Source of the DNA: Methanohalophilus halophilus
GTDB lineage: Archaea > Halobacteriota > Methanosarcinia > Methanosarcinales > Methanosarcinaceae
DNA length: 64,000 nucleotides
Direction: 5' to 3'
NCBI RefSeq assembly: GCF_001889405.1
Contig: NZ_CP017921.1
Coordinates: 1,006,057-1,070,056 of the forward strand
Shown here: positions 1 through 64,000 of the stretch, piece after piece
Layout of the letters: every line of letters begins with the position of its first letter
Position numbering within the stretch: the stretch's first letter is position 1
The notes under the pieces: model-generated
Seen by the model: only the letters and a program-made list of their open reading frames with translations
The model's database searches: none
What the model was told of the DNA's origin: nothing
Made by a program: the position numbers and the translations under genes

Positions 1-420
1 AAAGATGGTATTTCCCTGGATATTGTTGCGGCACAATTAATGGCCTTAGATCCCCTTTCAATACCTTCCAACCGTGTAGCAGCCAGAATTTACGGTGATA
101 TTTCCCCTCAAATAGTCGGTGTAAACGTGGATGATATTGCAGTCCCTTTCAAAAAACCGGGTCCCAGCCTGTTGAGAATGCTGCCTTCCAGGGTCGTTCA
201 GAAAGCGGGTGATTTTTTCACGATACGGCCTGAAATAGATGCTAATAAGTGTACTGCCTGTGGAGCATGTGTGAGAAATTGCCCTGCAGAAGCCATACAT
301 ATGGAAAAGGGACACGCTGTCATAGATGATAGTAAATGTATCCTGTGTTATTGCTGCCGGGAATTGTGTCCGGCAGCGGCTGTAAAACCCAGGAAGTCAC
401 TGCTAGCCCGACTGCTTTGA
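1..420 (+). CDS. DUF362-family iron-sulfur protein, C-terminal part (5' end outside window)
   Basis: The reading frame is open from base 1, so only the last 139 residues are visible. The visible part looks like the end of a DUF362 domain, which in this family is followed by a ferredoxin module. Two [4Fe-4S] motifs are seen: CTACGACVRNCP and CILCYCCRELCP, about 35 residues apart, near the C-terminus. This suggests a soluble electron-transfer or Fe-S oxidoreductase protein. The substrate cannot be told. An internal ATG at 40 is probably not the start, because the upstream codons continue the domain. The next gene, pheS, converges on it with 1 nt between them. Confidence 0.75.
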   Translation, partial: KDGISLDIVAAQLMALDPLSIPSNRVAARIYGDISPQIVGVNVDDIAVPFKKPGPSLLRMLPSRVVQKAGDFFTIRPEIDANKCTACGACVRNCPAEAIHMEKGHAVIDDSKCILCYCCRELCPAAAVKPRKSLLARLL

Positions 421-421
421 A

Positions 422-1897
422 TCAGAGTTTGCAGACAGGGCTTTTGCGCAACCATTCAATGTCGGACTGGTATAATTCGCGCAGGTCCTTCAGACCCAAT
501 CTCAGCATTGCCAGGCGGCTGACACCCAGGCCCCATGCCAAAACCGGTTCTTTGATGCCAAGGGGCTCAGTAACCTCTTTCCTGAATATTCCGGCACCGC
601 CGAGCTCAACCCAACCCAGTTCCTCAATATAAACCTCGGGTTCGACACTGGGCTCTGTATAGGGGAAGTATCCGGGCCTGAACCTGACGTTCTCGAATCC
701 CATCCTGTGATAGAATTCCTTCAGGCATCCCAGCAGGTTGGCAAAGGACATGTTCCTGTCCATTACCACACCTTCCAGCTGCTCGAATTCAGGGGTATGT
801 GTGGGATCAATTGTTTCCCGGCGATAGGCCCGGTCTATACAGAAAGCTTTGACCGGTGGCTCGGGATTATCTGCCAGGTGTTTGATACTGACCGAGGTGG
901 TATGGGTGCGCAAGACGTTGCGTTTTGCGACATCACTATCCCATTTGCCGCCCCATCCCCTGGATTCAATGTCACCGCCCTTTTCGTGCATGGAACATAC
1001 CGTTTCCAAGTATTCGTCAGGCAACTCTGACCGGGATTCCAGGTGGAATGTATCCTGCATTTCCCGGGCAGGGTGGTCCTGTGGCTGGAATAGGGCGTCA
1101 AAATTCCAGAATGAGCTCTGTATAATATCTCCCTTGATTTCAGTGAATCCCATTTCCAGGAATATCTGGCGCATCTGGTCTATCAGGCGCTGGTAGGGAT
1201 GGACCTTTGCTGCAAAAACTTTTTTTGGCGGTTTGTCGATATTGTAGGGGCGAAAAGTCTTGTTCTTCCATTCCCCGCTCTTGAGCAACCTGGAGGTCAG
1301 CTGGGTGATATCGTCGGTGAGCTCAAGGCCTGATGCAGCGATTTTTTCCCCCTCGGCTGTAATTGTTATAGTACGGCTTTTTGTTTCTTCTTTTTCTACC
1401 AGCTTGCGTTTGACCAGGTCCTTCATAACCTTCTGGTCAATTCCGGTTTCTTCAAGGGTAAATGCTGTCTCACCGAGTTTTGTCAGGGCAATCTCGTCAT
1501 CGGTTTCGGATACATCTGCTGCAGGTATGATATTTCCTTTCTCAATGGATGCCCAGCCTTTTCTCTTAAGCCACCCGGTTGCAATTCCCACCATCTGGGG
1601 GGAAAGCATTTCCTGCAAGTCCTTTATAGCAGTGGGCCCGTCGATCCTGTTGAGCACCTGTCTTTCTGGGAGGCCCTTTTCAGCATATTGCACACCCTCT
1701 GAACTGAGGCAATACTTTTCCGATACTTCATCCTTTACTTCTGCAAGACCCTTTTCTTCAAGTAAAAAGGAGGCCTGTGTAGCATTCTCTATTTTCAGGG
1801 ATGTTCCCTCGGCTATGTCTGCGGGACTTGCAGTACCTTTTTGTTCGAGGAAGAGAAGTACTTCCTTTTCATTCAGTGTAAGATTGAGGTTTTCCAT
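422..1897 (-). CDS. pheS: Phenylalanyl-tRNA synthetase alpha subunit
   Basis: This gene encodes 491 residues, typical of the archaeal PheS, which charges tRNA-Phe as an (alpha-beta)2 cytosolic enzyme. The N-terminal half carries winged-helix repeats. The C-terminal half is a class II catalytic core: the motif 2 region has [18 protein letters not shown] (about residue 358 onward), and motif 3 contains [13 protein letters not shown] near the C-terminus. The beta-subunit gene pheT is not in this window. The gene lies 18 nt downstream of trpS on the same strand, so the two are probably cotranscribed. The stop codon is TGA. Confidence 0.97.
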
Positions 1898-1915
1898 AGT
1901 ATCTCCCTTTAAGTA

Positions 1916-3214
1916 TCAGAGTCCGTATTCTTCAAGTCTCTCGCGTGCCAGTTCCCTTTTTTCCTGATGGTCTTTTAAAAATCCTGCCATGCGTTCTGCT
2001 GCCAGGCCCTTGCAACTTCCGCACATGCGAATGCCATCCAAACATTCGGAATGGATCTGTGCCAGTTCCCCGTCATCGTCACTAAGATGGAATACGAGTA
2101 ACTCATAGACAGAACATTCGTCGGGCTGTCCCCCGAGTTCCTTTTGTTCTTTCAGGGTCATACGTCCACCCGTCTTTGCTTTCTTTACCTTGCGGGCGGC
2201 ATCATCCGGATCATCTGTAAGGGCTATCAGGCTGTCAGGTATACTGCTTGACATCTTGCCGCCCTGCAATCCAGACATAAATCGATGATAGGTCGAAGCC
2301 GGTGGAAGGAATCCATATCCACCGTTGTTCATTTCGACTTCCATTGTGATTTCCTTAAGTTTGGTCAGGTCATCCACGCCAAAAATATCCACATGTCCCT
2401 CGAACAGTTTCGTATCCCAGGGCAACGCCTCTGATACCTCTTCAAGTGCATCAGCAGGTGCGGTCTTGCTGCGGACGCTGACAAAAGGTATGTTATTCTT
2501 ATCCGTCCTCTCTTCGATAAGGAACATATTCATCTTGTTTGCCAGTCCCCGCGTAAGTCTCATGTGAGGGTCCTGATCGGCTCCCGCGGGAACAACTGTC
2601 GGCTTGGGTCCGCCGAATTCTTCAAGTTCGGGCTGGAGAATATCCGCACTCTGGGAAAGTGCACTGACCATATGTGCTATATTGGTCTGGCCATTGAAGC
2701 CATAGATGGCACTGAGTTCTGAGAAATTTGCCTTGACACCCAGTTCAAAGGCTAGATCCTTTACATTTTTGGATTGGGACTGGAAATAAATATGCCCATC
2801 TGGTTCAAATCCCAGGGCAATCAGGCTAAGAATATATTCTTCAATTCCAATCTGTTTACATTTTTCCCAGGAAAATCCCCGGACTGAATATGCTTCCCTG
2901 TCGGCAATACCCACAAAAGCCTCACCACCCATCTGCTGGTGCCAGATGATCTGGTCCATGACCATTTTTCCTCCGAGATGGACTTTTCCGGAAGGCATGA
3001 ATCCGCTCATTACCGCAAACGGGTCATTGTCTTTCATGGCCCGGGTTATCATGTCATAATCCCTGTGGCCAAAGATAATCTTCCTTCTCATGTAAGCGCT
3101 GGGTTGCTCGATCCGGGGCAGGAGTTCATCAAAACGCTGTATTCCAAATTCATCGAACAATTTCGAATAGTCGTCGATATTTGACGAGCCCCATGGATCT
3201 AGTTTCACATTCAT
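1916..3214 (-). CDS. trpS: Tryptophanyl-tRNA synthetase
   Basis: This is a class I aminoacyl-tRNA synthetase of 432 residues from the ATG at 3214. The ATG is preceded by GAGG and is preferred to a TTG 12 nt upstream. The HIGH-like signature PSGKVHLGG lies near residues 74-82 and KMSSS near residue 320. The N-terminal extension (NVKLDPWG) is typical of archaeal and eukaryotic TrpRS. It charges tRNA-Trp in the cytosol. The gene is upstream of pheS in a likely two-gene aminoacyl-tRNA synthetase operon. Confidence 0.96.
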
Positions 3215-3257
3215 GCATATCCTCAAGATTAACCTGGTTTTTTGTTATTGGTATAAT

Positions 3258-4448
3258 TTATTCGATTTTGTCAAATGGGTATGGAGGGACAACTCCATCT
3301 GGAATCTTTTCCACAAGTTCAAGATATTGTGGCATCTGCATCTGGCAGAATACATCCCCTGATTCAAACCGTGGTACTTTCTTCATGTTCTTCCAGATGT
3401 CTTTTAATTGTTGATCCTGTATATTTCCAAAACTGAATGGGATATACGGGCAGGGCTTGACCGACCCGTCCACGCAGATATGCATCCAGCGCTGAGCCGC
3501 CATGCAACCCAACATCTCACCTTCAAAATAACTATTGGTAAATATCCTGGGGCCGGTTTCTGTAGAATTGGCTTTATGGTGCATTTCAAGGACTTTATCC
3601 CTGTCCTCAGACGAGATGATAGCATCACCTTTCTTTTTCGGAGCACTCTCCCAGATTGAAAATTCGCTCACTCCCATCTCGGTTGCAAAATCATAGAGTT
3701 GTGGGAGTTCATCCATATTTTTCGGGGAGGCATGAGTGCACATAGTGACTAACAAACCCGCATCAAGCCCATATTTAATGGCAGCTGTAGCCATATCAAA
3801 TGCACCCTCAAGTCTTCTTACCGCATTGTGCTTTTCGGGATCAGTGGAGTATATACTGATCAGAAGATTATGCAGCCCCGCTTCCTTTAGTTTTCTTGCC
3901 GTCTGAGGATTCATGTCTGTTCCAGGTGTGTACATATTGACAATTGCACGTTCCTTGTCGACATACTCTATTAATTCAAAAATATCTTCCCTGAGCAGAG
4001 GATCTCCCTCTGTAAAAATAATTATGAATGCACCCATGTCAAGAGCATCATCTATGGTTTTCTTGACAGTTTCTGTGTCAAGATCTTCCTCTCCACTACT
4101 TATAATGCAATGGTCACAATTACATTTGCATTGTCGTGTGATCTCAAAAGAAACAGTTTCAGGAACCCGTCTCCCCAAAGCATGCTGTACTTCAGCATTA
4201 AGGAGTCTTTTAAAAGGACCGCTCGGGATAGGAGGCAGCCAGGTAGAAGCAATTACCCTGTCAGTGCCCATATGTACGGGTTTTTCTTCCCGTAATCTTT
4301 CATTAATTTTTTTCAGGATAGGTGAGCAGGCATATTTAAGCTGGCCCCGGGAATTTAACTGTAAAGAGCCGTTTGAATTTTCGAGGTCAATGTTTAGGCC
4401 GGGAATTGAAAAAACATTGATTCCCTGACCCTTTTCATCGACTGACAT
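3258..4448 (-). CDS. Radical SAM protein of unknown substrate
   Basis: The protein has 396 residues. A radical SAM CX3CX2C motif (C107, C111, C114, in CKCNCDHC) is followed by a TIM-barrel-like region with FTEGDPLLREDI. The C-terminal region has more cysteines (CMAAQRWMHICVDG, KPCPYIPFSFGNI, DVFCQMQMP). These resemble a SPASM-like auxiliary Fe-S site, so a second cluster is possible. About 100 residues precede the radical SAM core. The neighbours are translation genes and do not point to a substrate. Relatives act in heme d1/AhbC-type heme synthesis and in peptide maturation; I cannot choose between these. Confidence 0.8.
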   Translation of the reverse strand: MSVDEKGQGINVFSIPGLNIDLENSNGSLQLNSRGQLKYACSPILKKINERLREEKPVHMGTDRVIASTWLPPIPSGPFKRLLNAEVQHALGRRVPETVSFEITRQCKCNCDHCIISSGEEDLDTETVKKTIDDALDMGAFIIIFTEGDPLLREDIFELIEYVDKERAIVNMYTPGTDMNPQTARKLKEAGLHNLLISIYSTDPEKHNAVRRLEGAFDMATAAIKYGLDAGLLVTMCTHASPKNMDELPQLYDFATEMGVSEFSIWESAPKKKGDAIISSEDRDKVLEMHHKANSTETGPRIFTNSYFEGEMLGCMAAQRWMHICVDGSVKPCPYIPFSFGNIQDQQLKDIWKNMKKVPRFESGDVFCQMQMPQYLELVEKIPDGVVPPYPFDKIE

Positions 4449-4480
4449 TGGGTTTTTGCTCCTTAATTATGCCGGGGATC

Positions 4481-5089
4481 TCATGCCTTTTCTGCAAATG
4501 CCAGGTTTCCACTAATCTTTTTGATCCTGATCTTTAAGACATCGCCCTTGGCAGTACCAGGAACGAAAATAGTGAATTTTGCCATCTTGGCGATTCCGTC
4601 TCCCTTGGAACCAACAGCATCAATCTTGACTTCATATTCCTTCCCTTCTTCAAGGGCGGATTCGGGGGTAGGTGCAGTGGCTTTCCTTTTCTTGACAGGC
4701 CTGTGTGCACCACATGCGGCACATTTCATCATGAGTACTCTGTCAACTTTCACAAGTTCCGTATCTGGCCTGTTGCATTCCGAACATATGACATATTCAT
4801 CAGCATAGGCATTTATGTTGGACTTGATAGCCTGGATAGGGAACTTCCCCTGGAATATGGCCTTGCCACCTTCGACCTTGCCGGCGGTACCCAGTTCCCT
4901 TGTGAGGTATTTCATCAGATGATCTGCGTCACGGTTAAGGACACTTCTGATCTGTGCAAAATTGTCCAGTACCGTTGTTTTTCCCTCAAAATAAATCTTG
5001 GGTTCCGGAATTACAAAACGTTCATCTGTTGTTTCGGTTTCCGGCAGGTTTTCCATTGCCCGGTCAAGCAAGGATTCATAGTCTTCCAT
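4481..5089 (-). CDS. Translation initiation factor aIF2 beta subunit with C-terminal TRAM domain
   Basis: The 202-residue product starts at the ATG at 5089, which follows GAGGG; a longer frame upstream reaches toward the L10e gene but is unlikely. Residues 1-130 are the aIF2beta/eIF5 fold with a Cys4 zinc ribbon (C102, C105, C123, C126). After a short linker, residues about 145-202 form a TRAM domain ([20 protein letters not shown]), an RNA-binding beta barrel. The protein is part of the aIF2 trimer that brings Met-tRNAi to the ribosome. It lies 28 nt downstream of the L10e gene. The alpha subunit is at 31.2-32.0 kb in this window. Confidence 0.93.
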
Positions 5090-5117
5090 AAGTGTTCCCT
5101 CCTCAAAAGCTGGTTTT

Positions 5118-5636
5118 TTATTGTACCAGCTCTGCGCCTTCATCAACAACAATTCTTATTGGTGTTGGAAGTTTCTGTCCTGCTCTTTTAAGTGCAGCTT
5201 TAGCATGCTTGAAATTCTTCTTGTTGACAGAAACAGTGAATATCTTCTGCCCAGCAGAGACTCTTGCTGCAGTACCTACAGCTTTTCCGAATGCTTTTCT
5301 CATACCACTGGATACACGGTCTGCACCTGCACCAGTTGCCTGTTTGTTTTCTCTCAGGACCTCGTGAGGGTAAACTCTTAATTTGAAATGGTAACTGATA
5401 CGGCCTACTTTGGAGATCATATGCCTGTTAGCTGAAATCCTTGCTGCTTCGAGAGCTGTGTGTCTCATCTGACATTTCTCTTCAGATATAAGTGACATCT
5501 TGACCTGGAAATCTGCAGTCTTATTTCCCATGTCGTAGTGTATTACCTGACTTCCCGGAACACCACCCATGTACTTTCTGCGTGTATATGAGCGCTGTTT
5601 AATGTTCCTGTACATACTTGCTGGTTTTCTTGTCAT
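5118..5636 (-). CDS. rpl10e: 50S ribosomal protein L10e (uL16 family)
   Basis: The 172-residue protein begins [20 protein letters not shown], characteristic of archaeal L10e (uL16), a large-subunit protein near the peptidyl transferase centre. The ATG at 5636 has a strong ribosome binding site (AAGGAGG, about 5639-5650 on the minus strand). It is the first gene of a minus-strand run with aIF2beta. The stop is TAA. Confidence 0.97.
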
Positions 5637-5829
5637 GGACTAAAAGCCTCCTTGGAATGATAATGATGTAGAATTATCCCATTCTCGAAAGTTTTGGTTT
5701 CTTATTGAGATTTACATATTTTAATGTATTGATGGGATGGTGTACTATCTTATATTGCCCTCCATATTGTCTGGTAGTTTATAAGTCTTATCGGTCATTT
5801 GTTGTATTTGTAAAGGGTATGCAGCAGAA

Positions 5830-5840
5830 TTATAATATAT
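5830..5840 (+). promoter_or_regulatory. TATA box of moaB
   Basis: TTATAATATAT lies about 25 nt before the ATG at 5863. This is the distance expected for a leaderless archaeal transcript and supports that start over an upstream ATG at 5839. Confidence 0.5.
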
Positions 5841-5862
5841 GCAGTTTTCTATATGTTCTTTT

Positions 5863-6399
5863 ATGAGCTCAAGTACCAAAGAGCATAAAAAAGGGACTGA
5901 TAAAGCACATGCTTTTAGTCTTGTAACCATCTCAACTTCTCGTTTTGATACGTATGGGTCTACAGAATCCCCTTCTGCTGTGGATGATGTCTCGGGGCAA
6001 CTAATGTCAGATCTTATAGAGGCTGCCCATAACAAAGTATTATGCTACAGTCTTGTGGCAGATAATATCGCAGATATAAGAAAAGAAGTCCTGTCAGCGA
6101 TATTTAATGGAGCCGATGTTGTGATTACTACCGGTGGCACAGGATTGTCTGCTTGCGATGTGACCATAGAAGCCCTTTGCCCGCTATTTGAAAAAGAACT
6201 TGAAGGATTCGGAGAACTTTTCCGCCTTAAAAGTCTGGATCAGATAGGGTCTGCCACAATATTGAGCAGGGCAACTGCAGGCATCATACAGGGTTGTGCT
6301 GTATTCTGCCTTCCTGGTTCGCCAAAGGCAGTGGAACTTGCAATTGAGGAAATCGTACTTCCTGAAGCAGGGCATATAGTAAAACATGCAAGATCATGA
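5863..6399 (+). CDS. moaB: Molybdenum cofactor biosynthesis protein MoaB/MogA family
   Basis: The 178-residue protein has the MoCF-binding fold: SLVTISTSRF near the start, then TTGGTGLSACDVTIEAL and a later GLPGSPKAVE-like segment (FCLPGSPKAVELAIEEIV). The family adenylates molybdopterin before metal insertion. In a methanogen the cofactor serves formylmethanofuran dehydrogenase (Mo or W). An ATG at 5839 would add eight residues, but the TATA box at 5830-5840 favours 5863. The gene is divergent from L10e. A moaD-like gene lies 2.2 kb downstream. Confidence 0.9.
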   Translation: MSSSTKEHKKGTDKAHAFSLVTISTSRFDTYGSTESPSAVDDVSGQLMSDLIEAAHNKVLCYSLVADNIADIRKEVLSAIFNGADVVITTGGTGLSACDVTIEALCPLFEKELEGFGELFRLKSLDQIGSATILSRATAGIIQGCAVFCLPGSPKAVELAIEEIVLPEAGHIVKHARS

Positions 6400-6481
6400 T
6401 AACTGAGGGTATTATCAGGAATAATGTTATTAAGGGCTATCCTTATATAATAAATTAAAATAGAGAGTTCGGCTGGAGTAT

Positions 6482-7189
6482 ATGACATCCTATTCACTGG
6501 GTATTGAAGAACTGGATAGTATTATCGGGGAAATCCGTGAAGGAAGCAATTTGATGGTGATAGGTCCTCCTATGAGCGGAAAGGAAGATGTTGCATATCA
6601 TATCCTTAAACACGGTCTCAAAAGGCAAGAATCTTCGGTCATAGTTTCTACAAGAGAACCGGGTGAGCATGTTCTGGAATGGTTCACCTCCTTTGACAAA
6701 ACCATACCTGTATCCAATATCGGGATTGTGGATTGTGTAACAAAGACACTGGGGATGGCGGCTGAAGATACTGAGAACATAAAACGTGCTTCAAGTCCTG
6801 TGGACCTTACCGGTATAGGTGTTCGAATAAGTCAGTTTTTTGAACAATTCTGGATGAAACGCCAGATTTCTCATAATATCCTCTGTATAAATTCTGTCTC
6901 GACCATTCTTATGTATTCTAATATCCAGACGGTATTTCGTTTCATGCACGTGTTCACAGGCAGAATCAAAGCCATAAAAGGGCTTGGTTTATTCGTAGTT
7001 GAAGACCAGATGCATGACTCCCGCACAATTGCTACCTTAAAACAACTTTATGACGGTATGATCGAGGTACAGGAAGAAAACGGCAGTCATTATCTACGTG
7101 CAGTAGGCATATCCTCCAAACCCACTCCCTGGTATGAGTATTTGGTGGAAGATGGTTCGATATCCATTCAGGGCATCAAGGAAGACTGA
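6482..7189 (+). CDS. RecA-superfamily ATPase-like protein (KaiC/Rad55-like)
   Basis: The protein has 235 residues. It starts with the KaiC/RadA-like GIEELDSIIG segment, and residues 28-35 are GPPMSGKE. This is a Walker A motif in which the usual Thr/Ser after Lys is Glu. A Walker B-like strand (NILCINSVSTIL) and a later FVVEDQMHD strand follow. Such single-domain proteins are common in archaea and often regulatory. The degenerate P-loop makes ATP hydrolysis doubtful. A TATA-like CTTATATAATAAATT lies about 40 nt upstream and GGAG just before the ATG. The function is unknown. Confidence 0.7.
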   Translation: MTSYSLGIEELDSIIGEIREGSNLMVIGPPMSGKEDVAYHILKHGLKRQESSVIVSTREPGEHVLEWFTSFDKTIPVSNIGIVDCVTKTLGMAAEDTENIKRASSPVDLTGIGVRISQFFEQFWMKRQISHNILCINSVSTILMYSNIQTVFRFMHVFTGRIKAIKGLGLFVVEDQMHDSRTIATLKQLYDGMIEVQEENGSHYLRAVGISSKPTPWYEYLVEDGSISIQGIKED

Positions 7190-7251
7190 ATGCTTTTCTT
7201 TAAGTTAGTTATATATACTTCATGCAGGTCCCTATAGGCAGGTGTTATTTG

Positions 7252-7509
7252 ATGGATAAGGATAAAATAAGGAAATTTAGGTCAGAAGCAACTCACCTGA
7301 AACCCATTCTCACGCTGGGTAAAAAAGGAATTGATGATGCGGTTGTAACTGAATTGAAAAAACAAATTAAAGCCAATCATCTTGTCAAGGTAAAAATCCT
7401 CAAAAGTTTCCCCGGCGAAAGTATGGATTCAATTGCAGAGGAACTGGCCTCTCTTACATCCACGACCCTGATAGATGTGCGTGGAAGGGCGATAGTCCTC
7501 TACAGGTAA
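7252..7509 (+). CDS. CRM-domain (YhbY-like) RNA-binding protein
   Basis: The 85-residue protein consists almost entirely of a CRM/YhbY domain, with LKPILTLGKKGID (GxxG-like loop) near residue 20 and a closing DVRGRAIVLYR strand. Relatives bind pre-50S ribosomal particles or structured RNA. The ATG at 7252 follows AGGTG with normal spacing and is preferred to an upstream in-frame ATG at 7222. It converges with the DUF190 gene with no spacer. Confidence 0.88.
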   Translation: MDKDKIRKFRSEATHLKPILTLGKKGIDDAVVTELKKQIKANHLVKVKILKSFPGESMDSIAEELASLTSTTLIDVRGRAIVLYR

Positions 7510-7833
7510 TTAACTCCTTTTTTCCCCTGCCAGGATTTCCACATCCTGCATCACAATGAGTTCATCAGGAATCATTTTCTTGAGTTCAGGCAGGGTGTTA
7601 CGCAACTTTTCTTCTTCATCCACGGCCTGTACTATGATCGGGAGGTCCATTCCAAGTCTGAGGATACTTGTCTTATGGATTATACTGTGTACACCATATC
7701 CCTCAATCCCCTTGATTGCGGTGGCACCAGCCACATCATTTTCAAGCAAGAATTCGATGATGGCCTGGTGGGCACTTTTGCCTTTGTATGTATCATTTTC
7801 ACTAAGATAAATTGTCAGTATTTTGGATTGCAT
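7510..7833 (-). CDS. DUF190 family PII-like protein
   Basis: The 107-residue protein begins LTIYLSENDTYKGKSAHQAI, typical of DUF190, a PII-like trimer-forming family commonly found beside crcB genes. It probably has a sensory or regulatory role in fluoride export, but the ligand is not established. It is the last gene of the crcB-crcB-DUF190 run. The stop is TAA. Confidence 0.9.
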   Translation of the reverse strand: MQSKILTIYLSENDTYKGKSAHQAIIEFLLENDVAGATAIKGIEGYGVHSIIHKTSILRLGMDLPIIVQAVDEEEKLRNTLPELKKMIPDELIVMQDVEILAGEKRS

Positions 7834-7863
7834 ATGGTCCCCCTTCTTTGTTGAATTCTATTT

Positions 7864-8220
7864 TTAAATTAAGTTTGCCATTAACTGCCCGAGTCCGGCA
7901 CCGAGCATGCAGCACACACAGTTAAGCATTATATTTGTAAGGAAACTCCGGTTTGCCTGTTGCTCCAGGAGTGTAAATGATTCATACGTAAAAGTGGAAA
8001 AAGTGGTGAATGAACCCAGAATACCTATATTCAACAGGTAAAGATGCTGCAAGGAATGGGAATATGTAAGATATGAGAGTATTGTTGTACCAATTATATT
8101 TACTGTGAGTGTACCTGTGGGCATATCTCCTTTTTTCGGGGTTATTCCTGCGACCATATACCTGAGGATTGCACCAATAAACCCACCGATGCCAACAAGT
8201 AAATAACCTGTTGGATACAT
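7864..8220 (-). CDS. crcB: Fluoride channel CrcB/Fluc, second copy
   Basis: The protein has 118 residues and four predicted membrane helices. Family signatures seen are GGFIGAILRY near the N-terminus, a GTLTVNIIGT segment, and GSFTTFSTFTYES, which includes the Phe/Thr residues lining the Fluc pores. It exports fluoride passively as a dual-topology dimer. Its start is 1 nt from the stop of the first crcB copy, so the two are probably coexpressed and may form a heterodimer. Confidence 0.94.
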   Translation of the reverse strand: MYPTGYLLVGIGGFIGAILRYMVAGITPKKGDMPTGTLTVNIIGTTILSYLTYSHSLQHLYLLNIGILGSFTTFSTFTYESFTLLEQQANRSFLTNIMLNCVCCMLGAGLGQLMANLI

Positions 8221-8221
8221 T

Positions 8222-8590
8222 TCACTCGCCTCCGATGTATATTACCACCCCTCTTGCAAGAAAAATTGCAAATAGGCCGGGTAGCAGATTTATCATTATG
8301 TTTGCAAACCCGTCTACAGGCTGCATTTGCACAGTCTGTACAATGAATGTGGAGAATGTGGTGAATGCGCCTAAAAACCCGATTCCTGCAAAGATGCGGA
8401 TGCGTGGGGTCAGGTAACCGATATAGTCAGAGTAGAACAGTAACAATCCCAGCAGGAAACTTCCCAGCACATTCAAAACCAGCGTCCCCCCGGCTCCCGG
8501 GATAACGGTGGACGTGCCATATCTGCATACAGCTCCCAGGAATCCACCAATTCCTATTACAAAGAGATTGGTAATATCCCGGTATTCCAT
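8222..8590 (-). CDS. crcB: Fluoride channel CrcB/Fluc, first copy
   Basis: The protein has 122 residues and four predicted transmembrane segments. GGFLGAVCRYG, LVLNVLGSFLLG and FLGAFTTFSTFIV match the Fluc family. It lies immediately before the second copy. I saw no fluoride riboswitch motif in the 22-nt gap to moaD or further upstream, so the trigger for expression is not visible. Two-gene Fluc arrangements usually form heterodimers; that is inference here. Confidence 0.94.
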   Translation of the reverse strand: MEYRDITNLFVIGIGGFLGAVCRYGTSTVIPGAGGTLVLNVLGSFLLGLLLFYSDYIGYLTPRIRIFAGIGFLGAFTTFSTFIVQTVQMQPVDGFANIMINLLPGLFAIFLARGVVIYIGGE

Positions 8591-8612
8591 GGGATTGTCC
8601 CACCATCTTTAT

Positions 8613-8888
8613 TTATCCGCCGGAAACGGGGGGGAATATGGCGACTTCATCTTTTTCTGTAATAGTTGAATCTGTACCTTCAATATGCTGGATATTTTCT
8701 CCGTTGATCAGGATGTTTATATATCCCCTGAGTTTTTTGCCATCTTCAAATATAAGTTCCTCAAGATTCGGGTATTTTGCAATTATTTCATCCAATATCT
8801 CAGAAACGGTATCACCGTTGACCTCTATTTCGGAAGTTCCGGCCTTTTCCCTGACATTGGCAAACAATCTTACCTTCTTGGCAGCCAT
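8613..8888 (-). CDS. moaD: MoaD/ThiS-family sulfur carrier protein
   Basis: The 91-residue protein has a ubiquitin-like fold and ends in the family's C-terminal Gly-Gly (FPPVSGG), the site of thiocarboxylation. It starts KKVRLFANVREKAG after a short N-terminal stretch; an in-frame ATG at 8900 would add four residues. It likely donates sulfur to molybdopterin, with partner genes elsewhere (moaB is 2.2 kb away). The frame continues upstream across the tRNA-Pro gene, which is not coding. Confidence 0.88.
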   Translation of the reverse strand: MAAKKVRLFANVREKAGTSEIEVNGDTVSEILDEIIAKYPNLEELIFEDGKKLRGYINILINGENIQHIEGTDSTITEKDEVAIFPPVSGG

Positions 8889-8956
8889 AGCTTTTCCCAT
8901 GTCAGGCTGGTTTATAAAATATTCGTTAGAATTAGTAGTTACATGAAGAATAGTGG

Positions 8957-9031
8957 TGGGATAGCGCGGATTTGAACCGCAGTCCAAGCGTCCCAAACGC
9001 TCGAGGATCGGCCAGGCTACCCTACTATCCC
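8957..9031 (-). tRNA. tRNA-Pro (UGG)
   Basis: Read on the minus strand, a 7-bp acceptor stem GGGATAG/CTATCCC closes a complete cloverleaf. It has a T loop GGTTCAAATCC, an anticodon loop TTTGGGA (anticodon TGG) in a GAGCG/CGCTT stem, and discriminator A. CCA follows directly (bases 8956-8954), so the 3' CCA appears to be encoded. No intron is seen. Confidence 0.95.
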
Positions 9032-9116
9032 ACATGATATAAGGGCACCCCCCCTAAATGCACTTCTCCTAGATATATCTAACTATTGAAGGGTGCAGAA
9101 GAGGGTGAAAATTGGC

Positions 9117-9680
9117 TCAGTTGCTATCTCCTTCCCATCTGGGGTATACGTCATTATCTATATTCAGAAGGTCCAGCACCCTTCCGGCCATGAAATCAAT
9201 TAAGTCGTCTATTGATTGTGGTTTGTTGTAGAACGCAGGACATGCAGGCAAAACCTGGGTGCCGGATTCCTTGAGTTTGAGCAGGTTTTCCAGATGAATT
9301 CGGCTGTAGGGTGTCTCCCGCACCATCAGGATAACATTCCTGCCTTCCTTGAGACAGACATCAGCAGCCCTTGTAAGGAGATTATCGGAGATTCCATGGG
9401 CAATGGATGCAGCAGTTTTCATGCTGCAAGGGGCTATTATCAAAGCATTGTAAGGATGCGATCCGCTTGCTACAGAAGCAGTAAAATCTTTTTCCTCGTG
9501 TACCTCACAGGCAAGTTTTTCCACCTCTTCGATCTTCCAGTCTGTTTCTATATTTATTATTTGCCTGGCTGCAGAGGTTATTACCAGGTGTGTATAAATT
9601 CCTTTTTCTGCAAATATTTCAAGTAACCTGATTCCGTACTGTGCCCCGGAGGCCCCACTGATTCCCACTACGACTTCCAT
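9117..9680 (-). CDS. ubiX: UbiX-family flavin prenyltransferase
   Basis: The 187-residue protein starts EVVVGISGASGAQYGIRLLE, the flavin-binding N-terminus of UbiX. The conserved APCSMKTAASIAHGISDNLLTRAADV and a RETPYSRIHLENLLKL segment follow. UbiX makes prenylated FMN for UbiD-type decarboxylases. The ATG at 9680 is used rather than an upstream in-frame codon because it starts the flavodoxin-like strand. It lies 1 nt after the stop of an LpdD-like gene, so the two are probably translated together. Confidence 0.93.
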   Translation of the reverse strand: MEVVVGISGASGAQYGIRLLEIFAEKGIYTHLVITSAARQIINIETDWKIEEVEKLACEVHEEKDFTASVASGSHPYNALIIAPCSMKTAASIAHGISDNLLTRAADVCLKEGRNVILMVRETPYSRIHLENLLKLKESGTQVLPACPAFYNKPQSIDDLIDFMAGRVLDLLNIDNDVYPRWEGDSN

Positions 9681-9681
9681 A

Positions 9682-10017
9682 TTATTCCTCAATTATATCT
9701 ATAAATTCGTCAACCATAAGTTCTGCGGTATCGCATATTTTCCTGATCTCATCAGGCTGGATGTTGTTGAAATGTATCCCTACAAGGAATACAGTATCCT
9801 TGCCGGTTTTCCTGTTAATGCGGCCTGCCTGTTTGTGTGCAATTTCATCATCCCTGTGTCCGGGAAGGGTAATTACCGAGGAAGCACCTGAATTACCCAC
9901 AGCGACCGCTCCTATATGCTCCTCTCCACCCGTAAGTGTTACAAGCAAACTGTCTCCAATATTGCGCCATTTAAGAAAGAGTTTCCTTTCCCCCGCTTTT
10001 TTTTCAATTGATTCCAC
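9682..10017 (-). CDS. LpdD-like prenylated-flavin associated protein
   Basis: The protein has 111 residues. The segment ITLPGHRDDEIAHKQAGRIN, followed by VFLVGIHFNNIQPDEI, resembles the LpdD/gallate decarboxylase D-subunit family. That family is described as a prenylated-FMN chaperone or accessory protein. Its place directly before ubiX supports the link. I see no UbiD gene in the window. The assignment rests on motif resemblance and context, not on a search. Confidence 0.65.
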   Translation of the reverse strand: MESIEKKAGERKLFLKWRNIGDSLLVTLTGGEEHIGAVAVGNSGASSVITLPGHRDDEIAHKQAGRINRKTGKDTVFLVGIHFNNIQPDEIRKICDTAELMVDEFIDIIEE

Positions 10018-10026
10018 TTATATCCC

Positions 10027-11223
10027 TTATATATCTGTTAACTTGTATTGTCGGGTCTGTTTTTTTACCTCAAAAAAATCGTTTGCTATTTTCTTCACCT
10101 TATCCCTGTGTTCCCTGGGGGTATAAACCCCAAGCTTCCAGTTATCACGGTGTGCTTTTTCAAGAGTTGCTACAAGATGGGAGGCTTTATCAAGGGTCAT
10201 TTTCTTTCCATTGACTTTGATCAATGCTTTCATTTCCTCTATCCGGGGCAACTTTGGAATATCTATGAGGACTTCCTTTTCATCAATTCCCGCCTCTTCT
10301 GCGATTTCCTTTTCCACTCTCTGGATGGATTTGCGATAACTCAAAATCTTTTCATCAACGTCATCAAAACCTACATAGAGGGCGCGTTTGTACAGTTTCC
10401 TCTCATCAATCCTGTTGATCATTTCACCGGCGTAACCGTCGTCCTGTCGCATAGTTTCAAACAGGCGGTAATCATCCATATCCTGAAGGCTGAAGGGATT
10501 GAGTTTCTCCCTCTCTACAAGATACTCGATACCTCTTATTATCATTGTTTCCGAGATGCGTGTCACGTGATGGAAATATACTGAAGGATGCATCAAAAAA
10601 CGTGATACAAGCAGGGATTCGGCCGCATTGAGTCCACCCTCTGTTACAACCAGTTTATCTTCGTAGAATTGCATTTTATGGATCAGGCGGCTATGGTCCA
10701 CAAGGCCGTATGCCACACCCGTATAATGTGCATCACGAATGAGGTAATCCATGCGGTCAACATCAATCTCACTATTTATAATCTGTCCGAGGGAGGTTTT
10801 GCCTAGAATATGGTCTGCGATCCTTGATATGTTGAGGCCGGCTTCGCTGCAAACTTCTGCTATATCCCCTTTGCGCAGCAGGTGTTTTACATCTTCATGC
10901 TCCCTGCGGGTGTATTTTTTGATGATGCCTTCTGTCACATGGGACAGGGGTCCGTGTCCTATATCATGTAACATTGCAGCAACCCTGAGTTCATCGATTT
11001 CAGATTGCTCCACGGAATCTATTTCTCCCGCAAGGGTCGTAGCCAGGTGATGTGCGCCCAGTGAATGTTCGAAACGGGTATGGTTGGCACCTGGATACAC
11101 CAGGTTGGAAAGTCCGAGCTGGCGTATTCTCCTGAGACGCTGCATGCGGGGTGTATCCATAAGGGATACTGCAAGCTCGTCAAGTTCGACATGACCGTGT
11201 ACGGGGTCCCTCATGACCTTCAT
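10027..11223 (-). CDS. HD-domain phosphohydrolase (dNTPase/SAMHD1-like)
   Basis: The 398-residue protein has the HD metal site: RFEHSLGAHHLA near residue 51 and AAMLHDIGHGPLSHV near residue 82, then DVDRMDYLIRDAHYTGV. This is the pattern of COG1078 HD proteins that include dGTPases and SAMHD1. It probably hydrolyses nucleotides in the cytosol; the exact substrate is not visible. The C-terminal quarter is charged and helical. It is divergent from cofD, with 65 nt between their starts. Confidence 0.9.
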   Translation of the reverse strand: MKVMRDPVHGHVELDELAVSLMDTPRMQRLRRIRQLGLSNLVYPGANHTRFEHSLGAHHLATTLAGEIDSVEQSEIDELRVAAMLHDIGHGPLSHVTEGIIKKYTRREHEDVKHLLRKGDIAEVCSEAGLNISRIADHILGKTSLGQIINSEIDVDRMDYLIRDAHYTGVAYGLVDHSRLIHKMQFYEDKLVVTEGGLNAAESLLVSRFLMHPSVYFHHVTRISETMIIRGIEYLVEREKLNPFSLQDMDDYRLFETMRQDDGYAGEMINRIDERKLYKRALYVGFDDVDEKILSYRKSIQRVEKEIAEEAGIDEKEVLIDIPKLPRIEEMKALIKVNGKKMTLDKASHLVATLEKAHRDNWKLGVYTPREHRDKVKKIANDFFEVKKQTRQYKLTDI

Positions 11224-11288
11224 GTTTTTAAATAACCGTTCATATTATAATGATGTTGTGATTTTGGTAGTGAAATAGAGGTAATATC

Positions 11289-12212
11289 ATGATAATATTT
11301 TCCGGTGGAACCGGCACCCCCAAGTTCCTTGATGGCCTGATGCGGACAATGGATGAAGGAGAAATTACAGTTGTCGTGAATACTGCCGAAGACCTGTGGG
11401 TGTCGGGTAACCTTGTAACACCGGATATTGATACAGTACTCTACCTTTTTGCCGGTATGATTGACCGGGATAAATGGTGGGGTATAGCAGGTGATACATT
11501 CAGCACTTTCAATGCTATGAAGGACTGTGGTTATGGTGAAAAGATGATGCTGGGGGACCGGGATCGGGCCACGCATATTATGAGATCTGATATGATTCGC
11601 AACGGGGCCACCCTAAGTGAAGCAATTGTAAACCTTTGTTCAAGCTTTGGTATCAGGGCCAACATCCTGCCTATGTCAGATGATCCGGTATCCACCATGA
11701 TACGTACACCTCTGGGCTGGATGCATTACCAGGATTTCTGGATTAAGCATCAGGGCAAACCCGATGTACTTGAAGTTAAGATGGTTGGAATTGATGAAGC
11801 TTCTATATCTCCTGCTGTAATGGAGAAACTTCGGGAAGAGACAGATATCCTGATTGGTCCCAGCAATCCGATTACAAGCATAGGTCCCATCATATCCCTT
11901 GCTGGAATGCCTGAAATCCTTAAAAGTAAAAACGTGGTTGCAATCAGTCCGATTATCGGGAATGAACCTGTTAGTGGTCCTGCAGGTAAACTTATGAATG
12001 CATTTGGTTACGGTATTTCTTCAAATGAGGTTGTAAGGTGCTACCATGACTTTCTGGATGTGTTTGTAACAGATATCCGCGATCAGCAGGTTTGTAATTC
12101 CTTTAAAAGTATGGATTGCAGTATAGTAACGACTGATACAATGATGTCTTCTGTAGATGTAAGTATACAATTGGCAAGTTATGTAAGGAAGCTATTTGAG
12201 ACCCTGGAATAA
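11289..12212 (+). CDS. cofD: 2-phospho-L-lactate transferase
   Basis: The protein has 307 residues and starts MIIFSGGTGTPKFLDGL, the CofD N-terminus. PDIDTVLYLFAGMIDRDKWWGI and a later IGPSNPITSIGPI segment follow. CofD joins the 2-phospholactyl group to Fo to make F420-0, the deazaflavin needed for methanogenesis. The start has GAGGTAATATC before the ATG. Length and motifs are complete. Confidence 0.97.
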   Translation: MIIFSGGTGTPKFLDGLMRTMDEGEITVVVNTAEDLWVSGNLVTPDIDTVLYLFAGMIDRDKWWGIAGDTFSTFNAMKDCGYGEKMMLGDRDRATHIMRSDMIRNGATLSEAIVNLCSSFGIRANILPMSDDPVSTMIRTPLGWMHYQDFWIKHQGKPDVLEVKMVGIDEASISPAVMEKLREETDILIGPSNPITSIGPIISLAGMPEILKSKNVVAISPIIGNEPVSGPAGKLMNAFGYGISSNEVVRCYHDFLDVFVTDIRDQQVCNSFKSMDCSIVTTDTMMSSVDVSIQLASYVRKLFETLE

Positions 12213-12324
12213 GTGTGCTTGAAAATTTTAAACATACTTAAAATTCAGAAGCAAAGAGTATATATGTTAATATTCCCTATCATTGACTATACCAAAATGC
12301 TCGCTTGCCATAATGGGGGTGGTA

Positions 12325-12374
12325 TGAGCGGGCTGGGGAGTGGGGGTACTAAAAAAGGGATTAAAACCCGCTCA
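12325..12374. terminator. GC-rich hairpin between convergent genes
   Basis: TGAGCGGG (12325-12332) pairs perfectly with CCCGCTCA (12367-12374) across a G-rich 34-nt loop. The element lies between the convergent cofD and permease genes. It could terminate both transcripts or be a small structured RNA; the sequence alone does not decide. Confidence 0.45.
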
Positions 12375-12429
12375 TCTATACAACCTAATGCAAGTCTCGT
12401 ATATACACTTTTCCCTCTGTTTCTATGGA

Positions 12430-13593
12430 TTAATGTGTTCCTATCGCTTCTACAGGGTCCATTTTTGCGGCTCTGCTTGCAGGATATACTCCTGCAATGA
12501 GGTTTAGTACGAATACGGCGATGATGGTTAATAACACATCATTATATCGTATTATCACGGGTATGGAATCTACCTGATAAAGTTCGTAGGGCAGATCATA
12601 GTTGCCTATTGATAGTGCTATTGCAATGCCGGCAATAGTTCCTGTGATGGCCCCCAGAAAACCCAGAATCCCACTTTCAAGGATGAATATGTTTCTTATG
12701 CCCGATTTACCCGCTCCCATGGCCATGAGAATGCCTATCTCCTTTGTTTTTTCTACTACTACCATGTTCAGGGCACTTATGACGCCAAATGATGCTATCA
12801 GGAGAATGAAACCCAGCATGATATTATTGGAAATGGTTTCAATTGCAATTGTCTGTAATATTTCAGGATTTGTTTCCGTCCATCCTTCTGCAGAATAACC
12901 TTTGTCTTCAATTTTCTGTGCAATTTCCCTATCCTGATTGAAGTCATAAAGTTTTATGCTGATACTATTGACAACATCAGAGGTTGCGTAGAATGACTGG
13001 GCTGTTTGAAGGGAAGTGTAGGTAAGTGTGGAATCCAGGGGAGTGTTTGTATCATATATCCCTATGATACGGTATAAGCTAGTTTCAGACTCCGGAAAAG
13101 ATATTTCTATTCTGTCATCAAGGGTGACCTCAAGTTCATCTGCCAGGTCATCCCCGATTACAATTGTATTGCCTGAAGTAGACAGGCCGAAAAAACTTCC
13201 CCTTATTATGTCCGCATTGGTAGATAATACTGCATCTTCATCACGGGGATTTATTCCTTTAAGTAAGATGTTTTTGACATTATCTTCATTGCGTAATACA
13301 GCGTCTCCTGCAAGGGATGGGGATACTGCTTTGATACCATTGATTTTATACAATTCACTCTGGAGATTTTTGTATAGGTGGATATATTCACTGTCTTCTT
13401 CCGGTGTAACGGTTACATGGGCCATATCATTGACAGTTGATTCATACAGCTTATCAGTAAAACCTGCCATGAATGCATTGGACACAACAAGAATCATGAC
13501 AGCAATTCCTATAGCACCTACAGAAAGTATGGTTTGGCGTTTCCTGTATAAAATGTGCCTTAATGCAACAAAAAGTTCAAATTTCAATGGCAT
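12430..13593 (-). CDS. FtsX/MacB-like ABC transporter permease
   Basis: The 387-residue protein has an N-terminal membrane helix (about residues 20-42) and a large extracytoplasmic MacB-PCD-type domain. Three C-terminal helices end in the family tail GVYPASRAAKMDPVEAIGTH. VVVEKTKEIGILMAMGAG is the cytoplasmic coupling segment. It probably works with an ATPase such as the one at 14945-15685. It is the second gene of a minus-strand pair with the anchored protein at 13601-14689. Confidence 0.9.
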   Translation of the reverse strand: MPLKFELFVALRHILYRKRQTILSVGAIGIAVMILVVSNAFMAGFTDKLYESTVNDMAHVTVTPEEDSEYIHLYKNLQSELYKINGIKAVSPSLAGDAVLRNEDNVKNILLKGINPRDEDAVLSTNADIIRGSFFGLSTSGNTIVIGDDLADELEVTLDDRIEISFPESETSLYRIIGIYDTNTPLDSTLTYTSLQTAQSFYATSDVVNSISIKLYDFNQDREIAQKIEDKGYSAEGWTETNPEILQTIAIETISNNIMLGFILLIASFGVISALNMVVVEKTKEIGILMAMGAGKSGIRNIFILESGILGFLGAITGTIAGIAIALSIGNYDLPYELYQVDSIPVIIRYNDVLLTIIAVFVLNLIAGVYPASRAAKMDPVEAIGTH

Positions 13594-13600
13594 GGTTTGA

Positions 13601-14689
13601 TCAATATTTTGTTTTTGCCAGATATGCCAGGAAAATCAGAACGATTGAAATAAGAGAACCAATTGCAGGTGTGGCATTGCTTTGTTCTTCTTTTTCTTCA
13701 TTTACTGTGGAAGGTCCAATGTCTTTTTCCACATCAATTATGCTTTCTTTTGATATTATGACTTTTCCGTATTCCCCTATGGCCTCGATTAGCAGTGTAT
13801 ATTCTCCACGATCTAGTTTATTTTCCCAGATTGCCTCTACAGTTTCATCATCTTCCGCAATCAGAACCGGACTTTTCCGGACAATATTTTCTACTGGTTT
13901 TCCATTGCTATCAAAAACAGTGAACCTTATTGAACCTCTGAAAGGTACCTGGGACATACCTGATATTGTAGCACTTGCACCAATCTCATCCTTGTAAATA
14001 TCGCTTATTTCCACATCTTCTTCTGCCACAAAAGAGCGGCTTTTGAGTAACGATATACTGTAGGGGTCCTTTATGCTGACTTTCAATCTTCCCTGGTATA
14101 CATGTTTATTTTTAAGTATCACATTCCATTTTTTGTCCAGGGCTAGGGGTTGTGTATGCACAGGAATGGCTTTTTCTACTATTGTGTCCACTACCGTGTT
14201 GCCCTCCACCAGCATATATTCAACATCTACCAGAGTGGATTTATAAGGAGTTATTATGGCTTCTATTCCAATTGTTGTGGGTGTCAGACTGTCAATTGTT
14301 ATGGCAGGAAGAATCTGGTGGCCATGTACAAACTTTTTTTCCTGCTGGGCAAATACTCCATTCTCGTTTTTGACGATTACCTGTACTTCATAAGCCCCAT
14401 CATCCCGTATTGCGGTTTCCCAGTAGAATACTCTGGTAAGTGCAGAGGCAGGTGTTAGCGTATTTATATCGATTGATTGCGTATCAATGACTTCTCCCTC
14501 ATGTAACATTGAGGCTTCTATTGTGAGATTATTATAGGTGCTTTCTGAAATAATCCTGACATCACAGCTTTGCACGTCACTGTAGATTTCCTCAATGGTA
14601 ACATCACTTTTTCCAGCTGCTGTTCCCTGGATAATTAATAACAACAATACCGTGGTTACAAAAATAGAATACTTAGTTTTCCAGCCCAT
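13601..14689 (-). CDS. Secreted, C-terminally anchored beta-rich protein of unknown function
   Basis: The product has 362 residues from the ATG at 14689. A signal peptide (IFVTTVLLLLIIQGTAAG) is followed by about 300 residues rich in beta strands, suggesting tandem immunoglobulin-like domains. A charged linker precedes a C-terminal hydrophobic anchor (IGSLISIVLIFLAYLA). It is probably exposed on the outside of the membrane. The stop lies 7 nt before the start of the ABC permease, so it may be a substrate-handling partner. An upstream in-frame ATG at 14761 would add an unlikely extension. I do not recognise a named family. Confidence 0.7.
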   Translation of the reverse strand: MGWKTKYSIFVTTVLLLLIIQGTAAGKSDVTIEEIYSDVQSCDVRIISESTYNNLTIEASMLHEGEVIDTQSIDINTLTPASALTRVFYWETAIRDDGAYEVQVIVKNENGVFAQQEKKFVHGHQILPAITIDSLTPTTIGIEAIITPYKSTLVDVEYMLVEGNTVVDTIVEKAIPVHTQPLALDKKWNVILKNKHVYQGRLKVSIKDPYSISLLKSRSFVAEEDVEISDIYKDEIGASATISGMSQVPFRGSIRFTVFDSNGKPVENIVRKSPVLIAEDDETVEAIWENKLDRGEYTLLIEAIGEYGKVIISKESIIDVEKDIGPSTVNEEKEEQSNATPAIGSLISIVLIFLAYLAKTKY

Positions 14690-14944
14690 TACATTTTGAT
14701 TTGTTTTAATGGTATTTAAATATCCTTCAAGAAAAGTTTGTAGAAAAATGTTTATATCCATTGGATCACAGTTTTATTAAAAGAAAAAAGTCAAGAAAAA
14801 AAATGTGAGCAAAATCTTCATTTTCTTTATGTTAAAAGAGGATAACATTGAATCTGGATGTTTCTCCCATTTATATCTTCGATATAATTCCCATAAATCA
14901 TTCCATATGTCCTATCAGTATTTTCAATTGGAGGATTGTGATTT

Positions 14945-15685
14945 TTGAATAACAGGATGGTGGAGCTGGAAAAAAATCCCCCGCAGGATGATATAGTCGT
15001 GCGAGCTGAAAACGTTTGCCGGGATTATGAAGTAGGGGATATGACAATCAAGGTACTCAGGAATGTGGACCTGCTTGTCAGGAAGGGGGAGTTTTTAGCT
15101 ATCATGGGTCCTTCAGGGTCGGGTAAAAGTACCCTGATGAATATGATAGGATGTCTGGACAGGCCCACCTGTGGTGCAGTTTATGTCATGGGAAAGAATG
15201 TGAACCGCATCTCCGATAGTGAACTTGCAAAATTAAGAGGCATGGAGATTGGTTTTGTGTTCCAGAGTTTCAACCTGGTCTCACGATTAAGTGCCCTGGA
15301 AAATGTGGAACTGCCTACCTATGCCAACAGACGGCCCGGGATTGATGTAAGGGGTAAGGCCAGGGAATTACTGGATCTGGTAGGGCTTTCAGAACGTATG
15401 GATTACAAACCCACCGAGTTGTCGGGCGGCCAATCCCAGAGGGTGGCAATAGCCCGGGCACTTGTAAACAACCCTTCCATAATACTTGCCGATGAACCCA
15501 CAGGTAACCTGGATTCAAAAACAGGGGAAGAAATAATGAATATTTTTACAGATCTTCATCGAAGGGGCCGTACGGTCATTATGATTACTCATGACTTACA
15601 ACTTGCAAATAAATATGCAGACCGGGTAGTTTACTTGAAGGACGGTGTAATTGATGACAGGGCTACTAAGGTCAATGCTGCTTAA
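14945..15685 (+). CDS. MacB/LolD-type ABC transporter ATPase
   Basis: The protein has 246 residues with all ABC ATPase motifs: Walker A GPSGSGKST (about residue 57), Q-loop FVFQSFNLV, signature LSGGQSQRVAIARAL, Walker B IILADEPTGNLDSKTG and H-loop MITHD. The subfamily is the one that powers FtsX-like permeases. The start is a TTG after GGAGGATTGTGA. It heads a plus-strand operon with an anchored protein and two permeases. Confidence 0.96.
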   Translation: MNNRMVELEKNPPQDDIVVRAENVCRDYEVGDMTIKVLRNVDLLVRKGEFLAIMGPSGSGKSTLMNMIGCLDRPTCGAVYVMGKNVNRISDSELAKLRGMEIGFVFQSFNLVSRLSALENVELPTYANRRPGIDVRGKARELLDLVGLSERMDYKPTELSGGQSQRVAIARALVNNPSIILADEPTGNLDSKTGEEIMNIFTDLHRRGRTVIMITHDLQLANKYADRVVYLKDGVIDDRATKVNAA

Positions 15686-15698
15686 TAGAGGTATAACC

Positions 15699-16943
15699 AT
15701 GAAAAAATCCGGATTTTTGATACTTTTTGTATCTTCCTTGTTGCTGATGATCTCTGCAATAGCTGTGGCACCTGTTACTGCTGCGGAGGATTCATCAAGT
15801 TCGACCCTGCGGGTAGATGTGCTTAAATATGAACCTTATCCCGCGGATATAGGGGATTATGTGTCTGTGTGGGTAAAAGTTGAAAATTACGCTTCTGGAG
15901 AAGCTGAGGATGTTTCAATCAAAATAGAACCGGAATATCCCCTTTCACTGGATTCTGAAACAAATGCAATCCAGAATTTTGGCAGAATCCCTCCCGACCG
16001 CACAGCAATCCATGAATACAGGCTGTATGTTGATGATAATGCCAAAACCGGCACGGGAAGTTTTGATGTGCTTTACCGGGCAGATAGTGATCTTTCATGG
16101 GTCAAGGAATCATTCGACATAAAAGTAGGTTCCAATACTTTTGACAGTAAAGGTACCGTCAAACTTTCTAATGTTATTTCAGACCCCCGGGTTTTCATGG
16201 CCGGTGATGAGGGTTCCATAAGTTTTACATTGGAGAATAATGCCCAGTCCAACACCATAGTAATTGATGGTGAAACCTATGATACTTATGCAAGGGTCCA
16301 GTCCGCGACCCTTGAGGGAACTGAGCAGATAGAGGTAACAAGTCAACCATACGAAGGTAAAGGTGTACTCGGGCCAGGGGATTCAGTACAGGTAACATAC
16401 AATGTCGAAGTGGATGAAAATATAGAAGACGGGACTTATTATCTGGACCTTTTGACAATAGGTAACTCACATTCCTTCAACAATAATTGGCGTGTACCGG
16501 TAGTTGTGGATTCCTATTCACTGGAAGTGATCCCTTCAAAGCCTCTTACAATAGAAAACGGGCAGGGTACACTTGAATTTGATGTGGCCAATGTGCATCC
16601 GAATGCTCTCTCATCAGTAGCCGTAAGCCTTGAGGCAGAAGGGGTTAGTTTCTCTCCCTCTAACTATTTCGTGGGTTCAATGGACTCTGATGAACTATTC
16701 ACCATAGAAATAGATGCCAAATCTGATGAGAAGGAATTTACAGGTACCAGGAATGTTACAATTATTGCCAGTTTCCGTAATGGTCTCAACGAACATGAGT
16801 TTGTTGCAGGTGAGCGGTCCCTGAACTTCGAGAAAGTACAGGAAGATAATAATACGGCCATAACAGTGGCTGCTGTGTTGGGGCTTGTCCTGCTGATAGT
16901 TGCTGTCTATATGTATCGCAGGAAATGGAATCCTAAGGAATGA
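15699..16943 (+). CDS. Secreted S-layer-like/COG1361-type protein, membrane anchored
   Basis: The 414-residue protein starts MKKSGFLILFVSSLLLMISA, a clear signal peptide. Domains with the feel of COG1361/NEW3 beta-sandwich repeats follow (VSVWVKVENYASGEAEDVSI; then GSISFTLENNAQ). A C-terminal helix (VAAVLGLVLLIVAVYMYRR) anchors it. Such proteins occur beside MacB-like permeases in Methanosarcinales. It may be the archaeal stand-in for an adaptor protein; that is inference. The ATG lies 13 nt after the ATPase stop, with GAGGT before it. Confidence 0.8.
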   Translation: MKKSGFLILFVSSLLLMISAIAVAPVTAAEDSSSSTLRVDVLKYEPYPADIGDYVSVWVKVENYASGEAEDVSIKIEPEYPLSLDSETNAIQNFGRIPPDRTAIHEYRLYVDDNAKTGTGSFDVLYRADSDLSWVKESFDIKVGSNTFDSKGTVKLSNVISDPRVFMAGDEGSISFTLENNAQSNTIVIDGETYDTYARVQSATLEGTEQIEVTSQPYEGKGVLGPGDSVQVTYNVEVDENIEDGTYYLDLLTIGNSHSFNNNWRVPVVVDSYSLEVIPSKPLTIENGQGTLEFDVANVHPNALSSVAVSLEAEGVSFSPSNYFVGSMDSDELFTIEIDAKSDEKEFTGTRNVTIIASFRNGLNEHEFVAGERSLNFEKVQEDNNTAITVAAVLGLVLLIVAVYMYRRKWNPKE

Positions 16944-16957
16944 TCGGGTAATCTTGT

Positions 16958-18172
16958 ATGGTCGGGCTTTCAGAGGCGATAAAGTTAGCTTTTGCCAGCA
17001 TAGGCAGTGCGAAATTGCGCTCTGCCCTGACTACCCTGGGTATTATCATAGGGGTGGCCGCTGTAATTGCCAACATATCCCTGGGGGCCAGTTTCGGGCA
17101 GTACTTCGAAGAAGAAATAGGAGCATCAGGTACTAATTTTATCGTTATCTTCACCCAGAAAAACAATGTATTCGGGGATTCCCAGTTCAATGTGGTTGAG
17201 AATACCAACGGTGTTGCTGCTGTATCCCCAATTAACCAGCAATCAGCGACCCTGCGGTATCAATCAGCAGAGCGTACCGCAACTGTCAGTGGGGTCCTTC
17301 CCGATTATGGGGAAGTGGGGAATATAAATATGGAACATGGCCAGTTTCTGACTAGTCAGGACGGGAATGTGGCTGTAATCGGTTCGGATGTGGCCTATGA
17401 TAAGTTTGACCGGAATCTATCTGTTAAGAATTTCATAAAGATAAGTATAAGAAATGTGGACGGAGGGATAAGTACACGGACCTTTCGTGTAAAGGGCATT
17501 ATACAGGACCCGGATGCCTCCTTCGTATCCCCTGAAGTGGATCCTGCAGGACGTGTTTTTATTCCTCTTGCTGTCATGCAGGAGATGCAGCACAGGGACG
17601 ATATTGGGGGATTTTTCATTAAAGCGGACTCTCTCGAAATCCTGGATAGGGTTACCGATGATGTGGATGAAAACCTTGCCCGTTCTGTGGGGGTACCCAG
17701 CAGGGATATTGATAATGAAGACGCCAAACCCTATGAAATCTTCAACCAGCAGGACATCCTGGACCAGATAAACCAGCTATCAAGTGCCCTGACATCCATA
17801 CTGGTTGCTGTTGCCCTTATATCCCTTATAGTGGGCTCGATAGGTATCATGAATATTATGCTTGTGACGGTTACCGAAAGAACAAAAGAAATCGGCCTGA
17901 TGAAGGCTCTGGGTTACAATTATTTTGATATATTGACTATTTTTATCGTGGAATCTGTTATAATCAGTCTTTTTGGAGGTATCCTGGGATTGTTACTGGG
18001 CCTAGTGGCTTCAATGGCCGTGAACAATTACCTTGATATTGCTAATATTTTCCCTATAAGTCTCATACTGCTGGGCTTTGGCATCTCATTTGTTGTTGGT
18101 CTGGTCTCTGGTGTTTATCCAGCCAACAAAGCCGCAAAAATGGATCCTGTGGAGGCATTGCACTATGAGTGA
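16958..18172 (+). CDS. MacB-like ABC transporter permease, copy 1
   Basis: The protein has 404 residues. The N-terminal helix carries LTTLGIIIGVAAVIANISLG, a MacB_PCD extracytoplasmic domain follows, and three C-terminal helices contain VGSIGIMNIMLVTVTERTKE and end GVYPANKAAKMDPVEAL. It forms a dimer with itself or with the next gene, driven by the upstream ATPase. It is clearly paralogous to the downstream copy (same length and domain order). Confidence 0.94.
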   Translation: MVGLSEAIKLAFASIGSAKLRSALTTLGIIIGVAAVIANISLGASFGQYFEEEIGASGTNFIVIFTQKNNVFGDSQFNVVENTNGVAAVSPINQQSATLRYQSAERTATVSGVLPDYGEVGNINMEHGQFLTSQDGNVAVIGSDVAYDKFDRNLSVKNFIKISIRNVDGGISTRTFRVKGIIQDPDASFVSPEVDPAGRVFIPLAVMQEMQHRDDIGGFFIKADSLEILDRVTDDVDENLARSVGVPSRDIDNEDAKPYEIFNQQDILDQINQLSSALTSILVAVALISLIVGSIGIMNIMLVTVTERTKEIGLMKALGYNYFDILTIFIVESVIISLFGGILGLLLGLVASMAVNNYLDIANIFPISLILLGFGISFVVGLVSGVYPANKAAKMDPVEALHYE

Positions 18173-18184
18173 GGTGGACAAAAT

Positions 18185-19399
18185 ATGTTGAATTTCAAGG
18201 AAGCTTTGCGGCTTTCCCTGGGAAGTATCAGCGGTTCAAAGATGCGTTCCACCCTCACGACCCTTGGCATCATAATAGGTGTTGCTGCTGTTATTGCCAA
18301 TGTGTCCCTTGGTGCCAGCTTCAACCAGTTCTTTGTGGAAGAGCTGGGTACCCAGGGGTCGAATTTTATTATCGTTTACAGTCAGGATATTGACCTTTTC
18401 TATGACAACCAGCTGGAAACTGTGCGGGGCGTACCGGGAATTGAGGGTGTATCCGGTATCCGGCAGCAGCTGGCTAGTGTAACCTATCTCTCAACAGTGC
18501 GCCAAATTGATATGCAGGGCTGTTCGGCGGACTATGAGCAAATTGGGAATATACAGCTGGAGGAAGGCACTTTTTTCAGTGACAAGGACACATATGTTGC
18601 AGTGCTGGGTTCGGATGTGGCTTATGAGAAATTCGACCAGAAAGTATCCAATCATAATTCCATTGATGTTGAGTTTGTACGCAGGGACGGAACAAAAGTT
18701 TCCCATTCTTTCAAGGTAATTGGTATCATCGACAGTCCCAAGACAACTTTCATCCAGAGCGGAGCCGAATCTGATGTGCGCATATTTATCCCGATAGATA
18801 CGATGAATGACATGCTGGGGCTTGAGGACTATGGGGGGATATCCGCAACCGTTGAAGAATCCCGTTCGGTGCGGGAGGTTTCGGATGAAGTGGATCGCAG
18901 GCTTGCCAGAAGTCTCGGGGTTTCGGAGAGAGAACTGGATAATGAGGATGTGAAACCCTATTCAATCTTCAACCAGGCGGATATCCTGGATAACCTGAAT
19001 CAGCTTTCCAGTGCCCTGACAACCCTGCTGACCTCTGTAGCACTGATTGCCCTGCTTGTGGGCTCGATAGGTATTATGAATATTATGCTTGTCAGCGTGA
19101 CCGAAAGGACAAAGGAAGTGGGTTTGCTCAAGTCCCTGGGTTTTACCCGTGTGAATATCCTGACCCTGTTCCTTATCGAATCGGTGGTCCTGAGTGCGAT
19201 TGGCGGTATACTGGGGACGATTGTCGGGATTGTCGCCTCCTACGGTGTGGCCTATTTCCTGAACCTGCCCTATATATTCCCCTTCTACCTGACAGTCCTG
19301 GGTTTTGTGATCGCTATTGCAGTGGGGCTGGTTGCAGGTCTCTATCCTGCCAGCAAAGCCTCTAAACTCGATCCCGTGGAAGCCCTGAGAACCCAGTAA
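18185..19399 (+). CDS. MacB-like ABC transporter permease, copy 2
   Basis: The 404-residue protein has the same length and architecture as the preceding permease: the N-terminal TTLGIIIGVAAVIANVSLG, VGSIGIMNIMLVSVTERTKE, and the end GLYPASKASKLDPVEALRTQ. The pair arose by tandem duplication. Its start is 12 nt after the stop of copy 1. A heterodimeric permease is plausible. The substrate is unknown; MacB relatives export lipoproteins, peptides or drugs. Confidence 0.94.
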   Translation: MLNFKEALRLSLGSISGSKMRSTLTTLGIIIGVAAVIANVSLGASFNQFFVEELGTQGSNFIIVYSQDIDLFYDNQLETVRGVPGIEGVSGIRQQLASVTYLSTVRQIDMQGCSADYEQIGNIQLEEGTFFSDKDTYVAVLGSDVAYEKFDQKVSNHNSIDVEFVRRDGTKVSHSFKVIGIIDSPKTTFIQSGAESDVRIFIPIDTMNDMLGLEDYGGISATVEESRSVREVSDEVDRRLARSLGVSERELDNEDVKPYSIFNQADILDNLNQLSSALTTLLTSVALIALLVGSIGIMNIMLVSVTERTKEVGLLKSLGFTRVNILTLFLIESVVLSAIGGILGTIVGIVASYGVAYFLNLPYIFPFYLTVLGFVIAIAVGLVAGLYPASKASKLDPVEALRTQ

Positions 19400-19477
19400 T
19401 AAAGGTTCGAATGAGTTCGCAGCTTAACAAATAAATATATAATGTAAAATACCATGTATTCACATGGAGATGGTTAC

Positions 19478-20302
19478 TTGAAGATTAACACTTATGCAGG
19501 AGCAGGCTTGCTTTTGATAACCTTTATCGTTGTGGTGGCCGCGGTTGTCCTTTCCCTGGGATGTGCGGATGATGGTGGTACAGGTGTGAATGAAAGTGTG
19601 GATGCCGGGACCCTGAACGACGGTATGGAACTATCCGGCCAGTGGGACGGTAGCACAGTGAATGCTTCCACCGGGGATAATTTCTCAATACGCCTGGAGG
19701 AAAACCCCTCCACAGGGTACCAGTGGAACCTGACAACCTCCGATGGTATCAAAATTGTCGCCGATGAATTTGAGCTGCCGGAGAATGAGGGTGTCGTGGG
19801 TGAAGCAGGTTTCCATGTCTGGACCTTCAGGATCATGGATGACGGAAACCAGCAGATTGATGCCATCTACAAACGCCCCTGGGAAAACGTCACGGGTGAG
19901 GAAGAGACCTTTAGCCTGACGCTGGAGGTTGAAGGAGAATCCGTTGTCCCTGCAGACGAGGATGACACCGGGTATATCTACGGCACCGCCGATGTGGATA
20001 ACATAGAAATAATGAAGATGGAATCGTTTCCTGTACAGGTCAGTGTCCGGGCCACCGGTAACCTTAAGGATGGTTGCACCGTGATCGATGAGGCCAATAT
20101 CACAACTGCAAAGAAAGGTAACAATTTCAATGTACATATCCCGACCAAGCGCCCAAAGGATGCCATGTGTACCCAGGCTCTCGTGCCCTTCGAGATTAAC
20201 GTACCCCTTGACGTCTACGGTCTGGAGAAGGGTAACTATACCGTGGATGTGAATGGTGTGCAGGGTTCTTTTCCTTTGCAGAACGATAATGTGCTTGAGT
20301 GA
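19478..20302 (+). CDS. Lipoprotein with chagasin-family (I42) protease inhibitor domain
   Basis: The 274-residue product starts from the TTG at 19478 (GGAGATGG before it); an ATG at 19454 is an alternative. The N-terminus is a lipoprotein signal ending LSLGC. Residues about 60-150 carry the three chagasin loops: NPSTGYQW, then GFHVWTF, then KRPWEN. These loops insert into papain-like cysteine proteases. The remaining region has two cysteines but no family I recognise. It may protect cell-surface proteins or tune proteolysis. It lies just after the ABC operon, with its own TATA-like ATAAATATATAATG. Confidence 0.8.
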   Translation: MKINTYAGAGLLLITFIVVVAAVVLSLGCADDGGTGVNESVDAGTLNDGMELSGQWDGSTVNASTGDNFSIRLEENPSTGYQWNLTTSDGIKIVADEFELPENEGVVGEAGFHVWTFRIMDDGNQQIDAIYKRPWENVTGEEETFSLTLEVEGESVVPADEDDTGYIYGTADVDNIEIMKMESFPVQVSVRATGNLKDGCTVIDEANITTAKKGNNFNVHIPTKRPKDAMCTQALVPFEINVPLDVYGLEKGNYTVDVNGVQGSFPLQNDNVLE

Positions 20303-20346
20303 GGATGGATGAGTTAGATGCCAAAATCCTGTCGTGGGGTTTGGCA

Positions 20347-20604
20347 TTATTTTTTACTGGATTTTTTGTGGAGTTCAAAAACAATAATATTTTTTATGTT
20401 TGTTTCAATGAATTCCTGCAAAACCAAATGGGCTATCTTTTCTTCAGTTACTGTACCCTCTACTTCCATATTGTTTATCAAATAACTCAACATCTGGCTG
20501 CCATCATTGAATGTGGGTTTGAATTCCATCGATTTAACTACCACATCATGATAAGCGGTTTTCTTGCAATGAGGACAATTTGTCCGAATAAACATTTTAC
20601 TCAT
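20347..20604 (-). CDS. Small CxxC protein, hypothetical
   Basis: The 85-residue frame starts SKMFIRTNCPHCKKTAYHDV, with one CxxC that could bind metal or be redox active. The rest is mixed helix and strand, ending in a basic tail. No ribosome binding site precedes the ATG. A T/A-rich stretch about 25 nt upstream could serve a leaderless transcript. An overlapping plus-strand frame has poor composition. I do not recognise the family. Confidence 0.5.
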   Translation of the reverse strand: MSKMFIRTNCPHCKKTAYHDVVVKSMEFKPTFNDGSQMLSYLINNMEVEGTVTEEKIAHLVLQEFIETNIKNIIVFELHKKSSKK

Positions 20605-21047
20605 CAGTCGAAATTTGATAGTTTATTTTTATAATAAAAATATAAAATATGTATTAAGCAGGATGAAAGTAAAAATATTATTTATGATTGAATTTATAAA
20701 TTATATATTTTATTTATTTGGTTTTATTTCTTGCTAATAGAGCAATGAATAAATTTTGCTATATAAAATAAATTAATATTTTAGTAATTAATATTAAAGT
20801 AAGAAAAATGAATATATTATAGGATTGATACATTTTGTTTTCATTCAGATAATGTGTAAGGTCCTTACCTTCGTTTTCTTTGTACTAAATCCATCATTTA
20901 AATTATTATATACATCCAAAATTTTATATTTCTAAATGTTGTAAGCAAGGACCATTGGCAAACAAAATGGAATTTTCTCCCTAATTTAGCAATAAAATGA
21001 ATACATAATAATTTGAATTGATCATTTGTTAAAAAATTAGAACGGTT
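20605..21047. other. AT-rich intergenic region at the island's left border
   Basis: About 440 nt of very AT-rich DNA without a credible frame on either strand. It marks a sharp change of composition from the genes to the left. I looked for a copy of the tRNA-Ser 3' end as an attachment site and saw none. Confidence 0.6.
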
Positions 21048-22841
21048 ATGATCGAAATGGATGACACACAAAACCTAGTTTCTACTATTCAAACTATGAA
21101 AGATAGAGGAATTTTTAAATCATTTATAGATTATATTAGATTCCCTTTCTATCGCAATTTAGAAAAAAACACAAAGATAGATTTTGATTTCCCTCTAACA
21201 GTTTTTGTAGGCCAAAATGGATGTGGAAAAAGTTCAACGCTTCAGGCATTATATGGATGTCCAAAGGGTAAAAGTGTAGGGAATTTTTGGTTCTCGACTA
21301 AAGTAGATCCGATTGGAGAAGATGAAGAAAGAGCTGCTTTAATCTACTCTTATAATGATTCATCAGGAACGCAATGTGAAGTCCTCAAGTCCAGAATGAA
21401 AAAAGGTTCTAATCCTGATTATTGGGAACCAAGCCGTCCTCTAAAAAAATATGATATGGTAACCCCTCCAGATGGAGGTATGGACAGATATCCAGCTATA
21501 GAAAAAGAAGTCTTATATCTTGATTTCCGTTCAATATTAAGTGCTTTTGACAAATATTTTTATTATCAAAAGCCCCTCAATTTGAAATCCAAAACTAAAC
21601 AAGATTATTTACGTAATCGTTCCTCTTTGCTCAAATCCGTAATTGATGATAATATTATCAAAAAAGTTGGATCCAGGAAACAAAATCGTATCCCTACTGA
21701 CTTTTCAACAGAAGAATTAGAAATAATGTCATCAATATTGGGGAAAAAATATCACAAGGGAAAACTCATTTATCACAAATTTTTTAAAGATTGGGGCAAT
21801 TCAATTATATTTGATACATCAGAGTTGGCATATTCTGAAGCTTTTGCAGGAAGTGGAGAATCTGCTGTTGCAATATTAGTCCATGAAATGTTAAAAGTTG
21901 AAAATGATTCCCTTATTTTACTGGATGAGCCGGAAATGTCTTTGCATCCTGGAGCACAAAAGAAACTGAAAAATTTTATATTAGAGCAAATTAAAAAGAA
22001 ACATTTACAGGTTGTAATATCAACTCACTCAGCAACTCTAATTGAAGGTCTCCCTTCTCCAGCAATTAAAGTTTTTACTCAACTACCAAATGGTAAATTT
22101 AATGTCAGAAACAAAAGTCTTCCAGATGAAGCCTTTTATTATATAGGTCAATCAATAAGTTCAACGAAAAAAATCATTGTTGAAGATCAATTAGCTATGG
22201 ATATTATAAAAGCTGTAATTGATGAAATTGGAGAAGACTGTGCTTCTATATTTGATATTGAATTTTACCCTGGTGGCCATTCAATAATAAAATCTGATTT
22301 TATAAGAGTTTATAGCCAAGATGAAAGTAATGTTTTTATTATTTTTGACGGGGATCAGTATCCAACTACGTATCCTTTAGATACAAGCGAAATTCCTGTA
22401 GGGTAGAATGGAGAAAACATTATCAATTGTTTTGAAAATAGTATTAAAGAACAAACTGGTATAAATATAGATTTTCATCCAAATGGTGATGGAAATAGAG
22501 GTAACCAAGAAGAAAAAATATACTTAATGAAAAAGTATATTGAGTATTATAGAGATAACGTATTTTACCTACCTGAAGTAACCCCTGAAGCTATAATTTG
22601 GGATGAAGATTTTGCAAAAAATAATATTTCAATAATGAATATAGAAAATAAAGATGATATTGCTAGCGAAATAAATGAACTTTCTAATTATAAAGAGAAA
22701 TTTATGCGATACTCTCAAGTAATGTTTGGTACAGCAAATGTAGAAAGTGCATATCGACAATTCTTGACAAATTGGATCAATAAAAAAGATTACAATTACA
22801 ATAAGATTGTTCAGATTATAAATGCAATAAAGAATAAATAA
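21048..22841 (+). CDS. OLD-like AAA ATPase/TOPRIM nuclease with in-frame TAG codon
   Basis: One reading frame of 598 codons is interrupted only by TAG at 22404-22406 (codon 453). The first part has Walker A GQNGCGKSS (residues 55-63), an ABC-like signature (SGESAVAILVHEML), Walker B SLILLDEPEMSLHPG and VVISTHSATLIEGL. It then enters a TOPRIM domain (IIVEDQLAMDI, then FIIFDGDQ). The frame continues after TAG with NGENIINCFENS and about 145 codons to TAA. OLD/GajA-like proteins are DNA nucleases of phage defence. The host decodes TAG as pyrrolysine in mttB and mtbB, so readthrough is possible; a Trp or Gln codon mutated to TAG is equally possible. Confidence 0.75.
22404..22406 (+). other. In-frame TAG codon inside the AAA/TOPRIM gene
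   Basis: The amber codon lies just after the DxD of the TOPRIM domain. The frame is open on both sides with similar codon use and no frameshift. No other chromosomal gene checked in the window uses TAG as its terminator. Confidence 0.85.
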
Positions 22842-22953
22842 TTGTTTCAAATAACTCCATATATACCTATATATCGAGAAAGATTTTCAATTCATTAACA
22901 CAACTAAGCATCATCGTCATACTTCTTCATAGATTGGAATTTTGGTTTTTCCA

Positions 22954-23436
22954 TCATTCCACATCCTCCTCTACCTTAAACTCCGTATAAACCGGATAGT
23001 GATCTGAAACATCAGTCGTCAATTCCTCATCTAAATCATATTCCAGATCATACCTGAATACTCCGGCTTCCCCGGTAAAATCAGCAGAATCCGTCAGGAC
23101 AATCCTGTCATAGGTGTAATCCGTGTTCTTTGTGGTTGTATCGATGGAATCATCAATTACCCAGGTATATTCATCAATATCTGATGTGGAATCTTCATCA
23201 AAATAAGATCCGTCTGCGTTGAAGTCCTCAATTATAATGAAGTCTCCTTCCATTAAATCAACAAGTTCAACAACATTTCTATAGTCCTTACTTGTATACT
23301 CTTTGATCAATACCAACGTCAGTAACTGATGTTGAGTATATTTTCGTTTGGAATACTTACAACTGTAGATTGGAAGATGGGATCTTCCAGCTACAGACAT
23401 AGCTGTATTGATAAAGTTTAAGTAATCGCTTGACAA
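22954..23436 (-). pseudogene. Chimeric remnant: transposase N-terminus joined to nuclease C-terminus
   Basis: The first about 60 residues (KYSKRKYTQHQLLTLVLIKE, then YRNVVELVDLM) match the beginning of an IS transposase common in Methanosarcinales. From about residue 63 the frame turns into the C-terminal part of an endonuclease/exonuclease/phosphatase fold: FIIIEDFNADGSYFDED, then DYTYDRIVLT, then DVSDHYPVY. Neither part is complete. The join probably comes from an insertion followed by deletion. It is unlikely to make a working protein. No clear terminal inverted repeats remain. Confidence 0.65.
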
Positions 23437-23960
23437 AACACATTTATCCCCTTTGTGTTTTTATACCCAAAATCACATTTGGCGGACTCTTTTTATAAAA
23501 TTGATAATGTATTAGTGGAAGTTAGAGGAAAGGGTTTCTACAGAGCCAAAATATTATCTACCAATGGATGCTACATAAATTGGATAAAGAGGCCTTTAAA
23601 TGCAACTTCAAAAAATCGAAGATTGGCACCCTCAAATGGGATGCTTGCAAGGATTGTGGGCACTACAAAACAGATGTTTGTAAGTTCTCATCCTCCACCA
23701 TTTTTGATTATGGTTTGAAATTGTTGGGCCAGTGATGTACTGTTCACTATTCGACAAAGGATACTAACCTAGTCCCCTAAAAAAGGGCATATCCAACAGC
23801 ATGCCTAAAATTTCCTTTTTTACCAATCCGGCATAAATGGGCCATATTAAATGTTTCTGAACATAGGAATCACAAATGAACATAATGGCAGAGAATGAGT
23901 AAATCAGTTGGGTGATAAAATTAGTTAAATATGAACGCTGCAAATATGGTCGTGGTAACA
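23437..23960. other. Degenerate region with gene debris
   Basis: About 520 nt with only short frames. One plus-strand stretch (about 23561-23734) encodes a fragment with CKDCGHYKTDVC, a Cys pattern that could come from a zinc-binding protein, and stops at TGA. I cannot assign it. The region is probably leftover insertion-sequence or island DNA between the chimeric remnant and vsr. Confidence 0.5.
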
Positions 23961-24407
23961 ATGGTTGACGTTCACACAAAAGAACAAAGAAGTTACAATA
24001 TGTCCATGGTGAAGTCGAAGGACACAAAACCCGAGTTGTTACTCAGAAAATATATTTATTCTAAGGGTTTGAGAGGGTACAGAGTAAATCTCAAATTTCC
24101 CGGTAAACCCGACATAGTATTTACAAAATTTAGAGTGGCGATTTTTGTTGACGGTTGTTTTTGGCATAAATGCCCACTTTGCTTTTCTATGCCTAAATCC
24201 AATATCGAATTCTGGGAAGAGAAAATCAATAAAAATGTTGAAAGAGACAGAAAAGTAAACAAAGAACTTTTAGATATGGGGTATCAAGTAATAAGGTTCT
24301 GGGAACATGAAATCTTGAAGAATTTGGATGAATGTTATCTTGTAATTCTTAAAGCTCTGCAAAAAAGAGGCCTTAATATACAAAACAGAACTGCAGGAGG
24401 CAAATGA
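23961..24407 (+). CDS. vsr: Vsr-type very short patch repair endonuclease
   Basis: The 148-residue protein has the Vsr signatures MVKSKDTKPELLLRKYI, then FPGKPDIVF (catalytic Asp), VDGCFWHKCP (metal-binding His/Cys) and FWEEKINKNVERDRKV. It nicks 5' of the T in T:G mismatches left by deamination of 5-methylcytosine. In some restriction systems Vsr-like enzymes act as nickases. The ATG at 23961 is chosen; ATGs at 23931 and 23946 are alternatives. The stop is 1 nt before the dcm start, so the genes are coupled. Confidence 0.93.
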   Translation: MVDVHTKEQRSYNMSMVKSKDTKPELLLRKYIYSKGLRGYRVNLKFPGKPDIVFTKFRVAIFVDGCFWHKCPLCFSMPKSNIEFWEEKINKNVERDRKVNKELLDMGYQVIRFWEHEILKNLDECYLVILKALQKRGLNIQNRTAGGK

Positions 24408-24408
24408 A

Positions 24409-25461
24409 ATGAAAAAAGATATTGTAGCGGTAGATCTGTTTTGCGGTGCAGGCGGTTTAACAAGAGGTCTTTTAGATGCAGGTATTCAGGTTAAAAAAGG
24501 ATATGATATTGAGGAGAGATTAAAGGAAACATATGAGAAAAATAATGAAGGATCCGAATATCACTGTACTGATATCCGTAAGGTAAGCGGAAATTCTTTA
24601 CTGCAGGATATTGATCTGGGTAATAATTATTTACTTCTTGCCGGATGTGCTCCTTGCCAGCCCTTTTCATCCATAAATAAAAGTACTAATGATAAAGACG
24701 GAAGGAAGATCCTTTTACTGGAGTTTGGAAGGTTGATTGAAGAAGTACGACCCGATCTTATATTTGTGGAAAACGTACCAGGATTAAAGAATGGTAAAGG
24801 AAAATACGTATTGCAGCAATTCGAGCAGATTTTGAAAAATATGGGTTACCATTACATTTATGAAACATTAAATGCAAAAGAATTTGGTGTGCCACAGAAA
24901 AGAAAAAGATTTATTCTGTTGGCATCTAAGCACGGAAATGTAGATCTACCTTCCCCTACTCACGGACCAAAAAGTCCTGGTAACCGTCCCTATGTTACGG
25001 TGAGGAAAGCAATTTCAAAATATCCTCCTGTTACAGCGGGTGGGATATACAGCAAAATTCCGAATCATAACGCACCTAACATATCTGAGAAAAACAGGAT
25101 GAGGCTTAAGCAAGTAACAAAAGACGGAGGTTCCAGGACTGACTGGTCTGAAGACCTGGAGTTGTACTGTCATAAAAATCATCGTGGTCATACTGATGTT
25201 TATGGCAGAATGAAGTGGGATGATGTTGCACCAACGTTAACATGTAAATGTACAAGTATTTCAAACGGACGTTTCGGTCACCCCACTCAAACCCGAGCAA
25301 TATCTGTCAGGGAAGCTGCAGCTATTCAGACATTTGACGATGATTACATATTTTACGGCCCTATGAGTGTTATTACAAAATGGGTTGGAAACGCTGTGCC
25401 GGTAAAGTTTGCAAAAATATTCGGGAGTCATTTTATTAGTCACATCGGGGAGATTGAATGA
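24409..25461 (+). CDS. dcm: DNA (cytosine-5) methyltransferase
   Basis: The 350-residue enzyme has all core motifs: I VDLFCGAGGLTRGL (residues 8-21), IV GCAPCQPFSS with the catalytic Cys, VI ENVPG, VIII QKRKRFILLAS, and X VGNAVPVKF near the C-terminus. The target recognition region lies between VIII and IX and is complete in length. It methylates cytosine in a specific site that cannot be read from sequence. It lies between vsr and the helicase/nuclease; its TGA overlaps the next ATG. Confidence 0.96.
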   Translation: MKKDIVAVDLFCGAGGLTRGLLDAGIQVKKGYDIEERLKETYEKNNEGSEYHCTDIRKVSGNSLLQDIDLGNNYLLLAGCAPCQPFSSINKSTNDKDGRKILLLEFGRLIEEVRPDLIFVENVPGLKNGKGKYVLQQFEQILKNMGYHYIYETLNAKEFGVPQKRKRFILLASKHGNVDLPSPTHGPKSPGNRPYVTVRKAISKYPPVTAGGIYSKIPNHNAPNISEKNRMRLKQVTKDGGSRTDWSEDLELYCHKNHRGHTDVYGRMKWDDVAPTLTCKCTSISNGRFGHPTQTRAISVREAAAIQTFDDDYIFYGPMSVITKWVGNAVPVKFAKIFGSHFISHIGEIE

Positions 25462-28214
25462 ATTTTACTGATAATCAACTTAAAGCAATAAATCATAAAG
25501 AAGGAAACCTCAAAATTGTTGCCTGTGCAGGCTCCGGAAAAACAACTGTGATGGCAGAAAGGATTGCAAAGCTAGTAAGTGAAGGAGCTGACAGAGACAA
25601 AATAGTTGCATTCACATATACTGATAAAGCCGCAGACTCCTTAAAATTCAATATAAGGGAGAAACTTGAAAAATGGTCCCCCGATGAACCCCATCTTGGG
25701 GGCATGTATATAGGAACAATACACTCATTTGCTTTTAAAAGACTGAGGGACATTATTCCAAAATACAGGAGTTATGAGGTTCTTGATGAAGTTAAACGAA
25801 TAATCTGGGTGCACAAATATAAAGGTGAAATAGGACTCGATTCCATAAGAAAAGATAAATTGCTAATTGACTCTATCAAACGCTTTTTGAATACAGTGGA
25901 TATAATAAGAGATAATCAGATACCTGCAGAACGTTTGAATGCAATTCCCGATTTTATGGAGGTATATGAAAACTATCTTAATATTTTAGAACGTGAGAAA
26001 TATCTTGATTTTTCAGGAATCCTCCATAAACTTGTTAGTGTTTTAGAATCGAATTCAACCTTACTGACTGATCTAAAAGAAAGCATAGATTATTTGGTTG
26101 TGGATGAATATCAGGATGTAAATAAAATACAGGAAAAATTAATCTATTTGATGGCAGGGGAAAACGGTAATCTCTGTGTTGTCGGTGACGATGATCAGTC
26201 AATTTTTGAGTTCCAAGGTGCTGATGTAAACAATATACTTCAGTTTGAGAACAAATATTGTAACGTGACCACAGTCAAACTTGAAGAAAATTTCAGATGC
26301 CCTGAAGAAGTGATTGAAGCTTCCAGAGACCTTGTGAAAAGGAATAGAAACAGAATAACAAAGAGAATGGTAGCTGGAAATATTGGAGACGAAATTAATA
26401 AGTCAGATTCAGGTGACCTGTATAAAGTTGAATTTGATAACCAGAAAGAAGAGTCAAGTTTTATTATTGATAAAATAAACGATTTAAGAGGATGCGAATA
26501 CAAAGATGAAGATGTATTGAGAGGTCTCGATTATGGGGATATGGCAATTATCGTTAGATCAAGGCTCTCTGCACAACATATTGTCAATGCTTTGAGAGAG
26601 CAACAAATACCTTTCACATTTAAAGGTACCGGTGGTCTTTTTGAAAGGCCCGAAATCAAATTCATACAAGCAATATTTTATTATATTGCAGATTATTCTT
26701 TTTCCAGAGAGGAACCACCGGTTGATTTAAATCATCTTAGAAATAGTTTTGAATCTTTAGACATCAATCATTTAGAATGGGGTCAATTATCTCAACAATT
26801 TGAAGAGTTGAAATCCTATATCAAATCCATCACTCCTTCAAATCCAATAGCACCTCAAAGAAGGACTTTTTTACAAGAATTTTATTACCAATTAATGGGA
26901 ATATTGGAAGTTGATAGTGACCACTATTCAGAAGACTTACTGTATGACTTTGGAAGGTTCAGTAAGTTGGTTGCAGAATTCGAATCTATACATGGATGGA
27001 TAAACTATGGCTCATTCATACAATTCGTTACCTTTTTGGCAATTTATGCTCAAAACAAAACAGATGAAGGAGGAATTGATGACCCCAGGAATACTAATTC
27101 AGTCAACGTTTTGACCATTCATCAGGCAAAAGGACTTGAATTTCCACTTGTATTTATACCGGATGTGTCTACCGGAAGGGTTCCTTCAAGAAATAGGAAT
27201 AGAAAACCTAAGACACATTTTGAAGAGGGAATTATTGATCTTGATTCCTTTTGTTCTGGAGATGAGGGAGAAAGGCGCTTATTTTATGTTGCTACGACAA
27301 GAACAAAGAAATTTTTGTTTATGGCCCGGGCAAAAGACAACGGAGGAAAAAACCTAGTTTCCAGGTCAAAATATTATACTGAATTTGATCATGAAATTAT
27401 GGAATATAATAATAAGCCTGATCCTACGTCCAGAAATAAAATTGAACCCCAATGTAAACCGAATATGGAACTAATGCCAACCTCATTTACTGATATAAGG
27501 CATTATATTGAATGCCCTTATCGTTATCGTTTACAGCAGATGATGGGTTTCTCTCCTGTAATTAATCTTGCATATGGATATGGTTTGCAGGTACATAATT
27601 TACTTAACTATATTCATAAAACATATGGAGGAGAGCCACCCTCATTAAAAGAAATCGAATCTTTAGTAGAGTCTGACTTTTTCCTCAGATTTACCAGAGG
27701 TGAACCTTTAGAGAATATGAAACGAAAATGCAAAGAAATTATTAGTAATTATATTGAGGAATATAATGATCAATTTGAATTAAAACTGGAAACAGAAAAA
27801 CCTTTTGAATTTCCTCTAGAAGGTGCTTTAATTTCAGGTGAAATTGATTTAATTCAAAAAATAGATCCATCAAGTCAGGAAATAAAGAATGTATCTATAA
27901 TTGATTTTAAAACTGAAAAAGAAGATTATGAAAATTTTCCTCTCCTTAGAATGCAACTGAGATTATATGCAATAGCCGGAAGTAAATCCTTAGGTTTGAA
28001 TCCACTTGATGCAGGTGTACATTTCCTAACTAACAATGTAAGGAGAAATGTGAGTGTGAATCCTGATAAATTGGATGAAACAAGAGGACAGGTTGCTGAT
28101 GCCATAACAAATATAAAAAGAGGGAACTTTATCGCAACTCCTAATCATGATAAATGCAAAAACTGTGATGTGAGGTACGTTTGCAGCAATGGTAAATGCT
28201 GCAATGGTTGTTAA
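25458..28214 (+). CDS. UvrD/AddA-like helicase fused to Cas4/AddB-like Fe-S nuclease
   Basis: The 918-residue protein begins with an SF1 helicase: Walker A CAGSGKTT (residues 23-30), VVDEYQDVNK, VVGDDDQSIFEFQGA, ENFRCPEE, TIHQAKGLEFPLVF and LFYVATTRTK. The C-terminal third is a PD-(D/E)XK nuclease with GEIDLI (about 793) and DFKTEK (about 815). One Cys near residue 686 (IECPYRY) and CKNC...C near 899-910 give the four-Cys iron-staple pattern of AddB/Cas4. It probably unwinds and degrades DNA ends. The ATGA overlap with dcm shows translational coupling. In context it may be the effector of a defence module. Confidence 0.9.
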   Translation: MNFTDNQLKAINHKEGNLKIVACAGSGKTTVMAERIAKLVSEGADRDKIVAFTYTDKAADSLKFNIREKLEKWSPDEPHLGGMYIGTIHSFAFKRLRDIIPKYRSYEVLDEVKRIIWVHKYKGEIGLDSIRKDKLLIDSIKRFLNTVDIIRDNQIPAERLNAIPDFMEVYENYLNILEREKYLDFSGILHKLVSVLESNSTLLTDLKESIDYLVVDEYQDVNKIQEKLIYLMAGENGNLCVVGDDDQSIFEFQGADVNNILQFENKYCNVTTVKLEENFRCPEEVIEASRDLVKRNRNRITKRMVAGNIGDEINKSDSGDLYKVEFDNQKEESSFIIDKINDLRGCEYKDEDVLRGLDYGDMAIIVRSRLSAQHIVNALREQQIPFTFKGTGGLFERPEIKFIQAIFYYIADYSFSREEPPVDLNHLRNSFESLDINHLEWGQLSQQFEELKSYIKSITPSNPIAPQRRTFLQEFYYQLMGILEVDSDHYSEDLLYDFGRFSKLVAEFESIHGWINYGSFIQFVTFLAIYAQNKTDEGGIDDPRNTNSVNVLTIHQAKGLEFPLVFIPDVSTGRVPSRNRNRKPKTHFEEGIIDLDSFCSGDEGERRLFYVATTRTKKFLFMARAKDNGGKNLVSRSKYYTEFDHEIMEYNNKPDPTSRNKIEPQCKPNMELMPTSFTDIRHYIECPYRYRLQQMMGFSPVINLAYGYGLQVHNLLNYIHKTYGGEPPSLKEIESLVESDFFLRFTRGEPLENMKRKCKEIISNYIEEYNDQFELKLETEKPFEFPLEGALISGEIDLIQKIDPSSQEIKNVSIIDFKTEKEDYENFPLLRMQLRLYAIAGSKSLGLNPLDAGVHFLTNNVRRNVSVNPDKLDETRGQVADAITNIKRGNFIATPNHDKCKNCDVRYVCSNGKCCNGC

Positions 28215-28788
28215 ACATTCAATTCAGTTTTACATTTGGGTCATCTCACCTCGTCAATCTTCTCCCTGTCTCTTCCTTTTCTACTGAAATGAAATGTAGT
28301 CCCTGATAGTGTCTCAATGAAGTCATCTCATTGTGTCCTTAGTAAAGATATACCCATAGACTGATATCTCTCACTTGCAATAAATAGGAAATGTGAATGT
28401 CTGTGGTGGAGTTGAAAAGCAATTGGTGAGTTTATCACAATAACATTCCTCTTTTTGCCATAAACCCTATATACCCCTGCCATTTGCACTTAATATGCAT
28501 GAATCAAATCCATGCAACCACATTTTCCGAATTCTGCAACTAACCCGAAGAAGTCCATGCATTTATGTCAGGCATTCATCACGCATTCTCCTGTAGAAAA
28601 AAGCCCATAAAATTCGGGGAATGCGACAAACATCTTTCTCCTGAACTTCTGCAGGACCTCAGGAAAGAATACCACTACTACATCGGTGCCTTCTGGGCCA
28701 CACGGCTGGCAATAATGCTGGTTTCAGAATACAGGAAATTAATAAATTCAAAAATCAGATCTTACTATGTCGTTTACTTTAATTTCAG
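28215..28788. other. Intergenic stretch between island operon and tRNA-Ser
   Basis: About 570 nt without a convincing gene. A plus-strand frame from 28565 (SGIHHAFSCRKKPIKFGECD) has acceptable codon use but runs into the antisense of the tRNA and resembles nothing I know. It could be a remnant of an island gene. No direct repeat of the tRNA end was found. Confidence 0.5.
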
Positions 28789-28908
28789 CGCCGGGGTTGG
28801 GATTCGAACCCAAGCACCCCGTTAGGGGAAACAGGTCTCGAGCCTGCCGCGTTTGGACTCCGCGGCAATTTTGTAAGCCGTTGGATTAGTCCGCTCTGCC
28901 ACCCCGGC
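28789..28908 (-). tRNA. tRNA-Ser (CGA) with probable 34-nt D-arm intron
   Basis: Acceptor GCCGGGG/CCCCGGC, T arm TTGGG TTCGAAT CCCAA, long variable arm with CCCC/GGGG, discriminator G and anticodon loop CTCGAGA (anticodon CGA, 28840-28838) identify tRNA-Ser. The gene is 120 nt, too long by about 34. Removing 28884-28851 restores a D stem GCA/TGC, a normal D loop and an 86-nt tRNA. GGACT (28892-28888) pairs with AGTCC (28859-28855) and is flanked by small bulges, as in a relaxed bulge-helix-bulge. The exact splice points are uncertain by a few nt. CCA is not encoded. Confidence 0.85.
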
Positions 28909-28966
28909 ACAATGTGCTTGGCTTGAAGGAGTTTATGGCTTAAAAAGGTATCGAAGGGCGCAATTA

Positions 28967-30220
28967 TCAGAAATCAAAGAGGCTTTTCTGTTGTTTTGCG
29001 GCAAGGTTTGGGTCATCGGGGTCGGCTTTCTGCGAACTGGATTTCTTGTTTGCTTTCAAATTGTCGGGCAGCTCGATCCAGCCGTATTTGCCCCCTCCGC
29101 CGGGGTGCAGGATCACGTCCTCATTGCGGAAGGCCTCGATGCTTCTCACAATCCGGGGGTCCACGAAATCCAGCTGGGAGATGTCGGCCTCCAGCAGCAC
29201 GGCCGTCTCACTGCCAAAATGCTCCACAAGAGCTTTCCAGGCATTGCTCACGCCCTTTGTATTGATGCTTGCATGATCCAGGGCCATCATGATGATCTCT
29301 GCCAGGGGTATCAGGTGGAGGTAATCCGGGCGGTGGGAAGGATGTTCCGGGGTGTCATAGTTGGCCAGTTCGTTTACCCGGTCTGCCACACCTTTCTTGA
29401 TCTGGCCACCACAAACCCGGCAATTCCAGTCCAGGTTTATTGCCTCTTCCATTGTGTAATGCCGGTAACACTTGATACAGGCTGATTCATTGTACTTGCC
29501 TTCCTGCGGGAAGAATCCCACATTGAGCACACAGCCATACCCCTCTTTCCTCTGGATTGCCTTTTTAACACCTTCAAAGGAAACTTCAGGAACTTCCAGG
29601 CGGTTGAATTCCCGGGCCAGTTTATTGGACCAGGGAGAATGGGCATCGGAATTAGAAAGAAATGTCAAATCCTGCAGTTCTTCTATCCTGTCTGCATAAT
29701 CACTGTCAGCGCTCAACCCCAGTTCCAGGAAAGCAATACTATCGGCCATATCCCCGTAGCAACTTTCCAGGCTGTCATGGTAGGCATACATGGCAGTCCA
29801 GGGGGTAAACGCATGACAGGGGCCGATTAGGGCTCCGACATCGGTTGCAATCTCTGCAATCTGGCCTCCGTCCAGTTTAAGCGTTGGTCTGCCGTCCACG
29901 GTGAGATCTCCATGTCCAGCCACCTTTTCTGCCAGTTCCTCTGCTTTGGATATGGAGGGGACTAGCAGCAGATGGTGTACGCGGTTTTTGTCCTCTATCT
30001 CAGTTGTAAGAATAAAAGAAGTATTATCGATACCGACCGTCCCGTCATCCTGTGCATATTCCCTGATCTCGGAAAGCCATTTGGGATGTATGCAATCTCC
30101 TGTTGCCACAAGATTGATTCCCTTTTTGGCGGCTTCCCGGGCCATCACAGGCAGTTCCATCTTATTGGAACAGGCCATGGAATATTTGGAATGCAGGTGC
30201 AGGTCGGCATTAATTAACAT
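28967..30220 (-). CDS. endoQ: Endonuclease Q (PHP-family DNA repair nuclease)
   Basis: The protein has 417 residues. The N-terminal PHP metal site is NADLHLHSKYS (residues 4-14), with LSNSDAHSPW later. A zinc module follows (CIKCYRHY, then CRVCGGQ), and a helix-hairpin-like C-terminal region. The end, KQQKSLFDF, fits a PCNA-interacting PIP box. EndoQ cleaves 5' of deaminated bases such as uracil and hypoxanthine. The start is 2 nt from the PAC2 gene stop, so it is the last gene of the primase-GINS-ribosomal operon. Confidence 0.92.
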   Translation of the reverse strand: MLINADLHLHSKYSMACSNKMELPVMAREAAKKGINLVATGDCIHPKWLSEIREYAQDDGTVGIDNTSFILTTEIEDKNRVHHLLLVPSISKAEELAEKVAGHGDLTVDGRPTLKLDGGQIAEIATDVGALIGPCHAFTPWTAMYAYHDSLESCYGDMADSIAFLELGLSADSDYADRIEELQDLTFLSNSDAHSPWSNKLAREFNRLEVPEVSFEGVKKAIQRKEGYGCVLNVGFFPQEGKYNESACIKCYRHYTMEEAINLDWNCRVCGGQIKKGVADRVNELANYDTPEHPSHRPDYLHLIPLAEIIMMALDHASINTKGVSNAWKALVEHFGSETAVLLEADISQLDFVDPRIVRSIEAFRNEDVILHPGGGGKYGWIELPDNLKANKKSSSQKADPDDPNLAAKQQKSLFDF

Positions 30221-30222
30221 GC

Positions 30223-31002
30223 TTACCCGATATAACCCAGGTCCTCATCACTCGGTGGTGTTTCCGGGAGCGTCTGTTGCTGTTGCTGCTGTTTGGCTTC
30301 TACGAGGTTGGCCATGATTTTCTCCATCTCTTTAGCACGTTCCTCAAGTTCACTGATATCAACCTCGATATCAAGTATACTGCTCAGCACAGCAAGCAGG
30401 GACTGGGCACTTTTAGGATCTACAAGATATCCTGACGTGTATCCCATAAGACATGCAGCATCAATATCCCTGAATTTGCTCAGGCCAAGGATCAGTCCCG
30501 AAGCTCCAACAATTCCGCCGTTGGGTTCTTTTTCCTTGAAGGTGACTCCGTGCTCTTTAAGACTTTCTGTAAGCTCTTCCTTATTCACGGCACCCATAAC
30601 TTCATCAACATGGTCCAGCTGTCCCGTTGGGAATCCTCCGAGAGAATATATCCTGGAAACCCCGTACTCTTCGGCAATATCCAGGTACAGGTCACACAGC
30701 TCGTAATGTCCCTCTGAATTTGTACTTTGCTGGTCGCCTGCAAGCAGCAGGATGTCCTTGCCATTTACCTGGAATGTATAGAATGCGTTACTTACAAGTC
30801 TCACTGTACTATTTTCATCCACGAGTACCTGAGGTGGGAAAGAGGTGGAATATATTTCCAGAAGCTTTTCTGCTTCGAATTGCTCGATGAGATGATCAAC
30901 AACAAGTTTGCCCACATGTCCCACACCCGGCAGGCCGACAAGCAGGGTAGAATCCTGAATTTCAATCTCAGTATTTTGACGCACGATTTTTGTATTCTGC
31001 AT
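30223..31002 (-). CDS. PAC2-family proteasome assembly chaperone-like protein
   Basis: The 259-residue protein starts with KIVRQNTEIEIQDSTLLVGL, followed by PGVGHVGKLVVDHLIEQF and a GASGLILGLSKFRDI segment, typical of archaeal PAC2 proteins (COG2047 group). It ends in a glutamine-rich helix. Family members assist proteasome assembly or have related roles. The ATG at 31002 lies 5 nt after the nop10 stop. A TTG at 31011 is a less likely start. Confidence 0.88.
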   Translation of the reverse strand: MQNTKIVRQNTEIEIQDSTLLVGLPGVGHVGKLVVDHLIEQFEAEKLLEIYSTSFPPQVLVDENSTVRLVSNAFYTFQVNGKDILLLAGDQQSTNSEGHYELCDLYLDIAEEYGVSRIYSLGGFPTGQLDHVDEVMGAVNKEELTESLKEHGVTFKEKEPNGGIVGASGLILGLSKFRDIDAACLMGYTSGYLVDPKSAQSLLAVLSSILDIEVDISELEERAKEMEKIMANLVEAKQQQQQQTLPETPPSDEDLGYIG

Positions 31003-31007
31003 TGGAA

Positions 31008-31163
31008 TCAATTCCTTTTGCTCAATCTGCGATATTTCCCGTAAGGGTCACGGGGAGAATAGCGGGCAGGTGAAGGTTTGATTGGCCTTCCCCCGCATTT
31101 GGGACACGTTTCCTGTAGGGTATATTCCCCGCAGGAAATGCATTTCAAAATCTTTTTACCCAA
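31008..31163 (-). CDS. nop10: H/ACA RNP protein Nop10
   Basis: The 51-residue gene starts at TTG (31163). It has a Cys4 zinc ribbon: KCISCGEY, then CPKCGGRP. The typical Nop10 tail PSPARYSPRDPYGKYRR follows. Nop10 supports Cbf5 in rRNA pseudouridylation. It lies 6 nt after the aIF2alpha stop, and the next gene follows at once, so it is inside the operon. It is short and easily missed. Confidence 0.95.
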   Translation of the reverse strand: MGKKILKCISCGEYTLQETCPKCGGRPIKPSPARYSPRDPYGKYRRLSKRN

Positions 31164-31169
31164 TCGTTA

Positions 31170-31967
31170 TCACGCCTTGGCAGTTTCGGCATGCCTGTGG
31201 AAGGCACCTTCTCCGCCAAGATATTCTATTTTTTCGATGGCTTTTTCTGCAGATTCCTTCAGGACAGATTCTGCGATCTTATAATCAGGAGCTATTACCC
31301 TGATACGGTATCTGGGTGCACCGGTATATGTTATATCCAGACGGACATCTTCCATCTTCACTTCACTGGCGGCCCGTAAGGCCTCCTTGATGATCTCGAT
31401 CCCGTTCGGTGCAGAACTTGTAAGGTCTATATGTCCGGCAATCTCCACAAACGGCAGTTTGATATTGTCCTGTGCGAGTTTGACAATGATTTCAACAACT
31501 TTTTCATCGATCTTGAGGTTGCTGAAGGCATTTTCCCCGCGCATGGCAGCTTCTTCAAAGGCAGAATATTTGCTTCCGAATTCTGTGTCAAAAGAATCTT
31601 CTATTTCCTGAAGTTGCTGTTTGTCGAGTCTTGCTTCTTCTGCAACGAACTGAAGCCATTTCTCAGCCTTCTGTTCGTTCTTCCATTCCTGGATCTTAGC
31701 CCTTTTCTGATGTTCATTTACATCTTTGAGGGAAAGGTCAATATGGCGACGTGAGGTATCTACTCTCAGGACCTTGCAGACAATTTTCTGTCCTTCCCTG
31801 ACGTGATCCCTGACATACTTGACCCATCCTGCCTTAATCTCAGATATATGGATGAATCCTTCTTTCCCGTCGTATTCCTCAAGAGTCGTGTAGGCGCCAA
31901 AGTCAGTAACATTTTTTACCGCACAGACTACAAAATCACCGACTTCAGGCCATTTGTTGTTGTCCAT
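31170..31967 (-). CDS. Translation initiation factor aIF2 alpha subunit
   Basis: The protein has 265 residues. The N-terminal S1 domain reads VGDFVVCAVKNVTDFGAYTTL, then a helical middle domain and a C-terminal alpha-beta domain (VKMEDVRLDITYTGAPRYRI). It is the tRNA-binding subunit of aIF2. It lies between rps27e and nop10, the conserved archaeal order S27e-aIF2alpha-Nop10-PAC2. Length is normal. Confidence 0.97.
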   Translation of the reverse strand: MDNNKWPEVGDFVVCAVKNVTDFGAYTTLEEYDGKEGFIHISEIKAGWVKYVRDHVREGQKIVCKVLRVDTSRRHIDLSLKDVNEHQKRAKIQEWKNEQKAEKWLQFVAEEARLDKQQLQEIEDSFDTEFGSKYSAFEEAAMRGENAFSNLKIDEKVVEIIVKLAQDNIKLPFVEIAGHIDLTSSAPNGIEIIKEALRAASEVKMEDVRLDITYTGAPRYRIRVIAPDYKIAESVLKESAEKAIEKIEYLGGEGAFHRHAETAKA

Positions 31968-31976
31968 TAATATCCC

Positions 31977-32153
31977 TTATTCGAGTACTTCCAGTATATG
32001 TGTTGTAATTGCAGATTTTCCGCCTGTTGGTTCTGCAAGGGTCCTGCCGCATACAAGACAGGTGACTTTCTGGCTTGCACTGCCAAAAATAACCTGCTCA
32101 TTGGAGCAATCATTGCATTTTACTTTCAAAAATCTACTTTTTGGTTCGGCCAT
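31977..32153 (-). CDS. rps27e: 30S ribosomal protein S27e
   Basis: The 58-residue product reads [16 protein letters not shown], then [17 protein letters not shown]. This gives the Cys4 zinc finger of S27e. The stop TAA is at 31979-31977. It starts 6 nt after the L44e stop region and precedes aIF2alpha. It is short enough to be overlooked in an automated list. Confidence 0.96.
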
Positions 32154-32159
32154 TTATGC

Positions 32160-32438
32160 TCACTCCTTGAAATCGAATTTCTTTGCACGGAAGCAGGGTC
32201 TCTGATGTGCCTTGTTGCACTTGCTGCAACGGTATCGCAGGGCAATCCTTTTTGTTGGCTTGTCACCACTTGGGACCTTGGAGAACTTCCCACTGTTTCC
32301 TATACCAGTATGCCTTTTCTTCTGCCTTCTGATACGTGTGGTCATTGATTCCCTGCCCTTTTTAACCTTTTCAGCAACATGTTCTGTATGGGTTTTGCAG
32401 TAAGGGCAGTATGTTCTGAACCTTTTTGGGATCTTCAT
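32160..32438 (-). CDS. rpl44e: 50S ribosomal protein L44e
   Basis: The 92-residue protein starts [20 protein letters not shown], with a second CxxC later ([10 protein letters not shown]), the L44e zinc ribbon. It lies near the E site of the large subunit. The ATG at 32438 is preferred over one 9 nt upstream because it fits family length. It is cotranscribed with rps27e. Confidence 0.97.
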
Positions 32439-32464
32439 TATCTTCACACCTTTAATGTTGATTT

Positions 32465-33133
32465 TTATTCCTGATTTATTGGATATGCAGCACCACGTTT
32501 TACCAATCCCTGAGCATTCATGGAAGGCAAAACCACAACGTCTTCTGCTGCAAGTGTATAATTGAGATTATCCATCGCTTTTATGGTAGGAAGGTCTTTC
32601 AATATTCGGACAACAAAGTATTCCTTACTTATATTGTTTTTGCCCGTATCTTCCTCTGCAGGGAGTTCCTGCGAGATGGTCCCGGTTTCCTCTTCTTCAT
32701 CTGTTTCATCAGATATTATACTTTCTTTCGCAAAACCCTTCTCCTGCCTATCCTGCGGGTTCATGATAGGTTCGAGCAATTCGGACCTTGCAATCTGGAT
32801 TGCTGAAAGGGTGGCATCAAAAACTTTGCGTTCGGATTCCAGGAGTTTGTCAAGGTCCTGTCGGGATGAGATGTTGGAAAATGCATTTGAGGTTGCTCTG
32901 GATGTTATTTTACGGATTCTCCTGATAAAAATCGTTTCCACATCATTGAGGGCACTTTGCATTTCGTCTTCTAAAATCTTTGATTCAACTGATCGCGGAT
33001 TGTTGATCTTTTTGATTTCTTCTTCCAATTCCCGTATATATTCATCAACCTTTTCATAAAAATCATAGGGAAGGGAATTTAAAGATGAGCTGTTTTCCTG
33101 GCGGAGAATACTCTTTAATTCAGTACGATCCAT
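32465..33133 (-). CDS. Archaeal GINS complex subunit (Gins51-like)
   Basis: The 222-residue protein has a helical N-terminal A domain ([20 protein letters not shown]) and an acidic linker. A small C-terminal B domain follows ([20 protein letters not shown]...). This order (A then B) is that of Gins51. The protein connects MCM and Cdc45/GAN in the replisome. It overlaps the end of priS by 14 nt, the usual archaeal pairing with primase. An upstream ATG at 33142 is possible. Confidence 0.88.
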
Positions 33134-34346
33134 ATTCAGCAACCCCTCTGCACATCAAATACACCGCTGCATATTCGGGAAGTTCCTGTACTCCCTCTTC
33201 AACCCGGATATCCAGATCCTTCATTTGTACTTCAAAAGGTTTTATGGCTTTTAACGTTACCGGCTTATCCGAAAAAGCAACAGCATCCTGAAGTGGTTCG
33301 AAATCCTCCATGTCTTCCAGACCTAAAGGAATTACCTTCATCCCTGAGCCGCCGTGCAGGGAACCCGGTAATCGTATCAATCTTTTTATATCTGCGGTGA
33401 CCGGTTCATCCACCTGTGCTGATCCCGCCAGCGTGACTCGATGCTGGTCGATGGTATTATCAAAAAATTGGGCCATTATGGCTTTGAAATCCTTAATTTT
33501 TCCAAAATCCAGTCTTCCTCTGCGTATGTCTTCCAGGGCTTTACTGTCTTTGGATATCCGGTTCATCCGTTGCTGTGTTTTTTTGCCAAATCCCTTTGTA
33601 TTTTTTATATCCGCAAAACGCTCCTTTTCTTCCTTTTGTCCTTCTTCTTCAAGATATGAGGCAATATATTCAGCAAGTCTTTTCCCCCAGCCGGTATCGG
33701 GGTTTTTGATGACATATTTGGAAAGTATCTCAGTTCGGTCATTGAAGGTACGTGTTCCGGTTCCATGGTCTCCGATCATGAATTCTTTCTGGTAGAAATA
33801 TTCAGATTTAATCCCCTTTCCTCCCACATAATCCACAATTTCCCTTCTCTGGGAACTTTCCAGATTCCATATTAAGGGGTCAGTTATATGGAAGTGGTAT
33901 CCCCTCCCACCGGAAAAGACGGCTTTTATATTATCTTCGTCAAAACCAAAATCATCTACCAGGAAATCCAGCAGTCTCAATGATTCTGTTTTTACCATAT
34001 CCAGCATTGCTGCATAGGAAGAAGGGGCATCCTGCAAGTGATCAGCATCCAGATCAAAAATCAGGTCTGCACCCTGCCATTTTTTCTCTTTCATTGTGGG
34101 TGCATCCGGATAATCATAAAGGGCAACCGAATGATACACATGGGCCGGTTGCATCGATACAAGATAATCTCTGAGTTCTCCTTGCGTACCGAATGCTTTA
34201 TGCCTGTACATCATGGTTTCCGGCATGGAATCATACGATATGAATCCCCATTCACGGTTGGTCAGGGAATGGGGGGCATGTATCTTTGCCTCCCTGTAAT
34301 AATCATGGAACCTTGATTTGAGATAGCGTCTTGTTGATGTGTTCAT
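33120..34346 (-). CDS. priS: DNA primase small subunit PriS
   Basis: The 408-residue catalytic primase subunit has DLIFDLDADHL, the metal-binding DxD of the AEP fold, then FSGGRGYHFHI. A later zinc-like region is replaced by a charged insertion. It makes RNA/DNA primers with PriL (not here). An ATG at 34364 would add six residues. A TATA-like CTATAAAG about 40 nt before the start is shared with the divergent rqcH promoter region. Confidence 0.95.
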   Translation of the reverse strand: MNTSTRRYLKSRFHDYYREAKIHAPHSLTNREWGFISYDSMPETMMYRHKAFGTQGELRDYLVSMQPAHVYHSVALYDYPDAPTMKEKKWQGADLIFDLDADHLQDAPSSYAAMLDMVKTESLRLLDFLVDDFGFDEDNIKAVFSGGRGYHFHITDPLIWNLESSQRREIVDYVGGKGIKSEYFYQKEFMIGDHGTGTRTFNDRTEILSKYVIKNPDTGWGKRLAEYIASYLEEEGQKEEKERFADIKNTKGFGKKTQQRMNRISKDSKALEDIRRGRLDFGKIKDFKAIMAQFFDNTIDQHRVTLAGSAQVDEPVTADIKRLIRLPGSLHGGSGMKVIPLGLEDMEDFEPLQDAVAFSDKPVTLKAIKPFEVQMKDLDIRVEEGVQELPEYAAVYLMCRGVAEYGSY

Positions 34347-34435
34347 CTTCTGTGCCTTTTCCATCTCTAATTTTAATCGGGGATATTAATCTATTGCACA
34401 AAACTTTATAGCCCCTTCCCCAATTAGTACAGTTT

Positions 34436-36424
34436 ATGAAAGAAGAGATGACAAGTGCGGATGTGGCTGCACTGGCAACGGAACTTGGCACAGGGGAGGA
34501 TTCCCTGGTCGATTCCAAGATAGGGAAGATTTATCAGCCCGGTGAGAGCCTCCTGCGTATCCACCTCTATATTTTTAAGAAAGGTAAGGCCAATCTTTTA
34601 ATTGAAGCCGGAAGCAGGTTGCACCTTAGTGAATATATCCCTCCCAGTCCTAAAAACCCACAATCCTTTCCCATGCTTTTGCGTAAACACATAATGGGTG
34701 GACGTATAACTTATTTCAGGCAATATGATTTTGACCGTATTATTGAGATTGGTATAAAAAGAGGGGACGATGAGACCGTTCTTGTCGTAGAGATATTTGG
34801 ACAGGGCAACATAATATTGCTGGATTGCGACAGAAAAATCATTCTGCCTATGAACCCTGTTACTTTTAAGGGCCGACGTATCAGGAGTGGTGAGATCTAC
34901 CAGTACCCTGAAGCGCAGTTGACACCTCTTGATGTGAATGAGGACCAGTTATGTGAAGTATTTTCCCATTCCGACTCGGATGTAGTGCGAACCCTGGCAA
35001 CGCGTTTTAATCTGGGAGGCATCCTTTCAGAAGAAGTCTGTCTGCGAAGTGGTATCGACAAAACCCTTCCTGCTTCGGAAGTTAATCCGCAGGTCGCCTC
35101 TAGATTGATTGAAGCAATAGGTTTCCTTTTCTCCCCCCTGGAAAAAGGGGAGTTAAACCCCTGTACTGTTAGCAAACCTGACTCAAAAGAGACTTTTGAT
35201 GTAGTGCCCTTTGATCTGGAAAAATATTCAGAGTTTGAAAAGAATTACTATGATTCATTCAATAAGGCTCTGGATGATTTCTTTGGCAAAAGAGCTGCTA
35301 AATCCCTGGAGCAAAAAAAGGAAGCCACTGTGAAAGAAAAAACAGAAGATGTTTTCCTGCGCAGGCTCAAACAGCAAGAGGGTGCCATTAAGAAATTTGA
35401 GAAGGATATAGAGAAAAACACCTCCATTGCCGAGAAGATATATGAACACTATCAGGACATAGAGCAATTACTGCAAACGCTGCTTGATGCCCGTGAAAAA
35501 GATTATTCCTGGAAAGAAATCCAGTCAATAATCTCGGATGCAAAGGATCAACTGCCTGCGGCTAAAAAGATAATAAATATCGATGGTTCACAGGGTCTTG
35601 TAATGCTGGATCTTGACGGCAAGAAGGTGAATATTGATGTAAGGCTGACCGTTCCCCAGAATGCCATGCGCTATTATGAGAAAGCCAAAAAACTGGAAAA
35701 GAAACGTAAAGGTGCCCTTGCTGCAATCGAAGATACGAAAAAGGCAATGAAAAAGAAAAAGACTGCACCGAAAAAGCATTTCAAGGTAGTTCATAAGAAA
35801 CACTGGTATGAACGTTTCCGATGGTTCTTTTCTTCTGATGGTTTCCTTATTGTAGGGGGCAGGGATGCCACAACCAACGAAGAAATTGTAAAAAAATACA
35901 TGGAAAAAAGGGATCTCGTATTCCATACTCAGGCACCGGGTGCCCCTATTACTGTTATCAAGACAGAGGGAAAGGACATTCCCGAAACAACCCTGCAGGA
36001 AGCAGCAGAATTCGTGGTTTCATTTTCAAGTATATGGAAAGGCGGCCAGTTTAGCGGGGATTGCTACTGGATCTATCCCGAACAGGTCACAAAGACACCG
36101 GAATCCGGGGAGTACCTCAAGAAAGGTTCCTTTATTATCCGTGGTGAACGTAATTATTACCGGGATGTGCCTGTCAGAGCTGCCGTGGGGCTGGAACTCA
36201 AACCTGAGACCCGGGTAATTGGGGGCCCTGTAGCCTCTGTAAGATCACGGGGTGAACATGTTGTAGAACTCACACCCGGCAAATTCAACCAGAATGATAT
36301 AGCAAAGAAGATATATCGTATATATGTGGACAGTCTAAAAGATGTGCATTTTGTAAAGCAGATAGCATCCCCTGATAAGATTGCCAATGTATTACCCCCG
36401 GGCGAATCAGATATCAAAAAGTGA
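34436..36424 (+). CDS. rqcH: Archaeal RqcH/NEMF (Rqc2) homologue
   Basis: The protein has 662 residues. An NFACT-N domain at the start (FPMLLRKHIMGGRITYFRQY) is followed by coiled-coil middle parts rich in Lys/Glu. The NFACT-R domain begins WYERFRWFFSSDGFLIVGGRD near residue 460. NEMF/RqcH binds obstructed 50S subunits and in many organisms adds alanine tails. It is followed after 11 nt by pelota, another ribosome rescue factor, so the two form a quality-control operon. Confidence 0.95.
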   Translation: MKEEMTSADVAALATELGTGEDSLVDSKIGKIYQPGESLLRIHLYIFKKGKANLLIEAGSRLHLSEYIPPSPKNPQSFPMLLRKHIMGGRITYFRQYDFDRIIEIGIKRGDDETVLVVEIFGQGNIILLDCDRKIILPMNPVTFKGRRIRSGEIYQYPEAQLTPLDVNEDQLCEVFSHSDSDVVRTLATRFNLGGILSEEVCLRSGIDKTLPASEVNPQVASRLIEAIGFLFSPLEKGELNPCTVSKPDSKETFDVVPFDLEKYSEFEKNYYDSFNKALDDFFGKRAAKSLEQKKEATVKEKTEDVFLRRLKQQEGAIKKFEKDIEKNTSIAEKIYEHYQDIEQLLQTLLDAREKDYSWKEIQSIISDAKDQLPAAKKIINIDGSQGLVMLDLDGKKVNIDVRLTVPQNAMRYYEKAKKLEKKRKGALAAIEDTKKAMKKKKTAPKKHFKVVHKKHWYERFRWFFSSDGFLIVGGRDATTNEEIVKKYMEKRDLVFHTQAPGAPITVIKTEGKDIPETTLQEAAEFVVSFSSIWKGGQFSGDCYWIYPEQVTKTPESGEYLKKGSFIIRGERNYYRDVPVRAAVGLELKPETRVIGGPVASVRSRGEHVVELTPGKFNQNDIAKKIYRIYVDSLKDVHFVKQIASPDKIANVLPPGESDIKK

Positions 36425-36435
36425 ACCGTGATTGT

Positions 36436-37485
36436 ATGAGAGTTACCAAAAAAAATCTGAAAGGAAATGAAGGGGAAATCACCGTCGTACCGGAGACCCT
36501 GGATGACCTCTGGCATCTTAAGTACATAATCGAGAAAGGGGACCTTGTATTCGCCTTGACCAAACGCAAATCCGACTCTTCCAACGATAAGATACGTCCT
36601 GAAAAAACCGAGAAGAAGACTGTGCGGCTTGGTATAAGGGTCGAAAACCTGGAATTCCATAAATTTTCCAACCGTCTCAGGCTTCATGGTCCCATTGAGC
36701 ACGGTATGGATGCCGGTTCTTATCATACCCTGAATGTCGAGGACGGGGTTGATATTTCCATAATAAAGCGCTGGAAAAAAGACCAGATTGAAAGGATTAA
36801 TGAGGCAGAGGCATCCTCGAAAAAACCGGGCGTGATAATTGTTGCAGTCGAGGAAGGGGATGCTGACATTGGGCTTGTGCGCCATTATGGTGTGGAATCC
36901 TATGCCCATATCTGCCAGTCTTCGGGAAAAGGGGAGGGCACTCTCAGAGAGGTCTTTTTCAATGAGATTCTTGACAAGCTTAAATATGTGGTTTCAGATT
37001 CTCAATCTGTCGTGGTTGCAGGACCCGGGTTTACCAAGGATGATTTTCTCAAATACATTGAATCAAATGACCCTGAGCTTGCGGCAGGTATTATCGTGGA
37101 GGATACTTCTTCGATAGGCACATCTGGTTTTCAGGAAGTGTTGCGCAGAGGTGCGGTTGACAGGATAATGGAACAATCACGTATAGCCCGGGAAGCATCC
37201 CTCATGGAGTCCCTGCTAAAGGAAATAGCTATGGATGGCAAAGTTGTCTATGGGGTAGAGGAAGTTAAGCGGGCCAACAATTACGGTTCCATTGAAACGC
37301 TTCTCATTTCCGATGAATTCCTGCTTCATGAACGGGAGAAAGGCGAAGGTGGAGGAATTGACTCTTTCATAAGGAATGTAGAATATTCTCAGGGTAAGCT
37401 TGTGGTTTTCAGTACAGAGTTTGAACCCGGGCAAAAACTGGAAGCGCTTGGTGGAATTGCCGCACTCCTGAGATTTAAAATTTGA
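36436..37485 (+). CDS. pelA: Ribosome rescue factor Pelota (aPelota)
   Basis: The 349-residue protein begins MRVTKKNLKGNEGEITVVPE, followed by the eRF1-like domains: VIIVAVEEGDADIGLVRHYG, then VVVAGPGFTKDDFLKYI, and a last domain ending LEALGGIAALLRF. It lacks the GGQ motif of release factors, as expected. With ABCE1 it splits stalled ribosomes. The ATG at 36436 follows GTGAT; a GTG overlapping the rqcH stop is less likely. It converges with dacZ with no spacer. Confidence 0.96.
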   Translation: MRVTKKNLKGNEGEITVVPETLDDLWHLKYIIEKGDLVFALTKRKSDSSNDKIRPEKTEKKTVRLGIRVENLEFHKFSNRLRLHGPIEHGMDAGSYHTLNVEDGVDISIIKRWKKDQIERINEAEASSKKPGVIIVAVEEGDADIGLVRHYGVESYAHICQSSGKGEGTLREVFFNEILDKLKYVVSDSQSVVVAGPGFTKDDFLKYIESNDPELAAGIIVEDTSSIGTSGFQEVLRRGAVDRIMEQSRIAREASLMESLLKEIAMDGKVVYGVEEVKRANNYGSIETLLISDEFLLHEREKGEGGGIDSFIRNVEYSQGKLVVFSTEFEPGQKLEALGGIAALLRFKI

Positions 37486-38355
37486 TCAGTGTTTGCGAAT
37501 GGCCCTGTCGTTACACTCTATAGAGGCCATTTCCTTGCCATCCATGAACATCCGTACTGTTCCGCCACTTTCTGAAACAGTTATTGCAACTGACACGGTG
37601 TCCCTTGTTATAGCAGCTGCTGATACATGCCTGCCTCCCAGTCCCTTATTTATCCCTATGTCCTTTGCATCAACATCCAGATAACGACCTGCAGCATGCA
37701 CTACTCCTTCTTTGGATATTATAAATACGCCATCAAGCAGAGCAAATTCTTTAATGGATTCCCGGTTGTTTTTCTTTAAGATGTTCCTTTCATCTTCAGG
37801 ATGGCCTGAATAAGGGTTGAGGATCATCTGGTGGGAGCGCTGCATCACTTCTTCAAGATCACCGATTATAAAAGCTGTACCTACGGGGCTGCCTTCCCTG
37901 CCCATGGAAGCAATTTCCAGAGCAATTTTAAGAACTGCTCTTATTATTTCAGGGGAGACTCTCTGTTCAAATTTTTCCAGCGCTTTTAATAGTGGATTCC
38001 CTGAAATATTATGGATTATTACAGCCCCTGAATCATCTGTAATTATCAGTCCTACAACATTTCCTTTTTTAATATTCCCGATTGCCTGCTCAATAGATGC
38101 TGCATTTTCTACATCTTCTATGGAAACCGCGGCATCTCTCTGGATCTGGTTGACAATTTGTTTTAACCTTCCTTCTTCTTCGTCAAGAGGTATCAGGCTT
38201 TCAACGGCATTTCTTGATGGATTAGCAGCAAAGTAGACGGGCAGGTCGCAATCAAATAAATTTCTGTCAACATCTCCTGATACGATTATTGCAGTAGCCT
38301 TAATTTGTGTTGCAGTTTCAATTGCGGATTTTACAAGTATGTCAGCGGTGTCCAT
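37486..38355 (-). CDS. dacZ: Archaeal diadenylate cyclase (DacZ)
   Basis: The 289-residue protein has a C-terminal DAC domain with DGVFIISKEGVVHAAGRYL and GLGGRHVSAAAITR, which are the two catalytic DisA_N motifs. The N-terminal domain has a Rossmann-like feel (ATAIIVSGDVDRNLFD). DacZ makes cyclic di-AMP, which in archaea is linked to osmotic balance. The K+/H+-type antiporter at 58.6 kb with an RCK domain is the kind of protein such a signal can target, but no link is shown here. Confidence 0.93.
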   Translation of the reverse strand: MDTADILVKSAIETATQIKATAIIVSGDVDRNLFDCDLPVYFAANPSRNAVESLIPLDEEEGRLKQIVNQIQRDAAVSIEDVENAASIEQAIGNIKKGNVVGLIITDDSGAVIIHNISGNPLLKALEKFEQRVSPEIIRAVLKIALEIASMGREGSPVGTAFIIGDLEEVMQRSHQMILNPYSGHPEDERNILKKNNRESIKEFALLDGVFIISKEGVVHAAGRYLDVDAKDIGINKGLGGRHVSAAAITRDTVSVAITVSESGGTVRMFMDGKEMASIECNDRAIRKH

Positions 38356-38489
38356 TTCATCCCCGTTTTCTTTTGTATAGATTATATTTTTGCTACTATT
38401 AATTTTTGTCTATATAATAAAATAAGGTTTAGTATCCTGTGTCGTTATTCTATTAAAGAATACCATTAATTTCAATATGGTGATTTGGT

Positions 38490-39035
38490 TTGGTAAGGAT
38501 ATTTGTTGCTGTGGAGTTGCCGGTGGATTTTACACAGGTAATAAAAGAAGTACAGGAAAATTTCAGGGAACTGGGAAAGATGAAAATTGTCCCTGCGGAA
38601 TTGGTCCATGTAACCTTGAAATTTCTGGGGGAAGTTGATGAAGACAAAATTGCGGAAATAACACAATCACTTGAAAATATTTCCTGTGAGCCTTTCACAT
38701 GCCTTATAAAAGGGGTGGGGATATTTCCCAATGCCAAAAGACCGCGTGTATTATGGCTTGGTATCGAAGGCGATTTTGGCCCTTTGTATAAGCAGGTTGA
38801 ATACTACCTTGAAAAAGAAGGTTTTGAATCCGATACGCGTGAATTTACTGCTCATGCAACTATTGCACGAATAAAACACATTCCTCGCTCCAATATGAAC
38901 CAGTTTGCCAGTATAGTTGAGGAAACGGAGGATGTCGAATTCGGGAAATTTACGGTTGACAATTTCAGGCTAAAAAAAAGTATATTGACTCCAGAAGGGC
39001 CTGTATATGAAACCCTCCGGCAGTTCAATCTTTAA
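38490..39035 (+). CDS. thpR: RNA 2',3'-cyclic phosphodiesterase ThpR (LigT family)
   Basis: The 181-residue 2H phosphoesterase has HVTLKFLGEV (first HxT motif) and HATIARIKH (second). The start is TTG with GGTGAT 6 nt before it. It opens 2',3'-cyclic phosphates on RNA. It converges on apbE, and the last 11 nt of the two genes overlap. Confidence 0.95.
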   Translation: MVRIFVAVELPVDFTQVIKEVQENFRELGKMKIVPAELVHVTLKFLGEVDEDKIAEITQSLENISCEPFTCLIKGVGIFPNAKRPRVLWLGIEGDFGPLYKQVEYYLEKEGFESDTREFTAHATIARIKHIPRSNMNQFASIVEETEDVEFGKFTVDNFRLKKSILTPEGPVYETLRQFNL

Positions 39036-40047
39036 GTTGTTCGTATTTAGCAAACCCGCTTGACCTGGTAATCTCTTTCTCACTGTTTATAAGGAGGCAT
39101 TCCACCCCTTCCAGCTTTTCTATCATTTCAAGCCCCTTTTCTTCTTCCATCACAAAAACAGTAGTTGCAAGTGCATCTGCCTCTATGGCTGTAGGAGCTA
39201 TTATAGTTGCACTGATCAGGTGTGAAACGGGATAGCCTGTGCGGGGATCCGCAATGTGTGATACGCTGGCGGATTTGTTATAGTAGCGTTCGTAGTTGCC
39301 GCTGGTCGCAACAGCTATATTGCGGGCATTGATTATGGTTATTGGTTCTGCTTGTTTATCCGGGTCCTGAAGCCCGATAGACCATTCCTGTCCATCGGGT
39401 TTTTCTCCTATATATCGTCCGTCTCCACCAGCATTGACAAATCCATCATCAATTCCGTTTTCCTGCAGGCTCCCGATTGCCCTGTCTACGGCATATCCCT
39501 TGGCAATTCCTCCAAGAACGATTCCCATATTCTTTCCAATAATTATTGTGTTGTCATTTATGGTGATATTTGAGGAGTTTACGAGGGAAAGTGTGTTGTT
39601 TATTTCGTTCTCTGTAGGGGGAATATTAGGTTTATCGGGTCCGAATTTGCTTGCCCACAGGTCCAGTACGGGTTTTACAGTTATGTCAAATGCCCCATCG
39701 CTGATCTGTGAATAATAAATTCCACGTTCAATTACGTATATTATATCATCACTGGCATTTTTGATTTCCTTGTTTTCATTGAGGATGTAGGTCTCACTGC
39801 TTTTGTTGTAGGAATCAAGCAGATTGGATGCCCTTTCCATTTTCATGAAAGCATCTTCAATGCTGTTATATGCATGTACTTCATTGTTGTCCACAACAGT
39901 TATTGTGACACTTGTGTCCATCAGCATTCTTGTCTGGTTATATGTACGGTATTCTTCAGAATTATCTTCAGATGTGGATTGCACGTATGCAAACCCAACA
40001 GTTATAATGATTATTAATGTAAGAATCAACAGGTATTTCGGGTTCAT
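39025..40047 (-). CDS. apbE: ApbE-family FAD:protein FMN transferase
   Basis: The 340-residue protein starts with a membrane anchor (YLLILTLIIIITVGFAYVQ), so the catalytic part faces outside. ApbE signatures: GGIAKGYAVDRAIG, then VNAGGDGRYIG, then HIADPRTGYPVSH and TAIEADALATTVFVM. ApbE attaches FMN to Thr in RnfG-type proteins. Its position divergent from mmcA-rnf makes RnfG (motif TGAT) the likely substrate. A TATA-like element lies at 40091-40102. Confidence 0.95.
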   Translation of the reverse strand: MNPKYLLILTLIIIITVGFAYVQSTSEDNSEEYRTYNQTRMLMDTSVTITVVDNNEVHAYNSIEDAFMKMERASNLLDSYNKSSETYILNENKEIKNASDDIIYVIERGIYYSQISDGAFDITVKPVLDLWASKFGPDKPNIPPTENEINNTLSLVNSSNITINDNTIIIGKNMGIVLGGIAKGYAVDRAIGSLQENGIDDGFVNAGGDGRYIGEKPDGQEWSIGLQDPDKQAEPITIINARNIAVATSGNYERYYNKSASVSHIADPRTGYPVSHLISATIIAPTAIEADALATTVFVMEEEKGLEMIEKLEGVECLLINSEKEITRSSGFAKYEQLKD

Positions 40048-40090
40048 GCGAAGGGAAATGAGGTGTTTTATTTTAAACTTAATTCGAAAT

Positions 40091-40102
40091 CTATAAATAT
40101 AT
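40091..40102 (-). promoter_or_regulatory. TATA box of apbE
   Basis: On the minus strand AATATATTTATAG lies about 45 nt before the apbE start, fitting an archaeal promoter with a short leader. Confidence 0.4.
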
Positions 40103-40154
40103 TCAATTGGTCAGTTCTGCCTTAATAATAACGAATCACGATTATGTCATCATT

Positions 40155-40209
40155 CCTGCTTTATGGATGTATACTCGCCACAATGGCGGGTGTCTAATGC
40201 GAGAGCAGG
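40155..40209. promoter_or_regulatory. Nested inverted repeat between apbE and mmcA promoters
   Basis: CCTGCT (40155-40160) can pair with AGCAGG (40204-40209), and inside it CGCCA (40176-40180) pairs with TGGCG (40184-40188) across a CAA loop. The element lies between the two divergent TATA boxes, so it could be an operator or a small RNA. No known family was recognised. Confidence 0.4.
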
Positions 40210-40217
40210 TTATATAG
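40210..40217 (+). promoter_or_regulatory. TATA box of the mmcA-rnf operon
   Basis: TTATATAG lies about 90 nt before the mmcA ATG, giving a predicted leader of about 60 nt. It directly follows the nested inverted repeat. Confidence 0.5.
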
Positions 40218-40301
40218 AAGGAATATATTGTTACCTGAATGGTTAGATTGGTATTATGACCAGTATCTGAAGAAGTTGCAAAATTATAATGTGTGATCTT
40301 T

Positions 40302-41864
40302 ATGGCAAGTTTGAAAGCAAGTCTCGTTGCGGTTTCATTTATCGTCCTTGTATTAGCAGGGATAAACCTGTATTTGGGATACAGTGGAAACGATCTTCTT
40401 GCACACCACTATATGACAGATGGTGAATGGACAGACTCAAGTTGTGGTGGCTGTCATATGGGTGTGTATGAAGAAGTTGCTGAATCCTCTCATGTACAGA
40501 GGGACATCGCTCAGTGGGAACCCCTGACCAATTATCACGTTGAGGTCCAGGGAGAAGAACAGTGGGTGAAAGAATATGGTCGCTATCATCCTGGCGGGGG
40601 TGAACTGGAAGAATACGGTGTTGATATTGATTGTATGAGCTGCCATGAACAATATGGCTTATATGATGCTGAAAAGAGAGCTATGGCTTTTGAATCAGGG
40701 AATTTCTCCGCTGCCAATGATGCTGCTTTGGAAGATGCCATACCTGTGGTTCAGCAGGATCCCTTACATGTGGCCACCTATACCCTTGATGTGGTAACAC
40801 CTCTGCCAATGCTCATAGTTTTCCATGATGCTGTGAATGCAGCTCCTACCAAGACTTCATGCATCGACAGCTGTCATGAGATGAATGTCCCGACAACTGC
40901 TGTGATGTGGGCTTCAGAGGACTATGAAGAGTACGATGTGCATGCTGAAGTCAATTGTGTTGAATGTCACACTACAGAAGAACACAACATTGCCACAAGC
41001 GAGGTTCATGCACCTGAAACAACTGAAGAGGAGTCGGTGCACGGTGAACTGGGTTCCATGAAAAGTTGTGAGGATGCAGATTGTCACGAGGGAATATCCC
41101 ACGGCCCAATCGCAGATGCTCATCTGGAATTCCTGGAATGCCAGTCGTGTCATATTCCTGCCCTGCCGGGTGGTGAATTGCCCGGAGGCACTCCACTTAA
41201 GTCTTTTAACTGGTCATCAGGTGAACGTGTGGATAACTACAGAATGGAAGACTTTGCTCCACAACTTGCCTGGTCCGATGGTGTACAGGAAGGTAAACTC
41301 AATTTGCCTGACAGTAAGAATGATAGTGATGTCAAGCTTACTTCTTTCAATGTGGTAACAGGTAGCTGGTGGGACGCAGGCCAGGATTCCGATGTCCTTG
41401 CCAATCCACATACCAGTGCTTCAATGGGTGACCCGATACCTACGGCTGAGGTAAAAGCAGCTGATTCAAATGGTGATGGAACGGTAACTTCTGAGGAAAT
41501 GCAGGCTTATGATGGTGACAGTGAAGATACACCGGATTATCCGAATGCTATCTTGAGGCAGGTTGATCTTCACTATAAGCTGGGACACAATATTGCAGGT
41601 TCTGAAACCGGAATGGCAGACCCTCTTATGTGTGATGACTGTCACGGGGTCTCTGCTTCAGAAACCCTTCAGCAAGTCCACTTTGAGGAAAGGCCGGATT
41701 GCCAGACCTGTCATGAAGTGCAGCCTGTAATTGACTGGGCAGCCCTTGGATATGACAGTGATCCTGCAGAAACCGATCCTCCTACCAATTTCTCTGCAAA
41801 GACCATAGATATAAAAATACCCGGGGCAAAGCCACCTGAGGTAGAAAGGGAGCCTGCATTCTAA
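40302..41864 (+). CDS. mmcA: Multiheme c-type cytochrome MmcA (Rnf-associated)
   Basis: The 520-residue protein has a signal anchor (VSFIVLVLAGINLYLGY). It carries six CXXCH sites (C48, C111, C219, C280, C444, C467) plus CX3CH (C187) and CX4CH (C256), up to eight hemes. Residues 388-399 (DSNGDGTVTSEE) form an EF-hand-like Ca2+ loop. Known MmcA accepts electrons from Rnf and passes them to methanophenazine or outside acceptors. The ATG at 40302 follows GTGAT. rnfC starts 14 nt later. Confidence 0.93.
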   Translation: MASLKASLVAVSFIVLVLAGINLYLGYSGNDLLAHHYMTDGEWTDSSCGGCHMGVYEEVAESSHVQRDIAQWEPLTNYHVEVQGEEQWVKEYGRYHPGGGELEEYGVDIDCMSCHEQYGLYDAEKRAMAFESGNFSAANDAALEDAIPVVQQDPLHVATYTLDVVTPLPMLIVFHDAVNAAPTKTSCIDSCHEMNVPTTAVMWASEDYEEYDVHAEVNCVECHTTEEHNIATSEVHAPETTEEESVHGELGSMKSCEDADCHEGISHGPIADAHLEFLECQSCHIPALPGGELPGGTPLKSFNWSSGERVDNYRMEDFAPQLAWSDGVQEGKLNLPDSKNDSDVKLTSFNVVTGSWWDAGQDSDVLANPHTSASMGDPIPTAEVKAADSNGDGTVTSEEMQAYDGDSEDTPDYPNAILRQVDLHYKLGHNIAGSETGMADPLMCDDCHGVSASETLQQVHFEERPDCQTCHEVQPVIDWAALGYDSDPAETDPPTNFSAKTIDIKIPGAKPPEVEREPAF

Positions 41865-41878
41865 GGAGCTGGTATCAA

Positions 41879-43234
41879 ATGGCAGAAATTAATGTAATGG
41901 AAACAATCCCTGAAAAAATGATTATTCCTCTCAAGCAGCACAATGGGGATATTTGTGAACCGCTTGTAAGTAAAGGGGAAGTTGTTAAGGTTGGCCAGAA
42001 GATCGGTGAATGTCCTTCTGATAAATGTGCTGCAATCCATTCTAGCATCTGCGGGGAAGTGGTTTCAGTTGAGGAAAGCTCACATCCATCCGGCAACAGG
42101 ATAAACAGCGTAGTTATCCAGCCCATAGAAGAAACAGAATGTGAAGATTTCACTCCCTTCAAAGATTCCGGTAAGGAGCAATTAATCTCGGCTATCAAAG
42201 AGGCAGGTATCGTGGAAAATTACGGTACTCCTACGCACCTAGTATTGAATCCTCCTGATTGTGATATCGATACAGTCTTGATCAATGCCACTGCATCGGA
42301 ATGGGTCGGCCATAGTTATGAAACTCCTCTGGAATATGCATCACAGATGCTTGATTCGCTCCGTTTGTTGATGAAAGCCGCCGGTGCCAGCCGGGGGGCC
42401 ATTGTTTTGAGAAATGATGATAAGGATTCAATCGATGCCTTTAATGGACTGGATTATGAGGGTAAAACTGTAATGGTGGCCCCTCTTATCGGTAAAAGAA
42501 GGGTTGATTATTATTTCAATGACCAGAATACTGATATCATCGTAGTTTCACAGGACAAAATATACGGCAAAAATATTTTTGAATATTTCACTTATAATGT
42601 TACAGGCAGGAAAGTACCTTTCCGTTGCACTCCGGCCAGCGCAGGGATTGCTATATGTGGGGTGAAATCTGCAAAAGCCATTCATGACCTGGTCAATACC
42701 GGAATGCCATATATAGAAACTGTGGTTACTGTTTCCGGTCAGGTGAATAATCCTCAGCATCTACTGGTAAAAATAGGTACTTCTTTCAAAGATGTTATCG
42801 AAGCCTGTGGTGGTTATAGTGGTGAACCTGCAAAACTTATCTCAAATGGGGTAATCACAGGAGTGGCACAGTATGAAGAAGAAGTCCCGGTTACCAAAAT
42901 GACCACTTCGATTATAGTTCAGGGCAAAGATGAAGTACTAAAGGATATTTCAAAGGAATGTATCCATTGTGCCCGCTGTGTAGATGTGTGCCCCGTAGAT
43001 CTGACCCCAAACAGGATAGCAGCTCTTGCAAATCAGGGTCGGTTTGATGAATGCAAGCAGATGCATGTGGAAAATTGTATAGAATGTGGTAGATGTTCCT
43101 CGGTCTGTCCCAGTAAGATACACATAATGCAGTTGCTGCAGTATTCCAAGGAAGCGATTGCAAAAGCATACGAAGATTTGTCTGAAAAAGAATCATCAAA
43201 TCTTAAATTAGGATGTGCATGCGGAAGTGAATAA
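41879..43234 (+). CDS. rnfC: Rnf complex subunit RnfC
   Basis: The 451-residue protein has an N-terminal barrel domain (MIIPLKQHNGDICEPLV) and a middle flavin/NAD-like domain. Two [4Fe-4S] ferredoxin motifs follow in the last quarter: CIHCARCVDVCP and CIECGRCSSVCP. In Methanosarcinales the complex oxidises ferredoxin and pumps Na+, so the NADH role of bacterial RnfC is probably not used. It is followed 1 nt later by rnfD. Confidence 0.95.
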   Translation: MAEINVMETIPEKMIIPLKQHNGDICEPLVSKGEVVKVGQKIGECPSDKCAAIHSSICGEVVSVEESSHPSGNRINSVVIQPIEETECEDFTPFKDSGKEQLISAIKEAGIVENYGTPTHLVLNPPDCDIDTVLINATASEWVGHSYETPLEYASQMLDSLRLLMKAAGASRGAIVLRNDDKDSIDAFNGLDYEGKTVMVAPLIGKRRVDYYFNDQNTDIIVVSQDKIYGKNIFEYFTYNVTGRKVPFRCTPASAGIAICGVKSAKAIHDLVNTGMPYIETVVTVSGQVNNPQHLLVKIGTSFKDVIEACGGYSGEPAKLISNGVITGVAQYEEEVPVTKMTTSIIVQGKDEVLKDISKECIHCARCVDVCPVDLTPNRIAALANQGRFDECKQMHVENCIECGRCSSVCPSKIHIMQLLQYSKEAIAKAYEDLSEKESSNLKLGCACGSE

Positions 43235-43235
43235 A

Positions 43236-44159
43236 ATGACTCTTACAATATCAGCTCCCCCTCATATCAAGCAAGACACTACATTCAGAAAAATAACCTG
43301 GATTAAATTTTTGGCTCTTCTGCCGGTAAGTCTTGTATCAGTTTACTTTTTCGGACTATATGCCCTTGCTCTCATTCTTGCAGGAATTGGTATGGCGGTA
43401 GTTACGGAAGTGGTAATACAGAAAGCCTTCAAAAAGGAAGTTACAGTAACCAATGGCCATGCTCCATTGATTGGACTAATGGTTGCCCTATTGGTGCCAG
43501 GTGAAGCTCCTATATGGATTCCGATAGTCGGTGCCTTCTTTGCAGTGGCTATTGGTAAACACGCTTTTGGAGGGATTGGTTCATACATTTTCAATCCGGT
43601 GCTTGTTGCCTGGGTTTTCCTGCAGTTGGCTTACTGGTCTGCTATGTATCCTGCATCTTTCCCCGAATTGGGTGGCATATCCGATCTGTTTCTTGAAAAT
43701 GGAGCAGGTCTGCTTGTCGGCGTATCCCCGATTGCTTTAGTTGGCGGATTATATCTGATTTTAAAAAGATATGTAGAATGGAAGGTCCCGCTTTTTTACG
43801 CATTGACGACCCTTGTGCTTGCCCTGTTGATTGGGGACAAGCTCAGTCATGTTGTAACCGGTGCATTTGTTTTTGGTGTGTTATTCCTTGCAACTGATTC
43901 TCCTTCATCTCCCGTTACAAAGAATGGAAGAATTATTTATGGTATTTTCTGTGGGCTGTTGACTGTGATATATGGTCACTTTGCAAACTACATATTTGCG
44001 GTTTTCTATGGTATATTCCTGGCAAACTGTGTAGCATCATTTATTGATAATAACACTCTGCCTCGGTCATTTGGAGAAGAATCCTTACTTCAACGTAAAT
44101 ACCGCCTTATGGTGGATAAAATACCCCTTGAAAAACTGGGGGTGAAAATTGATGACTGA
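43236..44159 (+). CDS. rnfD: Rnf complex subunit RnfD
   Basis: The 307-residue integral membrane protein has about nine to ten helices. The N-terminus ISAPPHIKQDTTFRKITW is typical of RnfD, as is GVLFLATDSPSSPVTKNGRI near residue 220. It carries electrons across the membrane with RnfG. The ATG at 43236 is preferred to an earlier frame inside rnfC. Its end overlaps the start of rnfG by 8 nt. Confidence 0.95.
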   Translation: MTLTISAPPHIKQDTTFRKITWIKFLALLPVSLVSVYFFGLYALALILAGIGMAVVTEVVIQKAFKKEVTVTNGHAPLIGLMVALLVPGEAPIWIPIVGAFFAVAIGKHAFGGIGSYIFNPVLVAWVFLQLAYWSAMYPASFPELGGISDLFLENGAGLLVGVSPIALVGGLYLILKRYVEWKVPLFYALTTLVLALLIGDKLSHVVTGAFVFGVLFLATDSPSSPVTKNGRIIYGIFCGLLTVIYGHFANYIFAVFYGIFLANCVASFIDNNTLPRSFGEESLLQRKYRLMVDKIPLEKLGVKIDD

Positions 44160-44721
44160 GTCCCCTAAAGACATTGCAGTAATCATAGGAAAGCTGGTTC
44201 TTGTTAGTCTGGTTGCAGCTTTACTGCTAGGCCTGACTTATGTACCTACACAGGAGCAGCTTGAGAAAAATGAAGTAGCAGCTAAAAAAGAGGCCCTCTC
44301 GCAGGTAGTTCCTTCTGCGTCTGATTTTGAACCAGTGTATGGCAATGAGGTAGATGAAGAAGGGAATCGCAATATTCTTTATTACAAAGCAGTGGATTCT
44401 TCGGGTAATCTGGTAGGTTATGCTTTCTTCAAGACACAGTCCGGTGCCCAGGACGTGATTCAATTGGCCGGAGGTGTAGATCCCTCTTTCAATAAAGTCA
44501 CAGGAATGGAAGTAATGAAACATTCCGAAACACCGGGTCTTGGTTCCAAAATTGCGGAAGAGGACTTTAAGGGCCAGTTTAGGCAACTCCCCATCGGTGA
44601 CCTTCAGCTTTCTAGTGCTGGTGGCTCAATTGATGCTATTACAGGTGCAACAATATCCTCGCAGGCTGTGGTGGACGGGCTAAATACAAAGATCGATGAT
44701 GTAAAGGAGCAAGAAACGTAA
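44152..44721 (+). CDS. rnfG: Rnf complex subunit RnfG (flavoprotein)
   Basis: The 189-residue protein has an N-terminal helix and an outward FMN-binding domain. IDAITGATISSQAV near residue 170 contains the Thr to which ApbE links FMN (TGAT motif). It overlaps rnfD by 8 nt. Ribosome binding site GGTGA is at 44141. It passes electrons from RnfD toward MmcA in the model for Methanosarcina; that order is from the literature, not from this sequence. Confidence 0.95.
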   Translation: MTESPKDIAVIIGKLVLVSLVAALLLGLTYVPTQEQLEKNEVAAKKEALSQVVPSASDFEPVYGNEVDEEGNRNILYYKAVDSSGNLVGYAFFKTQSGAQDVIQLAGGVDPSFNKVTGMEVMKHSETPGLGSKIAEEDFKGQFRQLPIGDLQLSSAGGSIDAITGATISSQAVVDGLNTKIDDVKEQET

Positions 44722-44734
44722 AACAGGTGATATT

Positions 44735-45352
44735 ATGAGTAAAGCATTCAACGAATTCATTCGTGGAATTACAAAAGATAATCCCATATTTGCCCTTGTA
44801 CTGGGTTTATGTCCTGCTCTGGCTGTAACTACATCGGTTGATAATGCGATAGGAATGTCTGCTGGTACAGCTTTTGTATTGGTTGGAGCCAACCTTATGG
44901 TTTCGGCCCTGAGGAATTATATTCCTTCCACTGTAAGGCTACCGATATTTATCCTGATCATTGCTACATTTGTGTCTATTGTAGATATGGTGATGGAGGC
45001 GTATACTCCTCCACTATATGCGGCACTGGGTGTTTTCATCCCTTTGATCGTAGTAAACTGTGTGATAATTGGAAGGGCAGAAGCCTATGCTAATAAGAAT
45101 AATACGTTTTATTCCCTGATAGATGCATTGGGAATTGCTGTGGGTTTCCTTCTGGCTCTGGTTGCAATAGGTGGTATCCGTGAACTTCTGGGTACCGGTC
45201 AGATTGTGGTATTTGGCCAGATGATATTGAATATTCCAATGATAACTCCTGCTTCTTATATGATCCTGCCTCCTGGAGCTTTCCTTACAATAGGTATACT
45301 TATGGCGGTTATCAATCACAGGCGTGCAAAAAAACTTGCAAGAGGTGAATAA
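44735..45352 (+). CDS. rnfE: Rnf complex subunit RnfE
   Basis: The 205-residue membrane protein has six helices. NPIFALVLGLCPALAVTTS is the RnfE N-terminal signature, with a Cys conserved with RnfA, and a second inverted half follows (FIPLIVVNCVIIGRAEA). It is one of the two homologous antiparallel core subunits (with RnfA) that hold an iron centre. It lies 13 nt after rnfG. Confidence 0.96.
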   Translation: MSKAFNEFIRGITKDNPIFALVLGLCPALAVTTSVDNAIGMSAGTAFVLVGANLMVSALRNYIPSTVRLPIFILIIATFVSIVDMVMEAYTPPLYAALGVFIPLIVVNCVIIGRAEAYANKNNTFYSLIDALGIAVGFLLALVAIGGIRELLGTGQIVVFGQMILNIPMITPASYMILPPGAFLTIGILMAVINHRRAKKLARGE

Positions 45353-45353
45353 A

Positions 45354-45941
45354 ATGGTAGAAAAAGCTTTATTTGCCATTTTCATGGAAGGTCTTTTCAT
45401 AAAGAACTTCCTTATAATACAGTTTCTTGGACTGTGCTCATTCCTTGGTGTAACCAAAGATACCAAGAGTGCAGCAGGTATGTCCGGTGCTGTTATTTTT
45501 GTAATGACAATGGCTTCGATTGTTTCATATGTAATTTATACTTTCGTTCTCATTCCACTGGATCTTCAGTTTTTGAGACTTATCAGTTTCATTGTAGTAA
45601 TTGCTGCACTTGTGCAGCTTGTAGAATTCGTAGTGCGGAAGAATATCCCTTCCCTTTATAGGTCCCTTGGTATTTACCTTCCTCTTATCACAACAAACTG
45701 TGCGGTTTTAGGTGTGGTTTTGTTGAACGTTATGAATGAATTTTCATTCATGCAGAGTCTTGTGTTTGGTATATCGGCAGGTCTGGGTTATACAATCGTT
45801 ATGGTAATGATGTCAAGTATAAGGGAAAAAACCACAATTCTTCCTGTACCTTCTGCAATGAGGGGGCTTCCGCAAGCTTTCCTGATTGCTGCAATGCTTT
45901 CAATGGCTTTTGTTAATTACTTCAAGGTGATACCCTTATGA
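45354..45941 (+). CDS. rnfA: Rnf complex subunit RnfA
   Basis: The 195-residue membrane protein has six helices, with FLIIQFLGLCSFLGVTKD and LITTNCAVLGVVLLNV, the paired Cys-containing motifs of RnfA. The start ATG is at 45354 after GAGGTGA, inside the 1-nt gap to rnfE. It pairs with RnfE in the membrane core. The stop overlaps the rnfB ATG. Confidence 0.96.
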   Translation: MVEKALFAIFMEGLFIKNFLIIQFLGLCSFLGVTKDTKSAAGMSGAVIFVMTMASIVSYVIYTFVLIPLDLQFLRLISFIVVIAALVQLVEFVVRKNIPSLYRSLGIYLPLITTNCAVLGVVLLNVMNEFSFMQSLVFGISAGLGYTIVMVMMSSIREKTTILPVPSAMRGLPQAFLIAAMLSMAFVNYFKVIPL

Positions 45942-46735
45942 GCATGCCAATCTTGCTAATTCAATCAATGGCCACTCTTGGAGGTCTTGCCCTTGCAATC
46001 GGTGTAATGCTGATTGTTGCTTCCAAGAAATTCAAGGTTGATGTAAACCCTCTTGTGGAAGAAGTAAATGAAATTTTGCCTGGTGTAAATTGTGGTGCAT
46101 GCGGTTATGCCGGTTGTGCTGACTTTGCTGAACATGTGGTGGAGGACAATGCCCCACTTACCGGGTGCCCGGTTGGTGGTTTTGATGTAGCAAAGGAAAT
46201 AGGAGGTATTCTGGGCCAGGAAGTTTCCGAAGGTGAAGCTGAATACCCTTATGTTAGATGCGAGGGCGGCGTGCATTGTGTGGACCGATTCAATTATGAA
46301 GGTATTGAAGATTGTAAAGCCGTAATGATGCTTTCTGAAGGTGAAAAAGGTTGTAACTACGGATGTATGGGCCGTGGGGCCTGTGTACGGGCTTGTCCAT
46401 TCGATGCTATCCATATTGGTGATGACCGTTTGCCTAAAATTAACAAGAATTTGTGTACAAGCTGTGGTCTTTGTATTGAATCCTGTCCCAACGACATCCT
46501 TGTGTTTGCAAAGGAATCAGAAAAGGTGCATGTAGTTTGCATGTCCCATGACAAAGGAAAGACTGTAAAAGCAGTATGTGAAAACGGTTGTATTGGTTGC
46601 AAACTTTGTGAGAAGGCATGTCCTGTAGATGCAGTACATGTAACCAAATTCCTTGCAGAGATCGATCAGGAAAAATGTATATCCTGTGGCAAGTGTGTGG
46701 AAAAATGCCCTCAGGGCTGTATTGAAATGAGGTGA
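45938..46735 (+). CDS. rnfB: Rnf complex subunit RnfB (ferredoxin-like)
   Basis: The 265-residue protein has an N-terminal membrane helix, then a CGACGYAGCADF four-Cys motif (RnfB/Fe-S domain). Four ferredoxin-type motifs follow: CMGRGACVRACP, CTSCGLCIESCP, CIGCKLCEKACP and CISCGKCVEKCP. It is the likely entry point for ferredoxin electrons. The ATG overlaps the rnfA stop (ATGA). More clusters than in the common bacterial RnfB is a known methanogen trait. Confidence 0.96.
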   Translation: MSMPILLIQSMATLGGLALAIGVMLIVASKKFKVDVNPLVEEVNEILPGVNCGACGYAGCADFAEHVVEDNAPLTGCPVGGFDVAKEIGGILGQEVSEGEAEYPYVRCEGGVHCVDRFNYEGIEDCKAVMMLSEGEKGCNYGCMGRGACVRACPFDAIHIGDDRLPKINKNLCTSCGLCIESCPNDILVFAKESEKVHVVCMSHDKGKTVKAVCENGCIGCKLCEKACPVDAVHVTKFLAEIDQEKCISCGKCVEKCPQGCIEMR

Positions 46736-46739
46736 TTTG

Positions 46740-47081
46740 ATGAGTCGTCTTGGTTATTCAACAGTTACCGGCTTGGATGAAAACGTTGAAGCTGTGCTTT
46801 GTTATGTAGGTTTCTGGATCACAGGTCTTATCTTCCTTCTCATAGAAAGGGAAAACAGGTTTGTACAATTCCATGCATTGCAGTCTATTCTAACATTTTT
46901 GCCTCTTTCCGTAGGTATCTACCTTATTGGCTGGATTCCATATGTAGGCTGGATACTTGCTGATTTTGCAGGATTCTTTTCCCTGTTCCTGACACTTGTC
47001 CTTGTTATTATGGCATGGAGGGGTGCAAAGTTCAGGTTGCCTTTTTCAGGAAAAATTGCCTATGAAAAGATTTATAGATGA
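46740..47081 (+). CDS. Small membrane protein at the end of the rnf operon (DUF4870-like)
   Basis: The 113-residue protein has three membrane segments (VLCYVGFWITGLIFLLIE; LTFLPLSVGIYLIGWIP; FFSLFLTLVLVIMAWRG) and VQFHALQS, a DUF4870/Tic20-like signature. The start at 46740 follows GGTGAT, with a 4-nt gap to the rnfB stop. The same position is held by a like gene in Methanosarcina acetivorans (memory of MA0665), so it may help Rnf assembly. No function is known. Confidence 0.8.
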   Translation: MSRLGYSTVTGLDENVEAVLCYVGFWITGLIFLLIERENRFVQFHALQSILTFLPLSVGIYLIGWIPYVGWILADFAGFFSLFLTLVLVIMAWRGAKFRLPFSGKIAYEKIYR

Positions 47082-47100
47082 AGTCACTTATGGCTTCATC
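47077..47100 (+). terminator. Hairpin after the rnf operon
   Basis: GATGAAG pairs with CTTCATC across a 10-nt loop, overlapping the last stop codon. It may end or protect the operon transcript. No long T run follows. Confidence 0.4.
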
Positions 47101-47183
47101 TCCTGTCATGTTTTGCGAAAATTTAAACTCTAATTAACACTTATTCTTGCCCCCCTTGCGCTCGCCGAATTTGGAGGATAGCT

Positions 47184-48140
47184 ATGAAAGAAGAAATATG
47201 GATTGAAAAATACAGGCCTTACAGGCTTGAAGATGTGGTGGGACAATCAGATACAATTGAAAGATTGAGATCCTATATAAAAACCAATAATCTTCCACAC
47301 TTGCTTTTTTCAGGTCCGCCCGGTGTAGGAAAAACAGCGACAGCCGTATCGATTGCTAGGGAACTATTTGGTGATGATTGGCGGGAAAATTTTACTGAAC
47401 TTAATGCCTCGGATGAGCGTGGTATTGATGTGGTCAGGACCAAAATAAAGAATTTTGCAAAAACTTCCCCAATCGGTGGAGCGGATTTTAAGATAATCTT
47501 TCTTGACGAGGCCGATGCTCTCACGCCTGATGCACAGTCAGCATTGAGGCGTACTATGGAACGCTATACGAACAATTGCAGATTTATTCTTTCATGTAAT
47601 TATTCTTCCAAGATCATTGAGCCAATACAATCCAGATGTGCTGTTTACAGGTTTCGTCCTCTTTCCGACGATGCAATAGGTAAACGTTGTCGGCATATAG
47701 CAGAAAAGGAAGGTCTGGATATTGCAGATGATGGCATCGAAGCCATCAAATATGTTGCAGAAGGGGATATGCGCAAAGCAATAAATGCCGTTCAGGCTGC
47801 TTCAATGTTTGATTCCAGTATCCATGCGGACAGTATTTATCGGATTACTGCCACGGCTCACCCTGAAGAAATAAAAGGCCTTTTGGAAAGTGCTCTTGGG
47901 GGCAACTTTATTTCATCTCGCAAAAAGCTTGAAGATTTAATGGTTTTAAGAGGTTTGTCGGGAGAAGATGTTGTAGGTCAGGTTTACAGGTCACTTTTTG
48001 ATATTGATATGCCTGACCGGAAACTTGTCTCAATTGTTGATGTGGTGGGTGAGATCGATTTCAGGATAACTGAGGGGGCTGACGAGCGCATCCAGCTGGA
48101 TGCTTTACTTGCCCATCTCTCCATTGAAGGCGAGGAATAA
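47184..48140 (+). CDS. rfcS: Replication factor C small subunit
   Basis: The 318-residue AAA+ clamp loader has [14 protein letters not shown], Walker [12 protein letters not shown] (residues 44-54), Walker [10 protein letters not shown], the SRC motif QSRCAVYRF and sensor 2 [10 protein letters not shown]. It loads PCNA with RfcL (not here). GGAGGATAGCT precedes the ATG. The start and length are normal. Confidence 0.97.
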
Positions 48141-48149
48141 GGGTATTGA

Positions 48150-48656
48150 ATGCTTTTTGGTGACCACCTTATAGGTTTACTGGGTTTGGTTCCTTCCTGG
48201 CTTGCTACCATAGTAATGGCTGCTTTGCCGGTAGCCGAGCTCAGGGGTGCAATTCCAATAGCTATAGGTTTATACAATATGTCTCCTCTGGAAGCATATT
48301 TTCTGGCTGTTTTTGGTAATATGCTTCCAGTGGTTCCTCTTTTATTGTTTCTTGAGCCGGTGTCATCCTGGCTCAGGCGTTTTTACATTTTAGACAGATT
48401 TTTTGGCTGGCTTTTTGCACGCACCCATCGTAACCATTCGGAGAGGTTTGAAAAATACGGAACAATGGCACTGGTGATGTTTGTGGCCATTCCGCTTCCG
48501 ATTACCGGTGCATGGACCGGCTGTGCAGCAGCTTTTGTTTTTGGAATTAAATTCAGACACGCTCTCATTGCCATTATGGGAGGGATCTTGATTGCCGGTT
48601 TTATAGTGACCATATCCACACTGGTGGGAATTGGTTTTATGGATCTTATATTTTAA
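48150..48656 (+). CDS. COG2426 small multidrug export-like membrane protein
   Basis: The 168-residue protein has about five hydrophobic segments. PVAELRGAIPIAIG near residue 27 and FVAIPLPITGAWTGCAAAF are the signatures of the COG2426 family. The export role is only a family label. It is 9 nt from rfcS and may be cotranscribed. It converges on the histone gene with 2 nt between. Confidence 0.88.
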   Translation: MLFGDHLIGLLGLVPSWLATIVMAALPVAELRGAIPIAIGLYNMSPLEAYFLAVFGNMLPVVPLLLFLEPVSSWLRRFYILDRFFGWLFARTHRNHSERFEKYGTMALVMFVAIPLPITGAWTGCAAAFVFGIKFRHALIAIMGGILIAGFIVTISTLVGIGFMDLIF

Positions 48657-48658
48657 AA

Positions 48659-48880
48659 TTAGTCGCGTGTCTTGCGTGCAATATCAAATGCCATTTTTAT
48701 GTCTTCTTCTTTAACTGTTTTTCTTCCTGCATGCCTGGCAAGAGCAATGGCTTCACTTGATATTTTCATGCCGTATTCTTCCAGTATCCTGGCAAGCTCC
48801 TCACTTGCACTTTCACTAATTCTCTCTGCCCCTGCTTCTCTGATAACTCTTCCAACTGGTGCAACTGGTATTATTGTCAT
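48659..48880 (-). CDS. Archaeal histone (HMf-like)
   Basis: The 73-residue histone fold protein contains PVGRVIREAGAERISESA, LARILEEYGMKISSEAIALA and GRKTVKEEDIKMAF. It dimerises and wraps DNA. The single-fold length and sequence match Euryarchaeal histones. It has a TATA-like stretch upstream (near 48905-48915). Confidence 0.97.
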   Translation of the reverse strand: MTIIPVAPVGRVIREAGAERISESASEELARILEEYGMKISSEAIALARHAGRKTVKEEDIKMAFDIARKTRD

Positions 48881-48925
48881 TCTATTCTTTGTCTCCTGTT
48901 AGCAGATAATTTATATGTTTATGTT

Positions 48926-49255
48926 TTAGTCATCAATTTCTTCATCAAAATCGATACTGACGCTACCTGATTCTTTTGCCAGTGTTTTGGAAATGAATCC
49001 TGATTCTAGGTGGCAGGCATGAATTGCTCCACTGGGTACGATACAGGTCGGACATGTGTGTGCTTCCTGTGCCTTTTTGGTGATGTAGTTGTCCCGGATG
49101 TCAAAAATTTCCATTCTTGGTACTTCCATATTTGACATTGCCTGTATTTTTTTGCAGTCACTGGCAATATCGACGTTAATCTTTTTACCTTTTTTTTCTG
49201 CGTTAATTTTATGCTTGTAGCCACAGATTCTTGAGTTTACAGTAACTTCTGTCAT
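48926..49255 (-). CDS. Conserved cysteine-containing protein, function unknown
   Basis: The 109-residue protein starts MTEVTVNSRICGYKHKINAE and has HTCPTCIVPSGAIHACHLES near residue 67. The CxxC plus a later Cys-x2-His could bind an iron-sulfur cluster or zinc. Similar proteins are known in methanogens (DUF6951-like; recalled). It follows the histone upstream region and has a Shine-Dalgarno-like GGAGTGG before the ATG. No function is given. Confidence 0.75.
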   Translation of the reverse strand: MTEVTVNSRICGYKHKINAEKKGKKINVDIASDCKKIQAMSNMEVPRMEIFDIRDNYITKKAQEAHTCPTCIVPSGAIHACHLESGFISKTLAKESGSVSIDFDEEIDD

Positions 49256-49468
49256 ATTTCCACTCCTTTTAAGATTGGTGCTCTATCTGATAATTATATT
49301 TGGTGGTCTTATATAACAGTTATGCATATATCTCACAAAACCACTGTGATTATGTTCGTAGCTATAGTTTTTAACCGGCAATAATTCGACATCCTTAAAT
49401 ATCCAAAAGAAAGAGATTATTAGCAGTTCGTTAAAATGACTTAATCATTCTTTTATGAGGGATACAAA

Positions 49469-50053
49469 TTGGATAGAGATAAAATAACTGAAAAGGTTCT
49501 TGAAAAACTGGGTCAGATTAAAGGTGTAGGTACTACAAATTTACTTTCTTCAGAGGACAGGGAAACCATAAGGAAAATGGAGAAAAAGGCTGACCAGATG
49601 ACTTTAATGGGACTGGGCAGAGGTGATAACCAGGGTGTGAAAAAGGTACTTGATATGGATGTACTTGTGTCTTTCCTTACGGATATGGACTATGAATGGC
49701 CCTGTGGCCCAAATGTAATCTTAAAGCATAAAGATAAAAAAGTGGGTGAAGATACGGAGGATGCCGAAAGGATCAAAGAAGTGGAAAAGTGTGCCGATTC
49801 TCTTGTAATAGGCAATATTATCATTTATGACAAGGGGGTCCTTATGGAGGCCAATAGCAGCAAAGAACCGCTTATAGTTGTCCTCCCCCCCAAAGAATGT
49901 GAACCTGTCGGCTGCATTGAAGGCGTTAGTGATGCAATTCTGGCTTCCCCTTCACCTCCCACTGACGAATACATTAAAGAAAGGATGTGTGAGAAGAACG
50001 AATGTGGGAGTGGTACATTCCTGCTGGGATTTGATTTTGAGAACAATGGCTGA
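49469..50053 (+). CDS. Uncharacterised protein upstream of ramA
   Basis: The 194-residue protein starts at TTG (49469) after GAGGGAT. It is soluble, with a helical N-terminus (KVLEKLGQIKGVGTTNLLSS). MTLMGLGRGDNQGVKKVLDMD and a Cys cluster (CEPVGCIEG; CEKNECGSG) follow. The Cys pattern may bind a metal. The gap to ramA is 127 nt with a clear TATA, so it has its own transcript. I do not recognise the family. Its context suggests a methylamine link. Confidence 0.65.
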   Translation: MDRDKITEKVLEKLGQIKGVGTTNLLSSEDRETIRKMEKKADQMTLMGLGRGDNQGVKKVLDMDVLVSFLTDMDYEWPCGPNVILKHKDKKVGEDTEDAERIKEVEKCADSLVIGNIIIYDKGVLMEANSSKEPLIVVLPPKECEPVGCIEGVSDAILASPSPPTDEYIKERMCEKNECGSGTFLLGFDFENNG

Positions 50054-50117
50054 TTTACAGCGTATGTCAATTTAATTATTATGTAACAGTGTGGTTTTGT
50101 GATTACTTCACAAAACC

Positions 50118-50125
50118 TTATATAC
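50118..50125 (+). promoter_or_regulatory. TATA box of ramA
   Basis: TTATATAC lies 56 nt before the ramA ATG, with a likely leader of about 30 nt. It is separate from the previous gene's transcript. Confidence 0.5.
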
Positions 50126-50180
50126 CTTCGGATTTTATCTTCTTTCTGTATTACTTTCTGTATTGATAGAGGTGTATAAC

Positions 50181-51806
50181 ATGTATGGTATTGCTCTAGA
50201 TTTGGGAACAAGTGGTTTTCGGGCACAATTGATTGATCTTGATACGAAGGATGTTTTAAAGACTGCTATTACAATGCGCCACCCTTTGCCGGGTGGCAAC
50301 GTGATGGATCATCTGGATTTTTCTATTCAGGTAGGTCCGGATATTTCACATGAAATAATGATGGATACGGTAAAGAAAATAATCGAAAGATTCGATGTTG
50401 ATCCGGCAGATATCCGGCGTATTGCTATATGCGGAAACCCTATACAGCTTTCAATTTTCCAGAACATTGAGATCCGCGATCTTGCTTATGCAGGTAAAAA
50501 CAAACAAAAGAAGCTTGGTGTCGAAAATGTGGTGCGGGATGCTCGGGTTTTCAATGCTTCTGAGATATTTGAGGGTGTGATCTCTCTTCCAAATTGTGAA
50601 ATTATTGTCCCTCCTGCAATCAAACATGAGATTGGTGCAGATGCATTGGCAATGATGATTATGACTGATTTCTATGAGCAGGAAAAACCTTCTCTTGTAA
50701 CGGATTATGGTACAAATGCCGAAATGGCACTGAAAATAGGGAACAAGATTATTACTGGCAGTGCAGCTGCGGGTCCTGCAATTGAGGGTCAGGGTATTTC
50801 CTGTGGTATGCTTGCAAGTCCCGGTGCAATATCCGATGTAAATCCTGAAGGTGATTATTGGAGAATCACTATTCTGGATAAGGATATGTCTCCCCGTAAA
50901 GCCCATCTGGTTGAGCCGATTACCGGTGATATAAAAGAATCCAGTGACATGATTGCAAAAGGGATTACCGGTACAGGAGTAATTGCGGCGATTTCGGTTG
51001 CCCTGGATACTGGATTAATAAAGAAGCTTCCAAATCTGCCCAACGGTAAAGTTATTCTGGCTGAAGGTGTGGAAATTTATGACCGGGATATCGAAGAAGC
51101 AGGCAAAGCGATTGGTGCGATACGTGCTGCACACCTGACTTTACTTGTTGAAGCAGGTCTTGCATATGAAGACCTTGATTATATGTATATGTCCGGCGCA
51201 ACAGGTGCATATATTGATGCGAACAAGGCCAGAATACTGGGGTCCTGCCCAAACTTCTCCAAATCAATCGTGCAATTTGGTAACACTTCGATCTCCCTTG
51301 CAAGGGAGCTTGTGTTTGATGGAGGTCGTCTTGAGGAAGTAAAGGAAGTAGCCAACAGAATAAAGGCTGACCATTTGATGATGGCCGAAAGCAATACTTT
51401 TTCGAACTTCTATGTTTGTGAACTTTCCTACTGGACACAGGGAATGCCCATTGAAACATACAATCAGATGCTTGAAATGTATGGTCTTCCAACATTACCC
51501 GAGCCTTATAAGGATCCTGTAATTGAAAAAAGGGTAATAAAGGATATCGATGAAGTAGGCAAAGAAGGCCTTGAAGTTGTGAGCGATCTGGGTATCGTAA
51601 TAGAAGAGGAGGCTCCCAAGTGTATCCTTTGCCGTAAGTGTGAGGAGGAATGTCCAGAAGATGCTATTGTGGCACTGGAAAAGGACGGTAAAAGATACGT
51701 GCATTATGATAGTGAAAAATGCCTTGGAACTGCCTGTCATCGTTGCGTGACAATTTGTCCGGTGGACGCAATTCATTACATAGACATTGATATCAAAACA
51801 CTCTGA
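50181..51806 (+). CDS. ramA: Corrinoid protein reductive activase RamA
   Basis: The 541-residue protein has an ASKHA-like ATPase core (GIALDLGTSGFRAQLIDL at the start; VTDYGTNAEMALK; YMSGATGAYID). Two [4Fe-4S] ferredoxin motifs follow at the C-terminus: CILCRKCEEECP and CLGTACHRCVTICP. RamA reduces Co(II) corrinoids to the active Co(I) state in MtmC, MtbC and MttC. The ATG at 50181 is used; the TTG 18 nt upstream lacks a ribosome binding site. It leads the methylamine genes. Confidence 0.95.
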   Translation: MYGIALDLGTSGFRAQLIDLDTKDVLKTAITMRHPLPGGNVMDHLDFSIQVGPDISHEIMMDTVKKIIERFDVDPADIRRIAICGNPIQLSIFQNIEIRDLAYAGKNKQKKLGVENVVRDARVFNASEIFEGVISLPNCEIIVPPAIKHEIGADALAMMIMTDFYEQEKPSLVTDYGTNAEMALKIGNKIITGSAAAGPAIEGQGISCGMLASPGAISDVNPEGDYWRITILDKDMSPRKAHLVEPITGDIKESSDMIAKGITGTGVIAAISVALDTGLIKKLPNLPNGKVILAEGVEIYDRDIEEAGKAIGAIRAAHLTLLVEAGLAYEDLDYMYMSGATGAYIDANKARILGSCPNFSKSIVQFGNTSISLARELVFDGGRLEEVKEVANRIKADHLMMAESNTFSNFYVCELSYWTQGMPIETYNQMLEMYGLPTLPEPYKDPVIEKRVIKDIDEVGKEGLEVVSDLGIVIEEEAPKCILCRKCEEECPEDAIVALEKDGKRYVHYDSEKCLGTACHRCVTICPVDAIHYIDIDIKTL

Positions 51807-51828
51807 TATCTCTTTTTTTTTTGAGCGG

Positions 51829-51849
51829 GCGCGTGTGGAGCGCGCTTTT
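51829..51849 (+). terminator. Terminator-like hairpin after ramA
   Basis: GCGCG (51829-51833) pairs with CGCGC (51841-51845) across TGTGGAG and is followed by TTTTC. Another T run (T10) lies just before it. It separates ramA from the mttB leader. Confidence 0.55.
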
Positions 51850-52486
51850 CTTCCTATTTATAAGTTCCGTTTGTGCCATTCATAATTCTGTATTCCTATT
51901 GTCACTCTATACTGATATTTAGAAACAACATTGTCTGTATAATCAATATTAATATGTCGAATAATACTTGTGTATTATTGGGGAGTTTGGAGCAAATTGC
52001 CTTGTTTTTGTTACGCAATTTTGTTGCAAAATTGATTTGATATAAATGGTATCCATTATCATCGATAATTCAAAATTGAGAATATTGGGCCAATGACAAA
52101 TCTAATTGATTTTTAGTTGATTTCTAGCTCATGAATCGATTAATATCTATGATTCTTTCCCTTTTGTGATAATTAGTGGTGACATCATGGTCTGCTTTTC
52201 ACCGACAAATATATATGGGCGTATTAAAAATCAGATTATGACAGCTAGTAATGGAGATGGAACTTACAGCACTACAAATTTGACGGATATTCGGCAAAGT
52301 TTGTTATGTTTATTTATGGAGGTTGTAAGTTTGTCAATGAATAAGGGTTGGTTTTCCTTCCCGTAATTTGTTGGCTAAAAAATTGCATAGGATGCGGATT
52401 ACCCATCTCCTGGTCCGATGTAAACCTGTGCTGGTGGTTATCCACCAAACCGCGAAATATCGAATAAATATAGGAGTGAAAGGAAA
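51850..52486 (+). promoter_or_regulatory. Long leader/promoter region of mttB
   Basis: About 640 nt without a credible gene lie before mttB. TATA candidates are TTTATAAG at 51857-51864 and AAATATATATGG near 52207-52217. The leader ends with a hairpin TGGTGG/CCACCA (52432-52447) and the ribosome binding site GGAGTGAAAGG. A short frame at 52166-52366 looks accidental. Long leaders before methylamine methyltransferase genes are known from Methanosarcina and are thought to have regulatory roles. Confidence 0.55.
52432..52447 (+). promoter_or_regulatory. Hairpin just before the mttB ribosome binding site
   Basis: TGGTGG pairs with CCACCA across TTAT. It lies about 25 nt before the ribosome binding site of mttB and could influence translation. 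It could also be chance; a 6-bp stem is short. Confidence 0.35.
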
Positions 52487-53977
52487 ATGAAAGAACACTA
52501 CTATCCAGGCTCACGCCCATTGGAAGGTGTCGAACTTAATCTCTTCTCCGAAGATGATTTAAGAAAGATCCATTATGCAACAATGGAATGCTTCAAGAAC
52601 CCTGGTATTCAGGTTTCTGATGCTGAAGCAAGGCAGATCTTCAAGGAAGCCGGCTGTGAAGTCGATGAAAAGAATCAGGTCGTAAAGATCCCTGAATTCC
52701 TTGTAAACAGAGCTCTTATGGACTCTCCTTCAAAGTTTACTCTCTGGGGACGTGACAAGAAAAACAATACTGTGCAGGAGCATAAGGGTAAGGTCAACTG
52801 GACTTGCTTCGGTACTGGTGTCAAGATGTGCAACTATGAAGCACCAGGCAAGTACAAGACTGTCGATTCCGTTGAGCAAGATGTAGCAGACACCGCCAAA
52901 CTTTGTGATTGGGCAGACAACATTGACTACTACTCCCTCGCAGTATCTGCCAGAGACTGGGCAGGCAAGGGTGCACAGGATGTTCACGAAACATTCACAC
53001 CATTGACCAACACCTCAAAGCACTTCCACCACATCGATCCTGTAGGCGAAAGTGTTGAGTATTACAGGGACATGGTCCATGCCTACTATGGTGGAGACGA
53101 AGAAGAAGCTCGTAAGAAACCAATTTTCTCCATGCTTCTCTGTCCAACCAGCCCTCTTGAACTCAGCAGCAACGCATGTCAGGTTATCATAAAGGGTGCA
53201 CGCTTTGGTATCCCTGTAAATGTCCTGAGTATGGCTATGTCCGGCGGTTCATCTCCAGTATTCCGTGCTGGTACCCTCGTTACACACAATGCAGAGGTCC
53301 TTGCAGGTATCGTACTTGCACAGCTTGTAGTACCAGGTACTTCAGTATGGTATGGTAGTTCAACCACAACCTTCGACCTGAAGAGGGGTACTGCTCCAGT
53401 AGGTGCACCTGAACTTGGTCTTATCAGTGCGGCAGTCGGTAAACTTGCACAGTTCTATGGTCTTCCATCCTTTGTTGCAGGTACCTAGGCTGATGCCAAG
53501 GTCCCAGATGGCCAGGCAGGTCACGAGAAGACAATGACTACCCTGCTTCCTGCATTTTCCGGATGTAACACCCTTTATGGTGCAGGTATGCTTGAACTCG
53601 GTATGACCTTCTCTCTTGAGCAGCTCGTATTCGACAACGACATGATCGAGATGACCAAGTCCGCAATGCGTGGAATTCCTGTTGACGAACTGACCCTTGG
53701 TGTAGAATCCATCCAGAAGGTAGGAATTGGTAAGAACTTCCTTGCACACAAACAGACAAGGAACTACATTGACAGAGTATCTGATCCAAAACTCATCAAC
53801 AGGGATATGTTCGGTGACTGGGAGGCAGCAGGTTCCAAGGATCTTGCAACCGTTGCTCACGAAAAGGTTGTTGACGTCATGAAGAACCATGAAGTTACAC
53901 CTGTCGATGCTGACCTTATGAAAGACATGAAAGCTGTCATGGACAAGGCAGACGAAGATGTCAGGAACGCAATGTAA
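52487..53977 (+). CDS. mttB: Trimethylamine methyltransferase MttB with pyrrolysine
   Basis: The gene codes for 496 residues including one pyrrolysine at codon 334 (TAG at 53486-53488), the known Pyl position. Before it are [11 protein letters not shown], and after it [20 protein letters not shown] in the same frame. The protein moves one methyl group of trimethylamine to the corrinoid of MttC. The TIM-barrel length is normal. The ATG follows AGGAGTGAAAGGAAA. The TAG is not a frameshift or nonsense because the whole downstream part is conserved. Confidence 0.98.
53486..53488 (+). other. Pyrrolysine codon (TAG) of mttB
   Basis: In-frame amber codon at position 334 between FVAGT and ADAKV. The reading frame stays open for 162 further codons. 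It matches the site described for MttB of Methanosarcina barkeri. Confidence 0.97.
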
Positions 53978-54011
53978 TTTAATTTCAATTTAAATTTTTA
54001 GGAGAATAAAA

Positions 54012-54662
54012 ATGGCTACACAGGAAGAGTTACAAGAAAAAGGAAAAGCTGCAGTTATGGATTTTGATGACGAAGCAGTTGTAGAAGTTGCAGAAGAATG
54101 TATCTCTGCAGGACTTGACCCGGTCGCACTCATTCAGGAAGGCTTCACTGCTGGAATGAACGAGATTGGTGACCAGTTCGAGCAGGGTACCCTTTTCCTT
54201 CCACACGTAATTGCTGCATCCGAAGCAATGAGTGCAGGTGTTGAAGTTCTCACCCCCGAACTTGAGAAACTCAGTGCAAAATCCGAAGACAAAGGTACAA
54301 TCGCAATCGGTACCATCGAAGGTGACATTCACACCATCGGTAAGGATATCGTTGCAACCATGCTCAAGATCGCTGGTTTCAATGTCATCGATCTCGGAAG
54401 AGATGTACCAATTGCTGACTACGTCACCGCTGTAAAAGAAAATAAACCAGATATCATTGGTTCCTCTGCCCTGATGACCACCACAATGGTCCTTCAGACC
54501 CAGGTAGAAGAGCAGCTCAAGGAAGCTGGTGTACGTGACAGTGTCAAGACAATGGTCGGTGGAGCACCCGTTACCCAGGATTGGGCAACCAAGATAGGTG
54601 CAGACATCTACGCCGAGAACGCAACTGACGCAGTCGTCAAATGTAAGGCAGCAATGGAATAA
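54012..54662 (+). CDS. mttC: Trimethylamine corrinoid protein MttC
   Basis: The 216-residue protein has an N-terminal helical cap (GLDPVALIQEGFTAGMNEIG, then FLPHVIAASEAM) and a B12-binding Rossmann domain. Its DxHxxG motif is EGDIHTIGKDIV near residue 103, where His replaces the lower axial base of cobalamin. It carries the methyl group from MttB to MtbA. It is 34 nt from mttB with GGAG before the ATG. It is paralogous to mtbC. Confidence 0.97.
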   Translation: MATQEELQEKGKAAVMDFDDEAVVEVAEECISAGLDPVALIQEGFTAGMNEIGDQFEQGTLFLPHVIAASEAMSAGVEVLTPELEKLSAKSEDKGTIAIGTIEGDIHTIGKDIVATMLKIAGFNVIDLGRDVPIADYVTAVKENKPDIIGSSALMTTTMVLQTQVEEQLKEAGVRDSVKTMVGGAPVTQDWATKIGADIYAENATDAVVKCKAAME

Positions 54663-54676
54663 TTCCGTTGATGTGC

Positions 54677-54702
54677 GTGGGTGTATTGTTTAATACACCC
54701 AC
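54677..54702 (+). terminator. Strong hairpin between mttC and mttP
   Basis: GTGGGTGTATT (54677-54687) pairs perfectly with AATACACCCAC (54692-54702) across GTTT. The 11-bp stem could act as a terminator, processing site or attenuator that makes more mttBC than downstream mRNA. The next sequence (AAATTTATAACC) could hold a new promoter. Confidence 0.6.
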
Positions 54703-54793
54703 AAATTTATAACCTCTCTAATATCTATATATATTTGCTATATCAACTATAAATATTTGTAAATGAACTGGAGGAGTTTGTTTGGTAGATCTA

Positions 54794-54796
54794 TAA
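54794..54796 (+). other. In-frame ochre codon near the mttP start
   Basis: TAA at codon 5 of a frame that starts at a TTG with a well-spaced GGAGG. The codons on both sides look like gene sequence and continue the charged N-terminus seen before the first membrane helix. Confidence 0.5.
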
Positions 54797-54841
54797 GCAT
54801 TAAGACAAGCAGAACATGGAAGACGTATCCGCTTTGGATAT

Positions 54842-55828
54842 ATGTGGGCACTTTTCTGTGCTGTACTTTGGGGTCTCTGGTATATACCAGGTACCGTCGT
54901 ATGGGGTCTCGCACCCTTCGTTGAAATGTATACTGAAGTCGCATCAACAAGCGGCGACAGTATGGCATTGATAGTTACTGCAGTATTGATTACTGCATTA
55001 AATGCTGTGACAGTTGTACTTGCGCTATTCGTATGGAATGGTGTGCTTGGTAATTATGGTGAAATGATAAGGACAGCCAAGTCTTTCCACCCCTGTTCCA
55101 AGTGGTTCTTATTTGCATCTGTATTTGGTGGACCGGTTGCAATTCTTGGTTCCTTTATGGCAATGGGATTTGTCGGAGGAGCTTTTGCAGCGGTTGCCGC
55201 ATTGCTTTATCCTGTTATTGGTGCTGGCCTTGCTAATGTATGGCATGGTGAGAAGATCAGTAAGAGGGCAGCAATGGGTATTATTGTTATCATCGCCGGT
55301 GGTATTACCATCTTTGGTGGCGGTGTGATTTCCGAACTCCAGGCCGGAAGTGTTGGCTGGATTGGATATGTTGGTGGCCTTATGGCTGCATGTGGATGGG
55401 GTATCGAAGGTGCTGTTGCTGACAAGGGTCTTGACGTTGCAAATGCCGATGTCGGTCTTCACTTGAGATTCATCGCGGAACTTGCCATCTGGATAATCAT
55501 TGCGCTGCCTTTGCTCGCAATCATGGGTTACCCGGTCTTCACATATGCATTCCAGGTATTCCAGCCTTGGACAATACTCATGTTCGTATTTGCAGGAATC
55601 ACTTTCGGATTCTGTTATGTGTCCTGGTACAAGTCCTTCCCACTTATCGGTGTCGGACGTGGTCAGGGTATTGCAAACCTGTACGGTATGTTTGCTGTGA
55701 TTTCCACAATTTTGTTCTTCGGTGATGTACCACAGTGGACCGTGCTGGTTGGTGGTGCTCTCTGTATCGTTGGTAGTTTCATAATGTTCTCCGAAGAGAG
55801 TCTGGAACTCGAAACACTAAGGAACTGA
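54842..55828 (+). CDS. mttP: Trimethylamine permease-like protein MttP (start uncertain)
   Basis: The 328-residue polytopic protein has about ten helices with WGLWYIPGTVVWGLAPF near the start, the MttP/DMT-like permease family. The visible start is the ATG at 54842 without a clear ribosome binding site. In the same frame a TTG at 54782 sits 7 nt after GGAGG and would read VDL, then TAA (54794-54796), then ALRQAEHGRRIRFGY. The TAA therefore appears to break the true N-terminus at codon 5. Either a nonsense mutation, a sequence error, or reinitiation at 54842 applies. It likely imports methylamine. Confidence 0.85.
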   Translation: MWALFCAVLWGLWYIPGTVVWGLAPFVEMYTEVASTSGDSMALIVTAVLITALNAVTVVLALFVWNGVLGNYGEMIRTAKSFHPCSKWFLFASVFGGPVAILGSFMAMGFVGGAFAAVAALLYPVIGAGLANVWHGEKISKRAAMGIIVIIAGGITIFGGGVISELQAGSVGWIGYVGGLMAACGWGIEGAVADKGLDVANADVGLHLRFIAELAIWIIIALPLLAIMGYPVFTYAFQVFQPWTILMFVFAGITFGFCYVSWYKSFPLIGVGRGQGIANLYGMFAVISTILFFGDVPQWTVLVGGALCIVGSFIMFSEESLELETLRN

Positions 55829-55849
55829 AGTGATCAGGAGGTATAAAGA

Positions 55850-56143
55850 ATGTCTAACTTACCACGAAAAATTAGATTGATGGAAATCATGCAGGATGGC
55901 AGCGAATACTGGAATTATGAAGTCATCAAGCAGGCAATGCAGGACTTTGGTTTTCAGAGCGATTTTTCTCGCGACACTTTGAACATGGACCTGATTGAAC
56001 TGGCAGCAGTAGCTTTCATCAAGGAAGTCGATCTCAAGGTCGATGATGAAGGTGTTTACAAGAAGGGTTTCCTTCTGCACAAGTATGTAATCACTGAAGC
56101 TGGAAAAACCAGACTTTCCGATGCATGTATGTACGCAATCTAA
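55850..56143 (+). CDS. Conserved protein of the methylamine operon (orf97)
   Basis: The 97-residue soluble protein starts SNLPRKIRLMEIMQDGSEYW. The middle is helical (EVIKQAMQDFGF) and the end is LLHKYVITEAGKTRLSD, with a winged-helix-like look. It is 21 nt after mttP with AGGAGG 8 nt before the ATG. It may regulate or accompany the transporter. I do not recognise a named family; a DNA- or RNA-binding role is inference. Confidence 0.75.
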   Translation: MSNLPRKIRLMEIMQDGSEYWNYEVIKQAMQDFGFQSDFSRDTLNMDLIELAAVAFIKEVDLKVDDEGVYKKGFLLHKYVITEAGKTRLSDACMYAI

Positions 56144-56156
56144 GGAGGCTTTGTAA

Positions 56157-56294
56157 ATGACACAAATGGAAGCATATACAGCATTCTTTGACTCTGCATA
56201 TGTCCCTGCAGGGGAATATGTATGGTTGTTTGTTGTACTGGCTATTGCCTTTTTGGCAATCTGGCAGGCAAGGACTTGGGTATCGAATTTCTAA
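56157..56294 (+). CDS. 45-residue membrane protein of the methylamine operon (orf45)
   Basis: The short gene has AAGGAGG 8 nt before ATG (same spacing as orf97) and ends in TAA. It encodes MTQMEAYTAFFDSAYVPAGE, then one membrane helix (YVWLFVVLAIAFLAIWQA) and a short tail. It is placed between orf97 and mtbC, so it is very probably translated. A partner or regulator of MttP is the natural guess. It is below the usual length cut-off for gene finders. Confidence 0.8.
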   Translation: MTQMEAYTAFFDSAYVPAGEYVWLFVVLAIAFLAIWQARTWVSNF

Positions 56295-56332
56295 ACTTTA
56301 AAACGTAAAATATATATAGATATTAAGCAGTT

Positions 56333-56373
56333 GATGGAGTTGGCAGGTGGGTGTTCACATGCCAATATCCATC
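56333..56373 (+). promoter_or_regulatory. Hairpin 1 in the mtbC leader
   Basis: GATGGA (56333-56338) with TCCATC (56368-56373), and TTGGCA (56340-56345) with TGCCAA (56360-56365), form a two-part stem with a 14-nt loop. It lies between orf45 and mtbC. Together with hairpin 2 it may be a terminator or regulatory leader. Confidence 0.6.
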
Positions 56374-56387
56374 GCTGATTGTGTTTT

Positions 56388-56408
56388 TTCTATAGTTTCA
56401 CTATAGAA
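56388..56408 (+). promoter_or_regulatory. Hairpin 2 in the mtbC leader
   Basis: TTCTATAG pairs perfectly with CTATAGAA across TTTCA, followed by CTTTTT and then the ribosome binding site AAGGAGG at 56415-56421. The stem plus T run looks like an intrinsic terminator placed directly before mtbC. Confidence 0.6.
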
Positions 56409-56429
56409 CTTTTTAAGGAGGTTGTAACA

Positions 56430-57068
56430 ACGACAAAAGAAGAATTATACAAAGAATTGTCTGACGCTATTGTAAGTTGCAAGAAAGATCAGGTTCTTGC
56501 TGCTGTCGAAAAAGCCCGTGGTGAACTCGAGGCTCCCGACATCATTGAGAATGGTCTTGCAGCAGGTATGAACGAAGTTGGTACCCTTTTTGAAAGGGGT
56601 AAATTATTCCTTCCACATGTCATGATGGCTGCAGAAGCCATGCAGGCCGGTGTGGATGAACTTAAAGACGATATGCCTGAATCATCCGGAAAAGCGGCTG
56701 GTGTAATTGTCAATGGTACAGTAGAGGGAGATGTCCATGACATCGGTAAGGCTATTGTATCCACCATGCTCCAGACATCAGGATTCGAAGTCTATGACAT
56801 TGGCCGTGATGCACCTGTAGCAGATTTCATTGCCAAGATCAAGGAAACCAATGCAAACATGGTTGGTGTTTCCGCACTTATGACCACCACTCTCCAGGGC
56901 CAGAAGGAAGTAATCGAAGCCCTCGAAGAAGAAGGTCTCCGTGACAAGGTAAAAGTAATGGTAGGCGGCGCACCTGCAACCAATGCATGGGCCAAAAAGA
57001 TCGGTGCAGACTGCTATGCAGAAAATGCAACTGAAGCTGTAGCCAAAGCAAAAGAGCTTCTCTTGTAA
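56430..57068 (+). CDS. mtbC: Dimethylamine corrinoid protein MtbC (ACG at the start position)
   Basis: The 212-residue product has the N-terminal cap (GLAAGMNEVGTLFERGKLFL) and a B12 domain with EGDVHDIGKAIV (DxHxxG). It receives the methyl group of dimethylamine from MtbB. No ATG, GTG or TTG has a ribosome binding site. AAGGAGG (56415-56421) is followed after 8 nt by ACG at 56430, then TKEELYKELSDAI, the expected N-terminus after Met. So ACG may be the start, or ATG was changed to ACG. A TTG at 56379 is in frame but lies within the hairpins. Confidence 0.92.
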   Translation, partial: TTKEELYKELSDAIVSCKKDQVLAAVEKARGELEAPDIIENGLAAGMNEVGTLFERGKLFLPHVMMAAEAMQAGVDELKDDMPESSGKAAGVIVNGTVEGDVHDIGKAIVSTMLQTSGFEVYDIGRDAPVADFIAKIKETNANMVGVSALMTTTLQGQKEVIEALEEEGLRDKVKVMVGGAPATNAWAKKIGADCYAENATEAVAKAKELLL

Positions 57069-57079
57069 GGTGATTATTT

Positions 57080-58483
57080 ATGGCAAACGAATATTTCTTA
57101 AGAATGGGAGATGGCGAGCGTATCTCCATGACCAAGGACCAGATCATTGCAGACCTCCAGGAAGGTAGTGCAGATGCAGCAGACCTTGGTAACATTCCTG
57201 AACTTTCCGGGGATGAACTTGACAAACTCGCAGATATCATAATGGATTCCAACCGCCTTGTCAGTGTCGAGCCTGGTATGGAAATCCCGGTTACCCACGA
57301 CATTGGAACCCTCAGGATCGATGGTGACCAGGGTAACAGCGGAGTAGGCATCCCATCCAGCCGTCTTACTGGCTGTATGATGCACGAGAGAGGTTTCGGT
57401 GCTGACACAATGGAATTGGGTCATATCGACTACAGTTTCAAACCTGTCAAACCAGTAATTGCCCAGGAACAGCAGGCAATGGAAGTCTGTCAGCAGAACA
57501 TGACTGTCCCCCTTCTCTACGGTGCAATGCCAAACCTTGGTCTCTATTATACACCAGATGGTCCATTCGAAAACCCTGGTGACCTCATGAAGGCTTTCAA
57601 GATCAACGAAGCCCGTGAATCCATCGAGCATGCTGGTGACCACGCAACCCGTGACATCACCTGGATCATGCAGCACCTTCAGAAAGTAGGTTGTGACGGT
57701 GTCAACTTCGATACCATCGGTGCAGCCGGTGATGGAGATGTATATGCATCCCTGTACGCAATGAAAGCACTCAGGGAAGAATTCCCTAACATCTACATCG
57801 AAGCAGGTATGGCCGGAGAATGTACCCTTGGTATGCACGGTGAACTTGAGTTCGAAGGTAAGGCTCTTGCAGGCCTCTGGCCGCATGAACAGGTGCCACT
57901 TGCTGAAGAAGCCGGTGCGAACGTGTTCGGCCCGGTCTGTAACACCAACACCAGCAAGACCTCTGCATGGAATCTTGCTCGTGCAGTAACCTTCACCAAA
58001 GCAGCCGTTTCAGCTGCAAACATCCCCTGTCATGTTGATATGGGTATGGGTGTCGGCGGTATTCCAATGTTCGAGACTCCACCGATCGATGCAGTAACCC
58101 GTGCCAGCAAGGCAATGGTTGAAGTTGCAGGTGTCGATGGTATATAGATCGGAGTTGGCGACCCAATAGGTATGCCAATCTCACACATCATGGCATCCGG
58201 TCTTACAGGTATGCGTGCAGCCGGTGACCTTGTTGCCAGGATGCAGTTCTCCGAGAACATGCGCATAAATGAAGCCAAGGACTATGTCGCCAAGAAACTC
58301 GGTGTACAGGCACTTGATCTGGGTGACGAGCACATCATGAGGGAAATCCGTGAAGACCTTGATATTGGCGTACTTACATCCGTTCCAGGATGTGCCAAAG
58401 GTATCGCATCCAAGATGAATATTGAGAAACTTCTCGATATTGACATCAACTGCTGTGACAAATTCAGGGAAATCACAGGCTAA
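57080..58483 (+). CDS. mtbB: Dimethylamine methyltransferase MtbB with pyrrolysine
   Basis: The protein has 467 residues including pyrrolysine at codon 356 (TAG, 58145-58147), the known site. EVAGVDGI precedes and [18 protein letters not shown] follows. It demethylates dimethylamine and hands the methyl to MtbC. The start follows GGTGATTATTT. Length matches the family exactly. It is the last gene of the methylamine cluster; an antiporter follows after 158 nt. Confidence 0.98.
58145..58147 (+). other. Pyrrolysine codon (TAG) of mtbB
   Basis: In-frame TAG at codon 356 between VDGI and QIGVGDP; conserved sequence continues for 111 codons. Confidence 0.97.
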
Positions 58484-58640
58484 ATAAAATAATGTTCTGT
58501 CTGCTTCTTGCAGATAGGACTTCTTTCTTCTTTTTTGAACTAAATATTAACGATCATTTATGGATTCATGTTTTTCATAAAAGATTTATATATGAAAACC
58601 TTTTTTTTGTTATCATATTAACCTCATCGGAGATAACAGG

Positions 58641-60473
58641 GTGGATTCAATATATTTCTTACAGGTTGCACTTGCTGTGCTTCTCATGACTATTATAGCC
58701 CACCTGTTGAGTATGCGCTTTCGTATGCCTATATTGATTTTCCTTTTGATTGAGGGAATAATCGCAGGCCCAGAGATTCTTAATATATTGGATCCCACGA
58801 TTTTGGGTGAAGGCCTAACAGCAATTGTTGCCCTCTGTGTGTCTGTCATTGTTTTTGATGGTGGCCTTCATATTGATCTTCGTTCTATACGTAGTATTCA
58901 AAAAAGTGTATTAAGACTTGTTATATTTGGCGTTGTTGTAACATTTATACTAGCTACGACAGCCAGTTATTATATTGCAGGCCTACCTCTGAATATTGCT
59001 GCCCTATTTGGTGCACTTGTAACAGCTACCGGTCCAACTGTAATCACTCCACTTGTAAGGAACGTCAATGTTCCCCATAAAGTCAGTAAGATACTTGAAC
59101 TTGAAGGTGTTCTCAATGATGCTGCAAGTGTCATATTGGCAGCACTTATTTTTGAATTGATTGTTTCACCTCTTTCAGGTTTGGAACTTGTCGGTTTTTT
59201 CATACAACGAGTAGGAATGGGGCTGATTTTTGGGCTAGCCAGTGGCTTTTTGCTGCGAAATATCCTTGGCAAAATACTCCTTACTGAACAAACAGTACGG
59301 TTCATTACCTTTACAATGGTGATTGCCACTTTTGTGATTGCTGAGTCTTTTGCCAATGAATCGGGCATTCTTGCTGTTGCAATATTTGGTATTATGGTGG
59401 GTTCATCCAAAGTTCCCTATAAATCTGCACTAAAAGAGTTCAAGGCTGATCTTGTATTGATGATGTTGTCTTTGATCTTCCTGTTACTTGCAGCATTACT
59501 GCGTTTTGATTATATTATACAGATAGGGCTTGTGGGTGTAGCGGTTGTAATGGTCTTGATTTTTGTGGCCAGGCCAATTTCTGTATTTCTTTCTACCCGT
59601 GGCACATCTTTTAATCGCAATGAAAAATTATTCGTTTCCTTTGTCGGTCCAAGGGGTGTGGTTCCTGCTTCGATTGCAACCTATTTTGCAGTAAAATTAA
59701 ATTCAATGGGGATGGTAGGCGGCGATGCCCTTGTAGGACTTATATTTATTACTATCATTATTACGGTTTTAATGACCGGTTCCTTTGCCAATCGTGTTGC
59801 TAAGTTCTTAGGAGTGATTCCAATGGAGATACTTGTTGTAGGTGGCGGTGAGGTTGGAAAGATTCTCGCCGAGCGTTTTGAAAAGAGAGGGGAAAATGTA
59901 GTGGTTGTAGACCCTTCCGAAGAAAATTGCCAGAAATTGATGAAATCTGACATAAGAGTTGTGCATGGTGATGCGGAAGATATTAATGTCCTTAAGGAAG
60001 CAGGAATTGATCATGCTAAATATGTGGTTGCAACTACTGACAAGGACAATACTAATCTTTTAATTTGCCAGATTGCCAAGACCAAGTTTAATTTTGATAA
60101 GGACCAGATCGTTGCACGTGTAAATAATATTGAAAACCTTCATGCTTTCTGGGACCTTGAAATAAGAGCAATGAGTCCTGCAATGACAACTGCTCTTGTG
60201 CTGGACAATATGGTAGGCCGTCCTCATATGTTCTCCATGTGTGAAGTTGGGGAAGGAGCCGACATCATAGAGGCACATGTAAGTAATCCCAAAGTTGTAG
60301 GCAAAGCTATAAGTGAACTTAACTTGCCTGAAAACAGTCTTCTGTTAATGGTCCGCAGAGGTAATGAATCCTTTATCGCCAACGGGAATATTGTACTTGA
60401 ATATGACGATATTGTAACTGTAATTGGTGAAGGCGATTCAGCACAGAAGGTTGCAGACCTTTTTGAGCGTTGA
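58641..60473 (+). CDS. CPA-type Na+ or K+/H+ antiporter with RCK (TrkA) domains
   Basis: The 610-residue protein starts at GTG (58641). About 12 membrane helices (residues 1-390) hold TATGPTVITPLV, EGVLNDAAS and FVGPRGVVPASIA, the NhaP/CPA1 transport motifs. A TrkA-N/RCK domain follows (EILVVGGGEVGKILAERF near 395), then TrkA-C (EYDDIVTVIGEG). The RCK domain can sense nucleotide or cyclic di-AMP. It fits an organism that balances salt. Cation preference cannot be read from the sequence. Confidence 0.93.
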   Translation: MDSIYFLQVALAVLLMTIIAHLLSMRFRMPILIFLLIEGIIAGPEILNILDPTILGEGLTAIVALCVSVIVFDGGLHIDLRSIRSIQKSVLRLVIFGVVVTFILATTASYYIAGLPLNIAALFGALVTATGPTVITPLVRNVNVPHKVSKILELEGVLNDAASVILAALIFELIVSPLSGLELVGFFIQRVGMGLIFGLASGFLLRNILGKILLTEQTVRFITFTMVIATFVIAESFANESGILAVAIFGIMVGSSKVPYKSALKEFKADLVLMMLSLIFLLLAALLRFDYIIQIGLVGVAVVMVLIFVARPISVFLSTRGTSFNRNEKLFVSFVGPRGVVPASIATYFAVKLNSMGMVGGDALVGLIFITIIITVLMTGSFANRVAKFLGVIPMEILVVGGGEVGKILAERFEKRGENVVVVDPSEENCQKLMKSDIRVVHGDAEDINVLKEAGIDHAKYVVATTDKDNTNLLICQIAKTKFNFDKDQIVARVNNIENLHAFWDLEIRAMSPAMTTALVLDNMVGRPHMFSMCEVGEGADIIEAHVSNPKVVGKAISELNLPENSLLLMVRRGNESFIANGNIVLEYDDIVTVIGEGDSAQKVADLFER

Positions 60474-60567
60474 TTACTTTCAGCCCACTTCAAACATCTA
60501 TATATACCCAAACGCCATATTCACCTTTGCCTCTCTAGAAGGAAAAACAAGAGGTCAAGGTGATTTT

Positions 60568-62118
60568 ATGGAAGACATTGCAAAAAGCATACAGACCCAA
60601 TTTAAAGATATGGGAATAGAAGTTCCTCTGGAAGAAATTGAAGAACGGCTTGATAAACTTATTAACAAATTCAAAGTTCCCGGTAATGAGGCACGAAAAA
60701 ATACTGTAAATGTTTTGCTTAAGCAGTATAATGTCGACAAGAATGAATTTTTCAACCAATCAAAACCCGCAACCATGTCTAATATTGCGGATGTGAAAGC
60801 AGACCAATGGGTAAATGTCGACATTAAAGTGTTACAATTATGGGATAATTCAAACAGTTCAATTTCCCAGGTAGGCCTCGTAGGCGACTCTACCGGTCGA
60901 ATAAAATTTATCAAATGGGCCAGGGATAATCTTTCTGAAGTTGAAGAAGGTAAATCATATCGTTTTAGTAACGTGGTTGTTAATGAATGGAATGGTAAAC
61001 TGGAATTAACCCTGAATCGTACCAGTTCCATAGAACCGCTTGCTACAGATATTGATGCAGGTTCAACTTCCGCCGGTTCTCCTGAAGAATGTCAGGTTTC
61101 AGATCTGAACCAGGAAAACATGTGGGCCAATCTCAAAGCCAAAGTTGTCCAGTTATGGGACAATTCCAATGAATCAATTTCCCAGGTTGGAATTCTTGGG
61201 GATGAATCCGGTACTATCAAATTCATCAAATGGTCTCGTGATGGTCTGCCTGATGTAGAAGAAGGTAAATCTTACCTTTTCAGTAATGTGGTGGTCAATG
61301 AATGGAATGGTAAGTATGAAGTTACCCTAAACCGCACCAGTAGCATTGAGCCCCTGGAAGAAGATATTGATACCTCCTTCCAGCCGGCCGGATCGGCTGA
61401 AGACCGCTCACTTTCAGAATTACGTCAGGAAAATATGTGGGCCAACATTGAATCCAAGGTTGTCCAATTATGGGACAATTCCAATGATGCGATATCCCAG
61501 GTAGGGATTCTTGGTGACAAAACAGGTACTATCAAATTTATCAAATGGTCTCGTGATGATCTGCCTGATGTAGAAGAAGGACGGGTTTATCGCTTCAATA
61601 ACATTGTTGTCAATGAGTGGAATGGAAATTATGAGGTAATTCTCAACCGTACTACTACAATTGAACCTCTCTCTGAAGAAATAGAAGTTGGAGCTAATAG
61701 TTTCCAGGGTGCAATGATTGATATCCAGGATGGTTCCGGTCTTATTAAACGCTGTCCTGAATGTAACCGGGCACTTACAAAAGGAGCCTGTATGGAGCAT
61801 GGCAAGGTTGATGGAAATTATGATCTGCGTATCAAAGCTGTGCTTGATAACGGGGAAACTGTGCAGGATGTTCTTCTGAACAGGGAAATCACCGAAGAAT
61901 TGACCGGTATCACGCTTGAGGAAGCAATAAATCTTGCAGCGGATGCCCTTGATCAAACTGTAGTGGTAAGTAAAATGCGTGAGGACCTTGTGGGAAAATA
62001 TTATTGTGTGGAAGGATCCCTTGCTGATCGTTACTTAATAGCAAAATCCATTGAACCATTATCCACTGTTGATATGGAAAAGATTGACGAGCTTATTGCA
62101 GATCTGGAGGTGGCCTGA
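60568..62118 (+). CDS. rpa: Single-stranded DNA binding protein RPA, three tandem OB folds plus zinc finger
   Basis: The 516-residue protein has an N-terminal helical region (residues about 1-65) and three OB folds. They share LQLWDNSN...SISQVG and VVNEWNGK and are very alike (second and third nearly identical over about 80 residues). A zinc ribbon CPECNRALTKGACMEHGKVDG comes near residue 395. The ATG at 60568 follows AGGTGATTTT; a longer frame upstream is discounted. RPA protects ssDNA in replication and repair. The next gene is its usual partner. Confidence 0.95.
   Translation: MEDIAKSIQTQFKDMGIEVPLEEIEERLDKLINKFKVPGNEARKNTVNVLLKQYNVDKNEFFNQSKPATMSNIADVKADQWVNVDIKVLQLWDNSNSSISQVGLVGDSTGRIKFIKWARDNLSEVEEGKSYRFSNVVVNEWNGKLELTLNRTSSIEPLATDIDAGSTSAGSPEECQVSDLNQENMWANLKAKVVQLWDNSNESISQVGILGDESGTIKFIKWSRDGLPDVEEGKSYLFSNVVVNEWNGKYEVTLNRTSSIEPLEEDIDTSFQPAGSAEDRSLSELRQENMWANIESKVVQLWDNSNDAISQVGILGDKTGTIKFIKWSRDDLPDVEEGRVYRFNNIVVNEWNGNYEVILNRTTTIEPLSEEIEVGANSFQGAMIDIQDGSGLIKRCPECNRALTKGACMEHGKVDGNYDLRIKAVLDNGETVQDVLLNREITEELTGITLEEAINLAADALDQTVVVSKMREDLVGKYYCVEGSLADRYLIAKSIEPLSTVDMEKIDELIADLEVA
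61120..61680 (+). repeat. Duplicated OB-fold segment inside rpa
   Basis: The second (about 61120-61370) and third (about 61435-61680) OB folds are near copies at DNA and protein level, each with KVVQLWDNSN and FIKWSRD. The first copy (about 60805-61045) is more diverged. Recent duplication or gene conversion is likely. Confidence 0.75.
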
Positions 62119-62685
62119 ATGTCTACCTATGTACGTGAAGTAGCAAAAAGAATGTTTGCAAAAGAATTTAGGAATTCGGATCTCTCATTCAGGGAAGGTG
62201 ACGATGTTTATTCTCCCCAGTATCTGTTAACACCAACCGGGGCCAGGGTAAATCGCCTTTTTATTGTAGGGACTCTTATCGAGAAGGAAAATATAGGCAA
62301 TGAAGCGGAATACTGGAGAGGTCGGGTTACAGATCCTACAGGTACTTTCACAATATATGCAGGTCAGTATCAACCGGAAGCAGCACAACTGTTGTCAGAA
62401 TGTGAAACTCCCGCATTTGTAGCTGTTGCAGGCAAACCCAGTGTTTATGAAACTCCTGATGGGGACACTATTACTTCCATAAGACCTGAATCCATAAGCA
62501 TAGTTGATGGTAACACACGGGATATGTGGGTTGTTGATACTGCCATTCAGACAATTAATAGATTACATGATCTGGATGGTTCGGATACATATGTTATTCG
62601 TGCTAAAGAACATTACAATACCGATAAGGGAAGTTATTCATCCATGGTACTGGATGCTTTGAAATCCCTGAAAGAACAGATTTGA
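62119..62685 (+). CDS. RPA-associated OB-fold protein (COG3390)
   Basis: The 188-residue protein starts MSTYVREVAKRMFAKEF. It has one OB fold (RVNRLFIVGTLIEKENIGNE, then YWRGRVTDPTGTFTIYAG) and a helical end. Such proteins are always next to rpa in haloarchaea and Methanosarcinales and bind RPA. The ATG follows the rpa stop at once, so translation is coupled. Confidence 0.92.
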   Translation: MSTYVREVAKRMFAKEFRNSDLSFREGDDVYSPQYLLTPTGARVNRLFIVGTLIEKENIGNEAEYWRGRVTDPTGTFTIYAGQYQPEAAQLLSECETPAFVAVAGKPSVYETPDGDTITSIRPESISIVDGNTRDMWVVDTAIQTINRLHDLDGSDTYVIRAKEHYNTDKGSYSSMVLDALKSLKEQI

Positions 62686-62761
62686 TGTGTGTGCTTCATG
62701 CACACCTTTTTTTGCATAAGTATAATAAATGAGTAAATCTATTTTAATTCAGGTGATATTT

Positions 62762-62995
62762 GTGAAAACTTATCTGTTGGTGTGGTTTAACAGTGAAGGT
62801 GCAAGTCCCTCAGAAGTTAACCGTCGCCTTCTGTCTCTGGGGTTTAAACCAATTCAGGGATATTATGACTATGTCTATGAATGGGGCAATAATGTTCATG
62901 TTGAGGAAATCCTCCAGTTTGGAGATAAAGTACACCTGAGCCTGAATGAGCTTGGAGTTATATTTAAAATAGAAACGATTGATGGGAAAAAGTAA
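62762..62995 (+). CDS. Small conserved protein, function unknown
   Basis: The 77-residue protein starts at GTG (62762) after GGTGAT. It is a compact alpha/beta protein: KTYLLVWFNSEGASPSEVNR, then YDYVYEWGNNVHVEEIL, ending FKIETIDGKK. No cysteine or membrane helix is present. An ATG at 62729 would extend it without a ribosome binding site. I do not recognise the family. It converges on the phosphodiesterase gene. Confidence 0.7.
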   Translation: MKTYLLVWFNSEGASPSEVNRRLLSLGFKPIQGYYDYVYEWGNNVHVEEILQFGDKVHLSLNELGVIFKIETIDGKK

Positions 62996-63000
62996 ACGTA

Positions 63001-63534
63001 TTAATTGTCCGCTTTTTCGAGTTCTCTTGAAAATCCGACAAATCCACAGGATTTTCCTTTTATTTCTATAAATCTTGCTTTTACTTCACCTTTTTCAATA
63101 TTTAGTTCGGCGGCCATAGGGTCTGACATGCGTGGAGATGTCGGGGAGCCGGGACACAATACCAGTACATCTGTTTTTTCCAGGATTGGTCTGTGTATAT
63201 GGCCGAATATAAGCACATTAACACCCATTTCAAGGGCTTTGTAGCGCAGGGCAGTTGTATCATTTATTGATAGGGCGGCTTCGTGGACCACGCCTACACT
63301 TACGCCTCCAATATCTAGTTGCAGGGTTTCGGGAAGTATCTCTTTTAATTCGTATGTATCGGAATTTCCATATACTGATTTGAGTTTCCCCGTATCGTTG
63401 AAAGCCTTATAACATTCAAGTGTAGTAAAATCTCCGGCATGTATTACCATGTCATATCTGTCAATCAGGCCTTTCAACCCTGGAGGAATTTCTCCACTTT
63501 TGAGATGTGTATCTGAAATAACAAGTACCTTCAT
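63001..63534 (-). CDS. YfcE/MJ0936-family metallophosphoesterase
   Basis: The 177-residue protein has the calcineurin-like metal motifs: VISDTHLKSGEIP, then VIHAGDFTTLE, then VYGNSDTYE and FGHIHRPI. Such small enzymes act on phosphodiesters such as cyclic nucleotides; the substrate is not known here. It is 9 nt downstream of the next gene on the same strand. Confidence 0.93.
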   Translation of the reverse strand: MKVLVISDTHLKSGEIPPGLKGLIDRYDMVIHAGDFTTLECYKAFNDTGKLKSVYGNSDTYELKEILPETLQLDIGGVSVGVVHEAALSINDTTALRYKALEMGVNVLIFGHIHRPILEKTDVLVLCPGSPTSPRMSDPMAAELNIEKGEVKARFIEIKGKSCGFVGFSRELEKADN

Positions 63535-63543
63535 GTTTTTACC

Positions 63544-64000
63544 TTAATGAATACTCAGGTCTACAAGTTCGTATTCCAGGTTTTCCATTTCAAGTTTACT
63601 CATTATAGTGGGTACCTGCTCATCGATTGCAAGCACAAGGGATGAAAGTCCATGGAATGCAGCTTCTACGACCGATTCCTTGGCCCCATACATAACATCG
63701 GGTTGACTTCCAATTTTTTTGAGTGCCACGAGTGATTCAACTCCAATCACCGCTATATAGTCCTTTGATTCGGTGAGTTTTTTCAATCGTTCCAAATCTA
63801 CATTTCTGGACCCCTGCCTTTCACTGCGGGGAATCTTGCAGACTGTAATACTTGCTGTTTCCAGATCGATCATCCCGGTCAGGTTGGTGACACCTACATC
63901 TTCTCCTTTTCCTGCATCAGATACGGTGACACCCCGGGCATCTGCTTCTTCTTTAGTGTCAACATATAGCAAACCGTTTCTCATATGAAGATAGACATCC
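63544..64000 (-). CDS. Partial gene, conserved archaeal protein (5' end outside window)
   Basis: The frame is open to the window edge, so at least 151 C-terminal residues are seen. It has VTVSDAGKGEDVGVTNLTGM, IPRSERQGSRNVD and VIGVESLVALKKIGSQPD. This resembles the C-terminal domain of archaeal regulators that carry an N-terminal helix-turn-helix, but that part is outside. An ATG at 63984 may be internal. Function is not assigned. Confidence 0.65.
   Translation of the reverse strand, partial: DVYLHMRNGLLYVDTKEEADARGVTVSDAGKGEDVGVTNLTGMIDLETASITVCKIPRSERQGSRNVDLERLKKLTESKDYIAVIGVESLVALKKIGSQPDVMYGAKESVVEAAFHGLSSLVLAIDEQVPTIMSKLEMENLEYELVDLSIH

Follow-up and report, generated by a model that had tools for sequence, protein, structure and literature searches.

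An OLD-type nuclease gene of Methanohalophilus halophilus interrupted only by a TAG codon that is probably read as pyrrolysine

The nucleases of the OLD family, with P2 Old and Thermus OLD in Class 1 and GajA of the Gabija system in Class 2, consist of an ABC-type ATPase followed by a TOPRIM domain, and their systems include a UvrD helicase or a retron. In BpOLD, D455 and D457 constitute the DxD motif, T506 and E508 bind metal B and K562 is catalytic, while deletion of the helical domain impairs nicking and cleavage (PMC6755086). YbjD, an OLD protein without a TOPRIM domain, can keep anti-phage effects (PMC13261556), and the plasmid ATPase-TOPRIM defence proteins HEC-04 and IbfA have been reported to restrict phages (PMC12111858). 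Equally, Methanosarcinaceae have been described to avoid amber as a stop codon and to cope by codon avoidance rather than by regulation (PMC3941956), and among genes other than methyltransferases a few cases with an in-frame TAG, a TetR-type regulator and transposases of Methanosarcina acetivorans, have been listed before (PMC3639795).

The 64,000-nucleotide stretch of Methanohalophilus halophilus DNA analysed here (the window) contains a nuclease gene of OLD type which, like these M. acetivorans genes, combines an in-frame TAG with a coding continuation in a member of the Methanosarcinaceae but which is a defence gene, while those reported were not (PMC3639795). The gene and its surroundings comprise the following features.

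20382..28783, no strand: low-GC (0.29-0.38) acquired island, the flanks of which lie 5 bp apart in the same-genus genome G005
21048..22841, + strand: OLD-type ATPase/TOPRIM nuclease gene at full length, 597 codons, with codon 453 a TAG (putatively read as pyrrolysine)
21048..22406, + strand: alternative short product of 452 residues, predicted if the TAG terminates, with the ATPase domain and an incomplete TOPRIM domain
22404..22406, + strand: TAG in frame as codon 453, within a variable loop leading from the DxD strand to helix 455-470
22407..22838, + strand: part after the TAG, residues 454-597, predicted to form the helical portion of the TOPRIM domain and including the invariant P513, E514 and K549
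23931..24407, + strand: Vsr-type endonuclease gene (PF03852 and TIGR00632 above cut-off)
24409..25461, + strand: C5-cytosine DNA methyltransferase gene (PF00145), probable partner of the nuclease
25458..28214, + strand: gene for a UvrD-type helicase with a C-terminal PD-(D/E)XK nuclease domain, within the island

The frame on the + strand (21048-22841) starts with ATG, ends with TAA and has 597 codons, and the TAG at 22404-22406 is its sole interruption, as a preliminary description of this DNA had already read from the open reading frames. The continuation past the TAG reported there is equally present, although it amounts to 144 codons plus the TAA and not to 145 codons. These 144 codons are free of stops of any kind, and in 200,000 first-order Markov simulations the stretch never remained open. 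The TAG follows the second aspartate of D434-G-D436 by 17 residues and thus lies, as described, soon after the DxD of the TOPRIM domain.

Profiles, motifs and structural matches agree with the first view of an AAA/TOPRIM defence-type gene and place the product among OLD-type ATPase/TOPRIM proteins. The N-terminal part matches Pfam AAA_15 and AAA_21 above cut-off; the ATPase motifs (Walker A at G55-S63, signature at G268-E271, Walker B at D293-E296 and H-loop at H327) vary little or not at all among 24 homologues, and E379, D434 and D436 of the TOPRIM domain are invariant in the homologue alignment (24 sequences). T512-P513-E514 and K549 follow the DxD and are all encoded 3' of the TAG, so that Walker A, signature, Walker B, H-loop, Glu, DxD, T-x-E and Lys occur in the same order as in the OLD family. 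By this order and by conservation, not by superposition, T512/E514 would correspond to the metal-B ligands (T506/E508 in BpOLD) and K549 to the catalytic lysine (K562) of OLD nucleases. A structure model built from 24 sequences (pLDDT 85.2, pTM 0.74; a prediction without alignment, at pLDDT 34, was unusable) puts residue 453 into a loop preceding helix 455-470 and folds the tail as a helical domain. In a Foldseek comparison of this model with the PDB, Thermus OLD 6p74 ranked first (E 9e-16) and GajA 8u7i second (E 2e-12), both structural alignments having 16% sequence identity.

The in-frame TAG sets the nuclease apart from known members of the OLD family; equally, its relatives pair with a C5-cytosine methyltransferase, unlike the OLD systems with a UvrD helicase or a retron. 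An assignment to Gabija was rejected, as no UvrD-like helicase stands directly beside the nuclease gene, the UvrD/PD-(D/E)XK gene being located 2.6 kb off behind the Vsr and methyltransferase genes. The best PADLOC profile is HEC-04 (E 9e-30), with which, as with IbfA, the two-domain layout is shared; an assignment to HEC-04/IbfA was equally rejected, as the best stretch covers only profile positions 157-386 of 494 and the nuclease is about 80-100 residues longer with another C-terminus. Three relatives of the nuclease likewise match about half of the HEC-04 profile in their best stretch.

Close homologues were found in neither 393 genomes of the phylum nor 186 of the order, so that conservation of the TAG in other pyrrolysine-decoding species has no counterpart to be read from in these genomes; protein searches of the genus, order, phylum, plasmids, phages and a spirochaete phylum gave distant ATPases only. 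A DNA search of E. coli genomes identified a prophage homologue of 596 amino acids, annotated as 'ATP-dependent nuclease', with 41% identity over 538 residues across the TAG in a pairwise alignment. A profile from this protein and one further homologue subsequently retrieved 31 viral-contig loci, the gene being unbroken up to the contig end in all but one. The homologues belong to phages, prophages and bacteria, the majority of which would be unable to decode pyrrolysine. In the 27 homologues aligned across the TAG (among them L165, which ends with its contig after the site), Glu (9), Gln (7), Asp (5), Leu (2) and Lys, Thr, Ala and Gly (1 each) stand opposite residue 453, counts that are inflated by near-identical viral contigs; the E. 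coli prophage protein has Gln at this residue or one residue off in the pair alignment. Of the TAG, Trp, Gln or Lys anticipated at this site, Gln and Lys were thus seen, while Trp and a TAG or any other stop occurred in none of the 27, and most sequences have Glu, Gln or Asp. Residue 453 is a variable polar position in a loop of varying length outside the active site.

That the codons beyond the TAG belong to the same protein, as initially proposed, is borne out by homologues which align across it and by tail residues (P513, E514 and K549) invariant in 24 sequences. The tail of the nuclease, with a tail/head identity ratio of 0.49 compared to 0.45-0.63 in other members, gives no indication of excess decay. 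Scored alone against a distant ATPase-TOPRIM profile, the tail reached 1.0 bit, a value matched by 138 of 936 shuffles, this profile being too distant for the purpose.

The genetic surroundings mark the gene as horizontally acquired and include a probable partner. While the genome has a GC content of about 42%, the island ranges from 0.29 to 0.38; its site is empty in G005 and holds other cargo, including another AAA-type ATPase, in four further kin genomes, which points to an insertion hotspot across the genus. The nuclease gene is absent from the other genomes of the genus. At the homologue loci (L135, L142-L173) a C5-cytosine methyltransferase gene lies less than 100 bp from the nuclease gene in 25 of 28 cases, a count that includes some near-identical loci and one with a broken nuclease gene. 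The homologues thus belong to a phage-borne nuclease/C5-methyltransferase pair that likely has a restriction-modification-like role. In the window the C5-methyltransferase gene follows 1.6 kb 3' of the nuclease gene, after a repeat remnant and the Vsr gene; its product has 43-47% identity to the closer nuclease-paired methyltransferases and 42-44% to others from plasmids, and a methyltransferase tree did not place it. In the window, too, the two would likely form a pair, although the distance and the intervening elements count against it.

The use of TAG in the genome provides the context for codon 453. The preliminary description had pointed to in-frame TAGs in mttB and mtbB, and indeed each of these genes (52487-53977 and 57080-58483, matching PF06253 and PF09505, respectively) has one, while pylS (421482-422198, 369 bits, over cut-off) and an adjoining tRNA-Pyl with anticodon CTA are encoded in the same genome. 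In a census with a simple codon model, covering 761 genes in sampled stretches of 864 kb (43%) of the genome, 12 genes (1.6%) terminate at TAG, compared to a share of 17% for TAG among off-frame stops. In six of the 12 the coding sequence carries on beyond the TAG (mtmB, mttB, mtbB, the nuclease gene, and one Trm5-like and one TPR gene); the other six are two with an immediate second stop behind the TAG, one at a locus end, pylB and two with short extensions. A small sample of another genus (G017) equally had only 3 of 129 genes ending at TAG, so that the scarcity of such ends extends beyond this genus. These counts indicate that TAG has for the most part turned into a sense codon in the genus. 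Full reassignment of TAG to pyrrolysine has reportedly been found in some archaea in 2025; as there, TAG mostly behaves as a sense codon here, but some TAGs, for example that of pylB, may still end genes. The pylB gene (L040:2201-3262, L088:2385-3446) ends with TAG in both genomes concerned, and the next stop comes 39 codons later; this TAG may be a genuine gene end, the extension being without coding character.

In-frame TAGs outside methylamine metabolism are seen in further genes. The TPR gene (G000:C1:1368701-1369324, L174; also L175-L181) has two, in the context YS*LK*PEKAI, in seven of eight genomes of the genus, and the eighth genome has one. This holds down to 50-51% protein identity, while almost all members from other genera have sense codons instead of TAG. 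Its dN/dS in six close genomes is 0.20 after the TAGs and 0.03 before, which indicates purifying selection also on the part after them. The gene is a strong candidate for a pyrrolysine protein outside methylamine metabolism and offers direct comparative evidence of TAG translation beyond this metabolism in the genus. The Trm5-like tRNA methyltransferase gene (G000:C1:514771-515589, L097) carries TAG at a position that is Ser (TCN) in five kin genomes, with the frame intact on both sides.

We consider it fairly probable that the full-length nuclease is produced by reading the TAG as pyrrolysine and that it cuts DNA under the control of ATP, probably as the nuclease half of a pair guarded by methylation. 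Readthrough is the best explanation because TAG is barely a terminator here and TAG-containing genes continue as coding; of readthrough and simple nonsense, the two options initially offered, TAG depletion and the conserved tail favour the former. A small defence island of low GC would have brought the gene into this methylotrophic methanogen. As TAG is largely a sense codon in this genus, tRNA-Pyl would insert pyrrolysine at codon 453 in at least a large proportion of translation events, and, as residue 453 falls into a variable polar loop, pyrrolysine would be tolerated rather than used chemically. In the part after the TAG, T512/E514 would bind metal B and K549 would be the catalytic lysine, and the nuclease would cut while the C5-cytosine methyltransferase marks self DNA in a restriction-modification-like module. 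Pyrrolysine insertion, nuclease activity and the restriction-modification role are what we infer from comparison of genes and genomes.

The main rival, regarded as unlikely, is that a dispensable acquired gene has recently suffered a nonsense mutation, by which the TAG terminates translation and a young pseudogene encodes 452 residues without metal-B ligands and catalytic lysine. Homologues have sense codons at the site, mostly for Glu, Gln or Asp, and a single substitution in CAG or GAG would yield TAG; none of them has a TAG there, and other genomes of the genus do without the gene. Translation that stops at the TAG would probably give a product inactive as a nuclease, because the metal-B ligands and the catalytic lysine lie after it, and removal of the helical domain in BpOLD impairs both nuclease functions (PMC6755086). 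A recent mutation would also leave an equally undecayed tail, and a few genes, such as pylB and the short-extension and tandem-stop cases, may still end at TAG. Against this, the TAG is the sole lesion in 598 codons (TAA included), the tail residues are retained, TAG rarely serves as a terminator here, and it is decoded in the methyltransferases and, to judge from conservation and selection, in the TPR gene. The preliminary description had proposed that Trp or Gln in homologues, together with a lack of full-length protein in cells, would signify a pseudogene; Gln by itself does not suffice for this, as most homologue hosts would not decode pyrrolysine and a change from CAG to TAG would here be a missense change to pyrrolysine.

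Still less probable is a selected methylamine switch, in which the TAG is read as pyrrolysine in part and terminates in part, a full-length nuclease being formed dependent on pyrrolysine and an ATPase-only form otherwise, so that the strength of restriction tracks pyrrolysine supply. Pyrrolysine is considered to be inserted in competition with release factor, and in one clostridial species UAG codes for it on trimethylamine only (PMC8211752); equally, the short form could be active, compare YbjD without TOPRIM domain (PMC13261556). However, no homologue has a TAG at this variable-loop site, and Methanosarcinaceae are described as avoiding the codon rather than regulating it (PMC3941956). Since TAG is near-absent as a terminator and occurs in frame in unrelated genes, dependence on pyrrolysine is not peculiar to the nuclease; any dependence on pyrrolysine supply would be common to the nuclease, the TPR and other TAG genes. 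The link between growth on methylamine and defence, suggested at the outset, is therefore not supported, with TAG in the unrelated TPR and Trm5-like genes and residue 453 in a variable loop. That the TAG at 22404-22406 stems from faulty sequencing or assembly of an otherwise ordinary gene is hardly credible, the nuclease gene being present in one assembly only but the genome being a single contig and other in-frame TAGs being confirmed by independent genomes of the genus.

With pyrrolysine as the preferred reading of codon 453, the defence nuclease, the TPR protein with its two genus-wide TAGs and the Trm5-like methyltransferase would join the candidate pyrrolysine proteins outside methylamine metabolism, and, in a lineage with a near-sense TAG, what would otherwise be a nonsense change in an acquired gene could be taken up as a missense change. 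Equally, the pair of OLD-type nuclease and C5-cytosine methyltransferase appears to be widespread and phage-borne and is without a dedicated model in the defence library used, PADLOC 2.0.0, in which the nucleases of the phage and prophage pairs have partial matches only.

Some further observations concern the island and the genus. At the island site (window 20382-28783; L119-L122), the differing cargo of genus members, as recognized by eye, includes genes for AAA ATPase, SMC-like ATPase, HSP90-like, helicase and glycosylase-like proteins. The repeat remnant at 23249-23557 of the window, between the nuclease and the Vsr/methyltransferase genes, has many copies across the genomes of the genus and is probably a degraded insertion element. 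Finally, the gene at G007:C1:500003-500671 (L182), which we take to be citrate synthase-like and for which no match was found in the window's genome, has an in-frame TAG in one kin genome, with two others having no stop.
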